Below are positions 1 through 64,000 of a stretch of 64,000 nucleotides of DNA, piece by piece. How positions within the stretch are numbered: the first letter of the stretch is position 1; each line of letters opens with the position of its first letter. Made by a program: the position numbers and the translations under genes. The notes under the pieces were generated by a model. That model made no database searches and was not told the DNA's origin. It saw only the letters and a program-made list of their open reading frames with translations. Origin of the DNA: Chrysophaeum taylorii. Taxonomy: Eukaryota > Sar > Pelagophyceae > Pelagomonadales > Pelagomonadaceae. Where the stretch lies: assembly GCA_029834535.1 (NCBI GenBank), contig JAQMWT010000370.1, positions 1 to 64,000 of the forward strand, given 5' to 3'.

Positions 1-9
1 ATTAAGGGA

Positions 10-215
10 TCGGTCAAGTTTGGTCAAAAAGTTTGGTGAATTTCTTTCATGTTTGCTCGATTTTGATGTATGATTAAGGAAAACTCACATGTGTGGTCAC
101 TTTCCATAGAAGTTAGGTCAGTTAAGTTTGGTCACTCCGAAGTTGCATTAAGATTGATCAATCAGCCCTTCAAGTTTGACCAATTTCCTTGTAAGTTTGG
201 TCAACAAGTTTGATC
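10..215 (+). repeat. Left cluster of AAGTTTGGTCA motifs
   Basis: At least seven copies or near copies (AAGTTTGGTCA, AAGTTTGATCA, AAGTTTGACCA) lie at irregular spacing of about 12-60 bases. The same motif occurs inverted at the far end of the element, which suggests subterminal transposase-binding sites. Confidence 0.7.
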
Positions 216-1055
216 ACTACTCCTCAAACTTCCACAGTATTGACGAAGCTTCGGCTTTTAAATCAAACTTAAGGAGGCTTTTAAGGGGGCGCGTGAGCGC
301 TTTTGGTGCGAAAATGCTAAAACGAAGCTAGGTGCTGCAGCTACGCAGAATCTACCGTGGCGTTACACGCGCGGCATGGACACCCCATGACCGTCTTAGA
401 AGGAGATCCTAAGGCAGCGCGGCGATACGCAAGGAGCTTCGCATATTGAGGGCTGCGACGCGCGGCCTCGCCAGCAGTTTCCCGGCTTGACGCGGTTAAG
501 CTGGGCCCATTCTCGCACCTTCCATCGTAGGAGCATCCCATACCGCGACTCACCATGGTGCTGTTGCCGTGGTCGTCCGCCATTCTTCGGCAAGAGGCAG
601 ACGCCAAAAGACAAAGGTAAATGGTCAGCGTGACACGGATCACCCCATTCTGGATCCCAAAATCCGAGAGGGAGAGCGTCTTTGCGAATCGATTCAGGGT
701 CGAGCGCGCATCAGAGGTTCTAAGGAGGGTGCCTCTTGATAGTGTTGTGGAGGTTGTCGTTGGCGGTCTTGTCGAGGCAACCACACGGCTATGTCGAAGT
801 GCCCCCGGGCGTTAATGAACCATGGATTTGAAGTCGACGCGGGAGCTTGGAAATAAACAAGTCACCTGTGAGCCTTGTTGAACGAGCGGAGAACATGGCG
901 CACTGGGTCCTTTTCTTGGAGCGAGGCTTTCCGGCCGGTGGAGCACGCGTAGGCCGTCCTGATTGATTGGATTCCTGCACGAAGCCTGTTGTTTCCGTGT
1001 CGAGTGCGTTGGGTGTACATGCCCGATAGGACCGTGGGGTCACACGAGCTCGCTG

Positions 1056-3404
1056 CTACAAACATTCTTGGACACTCCCATAAAAACACATCATTGAACT
1101 CGGCTTCAAATATCGCACCGAATCGTTCTCGAAAGGTAAGAAGTACCCCATACTCAGCTCGGCAAGGATTCCCTTGTCTTCGTCGTTCGCATCATACCGC
1201 TCCGTATCGTCCCCGTTGTCGTACGTGACGGCGAACTTGTTTCTGGCGTAGGTGACTGTTCCAGGAACGTAGTGTTTAGGCTGCGCAGCGGGATATGGCA
1301 CATCCGAAGCCATCACCCGGACTGATTTGACACTCCTTCCGCGCGCCGTAAGCATATTGAGGGTGGTGGTGAGCTCGGCGCGCGCACGGTCCCACGCTTC
1401 TTTGTCTGTTGGCCACCAGGGAGGAAACGAGCTTGTAGACGACTCTTTCTGCTGCTTGTTTGGGGACTCGGTCGACGCGGGAGGCTCGGTATACGCGGGA
1501 GGCTCGGTCGACGCGGGAGGCTCGGTATACGCGGGAGGCTCGGTAGGCTCGGTATACGCGGGAGACGCGGGAGGCTCGGTAGGCTCGGTAGACGCGGGAG
1601 GCTCGGTAGACGCGGGAGGCTCGGTAGGCTCGGGAGGCTCGGTTGCTTTGCGGCCTCCTTTCCTCCGCTTTTTACTGGCGACCCGGGCTGCAGTTCCTTC
1701 TGGGTCCAACCCGGCGAACGTCTTGGCCATTTCTTTTCGTGCTCGCTTCCGGTCCTTCTTTGACCCCGACCCCGTATTCTTCCGCAGCGAGGATTCTTGG
1801 CGTTGGTCGTTCTTTGGCCTGCCTGTCCGTCGGGGCCCGATCGCGGATGGCAGCCAAGGCTCAAACTCCTCACCAGCTTCTTTGCATTCGGCTTCAATTT
1901 CTCTTTGCGCCGATTCAATTTCCGTTGCGTTGAGAATCGGAAACACCCCCCCGACCCGATATTGATTTTCCCAACGCTGCGTCGTGGTCCAAAGTGGATA
2001 GAGATCCTCAGCATGCTCACCGCGAGCTATCTGAGCTCCAATCATGCAAACGCACGGCAAGCGAGAGAACGCGTAGTTGCCACAGCTACAGGAAAGTACG
2101 TCGAGTTGCTCCGAATCTTCAAAATTCACGTATCCCTTCTGCCCGATAACAACGACGGACGTAAGTTGCTGATTGTTGTCACCTTTGACATACACAAGAA
2201 CGTCCCCTTATTGGCCCCAGCGCCGCCGCCGTAAGGCTGAACTCTTGTTATCCGGGTCTTGCTTTTTGCAACCTTGACTTGGGCATCATTATTGTAGTTG
2301 GGCCTACGGTTCACGCTTAGATATCACATAGAACAACCCGACAAGTGTGAACATAACAACGGGAGTTTGATCTGAAAAGACAAAGGCCCGTAGGCCCGTA
2401 CGTATTTGAGATGGTTGAGACCCTTGAGATTATTGGCCGAAAACACGCTATTTTGATCGAAGACAAGACGAAACTAATGACGCAACAATTTGCATCCGAA
2501 CACGAGGAAGACTCACGTGAGCCTCTCGCCGGTTTTTGCGCACCGGATGGCCGCTGCGCTCGTATCCGCGTAGGTCGTTGCCTGCTCAGCGAACAAGGTC
2601 TGGAGGGACTTGGGTCCGTTGCATAACCTCGCGTTGATGTGCTTCTTGTTGAAAGCCTCCGCCGGGTTGTTCGTACTCGTGCCAAAGAGTGCCCTGGGCC
2701 CGTCTAACACTGTGACGGTGTCTGCTTCCTGATCGTTCAGATGCTTTCGCGCATATTCGCGCCGACTGGCAACCTGTAGTGCCAGAAAACTCAATGCCAC
2801 GAGGAGATTATGACTCACCCAACGCTGGGCCTTGGGAGAAAGTTCGGCATGAAAAGCGTCGCTGGCCGCCTTCGTAGGCGCCTCAACAAAGCGACGAAAG
2901 ATAGCGGCGTCCCCGGATTCCGCGATCTTTGCGATGTTCTCGCTGCCGTGGTTCACTGTGAATAGGACGTATTCACGAAGAGTAAACAGTTCATCAAAGA
3001 CTGCACGAGAAGGCGTCGGCCTCGGGCGTATGCTGCGCAGGAATCGGAATTAGACGAGGAATCAAATGGTGCTAGCGAGGTCACTCACGGTGACGTGCGC
3101 TATGAGGCCTCCCTTTTGGAAGTCCTGTACTATGACGAATCCCTGACAGGTGCGGGATGTTCTCGACGGTCAGTTTAATGACCTTGCCGATCGATTCCGC
3201 AGACTCGGTCATGTTCCACCGCGAAGTGGATATCATCACGAGGTGGTTGTTGGCATCACGGCCGGTCACAGAAATCATCACCTGGTTGTCGAGGCAGTGA
3301 GCGCCGTCAATAAACGCCTGCCGGCGCAGGAGGCCCGCATTCATCATGCGTATGGCGGGTTTCGACACGACGACATAACCTAAGAAGAACTTCCTATCAG
3401 CCAA
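1056..3404 (-). CDS. MULE transposase with SWIM finger and Tudor-like C-terminus (exons, 5' end unresolved)
   Basis: Three minus-strand pieces form one transposase. The first (3404-3089) has the MULE catalytic start: FIDGAHC, then GRDANNH. A canonical intron (GTGAGT at 3088, ending TGCAG at 3001; 88 bp) joins it in frame to the second (3000-2517), which has NNPAEAFNKKH, the usual MULE (N)NAESFN block. A second donor, GTGAGT, lies at 2516-2511, but I could not settle its acceptor. The last piece (about 2207-1056) carries a SWIM-like finger, CSCG..LPCVC, with Cys replacing the usual final His, then GRPK and basic residues, a Pro-Thr-Glu tandem repeat, and a Tudor/Agenet-like tail (VPGTVTYARNKFAVTYDNGD). 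The N-terminal part may lie in the reading frames at 3449-3685 and 4337-4660. Family assignment is strong; whether the gene is intact is unclear. Confidence 0.65.
1467..1643 (-). repeat. Coding minisatellite (Pro-Ala-Ser/Tyr-Thr-Glu-Pro linker)
   Basis: Plus-strand units such as GACGCGGGAGGCTCGGTA and TACGCGGGAGGCTCGGTA, with shorter GGCTCGGTA units, are repeated about a dozen times in multiples of three bases. In the transposase frame they encode alternating PPASTE and PPAYTE, a flexible linker between the SWIM region and the Tudor-like tail. Confidence 0.85.
3001..3088 (-). other. Spliceosomal intron in the MULE transposase
   Basis: On the minus strand the intron begins GTGAGTGACC and ends CGTGCAG. 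The upstream exon leaves one base of a codon (C) and the downstream exon supplies TC, giving a Leu codon. After that the frame runs straight into FDELFTLREYVLFTVNHGSEN and the NNPAEAFN block. The exact phase match is good evidence that the splice is real. Confidence 0.7.
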
Positions 3405-3696
3405 GGCAGGTGACTGCAGCGTTTCAGGGATCTTGTAGTCGTTGAGGTCTAAGTTCTTGTACCGGCTCCTGTCGGTGCCATCCTGAACTCTTGTTCCGAC
3501 TTGTGCTCAGACTTGAGCCTCTTCATGAATACCTTCAGGAGATCTCCTTGTTTCGCGCCATACAACTTAACCGCATGACCGTGGGCTCGCAACGCGCTGG
3601 CAAGCGTGCAACTCCGCCTAAGAGAATGACAAGTGTGACTTTGATGCACACACGTGAATGTAGATGTGGCGAAGTATACTAACACACTAAGCTACG

Positions 3697-3895
3697 ATTT
3701 TCAAGTGTGGTCACGAAACCAAAGAGTGATCAGAAAGCTACAAGTTTAATCACAAAGTTTGATCACACGAACATAAGTTTGATCATTAAGTCACAAGTTT
3801 GGTCACCAAGTCAAAAGTTTGGTCATAAAGTCACACGTTTGGTCATACAGTCACAAGTTTTGTCACAAAGTTTGGTCAGAACATTACAAGTTTGA
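3697..3895 (+). repeat. Internal cluster of AAGTTTGGTCA motifs
   Basis: About ten copies of AAGTTTGGTCA or AAGTTTGATCA occur, often followed by a T/A-AAGTCAC spacer so that the period is close to 20 bases. They have the same orientation as the left cluster and lie just upstream of the minus-strand piece at 3449-3685. They could be part of the promoter or the remains of a nested end. Confidence 0.65.
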
Positions 3896-4744
3896 TCACA
3901 CACATGCACCTCCTCGCAGGACAACAGCCACAAACAAGACCTGCGCAAGACACCGCTGATACCGCGTTCCTCTCCTCGTTTCCCAAGAGCGCTAGGATGG
4001 ACTTGAGCTAGATGTTCTCGACGGATGAGAGTGTATGCTCACGGTTCGTCATCTCATTGAGCCTTTCCTTGATGACGTTGTTGTGGACATCTACCAGACG
4101 CAGTAGTGCCTCCTGACTTGCTCTCCATAGAGCCCTTCTTGATGATGGTCGTCACGGCCTCTAAGAAGTGCTCTGCGCGGTAGTTCGACTTGGGCTGGGT
4201 TTTCGTCGGTGTAAAAACTCCTGTGTGAGGTTCATCATGCGTGACGACGAAGTCTATAAGCCCATCACGACGAGCAGCGCGCTTAAAAGCAAGCCCTCTA
4301 CTTTACACTTGAACGACAACGCCGTCGCGGTATTGATCATGTTATGCACGCTGTTGCTTCCCCCGTGTCGACCATCTTCTGCTGCAACTCGGCCTCTTCC
4401 CGAACGCACATACTAAATTCGGATTTCGTCGGGTAGCGTGAAAGCAGCGAAACGTGGTGCTTGAACATTCTGAGCTGCGACAGCGTACGCGGCGATCTGT
4501 CACAGTCGTTAACCTTCGTCAGGCCACGCTTGCCGTTCTTGGTGTCGTCGTCGCCCGACGTCAGCGTGATACCAGCACGATCCCGCTCGACCTGAGCGAA
4601 GCCCTCGTCGATATCGACCTCCTCGTCATCCGTGTCGAAGTCGAAGGACGCTCCGGTCACGACGCGACATGCAGAACCTCCAAATGCTTGATCACAGCGG
4701 GCCTTGTTTTGTCAGCGAGCCCTATCCTTGCTTTCCTCAAGCAT

Positions 4745-4826
4745 AAGTTTAGTCAGCCAAGATACGGATTGACTAAACTTAAGTGACCAAACTTGTTGGG
4801 GATTTACGGTGACCAAACATACGTGG
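4745..4826. repeat. Right-end motif cluster with a perfect inverted repeat
   Basis: AAGTTTAGTCA at 4745-4755 and its exact reverse complement at 4770-4780 enclose a 14-base loop. TGACCAAACTT and TGACCAAACAT follow. The inverted orientation relative to the left cluster marks this as the probable right end of the MULE. Confidence 0.6.
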
Positions 4827-4830
4827 TGGT

Positions 4831-6609
4831 TGGAAACTTGACTTTTCCCATTAATTAATTAATTAATAAACGAGCCTTGTGTGGCTTGGTTTACGACACC
4901 AACGTGATTGTCTTCGCGATGTGGTCCGCTTTGGACATTTTGGTTCGAGGATGGTGGTTGAGGATACATACGGTGTTTTACCACGAGTGTACGAAAGCAT
5001 ATCGGGAAATGTGTGAGAATATTGGCAGTTTGGGAAACTGTTCCGAAGGTGATCTCTTTTCTGTGCTTCTTCTCTTCTCGCTCTTTCCGCGTCCATTCTT
5101 CTCCCTTTTCCCCGCCACAACAAGGTTTCTGCGTGGTGATTCCGAGGTAAGCTAACTACAACACCTTTGTTTGTCTTTGTTTGTCTTTGTTTGTCTTTGT
5201 TTGTTTGTTTGTTTGTTTGCAAGGCGGGTCGTGACGTACGTACCCCAGACGCTCGCACGGTGAGCAGCAACGATGTTGTCGTCCTGGGGAAAATGCAACT
5301 GCCTTGCCTGTCATCCTGTAGAAAAGAATGGCGCGTTCATCTCGTGTTGCATTCTCGCTCACGTCTTCGCCGTCGTTGGCTTCTCTGCTGACCGACCGCA
5401 TAGGTCTTTAAGGTCGACTGCTAAGAGGGGGTGAGTTTGTGGTACCGATCGGGACTCGGCTCGACGCGCTGCGGCACTTTTCGTCCGTCAGTCGTCAAAC
5501 CCTCGTATCAAAGCAGCGCCTTTTCGCCTCGCCCGGCAGTCGGTAATCGAAGCCCGTCCCCTTCGATAGGTCCTACGGCCACCGCGTGACAAAGACTCGC
5601 TCGTCGAGCTATGCGAATAAATCCAAAGTTTAGGCCGATTTCAAGTGTGTCGACAAGCGAGCGCATTTGGACCGATGACCGGCAGCTGAAACAAGTTAAA
5701 ACGCTGGTCTTTGGCTCCGACTCCTTGACCACCAACTCAACAGTAAGCTCGGGCCTATTGGAAGCACCCCCCCTGCTTGCGAGAGGCACGGCTTGTACCG
5801 ACACAGGACTGGCGTCTTGGCGGCAGACTATGCGTGTGTGCTCCCACGACCGAAGCGGATAGCTGCTCTCATCGCGGGCGACCCGCGTCGTTTGTTCGAG
5901 GAGGTCACCGCGAAGTCCAAAGACGATGCTGTCTGTCTCCTCGGCTTTGGTTCCGCGAGGCGAAATTTGAAAGTCCCGTTCATCGCCGAGATCGAGCTCA
6001 GCTCGACACGACTAGCGATCGTACCTCGCCGCTATCAAGCGTTGACGCGTTCGAGGGCGACGAGTTTGTGATTCGGGTCCGGGGGTCTACCTATATACGG
6101 AGGCGCCAACCGGACCGTCGACGACGGCGGTGTTGGTGGAGCCATGCGCTGGTTGCCATAACGTCGTAGAAAACCATTCTCCTAAACCCTGCGATCGCTA
6201 GCCATATGGTTGCGGACGGAGCCTGCTTCCGCGGCCGCGTCCCGGTGAGACGGTGCCTGCTCGCCTCCCGGGCTGGCCGGCCGGTTATTAGCACCCGGAA
6301 AAAAAGTCTGCAGTCTGTCATCATGGGGTTCGCGCGGTTAAGCAGAACGCGACGGACAGGTCGATTGTTCGTGGACCAACACGTTCGCGGCCTGCGACGC
6401 TTTTGCACGACCTCGCACAAGACCGCGGTCCGCAGTGGCGGCCCGCCGTCAACAGGCCTCGTCCTCGCCTCTGCCCCAACTGCGTGATTTTGTTTCCTCT
6501 GTGATTCCGGATCAGTTTCTGCCGGTCCCTGCCTGGCTCCCATCCTCTCGAAACCACGAAAATTGGTGCCGTTGAAAGTTGAAGTTGAATCCGTTGAGAT
6601 CCCAACGGC
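4831..6609. other. Intergenic stretch without a recognisable gene
   Basis: No reading frame here has family-level similarity that I can see, and the frames present are short and overlap one another. It holds a TTAATTAA-rich run near 4851-4869 and a TTTG/TTTGTC microsatellite at 5166-5219. Frames at 5611-6169 have ordinary composition but no motif. Confidence 0.5.
5166..5219 (+). repeat. TTTG / TTTGTC microsatellite
   Basis: The TTTGTTTGTC pattern is repeated three times and then collapses into a pure TTTG run. Confidence 0.9.
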
Positions 6610-7090
6610 ATGATTCTCTTGGTGATGAGCTGCGTGGGCGCGTTGGAGGTCCAGCGCGGCGCGTTTCTAAAGACGGGGAGTCTCGCCCTCGCGTCTGTCG
6701 CCGAGCCGACGGCGTCTGCTGTGTCGAAATCCGTTGACCGCGAGGTTGCGCGGAAGATTCTTCAGATCGAACGGCTGAACGTCGACTCGAACGGCAACGG
6801 CGACAAGGCAAAGCACCTACCGCAGCTCAAGATCGGAAAAGATGTTGAAGTCTTCGTGCCGCATCATGGACCCCGAGAAACCACACTACATCCAGTTCAT
6901 TTGGCTCAAGGACGAGGGTTCGGATGCGATCGTCGCGGCAAAGAAGTTTGAACCGACCGATCCCTCGCCACCAACGCTCGTTGCCAAGGACATCAAGCCC
7001 GGCACAATGCTCGTCCCCTACGCCATTGCCCACGGCTCCGGATCGGCAACTCGGACGTTGTTGCCTAGAGACTCTTTATCCTTTGCTTGA
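6610..7090 (+). pseudogene. Decayed superoxide reductase (desulfoferrodoxin-type domain) with Tat-like leader
   Basis: Two plus-strand frames together resemble a class of superoxide reductase that reduces superoxide at a mononuclear iron held by four His and one Cys. The first frame (6610-about 6868) has a leader with AFLKTGSLALASVA, like a twin-arginine signal but with QR in place of RR, then KHLPQL and VFVPH, two expected His ligands. The second frame (about 6870-7090) continues MDPEKPHYIQFIWL, a third His, and ends LVPYAIAHG where the family has a Cys-Asn-x-His block. The frame changes at the VPH-PM position, consistent with two lost bases, and the Cys ligand is absent. It was probably a plastid or secreted enzyme and is now non-functional. 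Similarity is by eye; a chance match of so many ligand positions is unlikely. Confidence 0.5.
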
Positions 7091-8345
7091 GAAACCCTAA
7101 GCGTTTCGTCGTCTGCTGATTAATACATCGCCGCCAGCTCAGTTTTACAGTATGCTGGACACTAAACGGATCGCACAAACGGGAAGTTCAATGTGCGACC
7201 TGTGCTTCTTCCGCATTTTCTTTTAACTCGTGTCGTCGTCGCGTAAAGTAATAATGTAAAGGCTGCTCGTCGGGCTGAAAATTTGAGTTTTCTGCATCGC
7301 TACGACGATTCCATCGTCGCACCCTCGTTCGTGCCTTACAACAACACACTATGTCAAGAGCACCCACCTGGGATCAGTTTTGATGGTTGTTTGGTGATTA
7401 ATCGTCGTCGTCTTCTTCGAAGTCTTCGTTGAGGGGGGATCTCAGACCTTGAACTTGTTGAGGATGTGCCGTACTTGTTTCGAGCCCACCACCTAATAAA
7501 TAAATAAATAAATAAACAAACAAACTCCCTGTTCGTGCGCAGGGTCACAAGCACGTCCAGCTCCACGTCGCTCAGGAGGGTGTTGCAACACCCTCGGTCA
7601 TAACGATGTTGGCAGCTGAGATGATGCGCTCGCAGAAGTCCCCTCTCAGCAGAGGCAGTGTACCGATATTGATTGAACCTCGGGCCATGATGTCCGGAAG
7701 GTGGTAGTCCTGGTTGCCTTGGATTGCGCGTAGAGCTTGCCGACGTTGAGCATCGTCAGGTCCCAGAGCTTGGGGATTCTTGAGGTTTGGAGAAATTTAT
7801 TTATTTCTCCGAGAGGTAGGTAGGTCGGTCGGTCGGTCGGTCGGTCGGTCGGTCGCCAGGAAACTCCTTGGCCACTCAATCGATGCTGCGAGCGTACTGG
7901 AGACCCAGTTCACGAAGAAGACGCGTTCGAACTCCGCATTGAAGTCCGGCACCCCCCCCCTCTGAATCTCCAGTTTGCTGCTGCTGCTGCTCCTCGGGCT
8001 GAGGAATTGACGTTGCCCTCCATAAATTCTTGGCGTGTTAGTCGTCGTACTGGCTGTCCCTGGGCACGATGGCGTTGCCGTCCTCCTCCTCACCGTCGTC
8101 ATCACCACCACCACCAACCACCCTCGCTCTCATCCTCCACGTTGTGGCACGCCACCACCACCGGAGGCGACTGACTGCTCCGCGTCGGGACTCGGCTTGG
8201 CCGTCGCATGCCATAAAAAACCGCGGCAATTATCACCTGAATGAAGGTCCGTTGTATTCTCCCAACGGAGTTAAGGATCCCGCGCGAGAAGCGGGAAAAA
8301 AAAAATTCAACACTAATTCGTGTTGTTGTTGTTGTTAGTTAGGGG
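7091..8345. other. Intergenic stretch with simple repeats
   Basis: There is no convincing gene. It contains an AATA/AACA run (about 7493-7527), a GGTA/GGTC microsatellite (7815-7855) and GTC/GCT trinucleotide runs near 7977-7995 and 8080-8125. It leads into the PH-domain gene at 8346. Confidence 0.55.
7815..7855 (+). repeat. GGTA/GGTC microsatellite
   Basis: Two to three GGTA units are followed by about eight GGTC units. Confidence 0.9.
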
Positions 8346-9950
8346 ATGGCTTTCATGCACATGCAGGGGTGGGTGAAGCGGAAAGTGAAGCAGAACGACA
8401 CGTGGGTGCGGCGGTGGCTGGAGGTGGACAGGCACTTGTTGTACTCGTACCAGGCGTGCCCCGCGGAGACGGCGCAGGCGCGGGTGATCAACATGCTGGA
8501 CTTGCGGAAGACCAAGGAGATTCGCCTCGTGGAGGGCGACGCGACGCTGTTTTGCATCGTGCCGTTGTCTGCCGACAACTCGCACCCGGGGTACTTGATG
8601 TGGGTCGACACGCCGCAGATGGCGCAGGACTGGGTGACGGGTCTGAACAAGGTGAGGGAGCGCGGGCTCGAACAGAGTCCGTTGGAGGAGGAAACGGCCG
8701 TGCTCAAGCAGCCTTTGACGCCGGTGATCGAGGACCCGACGCCAGCATTTTTCCAGGTGTTTTTGGAGGCCGTCCGCGAGTCGTGGAGCAGCGAGAAGAC
8801 GTTGGAAAAGCTCGCGCCGTCGATAACCAACTCGCACGAGCTGTGCCTGTTCTTCTCGGCGGCGAGCTCCGCGCACAAGCATGGCGACATCACAAACGAG
8901 GAAAAGCGGAAGATGATCGGGGACGTGTTGTCGCGGGCCGACGCGAGCGCCCTGAAATTGGTGTTGGGCAAGGCCGAGCGCGACGGGATCGTCGATCGAG
9001 ACGAGGCCGATCGCCTTCGCAACAACCCGGACGCTTCCGAAGAGCGTTCCAAGTCGCTGGTGGCGCGGATAACCTCCCTCGAGCTCACCGAGGAGCTCGC
9101 CGGACACGCGCGGAGTCTGGCGAGGTGTACGCGGGCATTCAAGGATGGCGCCGCGCCTCTCGAGTACGCGGGACGAGTCGACGACGAGCTCGCGACCTTG
9201 AAGGCAGCCTGCCACCTCGAGCGTCGGGCGGCGGCGGGGCTCTTGTCCTCGGTCGTCGGTGCGCTCACTTTTGGGGTCGAGATCGGCATCGTCGACGCCG
9301 AAAAGGGCGTTCTCGGGGTCGACCTGAGCGCCGTCGTCGATTTCTCGGACACGCGACACCTGATCGACGCCGTCAAAATCGACGACGAGGTTGGACCGCG
9401 TCTCGAGTATGCCTGGTTCGCGGCCCCACTGCGGTGGATTGTCGAGAACCGCAAGATCGACGTCAAGTACCTCCCCGCGTGCGCGTTCCTCAAGACGATC
9501 GCCGTCGCCAACGACGACAAACCAGCAGAACAGGAGCCAGACGACGAGGACGAGGCGGCATCCATCGCACATCTCGAGGAGACGCCGCCGCCTCCTCCCG
9601 CGGCCGTCGGGGAGAAACTTGTCCCTGCGGTATCGTCTTCGGTCGACAGTCCCGTCTTCAACTTTTCGAGCGCCGAGGCTGCGTTTGAAGCTCTAAAGCG
9701 CGAGCTCAGCTGCGAGGAGGCGGTCGAACTCGAACCCGACGAAGACTTTGTCATGGCCTTTGAAAACTGCTTCAGCGAGGTCGACTTCGACTTGGCGACG
9801 AGGTCAGGGCTGCCTTTGTTGCCAAGCTCAAAATCGCAACGGTCGCGTCAGCCGCCTCTCCTGGAAAAACACAACAAATGGCAGAAGGCTAACATGCCGC
9901 TCCCAAAGTACATCGCCTCCCGTGCTACCAACAAGAAGATTTCTTTCTAG
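8346..9950 (+). CDS. PH-domain protein of unknown function (534 aa)
   Basis: The protein opens with a pleckstrin-homology-like domain at residues about 6-105: GWVKRKVKQNDTWVRRWLEV, several beta-strand-like stretches (YLMWVDT), and a C-terminal helix with the conserved Trp in AQDWVTGLNKV. Such domains usually bind phosphoinositides or partner proteins at membranes. Residues about 130-400 are helical and charged without a motif I can name; an acidic Pro-rich linker follows near 400-430. The reading frame is single-exon and uninterrupted. The PH core resembles that of the protein at the right edge of the window (both have NTWVRRWL or NDTWVRRWL), so the two are probably related. A long antisense frame on the other strand is a composition shadow. 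Confidence 0.8.
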   Translation: MAFMHMQGWVKRKVKQNDTWVRRWLEVDRHLLYSYQACPAETAQARVINMLDLRKTKEIRLVEGDATLFCIVPLSADNSHPGYLMWVDTPQMAQDWVTGLNKVRERGLEQSPLEEETAVLKQPLTPVIEDPTPAFFQVFLEAVRESWSSEKTLEKLAPSITNSHELCLFFSAASSAHKHGDITNEEKRKMIGDVLSRADASALKLVLGKAERDGIVDRDEADRLRNNPDASEERSKSLVARITSLELTEELAGHARSLARCTRAFKDGAAPLEYAGRVDDELATLKAACHLERRAAAGLLSSVVGALTFGVEIGIVDAEKGVLGVDLSAVVDFSDTRHLIDAVKIDDEVGPRLEYAWFAAPLRWIVENRKIDVKYLPACAFLKTIAVANDDKPAEQEPDDEDEAASIAHLEETPPPPPAAVGEKLVPAVSSSVDSPVFNFSSAEAAFEALKRELSCEEAVELEPDEDFVMAFENCFSEVDFDLATRSGLPLLPSSKSQRSRQPPLLEKHNKWQKANMPLPKYIASRATNKKISF

Positions 9951-10213
9951 AAGAAGGAGGAGGAGGAGGAGGAAAAGATCCTCATTCCCCCTCCCGGCGC
10001 CCTCTATCTATTTTTTTCTTTCTTCTTTGAGGGCACCCAACCCCCAATTATATACACATCTCCCAAAACCGGCGCGCCGGTTTTGTTTCGGATGAGCACC
10101 GACGACGACGACGACGACACGTGACAAAAATGATGTGGGAGGCAGGCAGGCAGGTTTTTATGACGACTGGGAGAAAGCGTCCGTCGAAACAAACCCTCGT
10201 CGTACAACGGATC

Positions 10214-10825
10214 ATGTCTTCTTATATCCGCGTCTCCGAGGACGACACGCTCCTGGACGAGGACTGCAGCGACGAGAAGGTGGTCCTTAAGCGAGAATAC
10301 AAACGGTCGACATGTTGCTCTTGCGTCGACCTCATCAGCTGTTTGCGTCGGTGCTGCGCATCGCCGAAATTCATAGTTTGTCTGAGCCTGGCGAGTATGG
10401 CCGTTGCGTTCGTGCTCCTCGCGGGCGTCGTCGTCATGGCGCGAGCCCTCGATGGCGAGATCGATTTTGCCCTGCAAGCCGTCGCTCTCTCGGCAGCGCT
10501 TTTGATAGGCAGTGCCGTGTTTTCCACCTGTTCTGGATCATCTCGGACGTTTGTTTCTTGTCTCGTACTCCCGAGCAATCTCGTGCAGCTGTCGACGGCC
10601 GTCTTTCTGGTGGCGGCGCGCGAAAAGGACCTCGAGCGCCGCGCCGCGAGGAGCCTCGGCAACGCGCCGAGAATCGCGGCGTTCTTGTTGCTCTTCGGCG
10701 TGATGCTCGATTTCCTTCGCCGCCGCGCGCTGCAAAACCTCCAGTCAAACCCCGGCCGAACGGCCGACGCTGTCCGGGTCAAGTACGCCGCCCCGCCGGA
10801 CGACGACCCCACTCATTTCCTGTAG
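10214..10825 (+). CDS. Small multi-pass membrane protein, unknown family
   Basis: The protein has 203 residues from the ATG at 10214; the frame also stays open upstream to about 10121, with further ATG codons near 10130. It has a charged, Cys-rich N-terminus (STCCSCVDLISCLRRCC) followed by about four hydrophobic segments: FIVCLSLASMAVAFVLLAGV, VALSAALLIGSAVF, NLVQLSTAVFLVAA and IAAFLLLFGVMLDFL. The tail is short and soluble. The Cys cluster next to the first membrane span could be palmitoylated (inference). I recognise no family. Alternating hydrophobic and basic-acidic segments and a clean stop support a real gene. Confidence 0.6.
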   Translation: MSSYIRVSEDDTLLDEDCSDEKVVLKREYKRSTCCSCVDLISCLRRCCASPKFIVCLSLASMAVAFVLLAGVVVMARALDGEIDFALQAVALSAALLIGSAVFSTCSGSSRTFVSCLVLPSNLVQLSTAVFLVAAREKDLERRAARSLGNAPRIAAFLLLFGVMLDFLRRRALQNLQSNPGRTADAVRVKYAAPPDDDPTHFL

Positions 10826-11030
10826 GCGAACTTTGTTTGTTTCATGTATATGGGTCCGTCTGACCGTACGATTATGAGACCAAACCTCTCTTGAAAGAAG
10901 AGCGGCGAGCTCGACAGTATTTGCGGTTGGTGGTTGTCCCGAGATTCATATAACCACGACTCTCCGACGACGACGACGATTAAAATTTTCGTCGTCGTCG
11001 TCGTCGTCGTCGTCAAACCCTAGTACGTGA

Positions 11031-11606
11031 ATGATTACTAAAAATAACCCTAATTATTCGGCAGAAAACATGATGGAAGAGGTGGTGGTAAAAATCAACG
11101 TGATCGGGGACCTTGGCGTCGGGAAGTCGAGTTTGCTGGGCAAGTTCTGCGGTGGTCCGACGGTGGGGATGGACATCTGCGAGAAGCACGTGGTGATCAA
11201 CCGGCGGAAGGTGGTGCTCCAGTGCTGGGATACCGCTGGTCAGGAGCGGTACCGGACGATAAGCTCGAGCTACTACCGCGGTGTTCACGGCGTGATTGTT
11301 GTGTTCGACGTGTCAGCGCGCGAGTCGTTCAGCAACGTGAAGCAGTGGCTTCACGAGGTGGACCGGTACGCGCACCAGGATGTCCGCAAGGTGATAGTGG
11401 GAAACAAGTGCGATTTGACAGAGGAGCGGTGGATTTCGACGCACCAGGCCCAGGAGTTGGCGGCGTCGATCGGGGTGGAGTATGTCGAGACGTCGGCCAA
11501 GACGGGGCGGAACGTCGAGTTGGTCTTCGAGATAATCGCGGCCCAGGCCCTCACCTGGTTCGACGAGACGCCCGGGCTCAGAAAGAAGAAGAAAAAAAGA
11601 AGATAG
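11031..11606 (+). CDS. Rab-like small GTPase with shortened switch I and no prenylation cysteines
   Basis: A 191-residue Ras-superfamily GTPase of the Rab type. The nucleotide-binding motifs are complete: GDLGVGKSS (P-loop), a switch I Thr in PTVGMD, WDTAGQE, NKCD and ETSAK. YYRGVHGVIVVFDV and F-S-NVKQWL are typical Rab sequence. Two features are odd. Between the P-loop helix (LLGKF) and the switch I Thr only about four residues remain, where Rabs usually have about a dozen. The C-terminus is LRKKKKKRR with no Cys, so the usual double geranylgeranylation cannot occur. Start may be 11031 or Met-14/15 (about 11070), just before EEVVVKINVIGD. STE24 follows 49 bases downstream on the same strand. 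Confidence 0.88.
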   Translation: MITKNNPNYSAENMMEEVVVKINVIGDLGVGKSSLLGKFCGGPTVGMDICEKHVVINRRKVVLQCWDTAGQERYRTISSSYYRGVHGVIVVFDVSARESFSNVKQWLHEVDRYAHQDVRKVIVGNKCDLTEERWISTHQAQELAASIGVEYVETSAKTGRNVELVFEIIAAQALTWFDETPGLRKKKKKRR

Positions 11607-11655
11607 CGCAAGAAGGGGGTGTTGCTAAGGGTTTAGGATTCGAAAAGAAGACCAG

Positions 11656-13013
11656 ATGGCGATTATCCCATATTACCGGCAGGATGGCCACGAGGACGCC
11701 GCGGTGCCGTACTTGATGGTGAGCCTGATCTTCGGCTTTGTGCTGCACTTGTGGGAGAGCTACCTCGACTTCCGGCAGCACGTGCGGACCCGGGAGCGCG
11801 GAGACAAGGTCCCCCCCGAACTCCGGACGCTCGTCGCGAAGCTGGAGGGGGATCTCCTTTCGGAGCTGGAGGAGAAGGCGCCTGCCGTCCAGGCATACGC
11901 TTTAGCGAAGTCGCGGTTCAAGTTTGTCGCGGGAACTTGGGAGCTCTTGCAGTCGACGATGCTGGCGTGCGCTGGCGCGCACGCGTTCGTCTGGGACCGA
12001 TGCGCTTTGACCGACGGAGAAATCAAAAATTCGCTCGTGTTTTGCGCCGCGTGGGTCTTGTATTCGACAGTCACGTCGCTTCCGTTCGAGGCGTATTCGA
12101 CGTTTGTGATCGAGCAAAAACACGGATTTAACAAAACCACGGTATCTTTATTTTTTATCGATAAAGTAAAAACTCTCGCGTTGACGGCCGCGTTGGGTGG
12201 TCCCGTCGTCGCGGCGCTCCTCGGGATCATACGTGCCGTGGGACCCCAGTTCCTCGCTGTCTACGTTGGAGCGTTTATGCTTTGTGTGTCGTTGTTTTTG
12301 TCACCATCTTTCCCGTCTGGATTCAACCGCTATTCAACAAGTACGAACCTTTGGAGGACGGCGAGCTCCGCGCGGCCATCGAAGACCTCGCCGCCTCGGT
12401 CCATTACCCGCTCTACAAGCTCTTTACGGTCGACGGTTCGCTGCGGTCGTCGCACTCCAACGCTTACATGTACGGTTTTTTTAAATTCAAGCGCATAGTC
12501 TTGTACGACACGCTGTTGAAGCAAGCTAAGACCGACGAAATCGTCGCCATCCTCGCCCAGCTCGGCCACTGGAGTCACGGCCACACGGTGGTCGGGTTTG
12601 TGGTGATGCAGCTCTACACTCTCGCCTCTTTTTCGGCCTTTTCGAAAGCGATGGCAGACCCTTCCCTCTACCGGTCCTTTGGGTTCCGCGCTTCGGGCGC
12701 CACCCCGACCGCGGGCGCCCCCGTGGTCGTGGGCTTGTTTTTGTTCTTCACCACGCTCTGGGAGCCGTGGACCACCCCTCTCCTTCCTCCTCACCATCAA
12801 CTCGCGCCGCATGGAGTTCCAGGCCGACCAGTACGCCGTCCACCTCGACAAGGCCGACCCCTCCAGAGCGGCCTCGTAAAAATTCACGCCAAAAACCTCT
12901 CAACTTGGACCCGGACCCGTGGTACTCGACCTACCACCACCCCCCCCCTCCTCCAGCGCCTCGCGGATCACATCAACAACAACAAGAAGAAGCCGACGAA
13001 GAAGTCAGACTAA
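11656..13013 (+). CDS. STE24: CAAX prenyl protease STE24-like, frame-disrupted
   Basis: Multi-pass ER zinc metalloprotease that trims prenylated proteins. Recognisable blocks in order are FEAYSTFVIEQKHGFNKTT, FPVWIQPLFNKYEPLEDGEL, SSHSNAYMYGFFKFKRIVLYD, LGHWSHGHT, RRMEFQADQYAV, LVKIHAKNLS, LDPDPWYSTYHH and LLQRLADHI. These are collinear with the family but lie in different frames: one change near 12290 and about four between 12770 and 12960. The active-site helix reads AILAQLGHW where the family has GHELGHW, so the first zinc His and the catalytic Glu are missing, as if three bases were lost. Either the gene is decaying or the consensus sequence is wrong. The stop codon abuts the VPS29 stop codon on the other strand. 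Confidence 0.75.
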
Positions 13014-13565
13014 CTACTGGAACTCGGACTTGGAGACGTCGACGGTGTCGCCGAGAAGTTGGTAGACGTAGGTCACGACCTTGTTTCCTTGGATCGCGAG
13101 GAGAATGAACGAAGGCGTCACGTCGGCGTGGAGGCTCGAGTAGGCCCCGTAATACTTCCCGGGTTGATGAACCACTTGCCGTCAAATTCGTTCACCTCGT
13201 TCTTGTGCGTGTGCCCCGTGATCAGGATGTCGACGTCGAGACGTCGCTGGAACATTCCAAGACTGTGCGGATCGCCCCAGGGCGCGATCTGGTGCCCGTG
13301 CATCACCCCTATGCGAAACTGTCCGATCTGCACCACCTTTGACTCGGGAAAGGATCCTTCGTCGAGGTCGCCGGATACCATGTGCACGTTCGGAGCGAGC
13401 GTCCGCAAGCCCTCGTACTGGTCCTTCGAGTTTCCCGTACAAATAACGTGTTGCATCTTGTTCGGTACCAACATCCGCTGGAACTTCGGGGATGAACGCG
13501 GCGCGGTGGGGGATGTGCGCGTCCCCAAGAACCAACACGAGCTCACCAAAGTCCTTCCCTGCCAT
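13014..13565 (-). CDS. VPS29: VPS29, retromer subunit (two apparent frameshifts)
   Basis: A metallophosphoesterase-fold subunit of the retromer complex, which recycles cargo from endosomes. The N-terminus MAGKDFGELVLVLGDAHIPH is in one frame; KFQRMLVPNKMQHVICTGN, VSGDLDE, GVMHGHQIAPWGD, LITGHTHKNE and FINPGSITG are in a second; and AYSSLHADVTPSFILLAIQG to the TAG at 13014-13016 is in a third. Each change fits loss of one base next to a short C or G run (near 13492 and near 13146). VPS29 is normally indispensable and no other copy is seen, so consensus errors are at least as likely as decay. Its divergent neighbour starts 94 bases away. Confidence 0.85.
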
Positions 13566-13659
13566 CTCTCGCGTGATAATCGCCGAACCTAACCTCTCTC
13601 TGATAAGAAAAAAATAAATAGTCCTACTTTATACAACAAACTGGGTGCTGCTGCAAAAA

Positions 13660-15503
13660 ATGGTTCGTTATGCACGAATCGACGACGACGACGACGATAA
13701 TCAAGGCCGCTACTATCCGGCAAGCCGATGCTTCATTCTTTTGCTTGGGGTCGCCGCCATTATTTCATCGAGGTGGTGGTGGTGGTGGATAGCGACAAAA
13801 AAAAACACAATCCTTTCAATATCATCGTCATCAGAAGATGAGGAGGTGCTCAACGTCGAGATCTCAAACTTGTACGAAGTTGCGGCTCGTCGCAAGATCG
13901 GCGATGGTCTCTACCCCTACGAATACCTCGCCGAAATCCACCGCGAAACCACGCTCCGAGCGACGCCGGGAGTCGCGTGCGAGTGGGAGTTGGACGACGA
14001 GACGATCGTAACGGGGTGCGTCGCGACGCGCGTCTGGACGTCGGTCGGTCAGAAAATCGTGCGGGTGACTGCCGACGCCACAAAACAGCGGGAAATTCGA
14101 GTTTACGTCAAGTACGTGCGCCGCGAGCTTAGGGAACTCGACGTTGACGACAGAGAACGTTATTTGTCGGCCGTCGCGATTCTGTACCGAGTCGACACCG
14201 ACGTCGGGGCTAGGCAATGGGGTCCTAACTACAAGTCGGCGGCTTGGCTCGTGCGCGAACACCTCTATGGCGCGGCCTCTCGGGAGTGCGACCATTGGCA
14301 CGACGACGCCGGATTCCTTAACCACCACGTCGGCATCACTTTTCAGTTCGAACGCAGCATTCAAGCCGTCGACGCGGCCGTTTCCGCGAGCTATTGGGAC
14401 TACACCATCGACGCGTCCGAGTCTTTCTCAAAATCCCTCGTGTTTGCCACGACCTGGTTTGGCCCCGCGAGTCCGCCCTCGGATTCTCACGTCGTCGACT
14501 CGGGCAGATTCGCCTACGCGCCAGTCCCTTTTTCGTCTTCTTCTTTCTCGACGATCAAAAACCCGTATGGACTTCTCCGGAGCCCGTGGAACACCAATCC
14601 CGTGCCCTACTTGCTCCGCTTCGACCAGGTCCTCGGCATGAAGCACGACGGATACCTTTTAACTACGTGCGAGGACTTCGCCGCGACGCTCGACGACGAC
14701 GAAAAAACCTCGCTTTCGGTCATCGTCTCGCGACTCAACGGCAAGCTCCACGGCCCCATCCACATCATGATTGGGGGTCACTGGTGGTTCGACAACAACA
14801 CCGCCTCCTGGCTCGGCACGACCGAGGGCGCCCGCTCGCGCGCCTTCTCGCCTCGAAATTCCTCTGGAGACAGGGGTATTTAAGATGCCCCGAAACCTGC
14901 TCGGCCGACGCCGACTTTCGCGCCTGCGCCTGTTCCTGTCCGGCCGCCGACGACGCTTACCAGGTCCTCCGCAACTCGGGTCTCCTCGACATCAACAAAT
15001 CCTGGCGGTCGCCGGAAAAAAACGACTGGCGAAAAATCCTCGAGTTTCTCTGCCACGTTGGCCACCCCGGCGACATGTTTACTTCCGCCGCGCCCCAGGA
15101 CCCCATCTTCTGGCCACTCCACGGCAACGCCGAGCGCTTCGTCCACCTCGTTCGTCTCCTCCGCGCCCGCGGCGAAAAAAGTTTCGACGAAACGTGGGGC
15201 TACGCGCACGTCACCAACGGTCTCGACTCTGACACTCGCGTCGTCTGCGACTGGACGAACGTCGCCGGCATGCAGAGGCCGACCTGCGACCGAGGCGAGA
15301 CCTGCCCCGGCCACAAGAAAAACGATCTCCTCCCCTTTCGTCGCGGCCTTTTCGACGACGACGACGACGACGACGAGAGGCACCTGACCAACGCGGAGTT
15401 TTATAACTTGACCTCGCCCCTCAACCCCGACCTCCCCTACGTCTACGACCGCCTCACCTACTGGCCCGCCTGCCGAGACCAGACCATCTGGCACCACCGT
15501 TAG
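13660..15503 (+). CDS. Tyrosinase-like copper protein, membrane-anchored (one apparent frameshift)
   Basis: A short acidic N-terminus is followed by a hydrophobic segment (CFILLLGVAAIISS) and a run of Trp, suggesting a type II anchor or signal. The copper-A-like region is CDHWHDDAGFLNHHVGITFQ followed by SYWDYTID, the tyrosinase PYWD equivalent. The copper-B region begins HGPIHIMIGG and continues PQDPIFWPLHGNAERF. The second part lies in a frame shifted by one base near 14858 (SRAF to LASKFLWRQGYLRCPE). Tyrosinases oxidise phenols; here the family HH of the DPxFWxHH block is LH, which may alter copper binding. Several paired Cys (CPETC, CACSC) suggest a secreted domain. The start at 13660 is the first ATG; upstream codons in frame lack one. 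Confidence 0.75.
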
Positions 15504-15636
15504 TTCGAACATCCATCACCTCTCTCCCTTTTTTGGATGGATTTTTTTCGGTCGCCTCAAGTAGTAGTATCCAAGAAGAAGCGTAGTGGGGTAAGGATTA
15601 AGCCTTTATTAGGGTGGTGGTGGATTTCATAATCAT

Positions 15637-16254
15637 ATGGAGATGCTGACGATGGATGAAACCGTAAGCGCTCTCGGAAGTCCGACAGGTCGCCCCCCCC
15701 CTCACGTGCGACAGCGCGAGACCTGGGACTGCGGTATCGCGTGCCTTCAAATGGTTACCGGAGCGTCCTGGGAAGAGGTGTTAGGTAGATGCGGAACGCG
15801 TAGCATATGGACCGTAGACCTCGCGCAAGTGCTGCACGGCTTGGAGGTTCGGTTCGTCTTCGCCACCAAAACCCTCGGGTGCGACCCCGCCTACAAGCGT
15901 CTCCCCTTTTACAGCAACGACATCTCGACAGACGAGGACAGAATTCGGCGAATATTCTCGCGAGCCGAGTTTAAAATACACCAAAAAATTGTATCTTCCG
16001 AGCTTCTCGAGGCCATACTCGCGGCGGGCTACGCCGTCGTGGTCCTGGTTGACCTCCGCTTCCTCAACGGCGAGGTCCCTTCTTGGACCTACACGGGCCA
16101 TTACGTCGTGCTCTTCGCGGTCGAGCGAGGCTACGTCGCGTACCGCGACCCCGCCGCCGACCAGCCCGAGCTCTGGGTTAAATCTGACGATTTACACAAG
16201 GCCCGTACGGCCCACGGCACCGACGAGGACCTCGTCGTCGTCAGATTACCTTAA
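15637..16254 (+). CDS. GUCD1: GUCD1-like protein (guanylyl cyclase domain-containing family, papain-like fold)
   Basis: The 205-residue protein matches the conserved blocks of the GUCD1 family: QRETWDCGIACLQMV near residue 30, WTVDLAQVL near 65, then GYAVVVLVDLRFL, YTGHYVVLFAVERGYVAYRDPA near 145-172. The Cys of DCGIAC, the His of GHYVVL and the Asp of YRDPA are placed like the Cys-His-Asp set of C39/papain-like folds. The family name refers to guanylyl cyclase, but its biochemical role is poorly defined, so no reaction is claimed. It is a single exon, full length for the family. Confidence 0.85.
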   Translation: MEMLTMDETVSALGSPTGRPPPHVRQRETWDCGIACLQMVTGASWEEVLGRCGTRSIWTVDLAQVLHGLEVRFVFATKTLGCDPAYKRLPFYSNDISTDEDRIRRIFSRAEFKIHQKIVSSELLEAILAAGYAVVVLVDLRFLNGEVPSWTYTGHYVVLFAVERGYVAYRDPAADQPELWVKSDDLHKARTAHGTDEDLVVVRLP

Positions 16255-16361
16255 AAGAGGTGGTGTCCTCGTCGATAGGTACGCGATAATAGACGGCGAT
16301 TCCGAACGAGAGGAGAGTCTCTGTCTGTCTGTCTCTCCCTCCCTCCCTCCCTCCCTCCCTC

Positions 16362-17696
16362 CTATGGTTCGCCTACTTCCGGTCGTCGTCCGTCGGAAGG
16401 ATTTGCAGCAGCAGCAGAATCATCGTCTTGGCGGGCGCGGTCGTCGTCGTCGACCGGGGGCTGCTCGGGGGCGACCATCTCGACGCCGTCGTCGTCGTCG
16501 TCGTCGTCAGCGTTGGTGGTCGCGAGCTGGTCGTGGTGGAGGAGGAGCTTCGAGCGCGCGTTGGGCTGCCATATAACACAGATCGCGGCGAGGGCGGCGA
16601 AGTTGAGGATCTCGAGGGGAACGAGCTGGAGCCAGTAGAGCTCGGGCGGCCACCGGAAAGCGCCGAGGGACGATAACGTGACCGCGGCGGTAACAACGCC
16701 CGCGAGGACCACAAAGGTGGAGAGGACCGTGTAGAGTCTCGAAAACATCCTGAGCTTGTAGGTCTGCTTGGAGGCCGCGAGGAGGTCGATCATGTGGACG
16801 AGGGCCGAGTAGATCCACGTGACGAAAGCGAGGTCGACGACGAGCAACGGGACGTCCCACGTCAAGCTCCCCCCGTTGTCTTGCGGCGTCGCGGAGTTCT
16901 GAACCTGGTGTGCCAAAACAGCGGCGCTCGCTGCCACGTAGCACGTCGCAATCACAACAATCCCAGCGAGTTCGTACGAGGCGAGCGTCGATCGGACGAG
17001 GCCGAGGCCCGAGCAAATCACCAACAGCAACACTCTCGAGCCCGTTCGCTGGACCAGCTCGAGGGCGAGGGCTGCCGTGAAGGAGGGCGTAAACGGGCAG
17101 CACGGGGGGACCCCTTCGTAATTCTGGATGAGGTAGGATGCGCAATAGGTTCCGGCGTCGGCGGCCGCGACCGCGGCCGTCGCGAGGATCGCGAGATGTA
17201 CTTTGAGAACGTTTTCGCGGTGCACGACGCACAAAGTTCCGAAAATAATCAGAACCAGGAGGCTCGCGAAGGCTCGCGCGATCTCGAACGGCACGAGCCC
17301 CGCGTAAATCGCCGGCACGAAGCCGTACGGATTCCGGATCTCTATTCTCCCCGCGAACGTCGCGACGCCGCCAAAGTCGCACGCTTCTAGGACGAGGTAA
17401 TGAAAACCCGTGCGCTTCACCTCGTAGGTTCGCTTGAAATGCTTATTCTTCGGAACTGTCGCGTTTGGCGAGCAGATTGATGGAAAATCTTTCAATTCCT
17501 TGTGACGACTCATCACGTGACGAATCTCAGTCTTGCCCTTCACGCTGCCCTCGATTCTCATGTACGACGACTCGCCACCGTACTGAAACGTCTCGGTGAA
17601 CGTCGCGCGCTTCCCGTAACTCTTCTCCGCCAGTTCGTACTTGTACCCTGCGACAACACCACCTACGAACACCACCACCCACAGACTCATCATCAT
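16362..17696 (-). CDS. GPR107/108-like lung seven-transmembrane receptor family protein
   Basis: A 444-residue protein with an N-terminal signal peptide (MMMSLWVVVFVGGVVAGYKYEL), a luminal beta-rich domain to about residue 120 with CSPN and LVLEACDFGG, then seven hydrophobic helices starting at GFVPAIYAGLVPFEIARAF. Characteristic features of the family are the conserved G-LG-VRSTL-Y turn (GLGLVRSTLASYELAG) and WDVPLLVVDLAFVTWIYSAL before the last helices. Members act in the Golgi and endosomal system. The C-terminal tail is acidic and low-complexity (poly-Asp, poly-Ala). Single exon. A CCCT repeat lies at the 3' end (about 16334-16362). Confidence 0.8.
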   Translation of the reverse strand: MMMSLWVVVFVGGVVAGYKYELAEKSYGKRATFTETFQYGGESSYMRIEGSVKGKTEIRHVMSRHKELKDFPSICSPNATVPKNKHFKRTYEVKRTGFHYLVLEACDFGGVATFAGRIEIRNPYGFVPAIYAGLVPFEIARAFASLLVLIIFGTLCVVHRENVLKVHLAILATAAVAAADAGTYCASYLIQNYEGVPPCCPFTPSFTAALALELVQRTGSRVLLLVICSGLGLVRSTLASYELAGIVVIATCYVAASAAVLAHQVQNSATPQDNGGSLTWDVPLLVVDLAFVTWIYSALVHMIDLLAASKQTYKLRMFSRLYTVLSTFVVLAGVVTAAVTLSSLGAFRWPPELYWLQLVPLEILNFAALAAICVIWQPNARSKLLLHHDQLATTNADDDDDDDGVEMVAPEQPPVDDDDRARQDDDSAAAANPSDGRRPEVGEP

Positions 17697-18745
17697 TTTG
17701 ATGAATTACTTTAGTATAAGAAGCAAAAAGCGTCTCTCCTAATAACAACAACAACAACAAGTGTACACTTGTATGTATGTACAAAGGGGGGGGGGTCGAC
17801 TCGGACGAGGGGAAACACCGCACATGCTGCTGTGCGGTGGTGTGTGCCCAGAAGTGGTTTTCGACGTGTCCCTAGGATCCAACAATTCAACGCGTCTTTG
17901 TTGTTGTTGAGTTCGCGCTCCCTCTCGACCTCTCGGTTTTATGCGTGTCTTGCGGAACGACGACTCCAAGAAGGCAGATACTGCTGCCAACCTTCTGGCG
18001 CTTCTTCTTGCCATTCTTGTCGTCGCAGCATTTAAATTAAATAAGAAGGGGGGGCAAAAACACGCGAGGGGCACGGTTCCGAAACAAACAAACGGCCCTG
18101 GATGAGGGTGCCGAACTCTCTATCATCGGCATCACCGCATGGCAGTGAAACAGCTTATTAGCACGCACTTGCCCTGACTCTTCAGGGGATAATGCTGCTG
18201 CCGCCGCCGCCTTGGAATCCCCGTGCAGCGCACGAAGAACTCGGGCGCACTCGCGCCCGCAGTCGACTCGGCCGCAGATCGGCAGTGTCCACTGCAGGTG
18301 CCGGAGCGGAGAACAGTGCTGAGCCGCCGCCTCCACGCGAGCCGGGGTCACAGCCACCGACTACACGTTCTCTCAATCTCGCCGGTGCTTGGCGTTGACG
18401 GTGCCGAGGAGATGCAGACTGATGATCTGTCGCCGGCGTCCATGCTGCGGAGGAAGATCTATTACCAAACAATCGTCTTGACACCAGACGCCCCCGGTGT
18501 TGTTGAGTCGAGGCGGAGAGTGTGCTCGCGATGCGTTCGTCGCTCGATGATCTTCTTCTTCTTCTCAAAGAGTCCTCGTACTACAAAAATTTCAAAAAAA
18601 AAATCCCAGAGAGAGAAGAGATCTTTGGCAAAAATATATATCGCCAAACCCTATACCACGTGTTCCACGACACGACGTCGACCCAAAAAAAAGGGGTCCA
18701 CAAGTAACCAAAACGTGCCCCCATAAGGATGAATGAACAGTCTAA
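17697..18745. other. Intergenic stretch, no gene recognised
   Basis: Roughly 1 kb between the GPR107-like start and the zinc-finger gene's 3' end. Overlapping frames of Pro/Arg-rich composition exist on both strands (for example 18182-18568 and 18223-18726), but none shows a domain or codon pattern unlike its shadow frames. Confidence 0.5.
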
Positions 18746-19465
18746 TCACTCGTAGCGGGCGGGAGCGGGAGGCGATGGCGGTGGCGATGGCGATGGCGGT
18801 GGCGGATCCACCACGAAGGGGGCGGACGCGGATCGGTATAGTAATGTGTGTTGTTGTAGGCGAATGGCGAGGGCGTGTCGCTGGTGCGGAGGCATTTTGT
18901 CCAGGATGCTGTCGAATCTGGAGCGTGCGAGCGCGAGTCTGGAGGCGGCCTTTGCGAGTTCGTCGGCCGCCGCATCGACCCGTTCTTTCCCGAGGACCGA
19001 GAGTTGTTGGACAGATCGTGGGTCGAGAATTTTGAGGCCACGTCGCGTTTCGCGGAGTTTGTCGTTGAGGCGGCGCTGGTGATCGGAGCGCTGGGCGAGT
19101 TGGGCCTGCGCTGCCTCGACGCGGCGTCGCGCGGCAATCGCTCGTTCGACGAGACCCTCCGAGTGGTACTGCGTCGCCGAAATGAGCGCGGGGTCTCTTT
19201 TTGGGCAGGACTTCCAGTGCATTTCGTAGGATGAGGAGGAAAAAGACATTTGGCAAAAGTTGCAGCGACGTGGCGCAGACGACAATGCTTCGCCGTCTGG
19301 ATGCTTCACCAAGAAGAACTGTGGTTTCGTCAAGGGCACCGAGCCGTCGATCGGATCTGGAATATCGTAGGTGCTCCATTCCTCCCGCACCGACACGTCG
19401 CCGTCGATTCCACTTTTCCTACTATCGCCGCCGCCGCCGCCGCCGCATGGAAACAAGTCAAACAT
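18746..19465 (-). CDS. Single zinc-finger, coiled-coil protein
   Basis: From the ATG at 19465 the protein has 239 residues: a Gly run, an acidic stretch, then CNFCQMSFSSSSYEMHWKSC, a zinc-finger-like Cx2C...Hx3C motif near residue 110 of the longer frame. A long Arg/Ala-rich coiled coil follows (VERAIAARRRVEAAQAQLAQ and beyond), and the tail is Pro-Ser repeats. The frame is open upstream to 19555, but that start would overlap the NHE start codon, so 19465 is preferred. The finger resembles the zf-C2HC5 or C2H2 fold used in centrosomal and RNA-binding proteins; its function is unknown. It is divergent from NHE with about 88 bases between starts. Confidence 0.65.
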   Translation of the reverse strand: MFDLFPCGGGGGGDSRKSGIDGDVSVREEWSTYDIPDPIDGSVPLTKPQFFLVKHPDGEALSSAPRRCNFCQMSFSSSSYEMHWKSCPKRDPALISATQYHSEGLVERAIAARRRVEAAQAQLAQRSDHQRRLNDKLRETRRGLKILDPRSVQQLSVLGKERVDAAADELAKAASRLALARSRFDSILDKMPPHQRHALAIRLQQHTLLYRSASAPFVVDPPPPSPSPPPSPPAPARYE

Positions 19466-19553
19466 TACAGCATTTGAAAATACTAGTAGTGTGCAAGGGT
19501 AAGGATGACCTATAATTCTAAGAACAAAGTTAGGGAGGCGATCGTCCGTCGAC

Positions 19554-21262
19554 ATGCGATCGCGATTTCTTCGAATTCTCGAGGATGGGGAGGGCTCGGG
19601 TGGCGGCGAGGAGGAGGAGGAGGGCGAACACGAGTTCTACGCGTTGAACACGTTGCTTCTGGTGATGGTCCTCGGGCTGTGCATATTGTGCGCGTACCTT
19701 ATTAAGAAGTACCGGTTCTACTTCATACCCGAATCGTCGGCCGCGTTGTGCGTGGGGCTTGTGGTGGGCGGCATCGCGCGGATGATCACGCACAACGACG
19801 AGGAGCTGAATTTCATCTCGTTCAAGCCAGAGCTGTTCTTTTTCATGTTGCTGCCGCCGATCATTTTCGAGGCCGGCTACACGCTGAGGAGAAAAAATTT
19901 TTTTCGGAATCTCGGAACCATCACAGCCTACGCGGTCGTTGGCACCTTGATTTCGACGTTTTTTGTTGGATATCTCGTGTTCGCGATGGGACGCTTGAAG
20001 GTGATCGACGTCGACGGCAACAACCCGATGGAAGCGCTGCTGTTTGGATCTTTGATTTCGGCCGTCGATCCCGTGGCTACGCTTTCGATCATGGGCTCGC
20101 CCGAACTCAACTGCGATCCCCTCCTCTACTCGCTCGTGTTTGGCGAATCCGTCTTGAACGACGCGGTAGCGATCGTGTTGTTCCGGACTTTCCAGAAGTA
20201 CTACGACGAACGCGCCGAGCTCGACGAGGCGAAAGTAGGGCAAGCAACGATTGCTTTCGTCGGCGTTTCGACAGGGTCTGTGTTTATTGGCGTGCTCACG
20301 GGTCTCGTGTGTAGCTACATATTCCGCCACACGCGAATCAGGGACTACCCCAAGTACGAGGTCTCGCTTCTGTTTCTGTTCGCTTACGGCGCTTACGCGA
20401 TCGCCGAATCGATCGAACTCTCGGGCATCATGTCTCTGTTTTTCTGCGGGATCATTCTCGCGCACTACAACTCGTACAATCTCTCGAAAACATCGCAAAC
20501 AACCGCCGAAGAGATCTTCGCGTCCCTCGCCTGCGTCGCCGAGAGCTTCGTCTTCATGTACATGGGCATGGGCGTCTTCACCGGCAGGTTCAAGTCGTGG
20601 GATCCCGCCTTCGTCGTCCTCGCCATCCTCTTCTGCCTCGTTGGCCGTGCCCTCAATACCTTTCCCCTGAGCGCCGTCTCGAACCTCGTCTTCCGCCGCC
20701 ACAAAATCCCCCTCCGCATGCAATTCGTCATCTGGTTCGCCGGCTTGAGAGGAGCCATCGCGTTCGCCCTGTCGCAAAACATGCCCGGCCGCCACAAGGA
20801 CGCCTACGAGACCACAACCCTCTCCATCGTCGTATTCACCACCGTCGTCTGCGGCGGTCTCACCGAGCCCATGCTGCGTTACGCAGGGATGAAGCGCAGC
20901 CCCGACCACGAAGACGATGTGAGTGTTTACCTACCCCTCGAAGACGACGTAAGAGCTTTTTTTTTTTGTGTTTGTCATGTACTTCGCGATAGGCCGACGC
21001 CGCGCAGCCACTCAATCCCCAGTACGAGCTCGCTTCGATCGGGGACTCGGAGGAAAAGACGCAACGAGCCCAAACCCACCGCGTACGCATCGCCGGATAC
21101 TACCTCGGCTTCCACGCCAAGTGGCGCGACCTCGACGACCGCTACCTCAAACCCCTCTTCGGCGGCCAAGTCCCCGACGACGACGACGACGACGACCACC
21201 ACCACCACCATCTTGTTGTCAACTCGCCCACCACCACCGCCGCCGCCTCCGCCTCCGCCTGA
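19554..21262 (+). CDS. Na+/H+ exchanger, endosomal NHE6/7/9-like (two exons)
   Basis: A cation/proton antiporter of the SLC9 (NHE) family with about twelve membrane spans. Diagnostic blocks are ELFFFMLLPPIIFEAGYTL, SAVDPVATLSIMG, VFGESVLNDAVAIVLF (the ion-binding ND pair) and WFAGLRGAIAFAL. The coding sequence is join(19554..20948,20993..21262), 554 residues; exon 2 supplies YYLGFHAKWRDLDDRYLKPLFGG, the family's C-terminal LD..YLKP-FGG block, and ends at a TGA at 21260 after Asp and His runs. Without splicing the frame runs into low-complexity sequence, so the intron is well supported. Endosomal members alkalinise endosomal lumen. The upstream neighbour is the divergent zinc-finger gene. Confidence 0.9.
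20949..20992 (+). other. 44-bp intron in NHE with an alternative in-frame donor at 20919
   Basis: The donor GTAAGA at 20949 and the acceptor GCGATAG ending at 20992 both fall between whole codons. A second donor, GTGAGT at 20919, is also between codons; using it would make the intron 74 bp and skip ten residues (VSVYLPLEDD). The two donors sit in nearly identical contexts, GAAGACGATGT and GAAGACGACGT. Confidence 0.7.
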
Positions 21263-21657
21263 ATTCTTCTTCTTCGTCGTCGTCGTCCTAAGTATATATT
21301 CATCTTCCCATCTTTCCTCCCCTACCTCATCGTTAACGTCGAGCTTGCTTCTTCTTCTTCTTTTTGTTGTTGTAGTTGTTGTTGTTGATGATAATGATGA
21401 ACGGCTCCAGCTTTATTTAAAAAAATCTTTTGCGTCCTCGTTCACACTACCGGCAAAACAAAATTCCAATTCCAATTCCAATTCCAATTCCAATTCCACC
21501 CAGGGTGTGGTTGGTGGTGGTGGTGATGTACGTGGTGGTTGGTCTCCTCCGAATTTCTTGTTACTCCTCTTATTCTACTACTAATCAGTGTGTTTCTCGC
21601 GGCGACGGCGGCGGAAGCGGAAGATGGGGCCTCGCTCGCATCCCGTGGCCTATAGAG
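21263..21657. repeat. NHE-sulfatase intergenic with AATTCC minisatellite
   Basis: The convergent spacer holds GTC/CTT/TTG runs and an AATTCC hexamer repeated about six times at 21462-21498. No gene is seen. Confidence 0.75.
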
Positions 21658-23307
21658 TTAATAGACCGGGTCGCAGTTGAGGGGGTTGATCGGATGCTGG
21701 TCCGTGCCTAGGAAGGGGTACCACGTCCAGTTGGCACGGATGGGATTGCCGAGGGGAATCGGCAAGTTCCACTGCTCGGGTTGGAAGCCGCCGGCGGAAG
21801 TGGACCAATAGGCGAGGCGCCTGGTGAGACGGTTGGCGATCGTCGGGAAGGCGGTGGCGAGGTTCCTGGACTCGGTTGGGTCCGCGTTTATGTCGTAGAG
21901 GCGGAGGGCGACGTCGGCGTCGGTGTCGTTTACGGGCGGGGGGAGGTAAACGTAGTCGTGGATCGTCCAATACCCCTCGGCCTTGGGATTGGTGGTCTCG
22001 GCGTTGTTGGGGTTGCACCCCCAGCCCACAACGAGCTTCCAGGGCCAGACTATTATGGCGGAGTAGTTGAGCTCCCGAGTTACGCGGGTAAGAGGACCGA
22101 CCCCCCAAATCTGGAGCGGATTGACGTCGACGTTGAGGGGAATCTCGTCGCGCACTGCCGTCGGGCTGTCTTCGACAACCCCCGTCACGAGAGGCCAGAG
22201 ATCGAGGCCGTCGGTAGATATGGTATCGTTGAGCGCTGGCGCTCTCGCGAGTGCCCGAATCGTAGCCGCGACGTCGACGACGTGGACTAAGGCAGACAAT
22301 TTTCTTCCAAACCGAAGCCCCCCGCCGGTCACGAAGGCAGGCACCCTGCATCCACCCTCGTACTGCGTGAACTTGCCGCCGCGGAGCGGGAAATTTGAGC
22401 TATACGTCGCAAAAAAACCGTCGTCGGTCCAGCCGCCGTTGTCCGCGAAAAACCAAAAAACGGTTTCATTCCAGACGAGGTCGAGGGCTTCGACGGCCGC
22501 CCGCACCGAGTCGTCGAGGCGGCTCGCCATGCGGCACAGCGTCTTCCGTCCATCGGGACCCCCGATTCTCTCGCATATTTTTGAAGCAGCGGTCGAAATC
22601 GACGGCGGTTCGTCCATAGGGTAGTGAACGAGCTGCTGCGCGAAGTAAACAAAAAACGGCGACACCGCGCTGCCGACGATTCTCTTGAATTCGGCGTCGT
22701 ACGCGTCGACCGAGTATTCCCCAAACGCCGCATTGTTCACGTCGTTCCCAACCCAAGAGTCGAAGGCTTGGGCGTTTAACCCGGCGTACCCCGCGCACCC
22801 CGCGTCTACGGGGTAAGCTTGATTCGCCGCGAAGGTCCAGTTGTAATAATCGACCTGAGCTCCGTAGTACCCCACCCACGTGTCGAACCCGCGCTGCAGC
22901 GGCAGCTGCGAGAACGACGCCGTCCCGAGATGCCATTTCCCGACGCCGTGAGTCTCGTAGCCTGCCGCTTTGAGCGACTCGGCGATCGTCGTCGTCTCGT
23001 TCATCGGCAGGAGCCCCGCCGTGCCGCCGGCGATAATGGTCGAGATGTGTTGCAGCCCCATCCTGAAAGAGAACCGCCCGGTCATTATGGCCGACCGCGA
23101 CGGCGAGCACAGCTCGTTGGTGTAGAATCGGTCGAACTCCACACCCGTGCGCGCAAGATCGTCGATAAAGGGAGTCGGGAAGTTCGATCCGTGGTACCCG
23201 ACGTCGGCCCACCCGAGGTCGTCGGCGACGTACAACACTATGTTCTTCGCACCCATTGTTGTTGGCGCGATCATCCCCAGCACCAGCACCAGCAGCATTA
23301 TTAACAT
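21658..23307 (-). CDS. Arylsulfatase B-like sulfatase, secreted or lysosomal
   Basis: A formylglycine-dependent sulfatase, which removes sulfate esters from carbohydrates. The start at 23307 gives a clean signal peptide (MLIMLLVLVLGMIAPTTMGA) directly before KNIVLYVADDLGWADVGYHG, with the metal-binding DD. The active-site signature is LCSPSRSAIMTGR (Cys to be modified), then GKWHLG, and ADNGG with a second metal pair. Late blocks (LYDINADPTESRNLA) match arylsulfatase B and N-acetylgalactosamine-4-sulfatase relatives. Several N-x-S/T sites (NETT, NWTF, NDTD) fit a secreted protein. It is single-exon and full-length at 549 residues. Marine algae use sulfatases on sulfated polysaccharides (family knowledge), but the substrate here is unknown. 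Confidence 0.92.
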   Translation of the reverse strand: MLIMLLVLVLGMIAPTTMGAKNIVLYVADDLGWADVGYHGSNFPTPFIDDLARTGVEFDRFYTNELCSPSRSAIMTGRFSFRMGLQHISTIIAGGTAGLLPMNETTTIAESLKAAGYETHGVGKWHLGTASFSQLPLQRGFDTWVGYYGAQVDYYNWTFAANQAYPVDAGCAGYAGLNAQAFDSWVGNDVNNAAFGEYSVDAYDAEFKRIVGSAVSPFFVYFAQQLVHYPMDEPPSISTAASKICERIGGPDGRKTLCRMASRLDDSVRAAVEALDLVWNETVFWFFADNGGWTDDGFFATYSSNFPLRGGKFTQYEGGCRVPAFVTGGGLRFGRKLSALVHVVDVAATIRALARAPALNDTISTDGLDLWPLVTGVVEDSPTAVRDEIPLNVDVNPLQIWGVGPLTRVTRELNYSAIIVWPWKLVVGWGCNPNNAETTNPKAEGYWTIHDYVYLPPPVNDTDADVALRLYDINADPTESRNLATAFPTIANRLTRRLAYWSTSAGGFQPEQWNLPIPLGNPIRANWTWYPFLGTDQHPINPLNCDPVY

Positions 23308-23352
23308 GTTTTCGGTCGCCGATATGTAATATAATCTCCACAAAAATTTCAA

Positions 23353-24643
23353 AGTTTTGGTTCTACTCTCTCTGATTTGCGGCGCACTTATTACTTACTT
23401 ACTTACTTACTTACTCCCTTGGGGTAGGAAGGAGGGTGTACAAAGGTTCGTCGGTCACACAGACTCGACAGCAGAATAGAATAGAATGCCTCGCTCGCAC
23501 ACCATCGAAAAAAACCGTGAGGTGCCGGTCCTCGCGCGCACAAGCCGTTTTTTCAGCCTGCAGACGGGCCATCTTGCAAGCCCGTTTGGCCTCCCTCGCT
23601 CTGACTCTCAGCGCGCTTCTTTCGTTTGGTCAACCCCTCGCATGATTTGATCGACACGTTGGAAGCAGAGGGTCGCGAGAAGGTTTGTCGCGGTTGGATT
23701 GCCGCCCTTCAAGAAGAAAAAAAACTATTGCCCCTCCAGTTATTATCCATCTTCTTCAGAGATTGGCTGCTTCGTGACTTCACTCGGCTCGACTTTTTCT
23801 CCAACGTTCGAATCATTTCGCGAATGGCGGGGTCCTTTGGTGCGGGAAGTAGTCGTTGCAGCCTCGTCTCGACGAGGTGGCTGGAAAAAAAAGCAATTTG
23901 CTTCGCTCGAGAAACTAACTCCCCGGGGCGAATCGCAATTGCCCTGTCATGGGATCGTAGCTTTGTCGTCAGGACCCCGCCGATTATTGCCTGGCAACCC
24001 CCACTATTCGCCGCACAGACGCGTCCGCCACAGGCCGGCTTCTGCCGCTCTGGCCGAACGAACACCTCTGGAAATATAATTTCCGGCGTTGACGCGTGTG
24101 TCTCCTGCAAGTTGCAAGGCTACGGATGACAGCATTTTTGTTTCGTTTTGCGAAAGAAATAAATAAATAAATAAGCCCGTCGTCTGTCTGCTATGTGACA
24201 GACAGGTCGCTCAGTTTGTCGACGGCGCCGCGCTTCTATTATCGTCTTGTACTTTCTCGCGTACAAAATCCTGGAACACCCAGATTGTTCTTATCGTTGT
24301 TGTTTCGGGGGTGGTATGCCATCGTGTTGTGACGACCAAATTCCAGCAGTCGCCTTTCTCATTTTTTGACACATAAAATTCCCTCCCTTCCACCCCCCTC
24401 CCTTGTCTGGTCGAACCCCAGAACCCTTAAAAATAAACAAAGGTAAATAATAATAATAATAACCCTAGATTTCGGAACAAAAAACGTCAACTTGGACGAC
24501 GTATCAACAACGAAAACATGTTTTTCCGATTTTCTTTATCGAAAAAAATATTCGTTAGCGTCGTCGTCCTCGTCGCGCACTAACTAAAAATGGTTCGCAA
24601 CCACAGCAACCCCCCAACAAAAAAAAGCAAGGATCATCGTAAA
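23353..24643. other. Intergenic stretch, no gene recognised
   Basis: A TTAC microsatellite lies at about 23387-23415 and AATA runs near 24160 and 24446-24463. The longest frames (23626-24129 and its neighbours) occur in all three phases and carry no motif. Confidence 0.5.
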
Positions 24644-25363
24644 TCAGAGAGGGGGTCCCTTCGCGAGGAGGGGCTGGTCCTGGTCGAGGTCGTCGGACGG
24701 CAGAATCGCAGCGGTTCCTCGCCAAAATGAAAGGCGCCACCAATAGATGCCGCGCGCGGAAAAGGCGTGGAGGCTCATGGCGCCCTTGACGGCGAGGCCG
24801 TGGGCCACGATGACGGCGACGAAGGAGTCGACCCACCACACAGGCGTGAGGTCCTCGATGACGGCGCTCACCAGAACGCCGGCAGACAAGAGGGCGCCAG
24901 CGAGGGAGCACATGCCGTCCTTCTGGAGGGAGAGGGAGTTGACGCACTTGCCAACGTGGAGCTTTGCGAGGCCGAGCAAGAGAAAAATAATCATCGACGG
25001 CGCGTAGAGCGCGATGAGTTCGCCGACGTCGCGATCTCTGTCGTGTTGAAGGAGATCTTTCGCGCCGTCGTACGCAACGACAAAACCCAGGACGATAAAC
25101 ATTATCGAAATTCCCGCGTCCGCGCGCTGCTCGCGACTGTCGAGGGTTTCCTTCGAAGTCGAACCCGCAAACCGCCATAACACCAGCACCGACCCCAGGA
25201 AGTCGACGGCGTTCTCCAAACAGTACCCGAGTGCCGTGGCGGAGCCCGTCTGGACCGTCGACAACGCCCCCATCAAGATCGCGATGATCGACGCGACAAG
25301 GCTCAGCACGCTCAACTCGTAGGCGTCCCGGACGCCAAACCTCCACTCCTCGAGCCACTTCAT
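24644..25363 (-). CDS. Cation-diffusion-facilitator / TMEM163-like transporter
   Basis: A 239-residue protein with about six hydrophobic segments: LSVLSLVASIIAILMGAL, YCLENAVDFLGSVLVLWRF, GISIMFIVLGFVVAYDGAKD, IALYAPSMIIFLLLGLAKL, CSLAGALLSAGVLVSAVIED and WWVDSFVAVIVAHGLAVKGA. The ENAVDFLGS and WWVDSFVA helices keep Asp residues where CDF zinc transporters bind metal, and the order matches TMEM163-type members. The DSREQRADAG loop between spans 2 and 3 is also typical. It lacks the usual long C-terminal cytosolic domain, as TMEM163 does. A Helitron array begins 32 bases upstream of the start codon, so the native promoter has been displaced. Confidence 0.75.
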   Translation of the reverse strand: MKWLEEWRFGVRDAYELSVLSLVASIIAILMGALSTVQTGSATALGYCLENAVDFLGSVLVLWRFAGSTSKETLDSREQRADAGISIMFIVLGFVVAYDGAKDLLQHDRDRDVGELIALYAPSMIIFLLLGLAKLHVGKCVNSLSLQKDGMCSLAGALLSAGVLVSAVIEDLTPVWWVDSFVAVIVAHGLAVKGAMSLHAFSARGIYWWRLSFWRGTAAILPSDDLDQDQPLLAKGPPL

Positions 25364-25395
25364 CTCGACCGACCGACCGGGGGTTAGTTACTATA

Positions 25396-26455
25396 CAAGT
25401 GCAGGCCAGTAAGTTCGCCAGTAAGTTCACCTAGTCCCAATCTCTAACCCCAGTAAGTTCACCTGGTCCCAGTAAGTTCACCTAGTCCCAATCTCTAACC
25501 CCAGTAAGTTCGGCGTAAGCCCACTCGTGCTCACATCCACTCACCCCACTCTCCTTCGAGCTCGTCGCTCTCACCTCCGCCAATCTAAGCTGCTTTGATC
25601 CGTACACGCCGCTCGCCTTTGCGTTCACTCTAAAAACCCCTGTAAGTTCACTTGGTCTCAGTAAGTTCACCTGGTCACTCAGCTCACCTAGTCCCAATCC
25701 CAACCCCAAAGTTCACCTGGTCCCAGTAAGTTCACCTACAGTGCGCGTGTAGACGCCGTGAGGGGGCTTATCAGTATTGCGCAGCACGTGTGGGGTAGGG
25801 TGGAGTCGTCGACTCAGAAGAGGATATCCTCGGGGTTGCCGATCGACAGAGAGCCACGTAGAGCTGGACGTGGCAGAAGACGGGCTTGGGCAAGAGGACG
25901 CCGACCTCGCGGGGCGTCTGCCCTGGCTCTTGTTGATCGTTTGGCGTCGGCGGGGCTTAGGGATACAGGTTGGAGGAGCCTCGGTGACAACGACACGATC
26001 GATCATGTATCTGGTACCGTTGCAGTGGCCGTGCGACGGGTCGAGGTTGCGAAGACTTTAAGCTCGCGATCAAAGTCAGCATGCCGTTGGTTGTAAGGGA
26101 GTTAAAAACTCGACTGTAAAGAGCGAGGCGTCGTCTTCCGACCCAGCCTAGTCAGCCGAAAAGAACTCCGACGCCTCGTCTCCGGGAAAAAAGGCCGCGG
26201 TCATGCGCGCGTTGTCAGCATCGACAACATCGTTTCGACGGGGCGTGAGAATGGCGCGCTGAAAGAGCCGCCGCGGGTCGTGGAAATAGTCTGCGAGGTC
26301 GCCGTAGACGGCTTGGAGGATCACTGTCTGGCTCTCGCGCCTACCTGATCCTTACTCTCGCGCCTACCTGATCCTTACCCTAAATCGAGGGACAAACAGA
26401 CAGACAGACAAACAAACAGACAGACAGACAAACATCTGTCGATTAGTAGTTAGGA
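25396..26455 (-). mobile_element. Helitron copy 1 (short, with Pif1-like helicase remnant)
   Basis: Read on the minus strand, the copy begins TCCTAACTACTAATCGACAG and ends GGCCTGCACTTG, followed by T: a 5' TC and a 3' CTTG (a variant of CTRR) at an A/T target, as for Helitrons. Inside, minus-strand frames show decayed fragments of the C-terminal helicase: RMIDRVVVTEAPPTCIP-like, RRQTINKSQG, and STWLSVDR corresponding to the QLYVALSR block in another frame. The helicase is split over all three frames and lacks the Rep and the N-terminal helicase motifs, so the copy is non-autonomous. A minisatellite of CCAGTAAGTTCACCTGGTC units fills its 3' third. Confidence 0.7.
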
Positions 26456-27463
26456 CAAGTGCAGGCCAGTAAGTTCACCTACTCCCAATCTCTAACCCCA
26501 GTAAGTTCGGCGTAAACCCACTCGTGCTCACACCCACTCACCCCACTCTCCTTTGAGCTCGTCGCTCTCACCCCCGCCAATCCAAGCTGCTTTGATCCGC
26601 ACGCGCCGCCAACCCTTGAGTTTACTCTAAACACCCCAGTAAGTTCCCTGGTCCCCGGTTCACCTGGTCCCAGTTAGTTCGCCTGGGCACTCAGCTCACC
26701 TAGTCCCAATCTCTAACCCCAGTAAGTTCACCTGGTCCCAGTAAGTTCACCTACAGTGCGCGTGTAGACGCCGGGAGGGGGCTTATCGGTATTGCGGAGC
26801 ACGTGTGAGGTAGGGTGGAGTCGTCGACTCAGAAGAGCATATTCTCGGGGTTGCCGATCGACAGAGAGCCACGTAGAGCTGGACGTGGCAGAAGACGGGC
26901 TTCGCCAAGAGGACGCCGACCTCGCGGGGCGTCTGGCCCTGGCTCTTGGTGATCGTTTGGCGTCGGCGGGCCTTACGGGATACAGGTTGGAGGAGCCTCG
27001 GTGACAACGACACGATCGATCATGTATCTGGTACCGTTGCAGTGGCCGTGCGACGGGTCGAGGTTGCGAAGACTTTAAGCTCGCGATCAAAGTCAGCATG
27101 CCGTTGGTTGTCAGGGAGTTCAAAACTCGACTGTAAAGAGCGAGGCGTCGGCTTCCGACCCAACCTAGTCGGCCGAAAAGAACTCCGACGCCTCGTCTCC
27201 GGGAAAAAGGCCGCGGTCATGCGCGCGTTGTCAGCATCGACAACATCGTTTCGACGGGGCGTGAGAATGGCGCGCTGAAAGAGCCGCCGCGGGTCGTGGA
27301 AATAGTCTGCGAGGTCGCCGTAGACGGCTTGGAGGATCACTGTCTGGCTCTCGCGCCTACCTGATCCTTACTCTCGCGCCAACCTGATCCTTACCCTAAA
27401 TCGAGGGACAAACAAACAAACAGACAGACAGACAGACAAACATCTGTCGATTAGTAGTTAGGA
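26456..27463 (-). mobile_element. Helitron copy 2, head-to-tail with copy 1
   Basis: The ends are the same as copy 1, and its 3' CTTG joins directly to the 5' TC of copy 1 with no spacer. Helicase remnants are clearest here: QRAILTPRRNDVVDADNARM (Pif1/Helitron AILTPRNDDVD-N block), then RRQTITKSQGQTPREVG and PVFCHVQLYVALCR, in different frames. About 1.0 kb long and nearly identical to copy 1 apart from small indels and substitutions. Confidence 0.75.
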
Positions 27464-28306
27464 CAAGTGCAGGCCAGTAAGTTCGCCAGTAAGTTCACCT
27501 GGTCCCAATCTCTAACCCCAGTAAGTTCACCTGGTCCCAGTAAGTTCACCTAGTCCCAATCTCTAACCCCAGTAAGTTCGGCGTAAGCCCACTCGTGCTC
27601 ACATCCACTCACCCCACCTCCTTCGAGCTGTCGCTCTCACCTCCGCCAATCTAAGCTGCTTTGATCCGTACACGCCGCAGCCTTGGTTCACTCTAAAACC
27701 CCAGTAAGTTCACTTGGTCCCAAAGTTACCTGGTCGTCGTCCTCTCCCAGTCCCAATCTCAAACCCCAGCAAGTTCACCTGGTCCCAAGTTCACCTACAG
27801 TGCGCGTGTAGACGCCGGGAGGGGGCTTATCGGTATTGCGCAGCACGGTGGGGTAGGGGGAGTCGTCGACCCAGAAGAGGATATCTCCGGGTTGCCGATC
27901 GACAGAGAGCCACGTAGAGCTGGACGTGGCAGAAGACGGGCGAAAGAGGACGCCGACCTCGCGGGGCGTCTGGCCCTGGCTCTTGGCGATCGTTGGCGTC
28001 GGCGGGCCAGGGATACAGGTTGGAGGAGCCTCGGTGACAACGACACGATCGATCAGGTATCTGGTACCGTTGCCAGTGGCCGTGCGACGGGTCGAGGTTG
28101 GAAGACATTAAGCTCGCGATCAAAGTCAGCATGCCGTTGAGTTGTCAGGGAGTTGAAAACTCTCACGAAAGAGCGAGGCGCGTCTTCGCGACCCAGCCTA
28201 GTCAGCGAAAAGAACTCCGACGCCTCGTCTCCGGGAAAAAAGGCCGCGTCATGCGCGCGTTGTCGCGCATCGACAACATCGTTTCGACGGGGCGTGAGAA
28301 TGGCGC
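27464..28306 (-). mobile_element. Helitron copy 3, truncated at its 5' end
   Basis: It starts exactly at the copy 2 boundary (CAAGTGCAGG) and matches copies 1 and 2 but with many small deletions. It breaks off after ATGGCGC, where sequence from the CDF gene begins. Helicase pieces NLDPSHGHWQRYQI and RCHRGSSNLYP match the Helitron LRNLD-SHGLCNGTR region. About 350 bases of the 5' part are missing. Confidence 0.7.
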
Positions 28307-28524
28307 CATAACACCAGCACCGCCCCAGGAAGTCGACGGCGTTCTCCAAACAGTCCCGAGTGCCGTGGCGGAGCCCGTCTGGACCGTCGACAACGCCCCC
28401 ATCAAGATCGCGATGATCGACGCGACAAGGCTCAGCACGCTCAACTCGTAGGCGTCCCGGACGCCAAACCTCCACTCCTCGAGCCACTTCATCTCGACCG
28501 ACCGACCGGGGGTTAGTTACTATA
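28304..28524 (-). pseudogene. Duplicated 5' fragment of the CDF/TMEM163-like gene
   Basis: This segment repeats the start codon, about 64 codons and the upstream leader of the gene at 24644-25363 (compare 25173-25395), with a few missing bases that break the frame. Its left edge meets Helitron copy 3 within a shared CGC. Its right edge runs into TATATAAGGCGCG, apparently the native upstream DNA, while the intact gene's leader is cut at TATA by Helitron copy 1. It encodes no complete protein. Confidence 0.85.
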
Positions 28525-28527
28525 TAA
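28521..28527 (-). promoter_or_regulatory. TATA-like element in the native CDF upstream sequence
   Basis: TATATAA lies about 25 bases upstream of the duplicated start codon. In the intact gene the Helitron insertion replaces everything after TATA. Promoter function is inferred only from sequence and position. Confidence 0.25.
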
Positions 28528-29132
28528 GGCGCGTATTGACGTCAGCTTCTTCTATCGCCTCTGCTGCGGTCGACGAGGCCCCTATCAGTTCGCTGCCTAT
28601 GCAATACCGTGTCGAGGAGCTCCTCTGCACGTGCTGAGAATCATCAATCTTTGAGATGATTGCGGCCTACTACCGCGTCGACAAGACAAGGTCGTCGCGA
28701 GCTTCGATCCCGACGGACGTCGCTCCGCCCTTCGCTTTTGTTCGGGCGCGTCCTGCCGTTGATGCGGCGAGCCCACTGACTTAGCCGCCGCCCCCATTTA
28801 GCAGCTCCAGCGGACGCTCGTCTCTTGCGGCGCTAGGTCATGGTCGCGCAGCCACGGCGCTGCCCGTCTCCGCGCGCCGCAAACTGCCACGCACAGTGCT
28901 GGCTAGGTGGTCCTTTGCACGCGCGCACGCACTCACTCACTCACTCACTCACTCACTCACTCACTCACTCACTCACTCATCGAGCCGCCGCCGCCGCAAC
29001 CGGGCTCTACAATGTCGGGGAAGGTCTCGTCCACGAATTTCACGCGGCTTGCCACCTAAACAAAAAAAAACAAAACCCCCGCATCATATGATATCATCAT
29101 CATCATCATGATGAATAGATAACGTGATGTTT
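28525..29132. other. Intergenic with CACT microsatellite
   Basis: No gene is recognised. A CACT tetranucleotide run occupies 28929-28979, and an ATC run lies near 29091-29113, just beyond the tRNA-synthetase stop. Confidence 0.6.
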
Positions 29133-31172
29133 TTAGGTGCGGTTCGCTTCGAAGAGGCGCTTCTGCTTGGCCTGGTCCTTTTTGAGCTTTTTGATGAGGG
29201 ATTTTGAGAGGGGTGCGCCTCGAGCGTCGCGGGTCGGGAGACCGTCGGCGTCGAATTGGGAATAAGGTCCAGATTTGAACATGTCTTTGGGGTCGATAGA
29301 CTTCGCCGCTTCCTTTTTGGCCAACTGGGCGAGCTGCTCTTCCTTGCGCGATCGGCCCTTGGCAGCAGCGGCAGCAGTCTCGCTTCTGAGTTCGACGGTT
29401 CTATTGAAGACCTTGCCGTCGTAGTCGACGCAGTAAAAACCGAGTCTCTCGAACTGCACAGAGGTGAGAGGCGCCCAGTCCTTGACGCTGTGGTGAACGA
29501 GGGCGGTGTCGTACACGACCTCCGAGTTTGGGTTGATTTGTTTTTCCCACTTGGATTCGTCGATCTTAGGGACGACGAAGAGACGATCGTAGTCTCTGAG
29601 TTCGCATTCGACCGCATCCTCTTCGGAGACCCAATGGAGCTTGCCTTTCGGGTCGATAGAATCATCGACGACGACGCCTTTACCATCGGATTCGTAGCGA
29701 ATGTTGACGGCGTGCCGCAGGCGGACGATTTTCTGGGGCGCGAGACCGAAGAAATCGGGCGAGTCGACGTCGCGGTAGTCCTTGCGGTCTATGTATATGG
29801 TTCGCGAGAGTCTCAAGGTGTAACCTTGTGCGTGGTAGTCTCGACGAAAGACCTCGTCGGGGCCATCGAGGTCGATCCTGAAGGGCTCCCGCACGGCCAT
29901 GCGGCGCGGGGCGCGCGGCTCGAGATCTAAGCGTGCGAAGTGTTGCAAACGCACGTAGTCAATCAAGTTTTCGTTCCTTGTCACCCCTATGTCGTCGCAG
30001 AAGCTGTTCAAGGCAGCCGGGGAATAGCCGCGGCGCCGGAGGCCAGATATCGTGGGCATGCGCGGGTCGTCCCAGCCCCTTACCACTTTGGTGTCGACGA
30101 GCTTCGCGAGCTTGCGCTTGCTCAACACCGTGTAAGTAATGTTGAGGCGCGACATCTCGAAGACTTTGGGACGATAAATGTCGAGAGCGTCGAGGACCCA
30201 ATAATAGGACTCGCGGCGCGTCTCGAACTCGAGCGTACAGATCGAATAGTCGACGTGTTCGAGCGAATCCACGACGCAATGCGTGTAGTCGTACGTCGGG
30301 TAGACGCACCACGCGTCGCCCGTATTCGGGTGTGGCGAGAACTTTATGCGGTACGCTACCTGATCAAACATGTTGAAATTCGTGGCGTCGTTGTCCATCT
30401 TGAGCCGCAGCGTCATTGCGCCCTCGGCGACCTGGCCGCGCCTCATCTTCTCGAACGACGCGAGGTTCTCAGAAACGGGTCTGTCCCTGTACGGCGACTC
30501 GTGCGCTCCCGGCGTATCTTCCCGCGCGGCAACCACCACGTCCTCGGGAATCGTCCTTGAATTTGATTCGCGCAAACGTCGCAGCGCGGCGCGGGCCTTC
30601 GCCACGCCTCGGCACGCTTCTATTTCCGCCGGACTCTGCTCGCAGACGTAAGCTTTTCCCGCCCGAATCAGCTCCAGCGCCATCGCGTACAACGCCTCGA
30701 AGTAGTCCGACGTGTGCGTCACTTGGATGGGGGACCAGCCCATCCATGCGACGTCCTTACGCAGCGACTCGACGAATTCTCTGTTCTCCTTCTCCGGATT
30801 GGTGTCGTCGTACCTGAACACGCACTCCCTTCGAGAACCATCCTCAATACCAAGCTTCTCGAAGGCGAGCTTGAAGTTCATGTTCATCGACTTGGCGTGT
30901 CCGATGTGGAGGTATCCGTTGGGCTCGGGGGGGAACCGCGTCCGCACCACGCCGTCGTTGATTGCGTAGTGCTCAGCGAGAACCTCGGCAGGGTTCCCAC
31001 AGAGCTGGGGCACATCCTCGCGCCCGAGGTCCGCCCAATGCGAGAGGCTCCGCCCGAGGAGCGGGTCGCGCCGCTTCTCCACCGCCCACACCCCCGGACT
31101 CCCCTCATCCCGCTTCTTCGCCAACCACTTCGAAGACGGCGACGCGGCCCACCACCCACGATGCAGCATCAT
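29133..31172 (-). CDS. QARS: Glutaminyl-tRNA synthetase (GlnRS, class I)
   Basis: Charges tRNA-Gln with glutamine in the cytosol. The 679-residue protein has the class I HIGH motif in RFPPEPNGYLHIGHAKS near residue 88 and the KMSKS equivalent VLSKRKL. GlnRS-specific blocks follow: DSLEHVDYSICTLEFETRR, YYWVLDALDIYRP, GWDDPRMPTISGLRRRGYSP and the anticodon-binding beta-barrels with DYDRLFVVPKIDE. The C-terminus is Lys-rich (SKSLIKKLKKDQAKQKRLFE). The long N-terminal domain of animal and yeast GlnRS is absent; only about 75 residues precede the catalytic core. Start at 31172 or the next codon (two adjacent ATG). Uninterrupted single exon between two Helitron regions. Confidence 0.95.
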   Translation of the reverse strand: MMLHRGWWAASPSSKWLAKKRDEGSPGVWAVEKRRDPLLGRSLSHWADLGREDVPQLCGNPAEVLAEHYAINDGVVRTRFPPEPNGYLHIGHAKSMNMNFKLAFEKLGIEDGSRRECVFRYDDTNPEKENREFVESLRKDVAWMGWSPIQVTHTSDYFEALYAMALELIRAGKAYVCEQSPAEIEACRGVAKARAALRRLRESNSRTIPEDVVVAAREDTPGAHESPYRDRPVSENLASFEKMRRGQVAEGAMTLRLKMDNDATNFNMFDQVAYRIKFSPHPNTGDAWCVYPTYDYTHCVVDSLEHVDYSICTLEFETRRESYYWVLDALDIYRPKVFEMSRLNITYTVLSKRKLAKLVDTKVVRGWDDPRMPTISGLRRRGYSPAALNSFCDDIGVTRNENLIDYVRLQHFARLDLEPRAPRRMAVREPFRIDLDGPDEVFRRDYHAQGYTLRLSRTIYIDRKDYRDVDSPDFFGLAPQKIVRLRHAVNIRYESDGKGVVVDDSIDPKGKLHWVSEEDAVECELRDYDRLFVVPKIDESKWEKQINPNSEVVYDTALVHHSVKDWAPLTSVQFERLGFYCVDYDGKVFNRTVELRSETAAAAAKGRSRKEEQLAQLAKKEAAKSIDPKDMFKSGPYSQFDADGLPTRDARGAPLSKSLIKKLKKDQAKQKRLFEANRT

Positions 31173-32243
31173 TAATTAATTTATTCATTAATTTTTACCC
31201 TCTTGGGAGAGGAGGGGTGGTTAGCCTTCCTTCCTTCCTTCCTTCCTGCAACTTCCACGATAGTAAGTACAAGTCCAGGCCAGCAAGTTCACCGAGTCCC
31301 AATCTCTAACCCCAGCATTTTCACCCCGTTAAGTTCACCTAGTCCCAATCTCTAACCCCAGTAAATTCGGCGTAAACCCACTCGTGCTCACACCACTCCT
31401 TCGAGCTCGTCGCTCTCGCCTCCGCCAATCTAGGCTGCTTTGATCCGCACACGCCACTAACCTTTGACTTTACTCTAAAACCCTCAGTAAGTTCACCTGG
31501 TCCCAGTAAGTTCACCTGGTCACTAAGTTCACCTAGTCCCAATCTCTAACCCCAGTAAGTTCATCTTGTCCCAGTAAATTCACCTACAGTGCGCGTGTAG
31601 ACGCCGGGAGGGGGCTTGTCGGTATTGCGCAGCACGTGTGGGGTAGGGTGGAGTCGTCGACTCAGAAGAGGATATCCTCGGGGGGGTTGCCGATCGACAG
31701 AGAGCCACGTAGAGCTGGACGTGACAGAAGACGGGCTTGTGGGCGAGAGGACGCCGAGACTTTGCGGGGCGTCTGGCCCTGGCTCTTGGTGATCGTTTGG
31801 CGTCGGCGGGCCTTAAGCGATACAGGTTGGAGGAGCCTCGGTGACAACGACACGATCGATCATGTATCTGGTACCGTTGCAGTGGCCGTGCGACGGGTCG
31901 AGGTTGCGAAGACTTTAAGCTCGCGCTCTCAAAGTCAGCATGCCGTTGGTTGTCAGGGAGTTCAAAACTCGACTGTAAAGAGCGAGGCGTCGTCTTCCGA
32001 CCCAACCTAGTCAGCCGAAAAGAACTCCGACGCCTCGTCTTCGGGAAAAAAAGGCCGCGGTCATGCGCGCGTTGTCAGCATCGACAACATCGTTTCGACG
32101 GGGCGTGAGAATGGCGCGCTGGCTAAAAGAGCCGCCGCGGGTCGTGGAAATAGTCTGCGAGGTCGCCGTAGACGGCTTGGAGGATCACTGTCTGGCTCTC
32201 GCGCCTACCTGATCCTTACCCTAAATCGAAGAGGGACAAACAG

Positions 32244-32553
32244 CCAACGCATTAGGCCGGGCTCGCTGTGCCCTCACCGCCCTCACCCATGTCGCCGCCG
32301 CGGGGAACCCCACCCAGGCCGCCCGATCCCAGCAGGACGTCACCCTTCGTCGCACATACGTCCGGCGGCAGCATGCGTACGACCTACGGGCGGGGCCCGT
32401 CCTCTCTTCGCCTGCCCCACGCCTCGGTGATGACCCCGACTAGGTCCCGCGTACTTATCTCTGCCCGTCAGGCACATCCATCATACCCCACAACCCCACC
32501 CACATCTTTCATGCTCCCCACACCCACCCCCCTCTTAGCAGTCGACATTTAAA
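32244..32553. mobile_element. About 310-bp insert inside Helitron copy 4
   Basis: A non-Helitron, C-rich segment is bounded by GACAAACAG on the left (32235-32243) and right (32554-32562). This could be a 9-bp target duplication, although it lies in a GACAAACA-type repeat. Positions 32463-32519 match the reverse complement of 43387-43443 with about three differences. Family unknown. Confidence 0.4.
32463..32519 (+). repeat. Dispersed 57-bp repeat, copy A
   Basis: GCCCGTCAGGCACATCC followed by TCATACCCCACAA and ending CATGCTCCCC. Copy B is on the opposite strand at 43387-43443. The similarity stops sharply at both ends. Confidence 0.8.
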
Positions 32554-32698
32554 GACAAACAGACAGACAAACAAAAACAAACATCTGTCGATTAGTAGTT
32601 AAGAAGTAAGTAACTGATAATATCTGCTGCTGCTGCTGACTCAGGCCGCCACCACCACACCACCGAAAAAAATCAACCACATCAGTCAGTCAGTGGAC

Positions 32699-33665
32699 AT
32701 GCCAACGCACAAGCAATCGAGCGTCATGTTGTTCTTCGTCGTCGTTGCGTCGTTCCTCTCCACGGCGTCGCATGCCTTCGTGGCACCCGAGTCCAGGCCA
32801 GCCACCAAGCTCAATGCGCAGCAGCAGCAGCCTGACCTCTCTCTCATTCCCGGCGTCTACCCGGAGAAGTCGATGCCTGCCGACTACGGTGTGTTCGATG
32901 ACTACGGCGAGGCTCTTGATTCTTCTCGCGTGATGGGAGGACGCAGGCTTTGACCCCCTCGGCCTCACCAACTACGACTCGAACCTCGGGAGCGCTCGCG
33001 TCTAAGGTCGCAGCGTCTAAGGTCGCGGTCGTCAAGGATTACCGCGATGCCGAACTCCGACACGGCCGGCTCGCCATGCTCGCCGCGCTCGCGTGGCCCC
33101 TCCAAGAACTCGCGTCGCCGACTCTTGCGCACGACATCGGTGCGATGCTCTTGCTGACGGCCGACGGCCGCAGCCCTTCGGTCCTGAACGGCGGTCTCGG
33201 TGCCGGTCCGATTCCGCTCGTGCTCCTCGGCACCGCCGCTGCTATTGCAGTTATTGACCTCCGCGCGCTCAAGATCAAGGAAGATTCTGGCAAGGACTGG
33301 CTCCCAGGCGGTGCGTGTTGTTGCGAGAAAAGCGGCGGAATTGAGTTAATTTTATAGACTTTGGCTTGGACCCGTTGAAGATTCTCAAGGGTGCGTCGCC
33401 GCTCGCCATCAAAGACATGCAAGCCAAGGAAATCGACAACGGGTAAGAGCGAGCGAGCGAGCGAGCAAATTTCTTCTTTGCGACGACGACGAGCCTGCGC
33501 AGGCGGTTGGCGATGCTCGCGATCACGGCGTACGTTATCCAGGAAGTCATCACGGGCGAGCCGATCGTCGTCACATCGGAAGAGCTCTTCACGCCCATCT
33601 ACATGTACCCGTGGTTCCAAACGCTACTCGATCACGCCTTGGGCATTGCCTCTTTACGCGCATAG
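32699..33665 (+). CDS. Chlorophyll a/c-type light-harvesting protein (LHC/FCP superfamily), three exons
   Basis: Plastid thylakoid antenna protein. Exons are 32699-33310, 33358-33442 and 33503-33665. The precursor starts with a signal peptide (SVMLFFVVVASFLSTASHAFVAP) whose ASHAF/VAP cleavage region is the ASAFAP-type motif of secondary red plastids, then a transit peptide. Mature blocks are DAGFDPLGLTNYDSN, the first helix DYRDAELRHGRLAMLAALAW, then after intron 1 GDFGLDPLKILKG, and across intron 2 AKEIDNGRLAMLAITAYVIQE, the third helix. The middle helix is weaker (LVLLGTAAAIAVIDLRAL). Within exon 1 the frame slips twice (about 32935 and 32990), each as if one base were missing. Low-light or stress subtypes cannot be separated here. 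Confidence 0.88.
33311..33357 (+). other. 47-bp intron 1 of the LHC gene
   Basis: Donor GTGCGT, acceptor TTTATAG. It splits a GAC codon (G|AC) and restores LPGDFGLDPL. Confidence 0.85.
33443..33502 (+). other. 60-bp intron 2 of the LHC gene
   Basis: Donor GTAAGA, acceptor TGCGCAG. It splits a Gly codon (GG|G) and restores the helix-3 motif DNGRLAML. Confidence 0.85.
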
Positions 33666-33751
33666 GAGAGAGAGGCACCCACCATAATAAGAATCCTGGT
33701 GAGCATACCCTTCCAGAGACGTCGCCGTGATTTGAGTGGCTAGCGCGGCCG

Positions 33752-34606
33752 ATGACGCGTCCTGTCGCTGTTGAGGTGAGCGCCGCGTCGGTTGCCGCGG
33801 CCGCGGTGGTGTGCGTGACGAATCCGATGGAGGTGGTGAAGACGAGGCTGCAGCTGCTGGGGGAGGGCGGTCGGGCGTCGGAGGCTCCGAAGAATCCGTT
33901 CGCTACGTTGTGGTCGATTGGAAGACGCGAAGGCGTCCGCGGGGTCCAGGCTGGACTCGTTTCCGGGATCGCGTACCAGGTTGTGATGAACGGAACGCGG
34001 CTCGGCGCGTACGAGGCCTGCAAGAAGACGCTGCCGGAGGTTATGGGCGAGGCGAGGTCGGTCGTCGCGGGCGCCGCGACGGGCATCGCCGGCGCGTTTC
34101 TGGCGTCGCCGTTTTTTCAGGTCAAGGTCCAGCTCCAGAGTCGCAAGGTGCCCGACCTCGCGACGGGGTTTAAGGAGATCCTGCGGGTCGAGGGTGTAAG
34201 CGGCTTGTTTCGCGGCGCGAACGCGGCGATGTTGAGGGTCGCGGCTGGCTCGGCGGCTCAGCTCTCGAGCTACGATTTTTTCAAGGCGAGACTTGGGTGC
34301 TTGATTGACGACGGCCCGAAACTGCATTTTGCCGCGTCCCTCGCGACGTCGATGGTTGTGGTGGGGGTTATGCAGCCGTTCGACGTCGTTTCGACTCGAC
34401 TCTACAATAGTCGCGCCTACCGCGGGATACTGGACTGTGCGACGACTGCGATCAGGACCGAGGGTATCCGGGGCCTCTACAAGGGGTCTCTCGCCCACTA
34501 TTTCCGCATCGGCCCCCACACCATCCTCATATTCGTCGCGTGGGAGCAGTGCCGCCTCTTCGCGGACCGCGTGATTACGTATTATGGAGAGTCCCGTCCT
34601 CCCTGA
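33752..34606 (+). CDS. Mitochondrial carrier, SLC25A34/35 or OAC1-like
   Basis: An inner-membrane solute carrier of 284 residues with three repeats, each with the Px[DE]xx[KR]x[KR] signature or a variant: PMEVVKTRLQ near residue 25, PFFQVKVQLQ near 122 and PFDVVSTRLY near 210. Other repeat features are GVRGVQAGL, GVSGLFRGANAAMLRVAAGS and GIRGLYKGSLAHYFRIGPHT. The first repeat's PMEVVKTRLQLLGEGG and the last repeat's RIGPHTILIFVAWEQ resemble the oxaloacetate/sulfate carrier (OAC1) and SLC25A34/35 branch, so dicarboxylate-type transport is inferred. Its 3' end overlaps the RBM25 3' end on the other strand by 32 bases. Confidence 0.85.
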   Translation: MTRPVAVEVSAASVAAAAVVCVTNPMEVVKTRLQLLGEGGRASEAPKNPFATLWSIGRREGVRGVQAGLVSGIAYQVVMNGTRLGAYEACKKTLPEVMGEARSVVAGAATGIAGAFLASPFFQVKVQLQSRKVPDLATGFKEILRVEGVSGLFRGANAAMLRVAAGSAAQLSSYDFFKARLGCLIDDGPKLHFAASLATSMVVVGVMQPFDVVSTRLYNSRAYRGILDCATTAIRTEGIRGLYKGSLAHYFRIGPHTILIFVAWEQCRLFADRVITYYGESRPP

Positions 34607-35762
34607 CAACAACAACAACACCACTACCCTTCCTGTTGTTGTTGTTGTTCTCCTTCTTCTCCTTCTTCTTCTTGTTGTTGGCGCTTTTCCTGGCGTGGAA
34701 ATGGAGGGCGCGCCAGAGCTTGGTGATAAAGACGTAGGCATCGTCTTCGAGGACGAGGGCGAGCTCGTCGGCGATGGCGGAGGGGGTAGCTCGATTTTCG
34801 AGTTGCGTGGCGACAAAATCGATCAGGGTCGCCTCTTCCTGCCCCAAGTACTCGCCAATTTTCTTGGCAATCAAGGGTCTAAGTTTGGTTCTGACGATCG
34901 TCGCGGTCTCGACTTCCCCCCAGTCGACGGGAAGCGCGAAGAGGGCCTCCGATTCCGTCGGTATCTGCTCGGCGATCGCCCGGTCCTCCTCAGCATCCTC
35001 CTCGTCATCGTATTCGAGGGTCTGGAGCTGGCGCGGTTTTGCGTCTTCTTCGACCGCAAAAATCGGCGAAGAAGAAGCTGGTATCTTCTTTTTCGAGGGT
35101 CCCTTCAAGCCGAAGCCCAGCTTTGCCCCCGCCGCCAAAGGCGTCGGCTCGGGCGCTTCCTCGATCTCGACCTTGGCCTTCTTCGCTGCGGGGGGCTTCA
35201 TCGTCTCGATTTTAGCTTGAAGTTTGCGCCTTCTCTCGTCCTCCAACGCCTTATCCCTCTGCGCCTGTTTGGAACGAAAATCCTCGATATCCTTTTGGAT
35301 CGGGTCCGCCTTGGCCTGCGGGTCCGTCGACCGCACGACCGCCTGGATGCGCTCCATCGCCTTCTGCTCATCGGGACTCAACGGACCCTCGGGCGAAATC
35401 GCGTCGACGATCGCTTGCTCCTTTTTCCCTACCTTGACGAGAATCCGGGAATTCAAAATTGGAAAATCGTTCAAAAGACGCACCGCCGACGTCGCCCCCT
35501 GCGCGCTCTCGAAGGTGCAAAACCCAAAACCCTTTGGCTTGTTCGTCTCCGAGTCCATCGTCCGCTTCCACTTGAGCACCCTTCCGCACTCGTTCAGCAG
35601 TTTCTCCACAAAACTGTCGGCAACTTCCAAGGGCAACTTGCCCACGAACACGTTCATCGGCACCTTGACCACTGGCTTGGACTCCACCACCGGCATCATC
35701 GGCTGGTAGTAGAACCCGCCCCACACACCCTGCTGCTGCTGCTGCTGCTGCTGCCAGTTCAT
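34575..35762 (-). CDS. RBM25: RBM25-like splicing factor (RRM plus PWI)
   Basis: A nuclear RNA-binding protein of 395 residues. An N-terminal poly-Gln stretch is followed by an RRM at about 37-115 with RNP2 MNVFVGKLP and RNP1 KGFGFCTFES. A charged middle region (ERRRKLQAKIETMK, KKAKVEIEE) leads to the C-terminal PWI domain, opening LFALPVDWGEVE and continuing KLRPLIAKKIGEYLGQEEATLIDFV and LWRALHF. This domain order is that of RBM25, a U1-associated factor that influences 5' splice-site choice (yeast Snu71 is related). It is shorter than animal RBM25, lacking the long RE-rich region. It is divergent from the coiled-coil gene, 101 bases apart. Confidence 0.88.
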   Translation of the reverse strand: MNWQQQQQQQQGVWGGFYYQPMMPVVESKPVVKVPMNVFVGKLPLEVADSFVEKLLNECGRVLKWKRTMDSETNKPKGFGFCTFESAQGATSAVRLLNDFPILNSRILVKVGKKEQAIVDAISPEGPLSPDEQKAMERIQAVVRSTDPQAKADPIQKDIEDFRSKQAQRDKALEDERRRKLQAKIETMKPPAAKKAKVEIEEAPEPTPLAAGAKLGFGLKGPSKKKIPASSSPIFAVEEDAKPRQLQTLEYDDEEDAEEDRAIAEQIPTESEALFALPVDWGEVETATIVRTKLRPLIAKKIGEYLGQEEATLIDFVATQLENRATPSAIADELALVLEDDAYVFITKLWRALHFHARKSANNKKKKEKKENNNNNRKGSGVVVVVREDGTLHNT

Positions 35763-35863
35763 CGCTACTACTTTTTTGATGAGGAGGGCAAGGAATAATA
35801 ATGAATGAATGAATGAATGACAGCGGCGGCGGCGGCGGGTAAGAGACGTTGAAAGAAAGGCGT

Positions 35864-38671
35864 ATGCGGGCCGTGGCGCAGATCCAGCGTCTGGGGACGA
35901 AGAGCAAACCGAAGATAAACGTCGAGGAGCTGCTCGCGGAGGAGGACGAGGATGTGACGAGTCCCCAGACCGCGCGGCAGCGGCTCGAGGAGCTTCTTGC
36001 GGACGAGAGCGACGAGGAACTTCGCGGGTACGAAGTTGTGGACAAGGAAGAATGTCCGCCTGCGAAGGGCCAGCAGGCGCGGCAGACCGCGAAGAAGATA
36101 GTGGCGGGGGCGTCGGCTCTGGCGCGGCGCGTGAACTCGCTGCGCGCGGCCGCTTCTCAGGCGGGGCCGTACTACGGCGAACCGGAAGACGACTTTAGCG
36201 ACGAATCGGACGAGCCGAAAAAGAAGAAAAAGAAGAAGCCGAAAAAGCCGCCGCCGCCGGCGCCCGAGCCGCAGCCCGAGCACCTCGAGAAGATCCAGAC
36301 GCTCCAGAAGAAGCTCGAACTCCTCAAGGCTCACGCCGGGCTGAACGACGACGAAATCGATTGGAAGCTCGCCGAGACGGCGACGGACGATCCGTACGGC
36401 CTCGCCGTGGCACGGAGGGAGTCCTGCGAAGCCGAGTACGACCGGCTCATGTGGCACCAGTCCAAGCTCGAGACGCTGGTTCGGATCTGCGAGGACCGTA
36501 GGGTAATGGACGCCCTGGCGCAGCTCGCGAAAGTGGCGAGAGATGAAGGAGTCGTCGAGACGACCACTACTGCTGCTGCCGCCGCGGCGACGAAACCGCC
36601 GGACACGCTGTTTGGGGCCGCCAAGGAGACCGAGCAGAAGGATGTGGCGGCGACGTTGAAGCGCATCGACCGCGGGCGCGCGCTGGGGGCGGCTTTGGGA
36701 GCGAGAGGGCGCGGAGGCGGCTTGATGGCAGCCATCGCGGCGCGCGGCGGCGGCGGTAGAGGAGGAGGAGGAGGAGGAGGAGGCATTTGTGTAAAAAAGA
36801 AACCCCCGAAAACCGTCGCGTCCTGCCGGCAGGCGCTGGAGCAGGCGAGGACCAAGAGCCAGCAGGACGTGAAGAGGCTGCCGGTGGCCTTGAGAGAATT
36901 TGGAATCGTCGAGAGAACGTTGGCCCGAGTTTGCGAGTCGTCCTCCCAAAAAGATCTGGCCGCGGCGTGCGATGCCGCTAAGGAAACTCTCGAGGCCGCC
37001 GTGGCGACCTACAAAACCGAGCTCGCGGATGTGTCGAAGCAGATCCTGGAGACGGAGGACGATCTGGATCGATGGAGGAAGCGGGAAGCCGACGCGCCGA
37101 ACAAATCGGCAGCGCTCGCCAAGCAGGAGGAGGAGTGGGCGGCGAGGGAACGCGCCGAGAACGCTCTAGCCCTCGCGATCACGAGAACCTTGGTCCCGCC
37201 GGATGTGGCGCGGGAATCCGCCGAGTCTCTTCGGACGCGGGCCGCGAAGCGCGTGGCCGTCGCGTTGGACGAAAAACGCGACAACGCGCAAAAGCAGCAG
37301 CAGCAGCAACCGCTCGACGACAAGCAGGAGGCGAAGAGGGCGTTTCTGCTGGCGGCGAAATGGGGCGGACTCTACACGTTCGAGCTCGCGCAGCGGATCA
37401 AGACGTGCAAGCCGTTGCACTGGGTCCAGGCCCACCCCGACGACCTCCTCACGGCTAACTTTCTTGCCGGCGCGGGAGCCGAGACGTTCAAGAACTTGGC
37501 AGACTACGATTTGGTCGAACTCCGAGCCATATACGCGTGCTGTCCCGCGAAATTCGAGCTCGATGCCTCGGGAGCCAAGGCGGCGTGGCGCGCCGCGCTC
37601 GTTGACCGGCTCCGAGAATTAACCGCGCGCGACCGCGGCGAGACCGTCGCCGCGGGCTGGGACGGAGAGAAAAACGAGCGCAAGGTCGTCAGGCTGCCGG
37701 CTCTCGCGCCCAAGCACAAGCGGCACTCGAGCTACTACTACCCCTCGAGCCACGAGCTCGAGGCTCGATCGAAAAAGTACGAAGAAGCGCGGCGACGCCT
37801 CGAGGACCGCAGGGGCAAAGTCGCCGACCTCGAAGCCAAAGTGGCCGACGCAAAACTCGAACGAGACGCGGCCTTCGTCGACGCGCGGAGCGAGTACCTC
37901 CAGCACCGGTACGGCAAGCAGATGCTCAAGGACCTGGCGAAAGAAGCAGACGATCACTTCAAGCGTCTCTCGGCGGATCTCGGCTCGGACACCTCTGCCG
38001 CCGGCGCTCGCGCCGATCTCAAGCGCGCGCGCGCCGCGGTATCCAACGCGAATCCGTCCGAAGCCGAACACGCGTATCTCCGGAAACTGCTGGACAAATA
38101 TGGCCTAGACCGGCCCGACCCCGACGCCGACGCGAGAGACCTCAAAGCCCTGCGCGACCGCGTCTTGCAGAAACTCTCCTTGTCGTCTTCTTCCTCTGCT
38201 ACCGAAGAAGAAAGGTGGGCGTTCGAGGGTAGGGGCCGCTTGATCCGAGGACCCTTCGACCCGTGGCCCGAAATCAAGAAGGAAAAGGTCGCCGTCGTCA
38301 AGAAGCTCTCCGACGCCGAAGAAGCGGAGTTGAGGAAAAAGGAACTGCGACAGTCGACGGCGGCGGCGACGACCACCGAAGCCCAATCCAAGCGAAAGAT
38401 CCACGACGCCTGGCGCCAAGAAAGAAGCGCGAGTTTTGCCTCCTCCTCCGAAACTTCCGGTGCAAAGCCCGTCTCTTCTAAAAAGCACGCCCTCTCGTCC
38501 GCGAAGAAGACCCTCGAGCCTGTCGCCCCAAAATCGCGCCGCCTCTCCCAGCTCCTCGCGCAGGAACACCCCACCGACCTCGCCGCCCTCCAGGCGGCGA
38601 CCACCACCACCACCAAACCGACTCAAACTGCTGCTGAACCACCCTCGTCGGAACCGCGCACCCCAGCATAA
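35864..38671 (+). CDS. Large coiled-coil, Lys/Glu-rich protein, unknown family
   Basis: The frame is uninterrupted for about 935 residues from the ATG at 35864. Acidic N-terminal segments alternate with Lys runs (KKKKKKKPKKPPPPAPEP), a Gly/Arg run (GGRGGGGGGGG) near residue 305, and long helical charged stretches such as ARSKKYEEARRRLEDRRGKV and AVADAKLERDAAF. Residues about 495-600 (KPLHWVQAHPDDLLTANFLA, YDLVELRAIYACCP) look globular but match no domain I know. The tail is Ser/Ala/Pro-rich. The composition suggests a nuclear or cytoskeletal scaffold, but this is a guess. Codon use and length make it a real gene. Confidence 0.7.
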   Translation: MRAVAQIQRLGTKSKPKINVEELLAEEDEDVTSPQTARQRLEELLADESDEELRGYEVVDKEECPPAKGQQARQTAKKIVAGASALARRVNSLRAAASQAGPYYGEPEDDFSDESDEPKKKKKKKPKKPPPPAPEPQPEHLEKIQTLQKKLELLKAHAGLNDDEIDWKLAETATDDPYGLAVARRESCEAEYDRLMWHQSKLETLVRICEDRRVMDALAQLAKVARDEGVVETTTTAAAAAATKPPDTLFGAAKETEQKDVAATLKRIDRGRALGAALGARGRGGGLMAAIAARGGGGRGGGGGGGGICVKKKPPKTVASCRQALEQARTKSQQDVKRLPVALREFGIVERTLARVCESSSQKDLAAACDAAKETLEAAVATYKTELADVSKQILETEDDLDRWRKREADAPNKSAALAKQEEEWAARERAENALALAITRTLVPPDVARESAESLRTRAAKRVAVALDEKRDNAQKQQQQQPLDDKQEAKRAFLLAAKWGGLYTFELAQRIKTCKPLHWVQAHPDDLLTANFLAGAGAETFKNLADYDLVELRAIYACCPAKFELDASGAKAAWRAALVDRLRELTARDRGETVAAGWDGEKNERKVVRLPALAPKHKRHSSYYYPSSHELEARSKKYEEARRRLEDRRGKVADLEAKVADAKLERDAAFVDARSEYLQHRYGKQMLKDLAKEADDHFKRLSADLGSDTSAAGARADLKRARAAVSNANPSEAEHAYLRKLLDKYGLDRPDPDADARDLKALRDRVLQKLSLSSSSSATEEERWAFEGRGRLIRGPFDPWPEIKKEKVAVVKKLSDAEEAELRKKELRQSTAAATTTEAQSKRKIHDAWRQERSASFASSSETSGAKPVSSKKHALSSAKKTLEPVAPKSRRLSQLLAQEHPTDLAALQAATTTTTKPTQTAAEPPSSEPRTPA

Positions 38672-40717
38672 TATCATCATGTAACGACGACGACCCGACG
38701 ATATTATTGAGGTTGTTCGAACGTCGTAGTAGTACTAAATACACAACGGCGCCTTTAAATGGCTGGCGCTCCTAGGGTCTGTCTATTCAAGCAAGCAAGC
38801 GTGCATATCCATTCAACCAACCGCAACATGTGGCGGCGGCGGCGGCGTTCGGGGGAGCTGGTCGTTCGTACGATCGTTCGTCATCAGGCCCTCTACGCCC
38901 GATTATAATTGCCATCACGACGAGATGAGCTAATGCCCAAGCCGTGGTTGATGACGTGGTTACAAAAAACATTCATTATCGCGCCCCTCATAGACGGGAA
39001 CGCACCCAGCGTTCGGATTTGGATGACCGGGGGGGGCCCATAACGCGAATATGGTCAACCGCCGCCGCCGGATGTAGTACTTCATTTTTTCTCGCTGCTA
39101 CGAAGAAGGAGCTGGCTGGCACCTTGGCAAAGAAGAATCCGCCGAACCAGCATCGTAATCTTAAGTCCACGGTCGTGCTTCCGCCACCAACTCGCGATCG
39201 CATCGTCGGATTTTGGCGTCACGTGTCATACATAATATTATGTGTTCCTGTGTATCTTCCGAAGTTTCCAGATACGCGACTCGCGAGGCCTAATAATAAT
39301 AATATGCAACTATTCATTCGCCTGTGCGGCCCCAGTTTTCTGACATTGCACCGTGTATGATAACACTCCCGCACGTATCATGGAAACGCCACCGTCGGAC
39401 GCGCACATCTATGTAACTCAAGTTGGAGAAAGCGGCTCTAGCTCAAAAACCGACGCAACAACAAACCGTAATGGTTCGCAGCCGCAACAAAAAAGACGCT
39501 GGCACCTCTAGTTATTATTTTGAACAAGCAAGCAAGCGCGCAACGATGCCGCAGCGTTCACGACAGACAGCATCCGCGCGTCGCTTGGTCCTCCTCGTCG
39601 TATTGTTTCGGGAGATAATGGATTGTCTCGAGAGCGGTATTTTTGTCCAAGAATAGGACGCCTCGTGGGAAAAGGCGACCGGCTGCCTGCTCGAAACTAC
39701 ATGGTCGACCTTGTTTTGCAGCGGACATTTATTAATTCGTGATGATGATGATGATGATGATGATGAACTTGGGGGAGCTGTGGCGCCGCCAAACGACGAT
39801 GAATCAGTCGTTTCATTCAGCTGCTGGATGGGCGTTTCTGCGGAGATAAGGCGGAGGTCTCGTCAGAACACGATCCTGTAACATTGTCCGCAACATCCTA
39901 CGGGCGGTGGGTGCCGTTTTTTCCGCAGATGAGGTGGACAGTGCTTGAATTCGGTCGCGCGTTCCGACCGAAGATGGCACGGAAGGAAGAAGCGCTCGTC
40001 GTGGAAACATAAGCTCTCTCACTTCATTCGTTTCGTCATCAATTCTTCTTTTTTTGACGCGCGGATTCATACTACTATCGCAAGTGCTATCGAAGGTGGG
40101 CGGCGTTCCGCCGTTTAGGTGATTTAACTCGCGCGCCATATCATATTTTCCATTGGCAAGTGCAGAGATGATGATGCTGCGTTTCCTTTTTTCTGAGTTC
40201 CCGACACACAACCCGTATGGCCACCCGTTACTTTTAGAAGCAGACTCGACCTTAAAACTCCGAGGTGGAGTTTCGAAACGCCGTCTGCAGACATCTGGAC
40301 CTGTACGAAAAACTATGGATGCGCCTTCGTATCGACCGGGACGTGATGCGAATCCGTAGACAGCAAAAACGGCTCTTACTGCTCGTACACCATCGAGAAT
40401 CAGTATAAGCACAAGGTGGCGCCGGATCTTCGTGCGATCCGTCGTCCTCTCGAAGGGCACACACAGTCTCTCCCGTCGCGTAGTGTTCCCAGAGCCGCCC
40501 ATACGGAGGCAACCTGGCGATTGGGCGCTTTGCTGCATCCCTCGTCGCCAAAGCCAGGATGCTGGCCTCGAGTCAAAGAAGGCGCGACCCGCCAGAACGA
40601 CGCCGTGACAGCGGCCTGCCCTGCCCAAGAAGAGGTTCCAGCGCAATGTTGTTGTTCCTTAGCCCCCCAGAAGAAGAAGATGAGGACAAGTTTCAGCAAC
40701 GGACGACGACAGACGTG
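38672..40717. other. Intergenic stretch, no supported gene
   Basis: About 2 kb. Frames here are short or overlap in several phases. A 277-residue minus-strand frame (39813-40646) has no motif and is not called. Simple repeats include a GATGAT run near 39740-39766. Confidence 0.5.
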
Positions 40718-41854
40718 ATGTTTTGGGGTCTGTTGGCGCTTTTTGTTGTTGGTGCGTCGGGGGTTCGCGTCGCGTATCTCGTGCTCGCGCACGACGAGGC
40801 GACGCTCCGCGCCGCCGCCCGGCTCGTGGACGTGCTGTACGACGAGGATGACACGTTTTTGGTACACATCGATTCGAAGTACGCGTCGCCCAAAGTCGAA
40901 CTACTGAGAGATGCGGTGAGATGGGCGCAACTGTTTGACGTTCAGTGGGCGCGGTGGAGCATGGTGGAGCCGACGCTGTGGGCGATGCGGGAGCTGGGGT
41001 CCGTCGAATGGGACGTGTTTATCAATTTGGCCGGAGATTCTTGGCCGGTTCTCGAACCCGTCAGCCTTAAACGTAAACTCGAGGACGTGAAACATTTGAA
41101 TTTCGTGACGTCGGGGCCCTCGTGTCCGACGGGGCTCCGCCCCACGGCTCGATCCGAGTTTGGGGACGGCTGGCACAAGAAACAAGCGTATCCTCATCCT
41201 ATGATAGGGGCGGTGCCGTCGCTCGAAGCTTATTACGGGTCTCAATGGATGATATTGAGTCGGCAGTTTGTGGAATTTGTGGTCGACGAGCTCAAGAACC
41301 CAGGGAGTCCCGCCGCGCTCTTGCGGAACTGGTTTGTCCACGGTTGGATGGACGTCCCCGACGTCGGCCGGGTTAAGCCTCACATTCCCGACGAAACTTT
41401 TTTTCCGTCCTTGTTAGCTTACCACAAATTTCCGTTGCCGTCCCCCGCGATGGTCATCGACGGAAAGGTAACGACGGCGACTTTTTACATCCGCATGGAC
41501 GAGCACTACCCGTGGTCCTCGGGAAAGCAGCGATATCTCGCGCCCGCCCTCGATCGCCGAGAACGGCCCTGGGGGCCCTACTACCTCGGAGCCTACGATT
41601 TGGCCGACATCCGGGCATCGGGTGCATTTTTTGTTCGAAAAACCTCCCCCCTCGTCGACCCCGCGCTCTTCCAGATTCTCCCCGTCGACGACCACGCGCG
41701 GATTCCTGCCTTGGCCTGGCCATCCCACCACCTCACCCTCTCGGACCCCCTGCCGGTGCTGCCCACCCTCGCCAACGGCTGCGTCCAGGTCGCCGAGTCG
41801 GTCCACTGTCCCCCCTCCCACACCCTCCGCCCCGATGCTGCCGAGCTCCGGTGA
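40718..41854 (+). CDS. GT14-type glycosyltransferase (core-2/I-branching family)
   Basis: A type II Golgi-type enzyme that adds N-acetylglucosamine or xylose to acceptor sugars. Starting at 40718 gives a hydrophobic anchor (MFWGLLALFVVGASG) followed at once by the family opening VRVAYLVLAHDEA and FLVHIDSKY. Later blocks are FINLAGDSWPVLEP (family LSGxDxPL region), the acceptor region YGSQWMILSRQFVEFVVD and PDETFFPSLL, the PDE-fF motif. The frame continues upstream to 40559, but those residues are Arg/Pro-rich and look untranslated. About 378 residues, no intron. TTD14-like gene starts 36 bases after the stop. Confidence 0.85.
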   Translation: MFWGLLALFVVGASGVRVAYLVLAHDEATLRAAARLVDVLYDEDDTFLVHIDSKYASPKVELLRDAVRWAQLFDVQWARWSMVEPTLWAMRELGSVEWDVFINLAGDSWPVLEPVSLKRKLEDVKHLNFVTSGPSCPTGLRPTARSEFGDGWHKKQAYPHPMIGAVPSLEAYYGSQWMILSRQFVEFVVDELKNPGSPAALLRNWFVHGWMDVPDVGRVKPHIPDETFFPSLLAYHKFPLPSPAMVIDGKVTTATFYIRMDEHYPWSSGKQRYLAPALDRRERPWGPYYLGAYDLADIRASGAFFVRKTSPLVDPALFQILPVDDHARIPALAWPSHHLTLSDPLPVLPTLANGCVQVAESVHCPPSHTLRPDAAELR

Positions 41855-41890
41855 CCCGGCATCCTTACTACTACTACTACTACTACTGCA

Positions 41891-43237
41891 ATGAGATTTC
41901 GATTTCGCTTTCACGACTTTTACCATCATCATCGACCAGCGTCTTGGTCGTCCCGAGCTGTGATACCCGCTGCAGCCGCGTCTGTCGCGGCGACCTACGC
42001 GAAGATGGAAGAAAAGCACCCGACCACCACCGCCTGGACCGTGACCCCCGCCTCCCTTGGCCCGCCGCGCGTCCACCGCATCGTCATAACCGGGGGTCCG
42101 TGCGCAGGGAAGACGACGGCGATGGCCAAGCTCCAGCTGCGGCTCACGGACATGGGGTTCGCGGTCTACGTTGTCCCCGAGCTCGCAACCCTGACGATCA
42201 CGGGAGGCGCGTCCCCCGGCACGTATTCCCGGGCGGAATTCGTCGCTTGGGAGACCGCGCTGCTCCGGGGCCAGATGGACCTGGAAGATCGTTTCGCCGA
42301 GATCGCTAATCACTGCTCCGCCGACAAGCACAGCGTGCTGCTGTGCGACCGCGGGACGATGGACGTCCTCGCGTACGTGGGCCAAGATGCATTCCTCGAA
42401 ATTCTCGAAGAGAACGCGTGGACCGTACCCCAGCTCAGAGACAAGAGATACAATGCGGTCATACATCTCGTAACTGCGGCGATCGGCGCCGAAGACTTTT
42501 ACACGCTCGAGAACAACAAGGCACGGATGGAAACTCCCGACGAAGCGAGGAGCCTCGACGGCAGATTGTCGCGCGCCTGGATCGGTCATAACTCGCTCCG
42601 TATCATCGAGAATTCTGGCAGTTTCGAGGAGAAAATGGTGCGGGTGCAGCAAGCCGTGTGCGAGTCTTTGGGCGTCCCGGGGCCCCGCGCTACGCCGAGA
42701 TGGTGGATCGTCGAGATCGACTTTGGAAATTGGCCCGATTCTCTCGAGTACGCCGAGTGGCAGTTAGAGCACGTCTTCTTAAAAAAAACGAACGGCAACG
42801 AGTCGAGGGTGACTAAAAAATCACAACCCCAGTCCACGACATACCACCTGCGCGTCGCGGGCGCGGTCGTCAACGGCGAGCAGTCCATATCCGAGCGAGT
42901 CCTCTCCTTCCGCGAATACAAGGCGCTCCTCGTCCAGGCCGACCTCGAGAGGTCGCCCATCCGCAAGACTCGCCGCGCCTTCATCTGGCACAACGAGTAC
43001 TACCTCATCGACTCCTTCCAATCCCCGCCCCAGACCGCCGGCGTCACCACCCTCTTCATCGAGGCTCCCATATCCGAGTCCACCAAACGCGAACTCCCCC
43101 CCTTCGTCAATCTCAAAGAGGACGTCACGCAGCGCAAGTGGTTCACCACCCTCGCCCACGACTCCTGGAAACGGACCATGGCGATGGCCGACGAAATCTC
43201 CAGCACCAAACCCCCGCCGTCTCCAAAGCGTCCGTAG
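41891..43237 (+). CDS. TTD14-like P-loop protein (AAA_28 domain plus CYTH-like tail)
   Basis: A 448-residue protein with a P-loop, VHRIVITGGPCAGKTTAMAK, near residue 65, VLLCDRGTMD (Walker B-like) and LVTAAIGAEDFYTLENNKAR, all typical of the AAA_28/NadR-like kinase domain of Drosophila TTD14 and its relatives. The C-terminal half (STTYHLRVAGAVVNGEQSIS, FREYKALLVQADLER, IWHNEYYLIDSFQ) resembles the CYTH-like fold found in the same proteins. In flies TTD14 binds GTP and phosphatidic acid and affects TRPL movement; the role in algae is unknown. An alternative start is Met-39 (about 42005). A GAAC microsatellite begins at the stop codon. Confidence 0.75.
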   Translation: MRFRFRFHDFYHHHRPASWSSRAVIPAAAASVAATYAKMEEKHPTTTAWTVTPASLGPPRVHRIVITGGPCAGKTTAMAKLQLRLTDMGFAVYVVPELATLTITGGASPGTYSRAEFVAWETALLRGQMDLEDRFAEIANHCSADKHSVLLCDRGTMDVLAYVGQDAFLEILEENAWTVPQLRDKRYNAVIHLVTAAIGAEDFYTLENNKARMETPDEARSLDGRLSRAWIGHNSLRIIENSGSFEEKMVRVQQAVCESLGVPGPRATPRWWIVEIDFGNWPDSLEYAEWQLEHVFLKKTNGNESRVTKKSQPQSTTYHLRVAGAVVNGEQSISERVLSFREYKALLVQADLERSPIRKTRRAFIWHNEYYLIDSFQSPPQTAGVTTLFIEAPISESTKRELPPFVNLKEDVTQRKWFTTLAHDSWKRTMAMADEISSTKPPPSPKRP

Positions 43238-43319
43238 AACGAACGAACGAACGAACGAACGAACGAACGAACGAACGAACGAACGAACGAACGAACGAAC
43301 GAACGAACGAACGAACAAA
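43237..43319 (+). repeat. GAAC tetranucleotide microsatellite
   Basis: About twenty perfect GAAC units start within the TTD14-like stop region (TAGAACGAAC) and end at AACAAACGCCC. Confidence 0.95.
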
Positions 43320-43386
43320 CGCCCGCTCCCTCCCTCCCTCCAAGTTATTATTATTACTATATTTGTGTCGCGCCGCTATTGTAGTA

Positions 43387-43443
43387 GGGGAGCATGAAGG
43401 ATGTGGGTGGGTTTGTGGGGTATGAGGGATGTGCCTGACGGGC
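43387..43443 (-). repeat. Dispersed 57-bp repeat, copy B
   Basis: Reverse-complement match, with about three differences, to 32463-32519 inside the insert of Helitron copy 4. Confidence 0.8.
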
Positions 43444-43553
43444 GGTAGTAAGGGCCTTCTTTCTCGTCGCAATGGCCGCCGTTTTTTTCTTGATGCACCA
43501 CTCCGAACCAAAAAAAAGGAATGGAGTCTGCCTGCCTCTGACTCTCCTTCGAC

Positions 43554-43628
43554 TCACCTCAAGACGCAGAGATCTTCCTGGCCAGTGACTCGTTCACCTC
43601 AAGACGCAGAGATCTTCCTGGCCAGTGA
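43554..43628 (+). repeat. 35-bp tandem duplication
   Basis: TCACCTCAAGACGCAGAGAT with its following 15 bases occurs at 43554-43588 and identically at 43594-43628, separated by CTCGT. GAATGAATGA follows near 43642. Confidence 0.95.
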
Positions 43629-43752
43629 TCATGTCGCCACTTGAATGAATGAATGAATGAATTAATTAAAAGCGTCGAAGTCGTCACTCTTCTCCGGCCC
43701 CGAGAAGAATCGGTCTGTGAGAACTAATTAATAATTCCCAATTGCCTGAGAA

Positions 43753-44589
43753 ATGGAAAGGGCGCGGCAGGAGACGCGGTCGCGGTCGCGCGATCGGCTG
43801 AGCGAATGGCGCGACAGCAGCGAGTGGCGCGATTCCCTGAACCAGTTCTACTCGTCGCTCGACGGTCGACCGCAGTCGATCGACGAGCTGCTGGCGGAGA
43901 GCGGGTTGTTCTTCGACGCGGACAAGATCGAAGACCGTTGGTGGTCTCGGGGACTCGATCGGCTGAGCGAGCTGTCGATCAACACGCCGCCCCAGGCGTC
44001 GAGCGACTACTTGCTCGCGCTGAGCTCGTCGGCGCCGACGGAGGAGAGGCCGAGATACAAAAGCGACGATATCTACGAAGATATGCTCCGGTTGCTCGAG
44101 GAAGATCCTCCCAAGCCGCGGAAGAAGCGCGAGAAGAAGAAGCCGCCGCCGCCGCCGCAGACGTCGAGCACCACCAACTCGTCGGTGCCGCGACCGATCG
44201 CCCCGCGGCCTCCGGTAAACAGGTCGACCCTATTGGAACGCGTCGAGAAGCTCGAGCTCGAAGAAGGACGCGCCGCGCACGCGAAGCGCGTTATTGCGGC
44301 CGCTGACGACTACATTCTCAATCACTTCGAGGACGCGGTGCTGGAGCTCGAGGGCGGCCGTACCGAGGAAGACTCGAAGCTCGCGTTGTTGTTGGAGATT
44401 TTCACGAGCCTCGACGTTTTCCTCGCGCCGATCCACGCGATCGAACAGGACATCAAGGACAAGAAGCAGCGGGCTGTTGATAACTGTGGGGATCGCCAGC
44501 ACGCGATCGACCTCATGCGCGACGTCAAGGCCCTCGAGCACAAATTGTCCCACCTCAAAAGCGACCTCGCGAAGCACGTCGGCCTCTAA
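43753..44589 (+). CDS. Coiled-coil protein, unknown family (278 aa)
   Basis: The Arg/Ser-rich N-terminus contains a short repeat (LSEWRDSSEWRDSLNQFYSS). A Pro/Lys linker (KPRKKREKKKPPPPP) precedes a helical C-terminal half: LLERVEKLELEEGRAAHAKR, LLLEIFTSLDVFLAPIHAIE and LMRDVKALEHKLSHLKSDLA. The heptad-like spacing suggests a coiled coil. No catalytic motif is visible. It ends 66 bases from the 3' end of the helicase-glycosylase gene on the other strand. Confidence 0.65.
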   Translation: MERARQETRSRSRDRLSEWRDSSEWRDSLNQFYSSLDGRPQSIDELLAESGLFFDADKIEDRWWSRGLDRLSELSINTPPQASSDYLLALSSSAPTEERPRYKSDDIYEDMLRLLEEDPPKPRKKREKKKPPPPPQTSSTTNSSVPRPIAPRPPVNRSTLLERVEKLELEEGRAAHAKRVIAAADDYILNHFEDAVLELEGGRTEEDSKLALLLEIFTSLDVFLAPIHAIEQDIKDKKQRAVDNCGDRQHAIDLMRDVKALEHKLSHLKSDLAKHVGL

Positions 44590-44655
44590 CCAACCAAAGG
44601 GGGGGGGGCGTTCCGCTCCGTTCCGTTCCGTTCCGTTCGGTTTCGATTTATTTAT

Positions 44656-47600
44656 TTATATCCAATTACAGGCGGCCGTCTCGACGGCGTGCCACATGTA
44701 CCAGGAGCCGATGGTGCGGTAGGGTCGCCACGCCTGGGCGATTTCTTCCATCTGGCCGCGGGTGGGGAGGTCGTTCACCAAAGTCGCCGTCTGCTGCTGC
44801 TGCTGCTTCCGGCGGAGGAGAGTAGCGTGGTAGAGTTTTTTGAAGGCTTTTTGGACGGCGAGATCGCCAACGGGGAGGACGTCGGGTCTCCCGAGGCCAA
44901 ACATCAAAAACATGTGGCTCGACCACTCCCCGATTCCCCTCACTTGGGTGAGCGTCTTGACCACCGCGTCGTCGTCGAGAGACTGGAACAGACCCTCGGA
45001 GAGCGTTCCGTTGTCGAAGAGTTCGGCGATATTTCTGACGTATTCCGCTTTGGTCTTCGAGAGGCCGACGGTGCCGCCGACCTTTGGAGACAGCAAAACC
45101 GTCTCGTCGACGGCGAGGAGCGATTTTGGCGAAAACGAATCGCCACCGCCGCCACACGCGGCTTCGAGCCTCTCGAAAATCCTGCGCGCCACCGTCGTGC
45201 TGAGCTGTTGGTAAACGATAGATCTGGTCAAAGACCTCCAGGGATCTGCCGGGAGTTTCTCGAGCATGGCCGTCGGCGGTCCAACTTGCGCGATGAGCGA
45301 GGCGAGGCGGGCGTCCGCTCTGCGCAGGTGCTCGAGGGCAAGCGGCATCGTCGCGGTCGCCAGCGGTTCTGGAACGGGGTTCGCGGACGCGAACACCCTG
45401 AAGACTTTTAATTTCTTTGCCCTAGAAGAAGAAGAAGAAGAAGAAGAAGAAGAAGAAGGACGACGACGACGACGACCAAGGGGGGTCACTACCACGTCCT
45501 CGTCCTGTTGTTGTTCCCTGAGCTGGGCTTCGATGACCCGGTCCTGGAAGGTGCGGGCCAGGGGGTCCAGGTAGTGCCTGAAGAAGGAGCCGCACAACCG
45601 AATATTCTCGGCCTCGGCCACTTCGATCGTATTGGCAGCCGCGATAACGTAGAGATCGAGATCGTCGCGACGTTGGCCCGGCCTGTCGACGCGACCCTTC
45701 ATCTGCTCCAGAACGTCGCCCGGCTGCGGCCGGCAGACGATCGCGTCGTAGGTCTGGAGGTTGAGCCCGCGCGCGCCCTCGGAGACTGTGAACACCGCCG
45801 CCGCCGCTGCTGCGTCAATAACTTTTGACAATTTTTCGAGCTCGGAGGTCGTGTTCGCGAAGACGAGGGGTCGACGACCCACCTTCCGGAGCTCGGCGAC
45901 GCGCGAAACGACGGCGTCTATCAGAATTTTAGGTTCGTAATTGTCGCGGAGAAATTTCTTCGAGGCAACGTAGAGCTCGCGGGGCGAGCTGCGGCCCGCG
46001 GCGACGCGCTTCCGGTACTCCGCTCCGAGGGTCGGCGGGAGCTCGATCTCGTCGAGGTGGAGATGCCATCGACGACCGGCTTCCGGCACGAAACAGACCA
46101 AATGTTCGCGGAGGAGCGTAGGGAGAAACCCGGGCGCGCGCGGGAGCGGCGACCGCAGCATGCGTATCATGTAGAATAACGAGGCGAACGAGGACCGAAA
46201 GAGCGTCGCCGAGAGCATCAAGACCCCGCACCGCGAGGCCACTACCGAGCGCCACGCTTCGGCGGCTTGCATCGCTGTTTCCGATTGGACGGATACGCAT
46301 TCGTCGATCACGACTAAATCCCAGCCCGGCTGGTTGACGAAGGGATGGTCGCGGTGGCGCGCCAAGGTCGTCACGACGAGCGAAGCCCCTCCGAGCGATT
46401 TCTTCTTGCCCAAAAGGGCGCCGTTCGGCCTCTGGACCACTACCTCGAACCCTTCGGCGTGAGCTTTGGCTTGGCGCGTCCACTCCTCGACGAGGGACGC
46501 GGTCGGACACAACACGAGACACCCGGTTCGACGCGAGAGCAACGAGCTGATTCGCGCGCACACCGCTAGGGCAGTCAGAGTCTTGCCGGCGCCAACGGCC
46601 GACGCGTCCGCGAATCCTCTCTTTCCTTCCTTGATTCCCGCGACCACCTTCTCCACCGCGTCTCTCTGGTGCGGCCACAGAGCCGTCGTCACCCTAGGAG
46701 TTGTTGCTTCTTTGTCTTGGTGCTGCCACGGCGCGGCGAACATGGACAGGTGTCCGCCGTCGGGCATGGCCCCGAGGTTGAGCGAAGGCCGACCGTCGTC
46801 GTCGTCATCGTCTTCTTCTTCCAGACTCGGCCGGTCGTCGTCCACGACCGTCCGTACTGGCGCGAGCCGCCGGCGCTTGACAACAACAACAGCAGCAGCA
46901 TCTTTTTTGTGCGCGTTGAGCACAGATCTGTCGTCGTAGGCGCCAAACGCGAGCACGGATAGGGTCCTGTGGAGATGGGCGAAGCATTCGGGAGCAAATT
47001 CGTAATCGACGCGGAACGCGAGTTCCCCGACGCGTTCAACCAACGGATGATAGAGCATTGCCAGAACATAATAAATCCGGAGGACTACGCCCTCCGTCAT
47101 CTGCTGGACTGCCTTTCGGGCGCGCGTTCCGTCGCGACCGCAACACGCGATTTCCACTCTTCCGTCGTCGTCGCGACATTCTAGTTTTACGAACGCGTCG
47201 CGCCACGCGCCGCGCGGCACCGGCGATGCCTCGGCGATCGCCATCCAGTCGGGGATGAAGTCCGTTTTTTCCTCTTCCAGGTCCCTCAAAACCTCGAGGC
47301 CGTTGCTCGGTTCGACGTAGAGGGCCCTTCTCAGTATCGACTCGAGACGAGGCGAAAGAGCGGCGGCGGGCGGCGAGCCGCACGGCGCCAGAAACCGCGA
47401 AGCGTCGAACGCCGGCACCGGTTCGCCGTTGATCGCGAATTCGTCCTTCCAATCCACTACCGTCACGCGGCGCCGCCACCTAAACCCGAGGGGCGGTCGC
47501 GGCACGTTATTCTCGAAATATTTAGGAAAAGAGCGGCGGAGCGCCAGCTCGATCTCCGGCGTCGCTTCTATCGTCTTTCCGTCTCTTTGCGCTACCACCG

Positions 47601-47756
47601 GCTTCGCGGGCGAGCCCGCGAGCATCACCTCGACGCCGTCCGCCGTTTCGACGCATTCCGCGAATAGACAAAGAAACGCCGTCCGCGCCTCGAGCGCAGT
47701 CGGTTCCCGGCCACCACGCTTGCTCTCCTCTCGACGACCCGCCCGCGGCTCCTCTT

Positions 47757-47793
<37 letters not shown>

Positions 47794-49221
47794 TAGGGCC
47801 GCGCGCAGCTCGGTTTGAAGCTCCCTCACCACGACCTCGAGTCGCTGCTCCTCGAGAGTCAGCCGCCTGCGCACGCTTCTTGTCTCGACGATTGCCGCGT
47901 CGTCGTCTTTCGCGGCCACGAAAGACGAGAACCGGGTGGTGTCCGCCGGCATCATCACCTCCCTAGCGTTCAGGCCCGACGAGAGCCGGTAGACGAGGTC
48001 GGCCAGAGCTCGCAACGAGTGCTGCTCTGGCATCGACGGTACCTCCGGAAGCGTAGCTTGGAGCAAAATCAAGAACGAGGGTCTCAGCGCGTGATCGTAG
48101 GCGCTCAAGTCGGCAGCGTCGTCGCCCTCGGAGTTTCCCTCTATTACCTCAACCCCCAGCGGCACCAGCGGCGGTCCCTTTTCCTCCTCCTCGAGACGAG
48201 CCAGGACGCGCTCAAAACACGGATTGTTCTTCTGCCTCAGTCTCAAAACGAGTCGCAGGCCGTCTCTGTCTGGCGCGTCGAATTCAAAATCCAACGAAGA
48301 AGGGATTTTCGATCCCCAGCCCCGCCACGGCCAGAGCGATTCGGGAGAATCTCGCGCCCACAGCCCCGCCGCGAGACGTCGGAGGGCATCGCACCGTTCG
48401 ACGGATAATCGAAACCGGCGATCCTCGGAGGCAGCGATCCACAGCGACGCTGTCGTCGCCATCGACAACTCGCCGCGCCACGGCGACGACGCGGCCAAAG
48501 CCGTCGACAAAATAACCCGCAGCGCGGCGCACGTTCCCGACTCGCCCGACGCGCTCGAGGGTTCGCGTGCCGAAACAAGCTTATCGAGCGCGTCGAGAAC
48601 CACGCGTCGCGAGCACAGCGCGGCCCCGCGGCACAGGGCCTTCCCGAGCTTTGACCCCAACGTCCGCACTTCGCACGATCTCCTCGAGAACCGAACGAGC
48701 GGGTCTCGACTCTTAAGAGGAAAAACTTTTTTCGGCGCGGCTCCCGTCTCGATGCCATCGACCCCAAGCACCACCGCCAGTCCCTCGCAGTTCTCCACGA
48801 GCCGGTACTTCAACGAGGAGTCTTCTTCTTCTTCTTCTTCGAAGAAGAAGGAGTTCCATCGCCCGAACCTCGTCTCGAGCTTTCTGATTTCCACCACCGC
48901 GGGGCTCAGGCCCCTGGCAACCGCGAGCCGTCGGACTTCGTCCCTCCCCAACCACATAGCCTCCTCCTCCTCGACGATCATTGCGTACGTCGCGCGCAGG
49001 CCCGTCTCCTCGAACAACTCTGCGGCGCTCGCGAATCGTCTCCCCACAATCTCAGGATCGCCACGCTCAACCGTCAGCGCCACGACGTCCGTGATGAGCG
49101 CCTTCGACGACCCCCCCATCGCGTGGGGTTGGACCGCGCTCTCCACGCGGACGGCCATCTCCTCCGAACAGGCCACGCCCCCGGCCGCAATGCCCACCGC
49201 GCCCACGCACCGATCCTTCAT
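44656..49221 (-). CDS. SNF2-like SF2 helicase fused to an AlkA/MAG-type 3-methyladenine DNA glycosylase
   Basis: One uninterrupted 1521-codon frame. Residues 1-830 are unfamiliar, with a poly-Thr run near 485 and an acidic stretch near 820. The helicase spans about 850-1210: LWPHQRDAVEKVVAG, Walker A VGAGKT (about 875), motif II VIDECVS (about 972), motif III LSATLF (about 1002) and the SNF2-type motif VI QMKGRVDRPGQ (about 1172). A Ser-rich linker precedes the glycosylase, about 1290-1521: RSIVYQQLSTTVARRIFERL, the helix-hairpin-helix QVRGIGEWSSHMFLMF, the catalytic Asp in VLPVGDLAVQKAF (about 1452) and WRPYRTIGSWYMW. AlkA-type enzymes excise alkylated bases. The fusion suggests remodelling-coupled base excision repair (inference). 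Confidence 0.88.
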
Positions 49222-52221
49222 TTTTTAAGGCAGATGTATGATAGATAGACTAAATAATACGGATCGAGAAAACTTTCTTCTTTAAATATGTTCGTCTTCC
49301 GTATTTTCTCTTAACTTGCTAGAAAATAGAAATTATACCTGTATCTAGGACGCAAGATCTTTCGGACGGACGTCTTCCGGTTTTTCTCATGATTTAAGTT
49401 TCAGAGCGACGCCTCGGGATGACGACACAAACCGTCCGTCGGCCAACGAGGCGGAAGACCACTCGCCGCGCCCATCGTCGAGTTCCCAACCCGAAGCAGA
49501 CGGGGAACGAGTGTGTGGTGGATAAGGGCGAGCAATTCGACGGCAAAGTAAGAGTTGCCGATCGTCGTGAAGAGGGACTGAAGGAGCATCGGCCGCAGAA
49601 TGAATAAGCACCTGATTTGGGAGGTGCGGCAGCGTGACCCGGTGCTCCCAGCGTCCACGCGATGCCATCGCCTTCAAAAACCTGGACCTCGAAGTTGAAT
49701 CCTGTATTATAGTTTCAACCGAAGGCACTGCTACCGCGGCGATAAAAAATTACGATCTCAGAAAAAATCAAACCCGAACCAACCACGCGAAAATTTTTGA
49801 TCCTAGAAAATCAAAACCCGGCGATCAACCATAGCAATCCAAAACCAAACCAACCAAAATACGAGAGCTACGTCCATCGTTCTCGGTCGCGTCGTCTTCT
49901 GGGGGCCGCAAGACACGCGTGCGCCGTTCCTTCAAGAGCGACGCGCATCGTTTTTTGGCCCAAAATCCTGGCATGGAGATAACGAACACGTTCTGCGTTG
50001 CCCTACTCCCATTCGTACTTTGGCATTGGCGACGGCCGGCGCTCTAGCTCACGCCCCACACAAAGGAAGATTCGGTCGACGGTTTTTTTCCGAACGTCGC
50101 TTCGTTGTCAACGGTGCAGCGGCTTCAGCAGGAGCCGTAGCCACCACCGTTGTCGTCGCTGGTGCCGGTGCTCGCGCTCGCGGCGGCGCAGGCTCTGCGG
50201 CGTATTTCTTTGGGATTTCCTCGACAGCAGCGTCTCGTACATCTTCGGGGTCAGCAACTTCTCGTCCTTCAAATCCTTCGACTACTCCGCCCGGCGGGTA
50301 GCTCGAGCTGTGTCGTCATTGGTTCAGGAATGCGTCGGCGGCGAAGAGACCAAAACTAAAACAAGGCGTGCGTCGGCGACGAGAATGAATCAGATCAAAC
50401 CAAACCAACCAAAAAACGCGCGCGTCGGCCTAGAAATGCATCAAACCAAACCAACCAGGAGACGCGCGATGATGATAATCCAACCCAACTGCCCGAGGAT
50501 GTCAATTAGGGCGCGATTCGCCTCGCTCGCCGACACCTGGGTGGTGGTGCGATGGATCTTTGTTTGCCCTTACGCGTTTGCTCCCGATCGCCGACGTCGA
50601 TATCCATCAGACTGTGTTCTTCGCCGTCGAGGGCTGGGCAGTGTCTTTTTCTCTCGCCTTGATGATCGTTGTGATTTGCAGCTGGCGCTTCGGCTCTACG
50701 CCGGATGTCACCCCAAACCGTGCCAGGGGCCGCGTTCTCGTGCTTTACGTGCCAGGGCTCGTCATACCCTGCTGGAGCGCCGTTACGCGAAATAAGAAGA
50801 ACGAGACCCAAGACGCGGAACCACTCTCAAACATGGCGCATCATGCGACTGCTTCTTTGGACCACACGACGATCGTCGCGCGCCTTTCGGCGGCTTCTGG
50901 CAAAGAACACGAGCGACGTCAACCACGGACGGGGGAGATGACTTTCTTTCCCAGGGGATAGATAGAGGGGTAGCGACGTGAGCTGGTGACGGTCCAGCTC
51001 GTCCCCTGGATGCGCAGCCTTAAAAAAATTGGGCGATGGACTCGGATGTCTGCCGGGTCCCTTAAATTTTTGGAAATTCTCGTCACCTTTGAACAAGAGC
51101 TGCGCGCGTGTGTTCCCACAGGTGGTCAATCAATAATGCTGTCAGGATGATTTTTCTTCAGACGGCGCACGCAGTCCCACACCTTTGAGGATCTGGTGGT
51201 GAATCATCGCTCAGTTTCGCCGAGTTTGTTCATCATCGACTTCGCCCAATCGACTCGTTCTTCTGCTTCTTTCTTCTGTTCCTCCTATTTTTTCCTCCTC
51301 ATCATCATCATCATCAACGTTCTTCTCCGCCTCAAGAAGGCAGCAGCAGCGCGGCCCCACGTCGCAGGATCAGGCCGTCAGCCCTGCTGAATGAACGTGA
51401 AGTGACATCATCCGAGCGCTCGGAGCGCTGCGCGGAGCCATACGATGGACGCGGATTTTGGGCCAGCTGAGGGCACGAGCGAAGGAGGGAGGTCAGTAGG
51501 GCAAGTCGACCTCGTCTCTCAGATTTGGCAGCGCGCCGCCGGCCGTCGACGATGACTTCCACGGCTCTCGCTTCCGTCGACTTGGGCGCCCGCGTGCGCG
51601 TTTGCCGGGTGCACATTTGGCTCGATGAATTTTGCACGCGCAATGACCGCCCGAACTCGTTCTACTGTCCGCGCTTGACGCTGGCGCGGGCAGTCGGCCG
51701 TGCTCGACGCCGAGCTCGACGGAGATGCACACGGAATCATGTAAAATTCCAGAAAAAAAAAAGAGCAAACGTGCAATTTTACTAGAGCTTCGTAGGTAGG
51801 AGGTAGTACTGATGATCGAGGCGGGCGTAGTCTATTGCAAGGAAAGCATATGGCCCTAGCCGCTGCAATTTTTTGGGTACACCTTCTTTTCACGAGGGCG
51901 TCTGTGGACGGGCCGCGAGAAGCTCGGATCGCACTGAGGCGCTGCCTTTTTCTAGTAGCGCACAGCAACGAGGCTTATTTAGAAGAATGAATATCTTCGA
52001 TTGCGAGCACATCTCTCGCGCAGGCCTGCGAGATGGCATTAGTTGTTGTTATTATTATTATAGAGGCTCGTTATTTTTCAAAAAAAGCGGGGAAATGATC
52101 AAGGTCCAGATCTTTCGGTGCACCACAAGTGCAGTTTGGGTTGCAATCGTAATGATTTTGTAGTAATGGTACATGCTGAGGCAACAGTGTACTGCGTGCT
52201 AAGAAGGTCGGTCAGAAGACC
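49222..52221. other. 3-kb gene desert with CAAACCAACC motifs
   Basis: No credible gene is seen. CAAACCAACC or a close variant recurs at about 49768-49779, 49843-49858, 50398-50413 and 50450-50464, several times next to an ACGCG-type stretch. Frames at 49998-50961 overlap in all phases and are Arg/Ser-rich without motifs. An ATC run lies near 51299-51318. Confidence 0.5.
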
Positions 52222-52929
52222 ATGGAGAGGTCGCAGATGATCGTGATCGAGGCCTTGTTTTGCTCGATCGCTTCGCTCTATTGGGAGATCCCCGCATGCA
52301 TTTCCTTCGTGAACCAACTAAGTTGCTTGGTGGTGCGGTGCCTCTCGAAATGCGAAATCGTCCCAATAAAGACTTGTTGCCAAGCTCAGCTCAAGCTTCT
52401 CTGCCTCGACTACCGATGCGCGTGCCCCTGCAACGAGTCCGTGCCGTGCCTCTGCACGATCTTCTTCCTGACCTGCTTTCCAAAGTGCGGCTGGGCCTTG
52501 AAGCTGCACGAATTTTCGTCGTTTGACGAAGACTCGCCCAAAAACGACGCCACCGTCTTCTACGCCGCGTGTTGCTATCTCATAGCGTGCTCGAACGAAG
52601 ATTGCTGCACCTGCTCGGGGTACGACACGTGTTTCTGCGCGCACGCCGAGTTGTACTGCGACCTCAAGGGAAACGAGCCAGGCTTCCGACAGGCGGGGCA
52701 CTGCCTTTGCGTCGATCAGCGGTGTGCGCTCCCCTTGGACGAGGAGATCCCCAAGGCCTGCACGCCCTGCCCTTTTTTTGTGGTCTTTCCGACGGACCAG
52801 ATCGGGTGTTGCAAGACGGTCGGCGACCTTGACTATGAGCCGCCGGGCTATGATCAGCTCCTCCGCCAATTCCCGGGCTACGACGACGAACCCCCCGTTC
52901 AGCAGGCCATCAAGCAGCAGCCGGTCTAG
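52222..52929 (+). CDS. Cysteine-rich protein, unknown family (235 aa)
   Basis: Around thirty Cys occur in 235 residues, in clusters such as CLDYRCACPCNESVPCLCTI, CCYLIACSNEDCCTCSGYDT and CLCVDQRCALP. The spacing (CxC, CC, Cx2-6C) suggests metal binding or multiple disulfides. No clear signal peptide begins the frame; hydrophobic stretches (ALFCSIASLYWEIPACISFV, TIFFLTCF) could be membrane-associated. The C-terminus is acidic, Pro/Tyr-rich (YEPPGYDQLLRQFPGYDDEP) with two GYD repeats. The family is unrecognised; an upstream exon cannot be excluded. Confidence 0.7.
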   Translation: MERSQMIVIEALFCSIASLYWEIPACISFVNQLSCLVVRCLSKCEIVPIKTCCQAQLKLLCLDYRCACPCNESVPCLCTIFFLTCFPKCGWALKLHEFSSFDEDSPKNDATVFYAACCYLIACSNEDCCTCSGYDTCFCAHAELYCDLKGNEPGFRQAGHCLCVDQRCALPLDEEIPKACTPCPFFVVFPTDQIGCCKTVGDLDYEPPGYDQLLRQFPGYDDEPPVQQAIKQQPV

Positions 52930-53009
52930 GACGGAGGAGCACGCGCATGCGTTTGTATTTTATTTCATTTCGCCGCGGGGAAACAGGTGCCGACTTTTTT
53001 GCATACTAC

Positions 53010-55787
53010 CTACCTATGAGAGCCCGTTCCTTTGCGGACGGCACGCGGCGTCTTGCTCGGAGAGCCGCGCGGTCTCTGGTGGTGGTGGTGGTGGTGGTAC
53101 GCTCGCGCGCTCGCGGGAGGATCGGGATCAGTCGCAAGAAGAAGGCCAGACTGCATTATTATTGTGGGCTCCTCGTCGAGTGGTGGTGGTGGTGGTCTGC
53201 TGCTTCTTCTTCTTTTGCTTCTTCGAGACGACGGCGACGACGTCCTAGTACTAGTGCGCGGGGAACCAACCCACGCTGGGCGCGCCGTAGAAGTGCGGGG
53301 ACAATAGGACGCGGGCGGCCGAGCGAGGACGTCATCTACTGCCAGGAGGCTCCTTCTTTCCCGCGCCCTTCGACGACGACGAAGAAGAAGAAGAAGAGGA
53401 TTCTCGTCCTCGTCGCTGCTCTCTTCTTCCTTGACGTCGTCGGAGGGGTCGGCAAGCCGCAGGTTGGTGAGGCGGGGAAGATGGTCGGGCGACTTTTTCT
53501 GTGGTCCTGAAAAAGAGGGCAGTCGTCGATCGGTGGAGAACACCGCCTCAGCCGCCGCGCAGGCCGCGCGGCAGAGGTCGTCGACGTCGATCACGAGCAG
53601 GGTTGCCGGCTGGCAGGTAACGGTGATCGAGGTTGTTGTTGTTGTTGTTGTTGTGGCCGACGACGCTGCGAGGTGCGTCGCGGTCGAAGCGGCGGCCGCG
53701 GCGGCGGCAGCATCGAGACTCCTCGTAGTCTCGTACGCCGCCGCGATGGCGCGCGCGACGTCCGCGACGCCGCCGCGGCCGCCCAGAGAGTCTCCTGGCA
53801 CGAGGCAGCCCACGCGCGTGGCCGTTGGCCATAGCCGCCTAAACGCGGTGTTGTTGTTGTCGACGAGGTCGGGACATCTCCGAGGGAGGTCGACGTTCGC
53901 GACGCCCGAGAGGACGAACTTGAGCGCGGGGCCGTCGGGGATCGCGGCGCCTCGCTCGACTTTCTCAATTTTGGGCGCGAGCCGCAGCTTGATCGGAGCC
54001 GGCACGCCGCGGAGTTCCTCGCCAACGAGGTCCAGGACGTCCTCGACTCTAGGCCGCGCGTATTTTTCGTTCTTCGTCATTCGTGCGGCCAGGCGCGCGG
54101 CGAGCTTGGTTCGAGGTGTTTCCGAGAAATTCTTCGAGTCGTCGATCTTGACGAGAGTCGTGCTCTCTCTCGCGATCGCGACGCATCGCTCCGTCGCGTC
54201 GCCGCCGCCAAATTTTGGCGGCGGCGAAACGGACGAGAACGTCGGCGCGATGAGGTCGCCGGCGGCGAGCGCGCACGCGCAGTGTCCGAGGCGCGCCTTG
54301 GCCCAGGCGCGGCGCGCGCGAAAATCATCGCCACCGTTGATCGAATCGAGATCGAGACGAAGATCCTCGTCGTCGTCGTTGTCCTCGACAAAATGAAGAG
54401 ATACCGAACCTCGCAGGACCAGACCTCGCGCGGCGCGCATCGAGCCGACGATCTGACGGGCCTCGTAGTGTTCGAGGTAGGCGAGGCGCGCGAGGCGTCG
54501 CCGCAGGCACGCGGGCACGGCCGCGAGCGGCGAATCTTCGGCGAACGCGCTCGCGACGTCGGGATACTCGGCGCGGACCGGGACGACGGCTCGGTAGGCC
54601 GTCTCCGAGAGGACTGCGAGGTCCGGGGCGAAGGTGTTGGTGGGTGCCGACCTCAGCGCAGCAGCCTTTTCCTTATCATCTAAAAGGAGGAGCACGTCGC
54701 ACGGTTTGAGGCGGCGGCGGCGGCGGGTCGCGCGACCCTCGAAAACGACGACGACGTCGCCCGAGAGCACGACGACGAGGCACTTCTCGACCCCCAACTC
54801 GGCGGCGTGCGGCAAGGTCTTGAGGTGCATGTGGCGCGCGAGGCGCCGACACGCAAAGAGGGGGAGCTGCTTGAAAAAGGGAAGGTATCTCAGGACGTCG
54901 GCGACGAGTCTAGCGATTCGCGACTCCGTCCTCGCCTCCGGCGGCGCGGAGAGAACCGAGCGGCAGTACTCGAGGGAATACGGAATCTCCGGGGACGGGA
55001 AGGCCGTCGTCACAAATTCCTCGACGTCCAGGACCATAACCTCAGCGCGTTGAGTCACGACGGTAAACTCGGCGGCGATTACTCTCGGTCGTCGTCGTCT
55101 GTTTTTCGTCGTCGACGCCAGAGACCGCGCCTCGAAGGCGAGTTCTAAAGAGTGGCGCGGGAAGGAGTCCCCCTTTCGCAGCGATAACCGTTGCTGTTGT
55201 TGTTCTGCGGCAACCATCTCGCCGGAGAGCACGATGTAAAGAGTTTTGTTCTCGTTTCCGGAAACGCGGTCGCCCGCGCGCAGAATTCTGAAAGTTAGCA
55301 GCCGAGCGATGGCTGCGCGTAGGTCGGGCGGGCGCGCGCCGTATTCAGAAGAGATGCTCAGAAGGTCTACAATGGCCCCGACGTCCGCCGGCGTGCGGGT
55401 TTCGCTCGGCTTGCGCATGAGGTCTCTTGCGAGCACGGGCGTCCAGCAGTACGCTGTCGTCTCGGGGACTTTAGCTTTATCGACGATGCCGACGAGGGCC
55501 TCCTCGGTCTCCGCCACGACGGTGCCGCCCCTCCCGAAGAAGGTATCCCCCGGCTGGAGGCGCCAGCCCTCGTCCTGCTGCACCATCGTGCCCTCGAGGA
55601 TCACGCAGAGGGCATTTCGCTCCTCCTCCTCCAAGTCGGGGTGGACCGTGGCGCCCCTGGAGAGCCGCCGGAGGACCATGCCGCTGCAGAGGGCGGCCGT
55701 TACCTCGCCCGAAAACTGCTGGAAAAACTGCAGGGGTGAGACGACGGCGCACAACCCGAACACGTCTTCCACCGCCGTCCGTCGCAT
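53010..55787 (-). CDS. Protein with several cyclic-nucleotide-binding-like modules (925 aa)
   Basis: The frame contains about five segments that look like cNMP-binding beta-rolls, each with an LSG/LEG-V turn followed by L-PGD or similar. They are ALCVILEGTMVQQDEGWRLQPGDTF (about 60-90), LYIVLSGEMV...LSLRKGDSF (about 185-215), CLVVVLSGDVVVVFEGR with LKPCDVL (about 335-370), RGLVLRGSVSLHF (about 450), and LKFVLSGVANVDL with LVPGDSLGGRGG (about 615-675). The phosphate-binding Arg-Ala pair of a true cAMP site is not obvious in any. The C-terminus is low-complexity (poly-Ala, poly-Thr, poly-His). Several ciliary proteins have such arrays. It is head-to-head with RSPH3, 46 bases apart. Confidence 0.7.
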   Translation of the reverse strand: MRRTAVEDVFGLCAVVSPLQFFQQFSGEVTAALCSGMVLRRLSRGATVHPDLEEEERNALCVILEGTMVQQDEGWRLQPGDTFFGRGGTVVAETEEALVGIVDKAKVPETTAYCWTPVLARDLMRKPSETRTPADVGAIVDLLSISSEYGARPPDLRAAIARLLTFRILRAGDRVSGNENKTLYIVLSGEMVAAEQQQQRLSLRKGDSFPRHSLELAFEARSLASTTKNRRRRPRVIAAEFTVVTQRAEVMVLDVEEFVTTAFPSPEIPYSLEYCRSVLSAPPEARTESRIARLVADVLRYLPFFKQLPLFACRRLARHMHLKTLPHAAELGVEKCLVVVLSGDVVVVFEGRATRRRRRLKPCDVLLLLDDKEKAAALRSAPTNTFAPDLAVLSETAYRAVVPVRAEYPDVASAFAEDSPLAAVPACLRRRLARLAYLEHYEARQIVGSMRAARGLVLRGSVSLHFVEDNDDDEDLRLDLDSINGGDDFRARRAWAKARLGHCACALAAGDLIAPTFSSVSPPPKFGGGDATERCVAIARESTTLVKIDDSKNFSETPRTKLAARLAARMTKNEKYARPRVEDVLDLVGEELRGVPAPIKLRLAPKIEKVERGAAIPDGPALKFVLSGVANVDLPRRCPDLVDNNNTAFRRLWPTATRVGCLVPGDSLGGRGGVADVARAIAAAYETTRSLDAAAAAAAASTATHLAASSATTTTTTTTSITVTCQPATLLVIDVDDLCRAACAAAEAVFSTDRRLPSFSGPQKKSPDHLPRLTNLRLADPSDDVKEEESSDEDENPLLLLLRRRRRARERRSLLAVDDVLARPPASYCPRTSTARPAWVGSPRTSTRTSSPSSRRSKRRRSSRPPPPPLDEEPTIIMQSGLLLATDPDPPASARAYHHHHHHQRPRGSPSKTPRAVRKGTGSHR

Positions 55788-55833
55788 ACTACCATAGGAT
55801 ACGGTATCTTCTTTTTTTTTCGAAATAACGCAG

Positions 55834-56904
55834 ATGGAAGGCGCTTATGTGCATACCGCGCAGCCCGCGGCCGTCAAGGCGAAATACCGCGAGGAGGTTC
55901 CGTCGAACATCATGTTCGACCGTCGCATCGTCCGCGGCAACACGTACGCGGCCCAAGTCGTGACGCAGTCAGCCCAACGCGAGGTCGAGCGGCTCCGGCA
56001 GGAGCAGGAACGCGCGGCGCGACGCGAGGCGAATCGGCGCCGCCGGGAGGAGCTCCAGAAACCCTCGACGCCCCCGCCGGTCGAGGGCCGCGCCCACTGC
56101 GAGGCCCAGACCGAATCGTTTCTCGAAGTTCTCTCGGATAAGCCGGTCGAATCGGAGGTCGAGACCCAAACCGACGCCAAACTCGACAAAAATCAGGAAC
56201 CGCTCTTCGTGCCCGCCAAGTCGGGGGTCGACGCCCAAACAGAGATCCCCCACGGCGATCTCTTCGATTTCGACGTCGAGGTGACGCCCATATTGGAGGT
56301 ATTGGTCGGAAAGACGCTGCGCTACGCGATGATCGAATGCCTCGAGGAAGAGGAGCTCGAGAATATGAAAATCCAGCAAGACGAGTTCGAGCAAATGCGC
56401 GACGCCGAGCTTCTCGAGGTCCAACGCCTCGACGCCGAAGCTGCCCGTAAATTCGCCGAGAAACGCCGGCGCCTCGAGCAGGCCGAGGAGCGCGTCCGAC
56501 AGCAGGCGGAACTGCAAGAGAAAATCGCTGCGAGGAGCTTTGCCAAAAATTATTTTGCCGATCTCTCCGAGATTGTCTTTGACCACCTCGAGGACCAAGG
56601 CCACTTCGTGGACCCGGTCATCCAGCAAGTCAGAGACCACGTCATCCCCGTCCTATTGGACGACGTCGTCGCCGATATCGACGTCCATGTGACGAGCCGC
56701 AACTGCGCGGACGCTCTCCTTCATGCGGCCATCGACACCCTCCACAAACTCCAAGCCGAGGCCGACGACCGCGCGGTCAAAGATGCGATTTTCCGGGATC
56801 AAGCTCAGCAAGCTGCGGACGCCGCGCGCCTCGCACAACAACAACAACAACTAAATAGTGCCGACGACGACCAGGACGACCATCGTCAGAAAGAGGCGGT
56901 CTAA
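55834..56904 (+). CDS. RSPH3: Radial spoke head/stalk protein 3 (RSPH3)
   Basis: A ciliary axoneme protein that anchors radial spokes to the doublet microtubules and binds protein kinase A. The hallmark opening is AVKAKYREEVPSNIMFDRRIVRGNTYAAQV near residue 15. The conserved core follows: ETQTD, VDAQTEIPHGDLFDFDVEVTPILEVLVGKTLRYAMIECLEEEEL, the Arg/Glu-rich coiled coil, and LRSFAKNYFADLSEIVFDHLEDQGHFVDPV-type helices (residues about 240-270) that act as the amphipathic RII-binding region in other species. A Gln run near the C-terminus is low-complexity. 356 residues, single exon. Its presence implies the organism builds motile cilia. Confidence 0.93.
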   Translation: MEGAYVHTAQPAAVKAKYREEVPSNIMFDRRIVRGNTYAAQVVTQSAQREVERLRQEQERAARREANRRRREELQKPSTPPPVEGRAHCEAQTESFLEVLSDKPVESEVETQTDAKLDKNQEPLFVPAKSGVDAQTEIPHGDLFDFDVEVTPILEVLVGKTLRYAMIECLEEEELENMKIQQDEFEQMRDAELLEVQRLDAEAARKFAEKRRRLEQAEERVRQQAELQEKIAARSFAKNYFADLSEIVFDHLEDQGHFVDPVIQQVRDHVIPVLLDDVVADIDVHVTSRNCADALLHAAIDTLHKLQAEADDRAVKDAIFRDQAQQAADAARLAQQQQQLNSADDDQDDHRQKEAV

Positions 56905-57377
56905 CTGTTATTCCTTTCATTCATCTTGGCCGTCCGATCCACACATCCACACGTCCACACGCCCACACGCCCACGCGTCCACGCGTCCACGCGGTCGCGG
57001 GCCCTCCTCCTGCCGGCGCACGCCACACCCTAATTACTTGAATTGCTCCCACTCCTCCCGCCGGCGTACCACCACAAATAGTGTTCTTGTTGTCGTCTGT
57101 GGGGTGATGAGGACCCCTAATTTTCGGGCCGGCCGGCCGGCCAGTCGTCACACTCCGCTTGTATCGATGTCGTATTCCAAGTAGAAGACACAAAAAAAAA
57201 AGTCTGTCGCCGCATGCTGCACATAAGGTGCGTGTATAAAAAAAAGGCGCGCACCATGAATCAAAACAACACGCCACAATCAGTAATCGTCGTCGTCGTC
57301 GTCTCGTTGGTGAAAAAAACGGTAGTAGTCAGTCAGTCAGAAGGGACTCAAAAACGGCAGCAATAAAAAAAAAGGTA
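56905..57377. repeat. Convergent spacer with a CACACGTCCACACGCC-type minisatellite
   Basis: About 56938-56995 is a degenerate tandem of CCACACG / CCACGCG units. The rest of the spacer has no gene, but has an inverted GGCCGGCC palindrome near 57130-57142. Confidence 0.7.
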
Positions 57378-58514
57378 TTAGGAGGAGGCGTGGGCGTGCT
57401 TGTCGTCGCTCGATCGACGAGGCTTCTTGTTGTTGTTTTGCGGCGGCGGCGGCGCTTTACGAGACGTCGTCTTCGTCGTCTTCTCGTTAATCGTCGAGTA
57501 GCGCATGATAGAGTCTTCCGCGTCGAGGAGCTGCTTGACTCGGGGAAAGCGAGCGGCGGCGTCGCTCAAACTTCGGCCTGCCGCCGTGATGTGCTTGATC
57601 TCGGCGTACGGGAGCCAGGGGAGACCCGTCAAAAAGCCGCGCATGTTGACGAGGTAGAGAATAGAGGATTTATTGGCGACGGCGTCGAATCTGATGTCGC
57701 GACGCTGGGCGAGCAAGAGCTCGCCGAGTTCGACGTGACCGCGCTGCATCGCGAGTTCAAAGGCCGTCTCGCCGTGGCTGTCGGCTTGGTTGATTCGCGC
57801 ACCGTGAGCGAGCAGAATGCTCGCGATATCCGTGCGATTCTCGAGCGCGGTCACGACGAGCGGAGCCGCGCGCCCGGAGTCTTCGGGATGGTTCACAGCT
57901 GCGCCCGACTCGAGCAAAAAATTGACGATGTCGACTCGGCCGTGCCACGAGGCGATGTTGAGCGGGACGCACCCCTCGACCGTCGACTTATCGGGGTCGG
58001 CGTTTCTCTCCACGAGGAGCCGAACGATCGGCATGTGGCCATTCTCAGCGGCCTTGAAGAGCGGCGTCTGTCCCCGCCGCGAGGCCTGGTTCACGTCCGC
58101 GTGGTGCTCGACCAATAGCCTCGCGATGTCGCAGTTTCCGTTGCAACACGCGGCAAAAAGGGGCGAGCAACCCGCGTAGTCGGGCGCCGACGGATCCGCG
58201 CCGCGCGAGAGCAGAACGCGGACGACCTCCAAATGTCCATCCTCGCACGCGACGTACAGGGGCGTGCACCCCAGGTTGTCGCCGCGATCGAGGTCCGCCT
58301 CGTGCTCGACCAAAAGCTCGACCAAACTGTGGTGTCCGTTGCGGCTCGCGATCACGAGGGCCGTGCACCCAGCGTAGTCCGTTTCGTTCACGTCCGTCCC
58401 ATTCTCGAGGAGCGACCGCACCGTGTCTTCCCGACCCTGCCGGCTCGCGGCGTGGAGACCGACCACACGAACAGACGGACGCCGCGCCGCCCCTTTGTTG
58501 GTCTTGTGATTCAT
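57378..58514 (-). CDS. Ankyrin-repeat protein
   Basis: A 378-residue protein from the ATG at 58514. About eight ankyrin repeats fill residues 15-290, with the typical TPLx-A--G---VV-LLLE-GAD-N pattern: for example CTALVIASRNGHHSLVELLV, CTPLYVACEDGHLEVVRVLL, QTPLFKAAENGHMPIVRLLV and CVPLNIASWHGRVDIVNFLL. The C-terminal region (ILYLVNMRGFLTGLPWLPYA and after) is globular but unassigned; the tail is Lys/Pro-rich. Ankyrin stacks bind other proteins and the partner is not identifiable. Adjacent to the ciliary gene RSPH3, but a shared role is only a suggestion. Confidence 0.9.
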   Translation of the reverse strand: MNHKTNKGAARRPSVRVVGLHAASRQGREDTVRSLLENGTDVNETDYAGCTALVIASRNGHHSLVELLVEHEADLDRGDNLGCTPLYVACEDGHLEVVRVLLSRGADPSAPDYAGCSPLFAACCNGNCDIARLLVEHHADVNQASRRGQTPLFKAAENGHMPIVRLLVERNADPDKSTVEGCVPLNIASWHGRVDIVNFLLESGAAVNHPEDSGRAAPLVVTALENRTDIASILLAHGARINQADSHGETAFELAMQRGHVELGELLLAQRRDIRFDAVANKSSILYLVNMRGFLTGLPWLPYAEIKHITAAGRSLSDAAARFPRVKQLLDAEDSIMRYSTINEKTTKTTSRKAPPPPQNNNKKPRRSSDDKHAHASS

Positions 58515-61500
58515 CTTCTTTTCTGCTTTCTTCAAAAACAAAAAGCCAGGTGGCGCCTGCAACTAACGGCGACCAGCAAAACAACGGATATATATACCTA
58601 TAGCATTTTCGAGACCACCAAGGGTTTCGCGACACACGAGTTGTTTGTTCATCCATCAGCTGCGGGTTTTTTTCTTCATCACGAGTCCCGTCGTGACGAC
58701 TTTACATTAAGTCCCATCATCGACGACGGAAGGGTGGCCCACGACGAAGCTTTTGCAGGTGGGTTTGGTGGCGGCGGCTTGGCGTCGCTCTTACGGGACG
58801 AAGATGAAGACGATGACACGATCGGATTGCCTCTGGTGCCGAAGCTATCGTCGGTTGAGGAAGCTGGCGTCACAGATGCGGCGCCCGGGTTCGACGAAGG
58901 GATGATGAGATCGTTAGTGGACTTGGCGAACTCGGCGGCGTGGACCGACTTTGAGGTCGTCGCGATTGCGCGGGGCTAATTTCGACGAGCTCATCGCGTA
59001 CCGGGCGCGCGCCGGGCGCACGGCGCCGTGGAGAAGACCAGGCACCCCGAGGGCGGTGCATCGAGAGCACTGGGAATGACCGCGGACCGGCGCAATGCGC
59101 GCGCGCGCCGCTCGGCCGTGCTCTTGCTGGAGAGAAGAGCACGAAAAAAAACGCGGGCGGGGAGCGGTGACCACCGTGGTTTGTCCATGGCGCGCTCCTC
59201 AGCGCAAGGCTGCTCCCAAGCCGGCGACGGGCAGGCAGCGCCAGAGGCGGCCACGGAGCGGGAGGTCGAGGATGCCTCTGCGAGCTGGCGGCGCTGCTGG
59301 AACGTTGACTGCGAGCTGGCAGCGACGTCGGCAGCGGCTGACGGCGACCTCGAGCTGGCCGCGACCGGCGACGCGACGACTGGTGCGGCGCAGCTGCCCT
59401 TAACGACAGCACCTGCAGGGGCGAGTTGGAGCTATTCTGCAGAAGTGCTGAGCCTCGACGATGCTGACGACCGCAAGGACGCGTCCGTCCTACGAGCGCG
59501 GCGAGTGGTTCGTCTATACCCGCGCCCTCGAGCTGCCGCGCGACGACTACCGTGAGTCTTGGGGAATCATGTCGCATGCTGGGAGGCCGTGCACTGGGTG
59601 ACAGCCACATCGAGCGAGCCACGACTGGAACCACTCGGCCATCAATGACGGACCGACGCGCCTCAATGCCCTTGACCTTTGGTCGAGAAGCGAGCGCGAC
59701 CATTCCAGGCGGAGCCTCGAAAAAAACCACTTCCTTCTTTGGACGTCGTGTCGTTGCATTGGGCGCTGCGCGGACCTCGCGGAGGAGATCCTCGAGTCTC
59801 GTCGTTATGGGGAGCTATGCGCGTGCAACAAGAGTCGCAAAGAAGGGAACGCTCTCATTGCGCGGCTCCGGCACGGCGAGTTGGGGCGCCGGAACTTGAT
59901 CTGCGTCCCGTTTCTGCACCGTTGGCTCGGCGTCCCGAAGCAGCGGATCCGACAGGTCGATGCGACCCGTCGCTTTGGCCTTCCACGCTGGCTGCATCGA
60001 TCTTCGTGACGGTTTCGCCATCCTCGTTACCGGCGAAGTTTTTGGAGTCGATTCCACGGCAGCGCGGCCGATAATACCAGACCATCCAAAAACCACTTCT
60101 ACCTCTACACCCGCGATTGCCCCGAGGACAATTTTCGCTGCTTCACGCAGGGCGATGTAAACACGGTTGCAGCATTGTTTAGACGTTTCAGGGAGTCGAA
60201 TCCAGATGTCGACGTCATTGTTCCGCAAAGTCGTTTTGGACATCAACAAGGCCGAAAGCATTGCCGCCGGCGTGCTCAAAGTCCAGCCGGACCATAACGT
60301 TGGCCGCGTGGAGACCTCCATCGAGTACTTCCTGGACCGCACCGAGTATGCCCGAATGTAGGCCGCGATCGACGGCCAGAAGGACGAAGCGCAGCGGCAG
60401 GAGCAGCGGGAAAAACAGCTCCAGGCCATACGGTCGAGGCGCGCCGACGGCGGCGGCGGCGACGGATCCGAACTACATACCACGACACGATCGGCTGACA
60501 AGTCGGTGGTCGATCTGCCCAAGCTCCTTCGCGAAGTCCAAGGCATGGGCCTGGAGCGGTTCGTCTACCAGGTCAGCGGCTGCTGCTGCGATCTCCTCCG
60601 CGAGCGTATGCATTTCTACCCGCCCGAGATCGGGGGGCACGGCTCGAAGAACGCGTCGTCGAGGAGGGTCTCCTCAATGTACTGCTTGGATTTAACGGCG
60701 AGAAGGTGCTCATCATCGTCGTTGACCGTGCCTCGTTAAATCAAAACTGGACAAAGCCGCTCACTCTTCCCCAATTTCTCGTGGACATTGGCGTTTGCGA
60801 CTTTTGTATCATCATCTTTTTCTGGCAGAACGATTCCGAGTCGGGTTCCGACCGCTGGTTTGGCTTGTTGACGGAGGCCATGAAGATTGTCGTCTGTCTC
60901 GACTAGGTGGCGGCGCGGCTGTGCGAGTCTCTCGGCGATGCGACCAGCAACCATCATAGAGCCGGTAGCTGATGATGGCCGCCCGGTACCACCGCGACGA
61001 CACCAACTACGCCAACGCGGGGCTCGAGAGGACTCGAACTTTCACCTTGTCTGCGCGGGCCACGACTTTAGCCGCCTATCACTAAAAGTGATCCGTGTGG
61101 CCGCGCGGGCCGGACGTTCGACGCCTCGCTCCGCATCTTTGTCCAGCGCTTCTCGAGCTGCCGCGAGGGCGTCGTCCGCATCTGGACCTTGGCTCCGCGG
61201 CGGATGATGGTCCTGGACTCGGCCGGCGACGACGAAGGCACTCGCTCGGCCTCAGTCTGACGTGGCGACCGAGCCAGCCCCGCAGACCGACTCTTCGCAG
61301 GCCCAGCTCCTGGCGTCTTACGCAAAAATAACAAGGGCAAAACTCACCCACGTCGGACCACCTGAGCGAGCGAGAAGATCTGGCGCTCGAGGAGAGGTCG
61401 AGCTGCCCAGCGATCGAGTAAGTCCAGTCTAAGCGGCACTAAAATCGAACCGGCAATGAATAAACGCGGACAAACAACTCGAGTCGCAGCGTCGGCTCCG

Positions 61501-62482
61501 AAAATCTGCCTCGTGAAGGAAGATTTCTCGTGTTGTCCGCGTGATCAACGAAGTTGTCTACCGCGTGGCCGCTCCCCGCTTACGACTGCCGGCGACACCT
61601 GGCACGGTCAAATCATTACCCCGCGGCAGGAACCCTCGATTCTAGGAACGTTGCGCGAAGGATTATAGCGATGGGTCTTGAGGCAGCAAATCATTTCCGG
61701 GAGAAGAATCCACGAGAGCCGCCGCGCGCGCGCGTGATAGGTGGAAACCGCAAGTTGGCTGCAGATTGACGCACACCTTCGTCACGGGCATTCGCTTTCG
61801 GCTCGCTCGGGCCTGTCATGTTGGTGATGGCGTGGAACGAGAGGACTCTCCTCCGCTCGACCCTAAAGCGAAGAGGGCGGAGCTCTTGCGGACGAGGGAT
61901 ACGGCGCAAAAAAATCTCGTCTCCCAAAAGCCGAAGCTGCGTACGATGGCTAAGTGCACGTACCCGGGTGCTTCTTGATCGAGCCGGGATCGTCGTGCCA
62001 ACTTCGGGCAAAATGTACGGAGATCACGCATGCCTCGACGGGCACCCCAAGAAGACCCCTCGGCGGTGCTAGCAAGACCCAGATCGAAACCAAGCAGCCT
62101 TACAAAAAGGCACCCCGCTTTATGGTCGAATTTGGTTGTAGCGCGTGTTCCTTCCGGGGTGACGTGCAGCGCGTGCCAATCGCGTGCTGACCACCGGCTG
62201 GAAACGCTAGTGTGAAGGGCTGCGGAACATCGCCGGATCGGCGCTATTTCCAAGTCGGGCAACCGAGCCTCGTTACAACGTATTCAGCGTCGTCTTTGCT
62301 CTCGACATTTTCCGGCCAAGCCACCGGCGTTTTAGAGATCTCTATGATATGATACACCCGAATTCCCCTCCTGGTGATGAAGTTCGACCTCTAAATGCTT
62401 CGAGAGGAGAGAAGACCAGAGCTCGGCGATGTATCTCTGGAGGAAGGAAGGAAGGAAGGAAGGAAGGAAGGGAGGAAGGGAG
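58515..62482. other. 4-kb stretch of decayed sequence, no intact gene
   Basis: Frames are short and change often. Between about 59.48 and 60.90 kb, fragments in several phases have ordinary, non-low-complexity protein composition, such as GEWFVYTRALELPRDDY, GNALIARLRHGELGRRNLIC and LPKLLREVQGMGLERFVYQV. This suggests one old coding region broken many times. I cannot name its family. A GGAA/GGAAG run lies at 62441-62479. Confidence 0.45.
62441..62479 (+). repeat. GGAA microsatellite
   Basis: About nine GGAA units with an interspersed GGGA. It sits a few bases beyond the stop codon of the right-edge PH gene. Confidence 0.9.
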
Positions 62483-64000
62483 CTAGGAGGTTCCCCCCGA
62501 GAGGACGCCGCTAAAGGTAGCAGCGAAGTAAGTTAGCATACTCTCAGTTGTTTGAGGCGGCGCCGGCGGCGGCGGAGGGGCCTGGATGGGCGGCTCCGCT
62601 TCGATCTGGCGGAAGACTTGGGCGCGATGGAAGGCACGGAGCCATTCTCTTGCCTGCTCGGAATCGGGCGCGGCAATCTGGAATCCAGGGTGGTCTACGT
62701 TGCGCGGCTTAACGACAAAAATTTCATTGGTGCGGGGTTCGACAATCGTGAGACGAAGGTCGAGGCGGTTCATAAGCTGTGACGGGGGCTGCGCGAAATA
62801 CGAATTGAGATACGTTCCTTCAATTGCGAGCCATCGTCGAACCCAGGTATTCGTCTTCTTGACTGGCCGCCGCACCAACCCCTCGAGCCTAGAAGGGGCG
62901 ATATTTTCCATGAGTTCTCTTAGTTTGGGCGTCCATCGCACGTCGAACACCTCCCCAAAAGCGCCGAGCTCGACCCCGTTCAGAAATACCGCTACCGACG
63001 CCACAACTCCGACCGTGCCAAGGCACTGACGAGCGACGAACTCCGTCTCCGCTTTGTCGTTGATCGAGTCCTCGACGGGCACGACAGACTCGACCTCGTG
63101 TGCGAGCTTCGGTGGTTCGGCCGCTCCGACACGCTGCTCCGGCAAGTTCACGAGAGGGTACGGAAGCGCGACACTCTTCTCTTCTTCGGAAAAATCCACG
63201 TCGCCAACGGCTGGAGTGGCCGCCTGCTGCCGCGTAGGACCTGCAACTTGGGATGACGCTTGTGTAATCGGCTCTTCCACGGGGGGCATCGGCGTGGCTG
63301 GGTCTTCCTCCATCTCTGGCGCTACCACGACGACCTCCTCGGGCACGGCCATCACCTCCTCCGTTTTCGGCGCAGCAATAATGGCATCCACCACCTCGTC
63401 GCCAGGAGTTATGTGCGTTGGCAAGACAACGTGCTGCGGCTCCGCTTCGACCACCTCCTGCATAAGAGTGGGATGACGTGGTGTAACCATTGGCGCGTCT
63501 GTGATAATCCGTGGCGTCGTAGTACCCGCGGCCACCTCTTGATCGCCCGCGCTGCCCTCGGCCAACTCAAGAACGCCAGACGTCGCGAGCGTTTCCGTCT
63601 GCGGCGGTGCAACGTCCACATCGACGACGCTCTCCCGCTCGGGAGTAGCAACCACCGCAGTCTCTTCGCCATCGAGGAAGACCTGCCGCGTGGCCGCTGC
63701 CTCCGACGCGACCGTCACCACCGCCTTCGCGACGTTTTGTTGCCCAAACTCGCGAGAAGCAGGCGGTACGACCTTCTCCTCGAGCGCGAGCTGCGGCGCA
63801 GCATCCGCCTCGGCTGCGACAGTCCCCGCATCGTTGACACCCTCGTGCTCGGGAACTGCAGGTGGCGCAACATCCTGCTCGACGACCAGAACCTGTGGCC
63901 TGCCCTCTGTCTCGAGCGCGACGTTCTTGTGCACGGGCTGCTGCGGCATAACATCTGCGACACTTCCCGCATCGGTGTCACCCTCCTGCGCGGAAACGGC
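62483..64000 (-). CDS. PH-domain protein with Val/Ala/Glu-rich repeats, open at the window edge
   Basis: The frame runs from the TAG at 62483 to the edge of the window with no stop, so the start may lie outside; the first in-window ATG is at 63949. The N-terminal two-thirds is low-complexity, rich in Val, Ala, Glu, Pro and Thr with loose repeats such as VVATPERESVVDVDVAPPQT and PEEVVVVAPEMEEDPATPM. The C-terminal part contains a PH-like domain from about LVRRPVKKTNTWVRRWLAIE to SEQAREWLRAFHRAQVF, closely like the domain at the start of the protein at 8346. It likely binds membrane lipids or a protein (inference). Confidence 0.7.
   Translation of the reverse strand, partial: AVSAQEGDTDAGSVADVMPQQPVHKNVALETEGRPQVLVVEQDVAPPAVPEHEGVNDAGTVAAEADAAPQLALEEKVVPPASREFGQQNVAKAVVTVASEAAATRQVFLDGEETAVVATPERESVVDVDVAPPQTETLATSGVLELAEGSAGDQEVAAGTTTPRIITDAPMVTPRHPTLMQEVVEAEPQHVVLPTHITPGDEVVDAIIAAPKTEEVMAVPEEVVVVAPEMEEDPATPMPPVEEPITQASSQVAGPTRQQAATPAVGDVDFSEEEKSVALPYPLVNLPEQRVGAAEPPKLAHEVESVVPVEDSINDKAETEFVARQCLGTVGVVASVAVFLNGVELGAFGEVFDVRWTPKLRELMENIAPSRLEGLVRRPVKKTNTWVRRWLAIEGTYLNSYFAQPPSQLMNRLDLRLTIVEPRTNEIFVVKPRNVDHPGFQIAAPDSEQAREWLRAFHRAQVFRQIEAEPPIQAPPPPPAPPQTTESMLTYFAATFSGVLSGGTS

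Follow-up and report, generated by a model that had tools for sequence, protein, structure and literature searches.

An SNF2-like motor and a C-terminal AlkA/MAG-type DNA glycosylase are encoded in a single open reading frame (ORF) in the alga Chrysophaeum taylorii. The ORF lies at positions 44656..49221 on the minus strand of the window, which is the whole stretch of 64,000 nucleotides that was analysed, and the fusion appears to be a new domain architecture and probably one repair protein. The best explanation, to which we give roughly half of our confidence, is that one nuclear gene encodes a DNA-repair protein whose ATP-driven SNF2-like motor is joined to the glycosylase by a flexible Arg/Ser linker. 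The narrower reading, that the frame is one gene, is held with good confidence. Such a gene would be read as one transcript, and its product would be located in the nucleus and would have both activities, coupled to each other.

The interval had been described in an earlier note as one uninterrupted frame of 1521 codons, and an ORF of 1521 amino acids plus a stop was indeed found exactly there, uninterrupted and in one copy in the 70.8 Mb genome assembly. The other two forward frames contain 49 and 18 stops per 1521 codons, against none in the ORF frame. GC content peaks at the third codon position in 21 of the 26 blocks of 60 codons along the ORF, and with a codon-usage model trained on ten of the window's ORFs, the ORF frame is the best of six in 33 of the 37 windows listed. 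These three observations indicate that the ORF is not a chance frame. Every motif quoted in the earlier note is present: VGAGKT at residue 876, DECV at 973, LSATLF at 1003, QMKGRVDRPGQ at 1173, GIGEW at 1429 and VGD with Asp1453. The statement that all key motifs of both enzymes are there holds in that sense, but it overstates the motor, as described below.

The C-terminal part, residues 1292-1521 (44659..45348, minus strand, starting from an internal Met), is on sequence comparison an AlkA/MAG-type helix-hairpin-helix (HhH) glycosylase, predicted to excise alkylated bases, as had been proposed. The Pfam family HhH-GPD (PF00730) matches residues 1333-1469 with E 1e-12 (48.7 bits, cut-off 26.2), and MAG/AlkA enzymes rank first in sequence searches of the PDB (2h56, 3s6i, 4hsb), with the Bacillus halodurans enzyme 2h56 at E 3.5e-23, Schizosaccharomyces pombe Mag1/Mag2 at 7e-17 to 9e-17 and 8-oxoguanine glycosylase at E 0.61. 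With these enzymes the algal protein shares the HhH-GPD domain and the catalytic Asp, Asp1453 (44863..44865), an invariant column in alignments A1 and A5. The hairpin GIGxW is common to the algal protein, 2h56 and Mag1, and the HhH core GIGEW (residues 1429-1433, 44923..44937) aligns with the B. halodurans and S. pombe enzymes. The algal domain differs in riding on 1291 further residues that include the motor; compared with the three solved MAG enzymes, it also has an insert of 16 alignment columns behind the helix of the catalytic Asp. No FeS-cluster family is among the Pfam matches at E <=1. Bacterial relatives found by tblastn reach 41% identity. In a glycosylase tree of 62 rows (58 of 85 prokaryotic and viral loci, the alga and three solved enzymes), the alga stands at an open fork beside L027, outside the supported clade of S. 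pombe Mag1/Mag2 and L013; 27 loci, namely 25 bacterial ones (Burkholderiales or betaproteobacterial) and the viral L011 and L014, were left out. No origin is claimed from this tree. Mixed alignment A5 was discarded, as viral RecA2 rows had been placed on the glycosylase.

Upstream of the glycosylase, the motor is by its sequence a divergent and reduced SF2/SNF2 type, far from the other SNF2 proteins of the genome. Its RecA1 lobe (residues 848-1023, 46153..46680, minus strand, delimited by Pfam and alignment A6) carries Walker A VGAGKT, motif II DECV and motif III SAT. Within residues 848-1022, SNF2-rel_dom exceeds its cut-off (E 1.1e-7, 31.7 bits against 24.9), and the DEAD (4.5e-11) and ResIII (8.5e-11) families score higher. 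The RecA2 lobe (residues ~1100-1240, 45502..45924) carries motif IV at 1117, motif V at 1147 and motif VI QMKGRVDRPGQ at 1173, and it has weak matches to RapA, DpdE and DrmD. The earlier note proposed HMM searches of the protein for SNF2-N, Helicase_C and HhH-GPD. The first and last score above their cut-offs, but Helicase_C does not (E 0.13, 13.0 bits against 23.5), although motifs V and VI still align. The motif order I, Ia, II, III, V, VI is that of SNF2-family SF2 motors such as the phrog_62/phrog_16 helicases, RapA, DpdE, DrmD and eukaryotic remodelers, from which the algal motor differs in its DECV motif II, a shorter connection between the lobes and a shorter RecA2. It is 23-27% identical to 28 aligned SNF2-type helicases from viral contigs. 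The motor is not among the 37 places in the genome-wide PF00176 list, and the best-scoring protein of its own genome is 26% identical over RecA1 (E 0.0013). A search of the PDB with profile A3 was dominated by the canonical SNF2 row of that profile and is not independent evidence.

The shortening of RecA2 is located between motifs IV and V, at a D-A6-V junction (residues 1136-1143, 45793..45816), where ~25 residues fewer are present than in the 28 aligned helicases (25 gap columns in A6). The absent sequence corresponds to the LDG strand and the following helix of those helicases; the gap is placed there on our own reading, and MAFFT set it a few residues later. Judged from its sequence, a motor with such a reduced RecA2 may be weak or inactive. 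Together with the sub-threshold Helicase_C match and the DECV motif II, the short lobe raises the possibility, which we find doubtful though worth keeping, that the protein is one polypeptide in which a degenerate ATPase serves as a DNA-binding or scaffolding arm and only the glycosylase works. The ATPase motifs are otherwise intact, with V only as the fourth residue of motif II: the Walker A Lys of GKT, DE, SAT and both arginines of motif VI are retained, which decay would not favour, and the missing piece would be the edge strand-helix unit of the RecA2 lobe. A working, reduced motor is the preferred reading. Nucleosome remodelling by this motor, as put forward in the earlier note, would go beyond what the sequence shows: in addition to the motor's divergence, Pfam recognised none of the accessory domains that bind histones or nucleosomes (bromo, chromo, HSA, SANT/SLIDE, macro), at E <=1 in the whole protein or E <=10 in residues 1-832, in searches whose HMMER filters lose weak matches.

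The N-terminal region, residues 1-832 (46726..49221, minus strand), belongs to no recognised family, in agreement with the about 830 unassigned residues noted earlier. It gave no Pfam match over the cut-off and nothing better than E 0.027 against the PDB. Against its own genome, the next match after the region itself has E 0.046, and the two weak matches that were inspected, one antisense to an 814-aa frame and one overlapping a Thr run, seem to be due to chance. The AlphaFold model from the single sequence has a mean pLDDT of 37, rising to 50-73 across most of residues 54-113. A weak HNH_repeat-like stretch of putative DNA-binding helices (PF18780, E 0.12 / 0.074, under the cut-off) is found at residues 94-125 (48847..48942).

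The join between the two enzymes is the weak point of the fusion. The linker, residues 1241-1291 (45349..45501, minus strand), was delimited by repeat, codon-usage and stop scans and contains Arg5 and Ser11, encoded by GTC/TCT microsatellites without coding signal; it is followed directly by a Met at the position where free-standing MAG enzymes start, as Met1292 corresponds to the start of the bacterial enzymes in alignment A5. The codon-usage windows from residues 1216, 1231 and 1246, which cover the repeats, do not favour the ORF frame. On both sides of the repeats the frame is favoured, with 0.22 nats per codon against -0.53 and -0.67 at residues 1216-1249, and 0.18 against -0.43 and 0.03 at residues 1268-1291, upstream of Met1292.

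These features would also suit two neighbouring genes that share a strand: a short intron that shifts the frame, within the linker or just ahead of it, would bring the motor gene to its end, and a free-standing MAG gene would begin at Met1292. The setting makes this conceivable, as a gap of just 36 bp separates two nearby plus-strand ORFs (41854 to 41891) and very short introns occur in the genome: one of 43 nt was seen by eye in MutY, and a scripted survey of seven cases gave 43 nt for L184, L189a and L189b, 49 nt for L185 and ambiguous results for L188, L190 and L193. When GT-AG introns with any GT as donor were scanned around the linker, and adenines were counted in the possible branch-point stretch, 28 of the 37 candidates changed the frame and lost the glycosylase, and 19 of these 28 kept motif VI. 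Thirteen of the 19 use a (TCT)nAG acceptor at residue 1267 and lack adenines in the stretch 12-45 nt upstream of the intron end; the six among these 13 that are 40-55 nt long contain no adenine whatever ahead of the last AG. The remaining six of the 19, one of them 44 nt long with its donor at residue 1201, have acceptors at residues 1215 and 1227 and 4 to 6 adenines in the possible branch-point stretch. Past these acceptors, codon usage nevertheless favours the ORF frame to residue 1249, a frame that a shift would leave. Codon usage and the missing branch-point adenines thus speak, at the level of sequence signals, against frame-changing introns. If nothing is spliced out, the frame runs from one domain to the other without a stop, and their sharing it would be a coincidence. 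Two genes are accordingly rated as unlikely, and one gene is kept as the preferred reading.

It is very unlikely that a collapse or small indel at microsatellites during assembly has created the fusion or the short RecA2 as an artefact. Repeats do occur at both suspicious places, and near-identical light-harvesting copies in this assembly (L187, L201) differ by a frameshift. Both places are nevertheless in frame, the remaining ORF is open and the gene is single-copy.

The lowest E-values for the motor in any library belong to phage DNA-helicase families (phrog_62, 5.3e-19; phrog_16, 2e-14), which could suggest that a gene from a virus or mobile element has become trapped in the genome of the alga. 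Such an origin is extremely unlikely. Among the neighbouring ORFs scanned, seven of nine are in ordinary cellular families (e.g., tRNA synthetase, Na/H exchanger, sulfatase, RRM-PWI), and the gene fits the codon usage learnt from the window. The aligned viral helicases are no closer than the identities given above, and the exact motif VI pattern occurs in 0 stretches of viral_contigs. Single-sequence queries of viral contigs with the whole protein, the motor alone or the glycosylase alone confirmed no relative. Motor relatives from viral contigs comprised 170 confirmed among at least 600 matched stretches; 80 were kept, of which 53 were recovered by tblastn at E 1e-3, and 28 of the 53 were placed in A6. 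By tblastn at E 0.01, the motor matched one of 50,697 phage records and six of 72,556 plasmid records, with 19-42% of its length covered.

The same fusion was also sought elsewhere. At E 1e-3, no motor was found near the glycosylase in any of the 85 prokaryotic and viral loci (five from viral contigs and the best 80 of 587 confirmed relatives in genome_contigs), some of which comprise only 3-6 kb of DNA. In five of the seven longest glycosylase ORFs of these loci, Pfam found HhH-GPD alone, and in the other two it found MGMT as well. In bacterial alkylation-repair fusions (L036, L020), the MAG-type domain is joined to an MGMT DNA-binding domain, so that the partner is a methyltransferase domain and not a motor. 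Among the open-licence PMC papers listed by literature searches, no title or abstract opening mentions an SNF2-glycosylase fusion, which does not prove its absence. Among eukaryotes, plant DML/DEMETER and MBD4 are, in the excerpt of PMC6728418, likewise large or multi-domain HhH-GPD proteins, but they act on 5-methylcytosine or mismatches, and their partner parts are an FeS cluster or an MBD.

In the algal genome, the HhH domain of the ORF is the only MAG-type domain found, and the genome search gave no other MAG- or AAG-type match, with none to PF02245 for the AAG/MPG fold. Three other HhH-GPD places are separate genes, one OGG1-type (by Pfam), one NTH-like and one MutY-like (both by eye). 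There is one Tag-type match, so the MAG-type domain need not be the sole 3-methyladenine glycosylase. The genome also carries fucoxanthin-type (red-lineage) light-harvesting genes.

A possible mechanism can be outlined. The N-terminal region would be a likely DNA or chromatin anchor for the motor, which would travel along or loosen packed DNA. The HhH glycosylase would flip out and hydrolyse N-alkylated bases such as 3-methyladenine, using Asp1453, and the motor could afterwards help to expose the abasic site to the next repair enzyme. We propose tentatively, with rather less than half of our confidence, that the protein is a one-polypeptide chromatin base-excision machine. In it, a covalent link between an SNF2-type motor and an alkylbase glycosylase would make a single step of removing bases and clearing packed DNA.

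The human glycosylase MPG has a fold unrelated to the HhH glycosylases, and the human remodeler ALC1 has a macrodomain. ALC1/CHD1L and MPG, as described in an excerpt of PMC7895907, form a functional pairing of SNF2 remodeler and alkylbase glycosylase like the one proposed for the alga, as two separate proteins: loss of ALC1 leads to MMS sensitivity that is suppressed by MPG depletion, which was read as a need for nucleosome remodelling after base excision. Loss of HELLS also sensitises to alkylation, and its ATPase activity appeared dispensable for survival after alkylation (PMC12651568), suggesting that the part of a remodeler in alkylation survival need not be motor work.

How glycosylases gain access to damaged bases in nucleosomes is a question of the field, and separate proteins are involved in human cells. 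If the proposal is true, the algal machine would combine in one chain the activities that ALC1 and MPG provide separately in humans, and it would have been assembled independently, with another glycosylase fold and with a motor that is reduced and phage-like. A natural fusion of motor and glycosylase would be direct evidence that both steps belong together and would provide a single purified protein for measuring ATP-dependent base excision from nucleosomes. For the alga, it would mean a repair outfit whose only MAG-type domain found is borne by a motor.

The open reading frame at window positions 44656-49221 (minus strand) runs without interruption through 1521 codons and, as the earlier note had claimed, holds both the motor and the glycosylase domain. 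When the frame is divided into 60-codon blocks, 21 of the 26 have their highest GC at the third codon position. Using codon usage trained on ten other ORFs of the window, picked for length (5715 codons), the frame outscores the five other frames in 33 of the 37 printed windows, the exceptions starting at residues 241, 1216, 1231 and 1246. The remaining two forward frames contain 49 and 18 stops. Because of these three properties, the frame is coding and not a chance ORF. At E 0.001, the full protein finds itself alone in assembly G000 (70.8 Mb, 697 contigs). The approximately 830 N-terminal residues described as unassigned have stayed so: for residues 1-832, no Pfam family exceeds its cut-off, no match in the PDB falls below E 0.027, and no convincing paralogue was found in the organism's own genome. 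A weak HNH_repeat-like match at residues 94-125 overlaps the longest part above pLDDT 50 of a poor predicted model.

The proposal of an SNF2-like motor is partly borne out by profile searches: residues 848-1022 match SNF2-rel_dom as well as DEAD and ResIII (Pfam), but the second lobe scores just 13 bits with Helicase_C. The lowest E-values for the motor come from the phage helicase families phrog_62 and phrog_16. A genome-wide PF00176 search gave 37 places that do not include this gene, yet the direct scan detects SNF2-rel_dom; the best hit among the genome's other proteins shows 26% identity across RecA1 (E 0.0013). Aligned with 28 viral-contig helicases, the motor is 23-27% identical and retains the motif order. 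Its stretch from motif III to IV is shorter, and an Ala6 run marks where about 25 residues are lacking between motif IV and motif V. By our own reading this gap precedes AVFTVSEGARGLNL, and MAFFT sets it slightly later. The missing strand-helix unit would lie at the edge of the RecA2 sheet, and its loss therefore need not abolish folding.

The HhH-GPD cut-off is well exceeded by residues 1333-1469 (Pfam). The nearest solved structures by sequence are Bacillus halodurans 2h56 (E 3.5e-23) and Schizosaccharomyces pombe Mag1/Mag2, with 8-oxoguanine enzymes far lower (E 0.6); the hairpin GIGEW aligns with known enzymes and Asp1453 is invariant. Six-frame searches, in which introns are ignored and absence is not absolute, found four HhH-GPD places in the genome: this gene, an OGG1-type gene with OGG_N, and one NTH-like and one MutY-like, both named by eye from translations. 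The same searches gave one Tag-type match and no AAG/MPG-fold match. MGMT-type repair domains turned up twice, at C695:62265-62516, where a TGA interrupts the frame, and on C675, where the frame is open.

The linker between the domains has five Arg and eleven Ser from GTC and TCT microsatellites, the coding signal is lost in windows covering residues 1216-1290, and Met1292 coincides with the start of bacterial MAG enzymes in the alignment. Introns in this genome seem extremely short and uniform: three scripted cases gave 43 nt, as did MutY when read by eye, and a fourth scripted case gave 49 nt (surveyed loci on contigs C294, C435, C548 and C379; three further cases were ambiguous). Given introns of about 43 nt, splicing around the linker was tested on 37 candidate introns (GT-AG, 30-250 nt). 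Nine preserve the frame and the glycosylase, with motif VI kept in four and removed in five; the other 28 change the frame and lose the glycosylase. Among these, 19 retain motif VI and would therefore yield two genes, a motor gene and a free-standing MAG gene starting at Met1292. However, 13 of the 19 use a (TCT)nAG acceptor without an adenine 12-45 nt before the intron end, and the six of these that are 40-55 nt long contain no adenine at all ahead of the final AG and hence no branch point. The remaining six of the 19 (44 to 128 nt, acceptors at residues 1215 and 1227) do have adenines that could serve as a branch point, but past these acceptors codon usage still supports the present frame, with scores, over short stretches, of 0.22 versus -0.53 and -0.67 (residues 1216-1249) and 0.16 versus -0.65 and -0.69 (1228-1249). 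Between the repeats and Met1292 (1268-1291, also short), the present frame is again favoured, at 0.18 versus -0.43 and 0.03. Judging from the sequence, motor and glycosylase are quite probably one gene.

Low-complexity tracts lie at window 42821-43511 and 44609-44642; they comprise ORFs in which FVRS repeats make up part of the sequence and, where two ORFs converge, a (CGTTC)n array separating their 3' ends. A weak chlorophyll-binding-protein match occurs at 33025-33309 (plus strand, E 1.2e-5). The genome has 84 chlorophyll-binding-protein matches in all, and the one compared with the PDB has fucoxanthin chlorophyll a/c proteins as its nearest relatives there (E 5e-80), as would be expected of a red-lineage alga of the fucoxanthin type. 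Contigs C88 and C539 carry arrays of five light-harvesting copies each, with equal or nearly equal scores. C684 carries a near-identical pair (2600-3400 and 20400-21100), of which one copy is split over two frames, being either a pseudogene or an assembly indel; the locus at C309:303127-303599 is likewise split over two frames.

The motor was not detected at E 1e-3 in the surrounding DNA, for some loci only 3-6 kb, of any of the 85 prokaryotic or viral glycosylase loci compared (the best 80 of 587 confirmed relatives, plus five from viral contigs). Among their seven longest glycosylase ORFs, MGMT fusions were the sole kind seen, in the bacterial loci L036 (4410-5609) and L020 (480-1760), where a MAG-type domain is joined to an MGMT DNA-binding domain, whereas the algal one is joined to a motor. 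The glycosylase tree gives the algal domain no definite place, and none of the titles and abstract openings listed in the literature searches mentions this architecture. The join is known from one genome, as a predicted protein.

According to one study, human cells without the SNF2 remodeler ALC1 are MMS-sensitive and MPG depletion suppresses this sensitivity, from which its authors inferred that nucleosome remodelling is required at a step that follows base excision and precedes APEX1 (PMC7895907). Loss of HELLS also leads to alkylation sensitivity, although its ATPase appeared dispensable for survival there (PMC12651568). The algal motor, in which the Pfam scan recognised no nucleosome-binding domain, could equally serve the glycosylase as a DNA clamp, either static or translocating. 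In the remodelling reading, the predicted ATPase would remodel nucleosomes for the glycosylase and, by analogy with ALC1 and MPG, the covalent pair would join remodelling and base excision.
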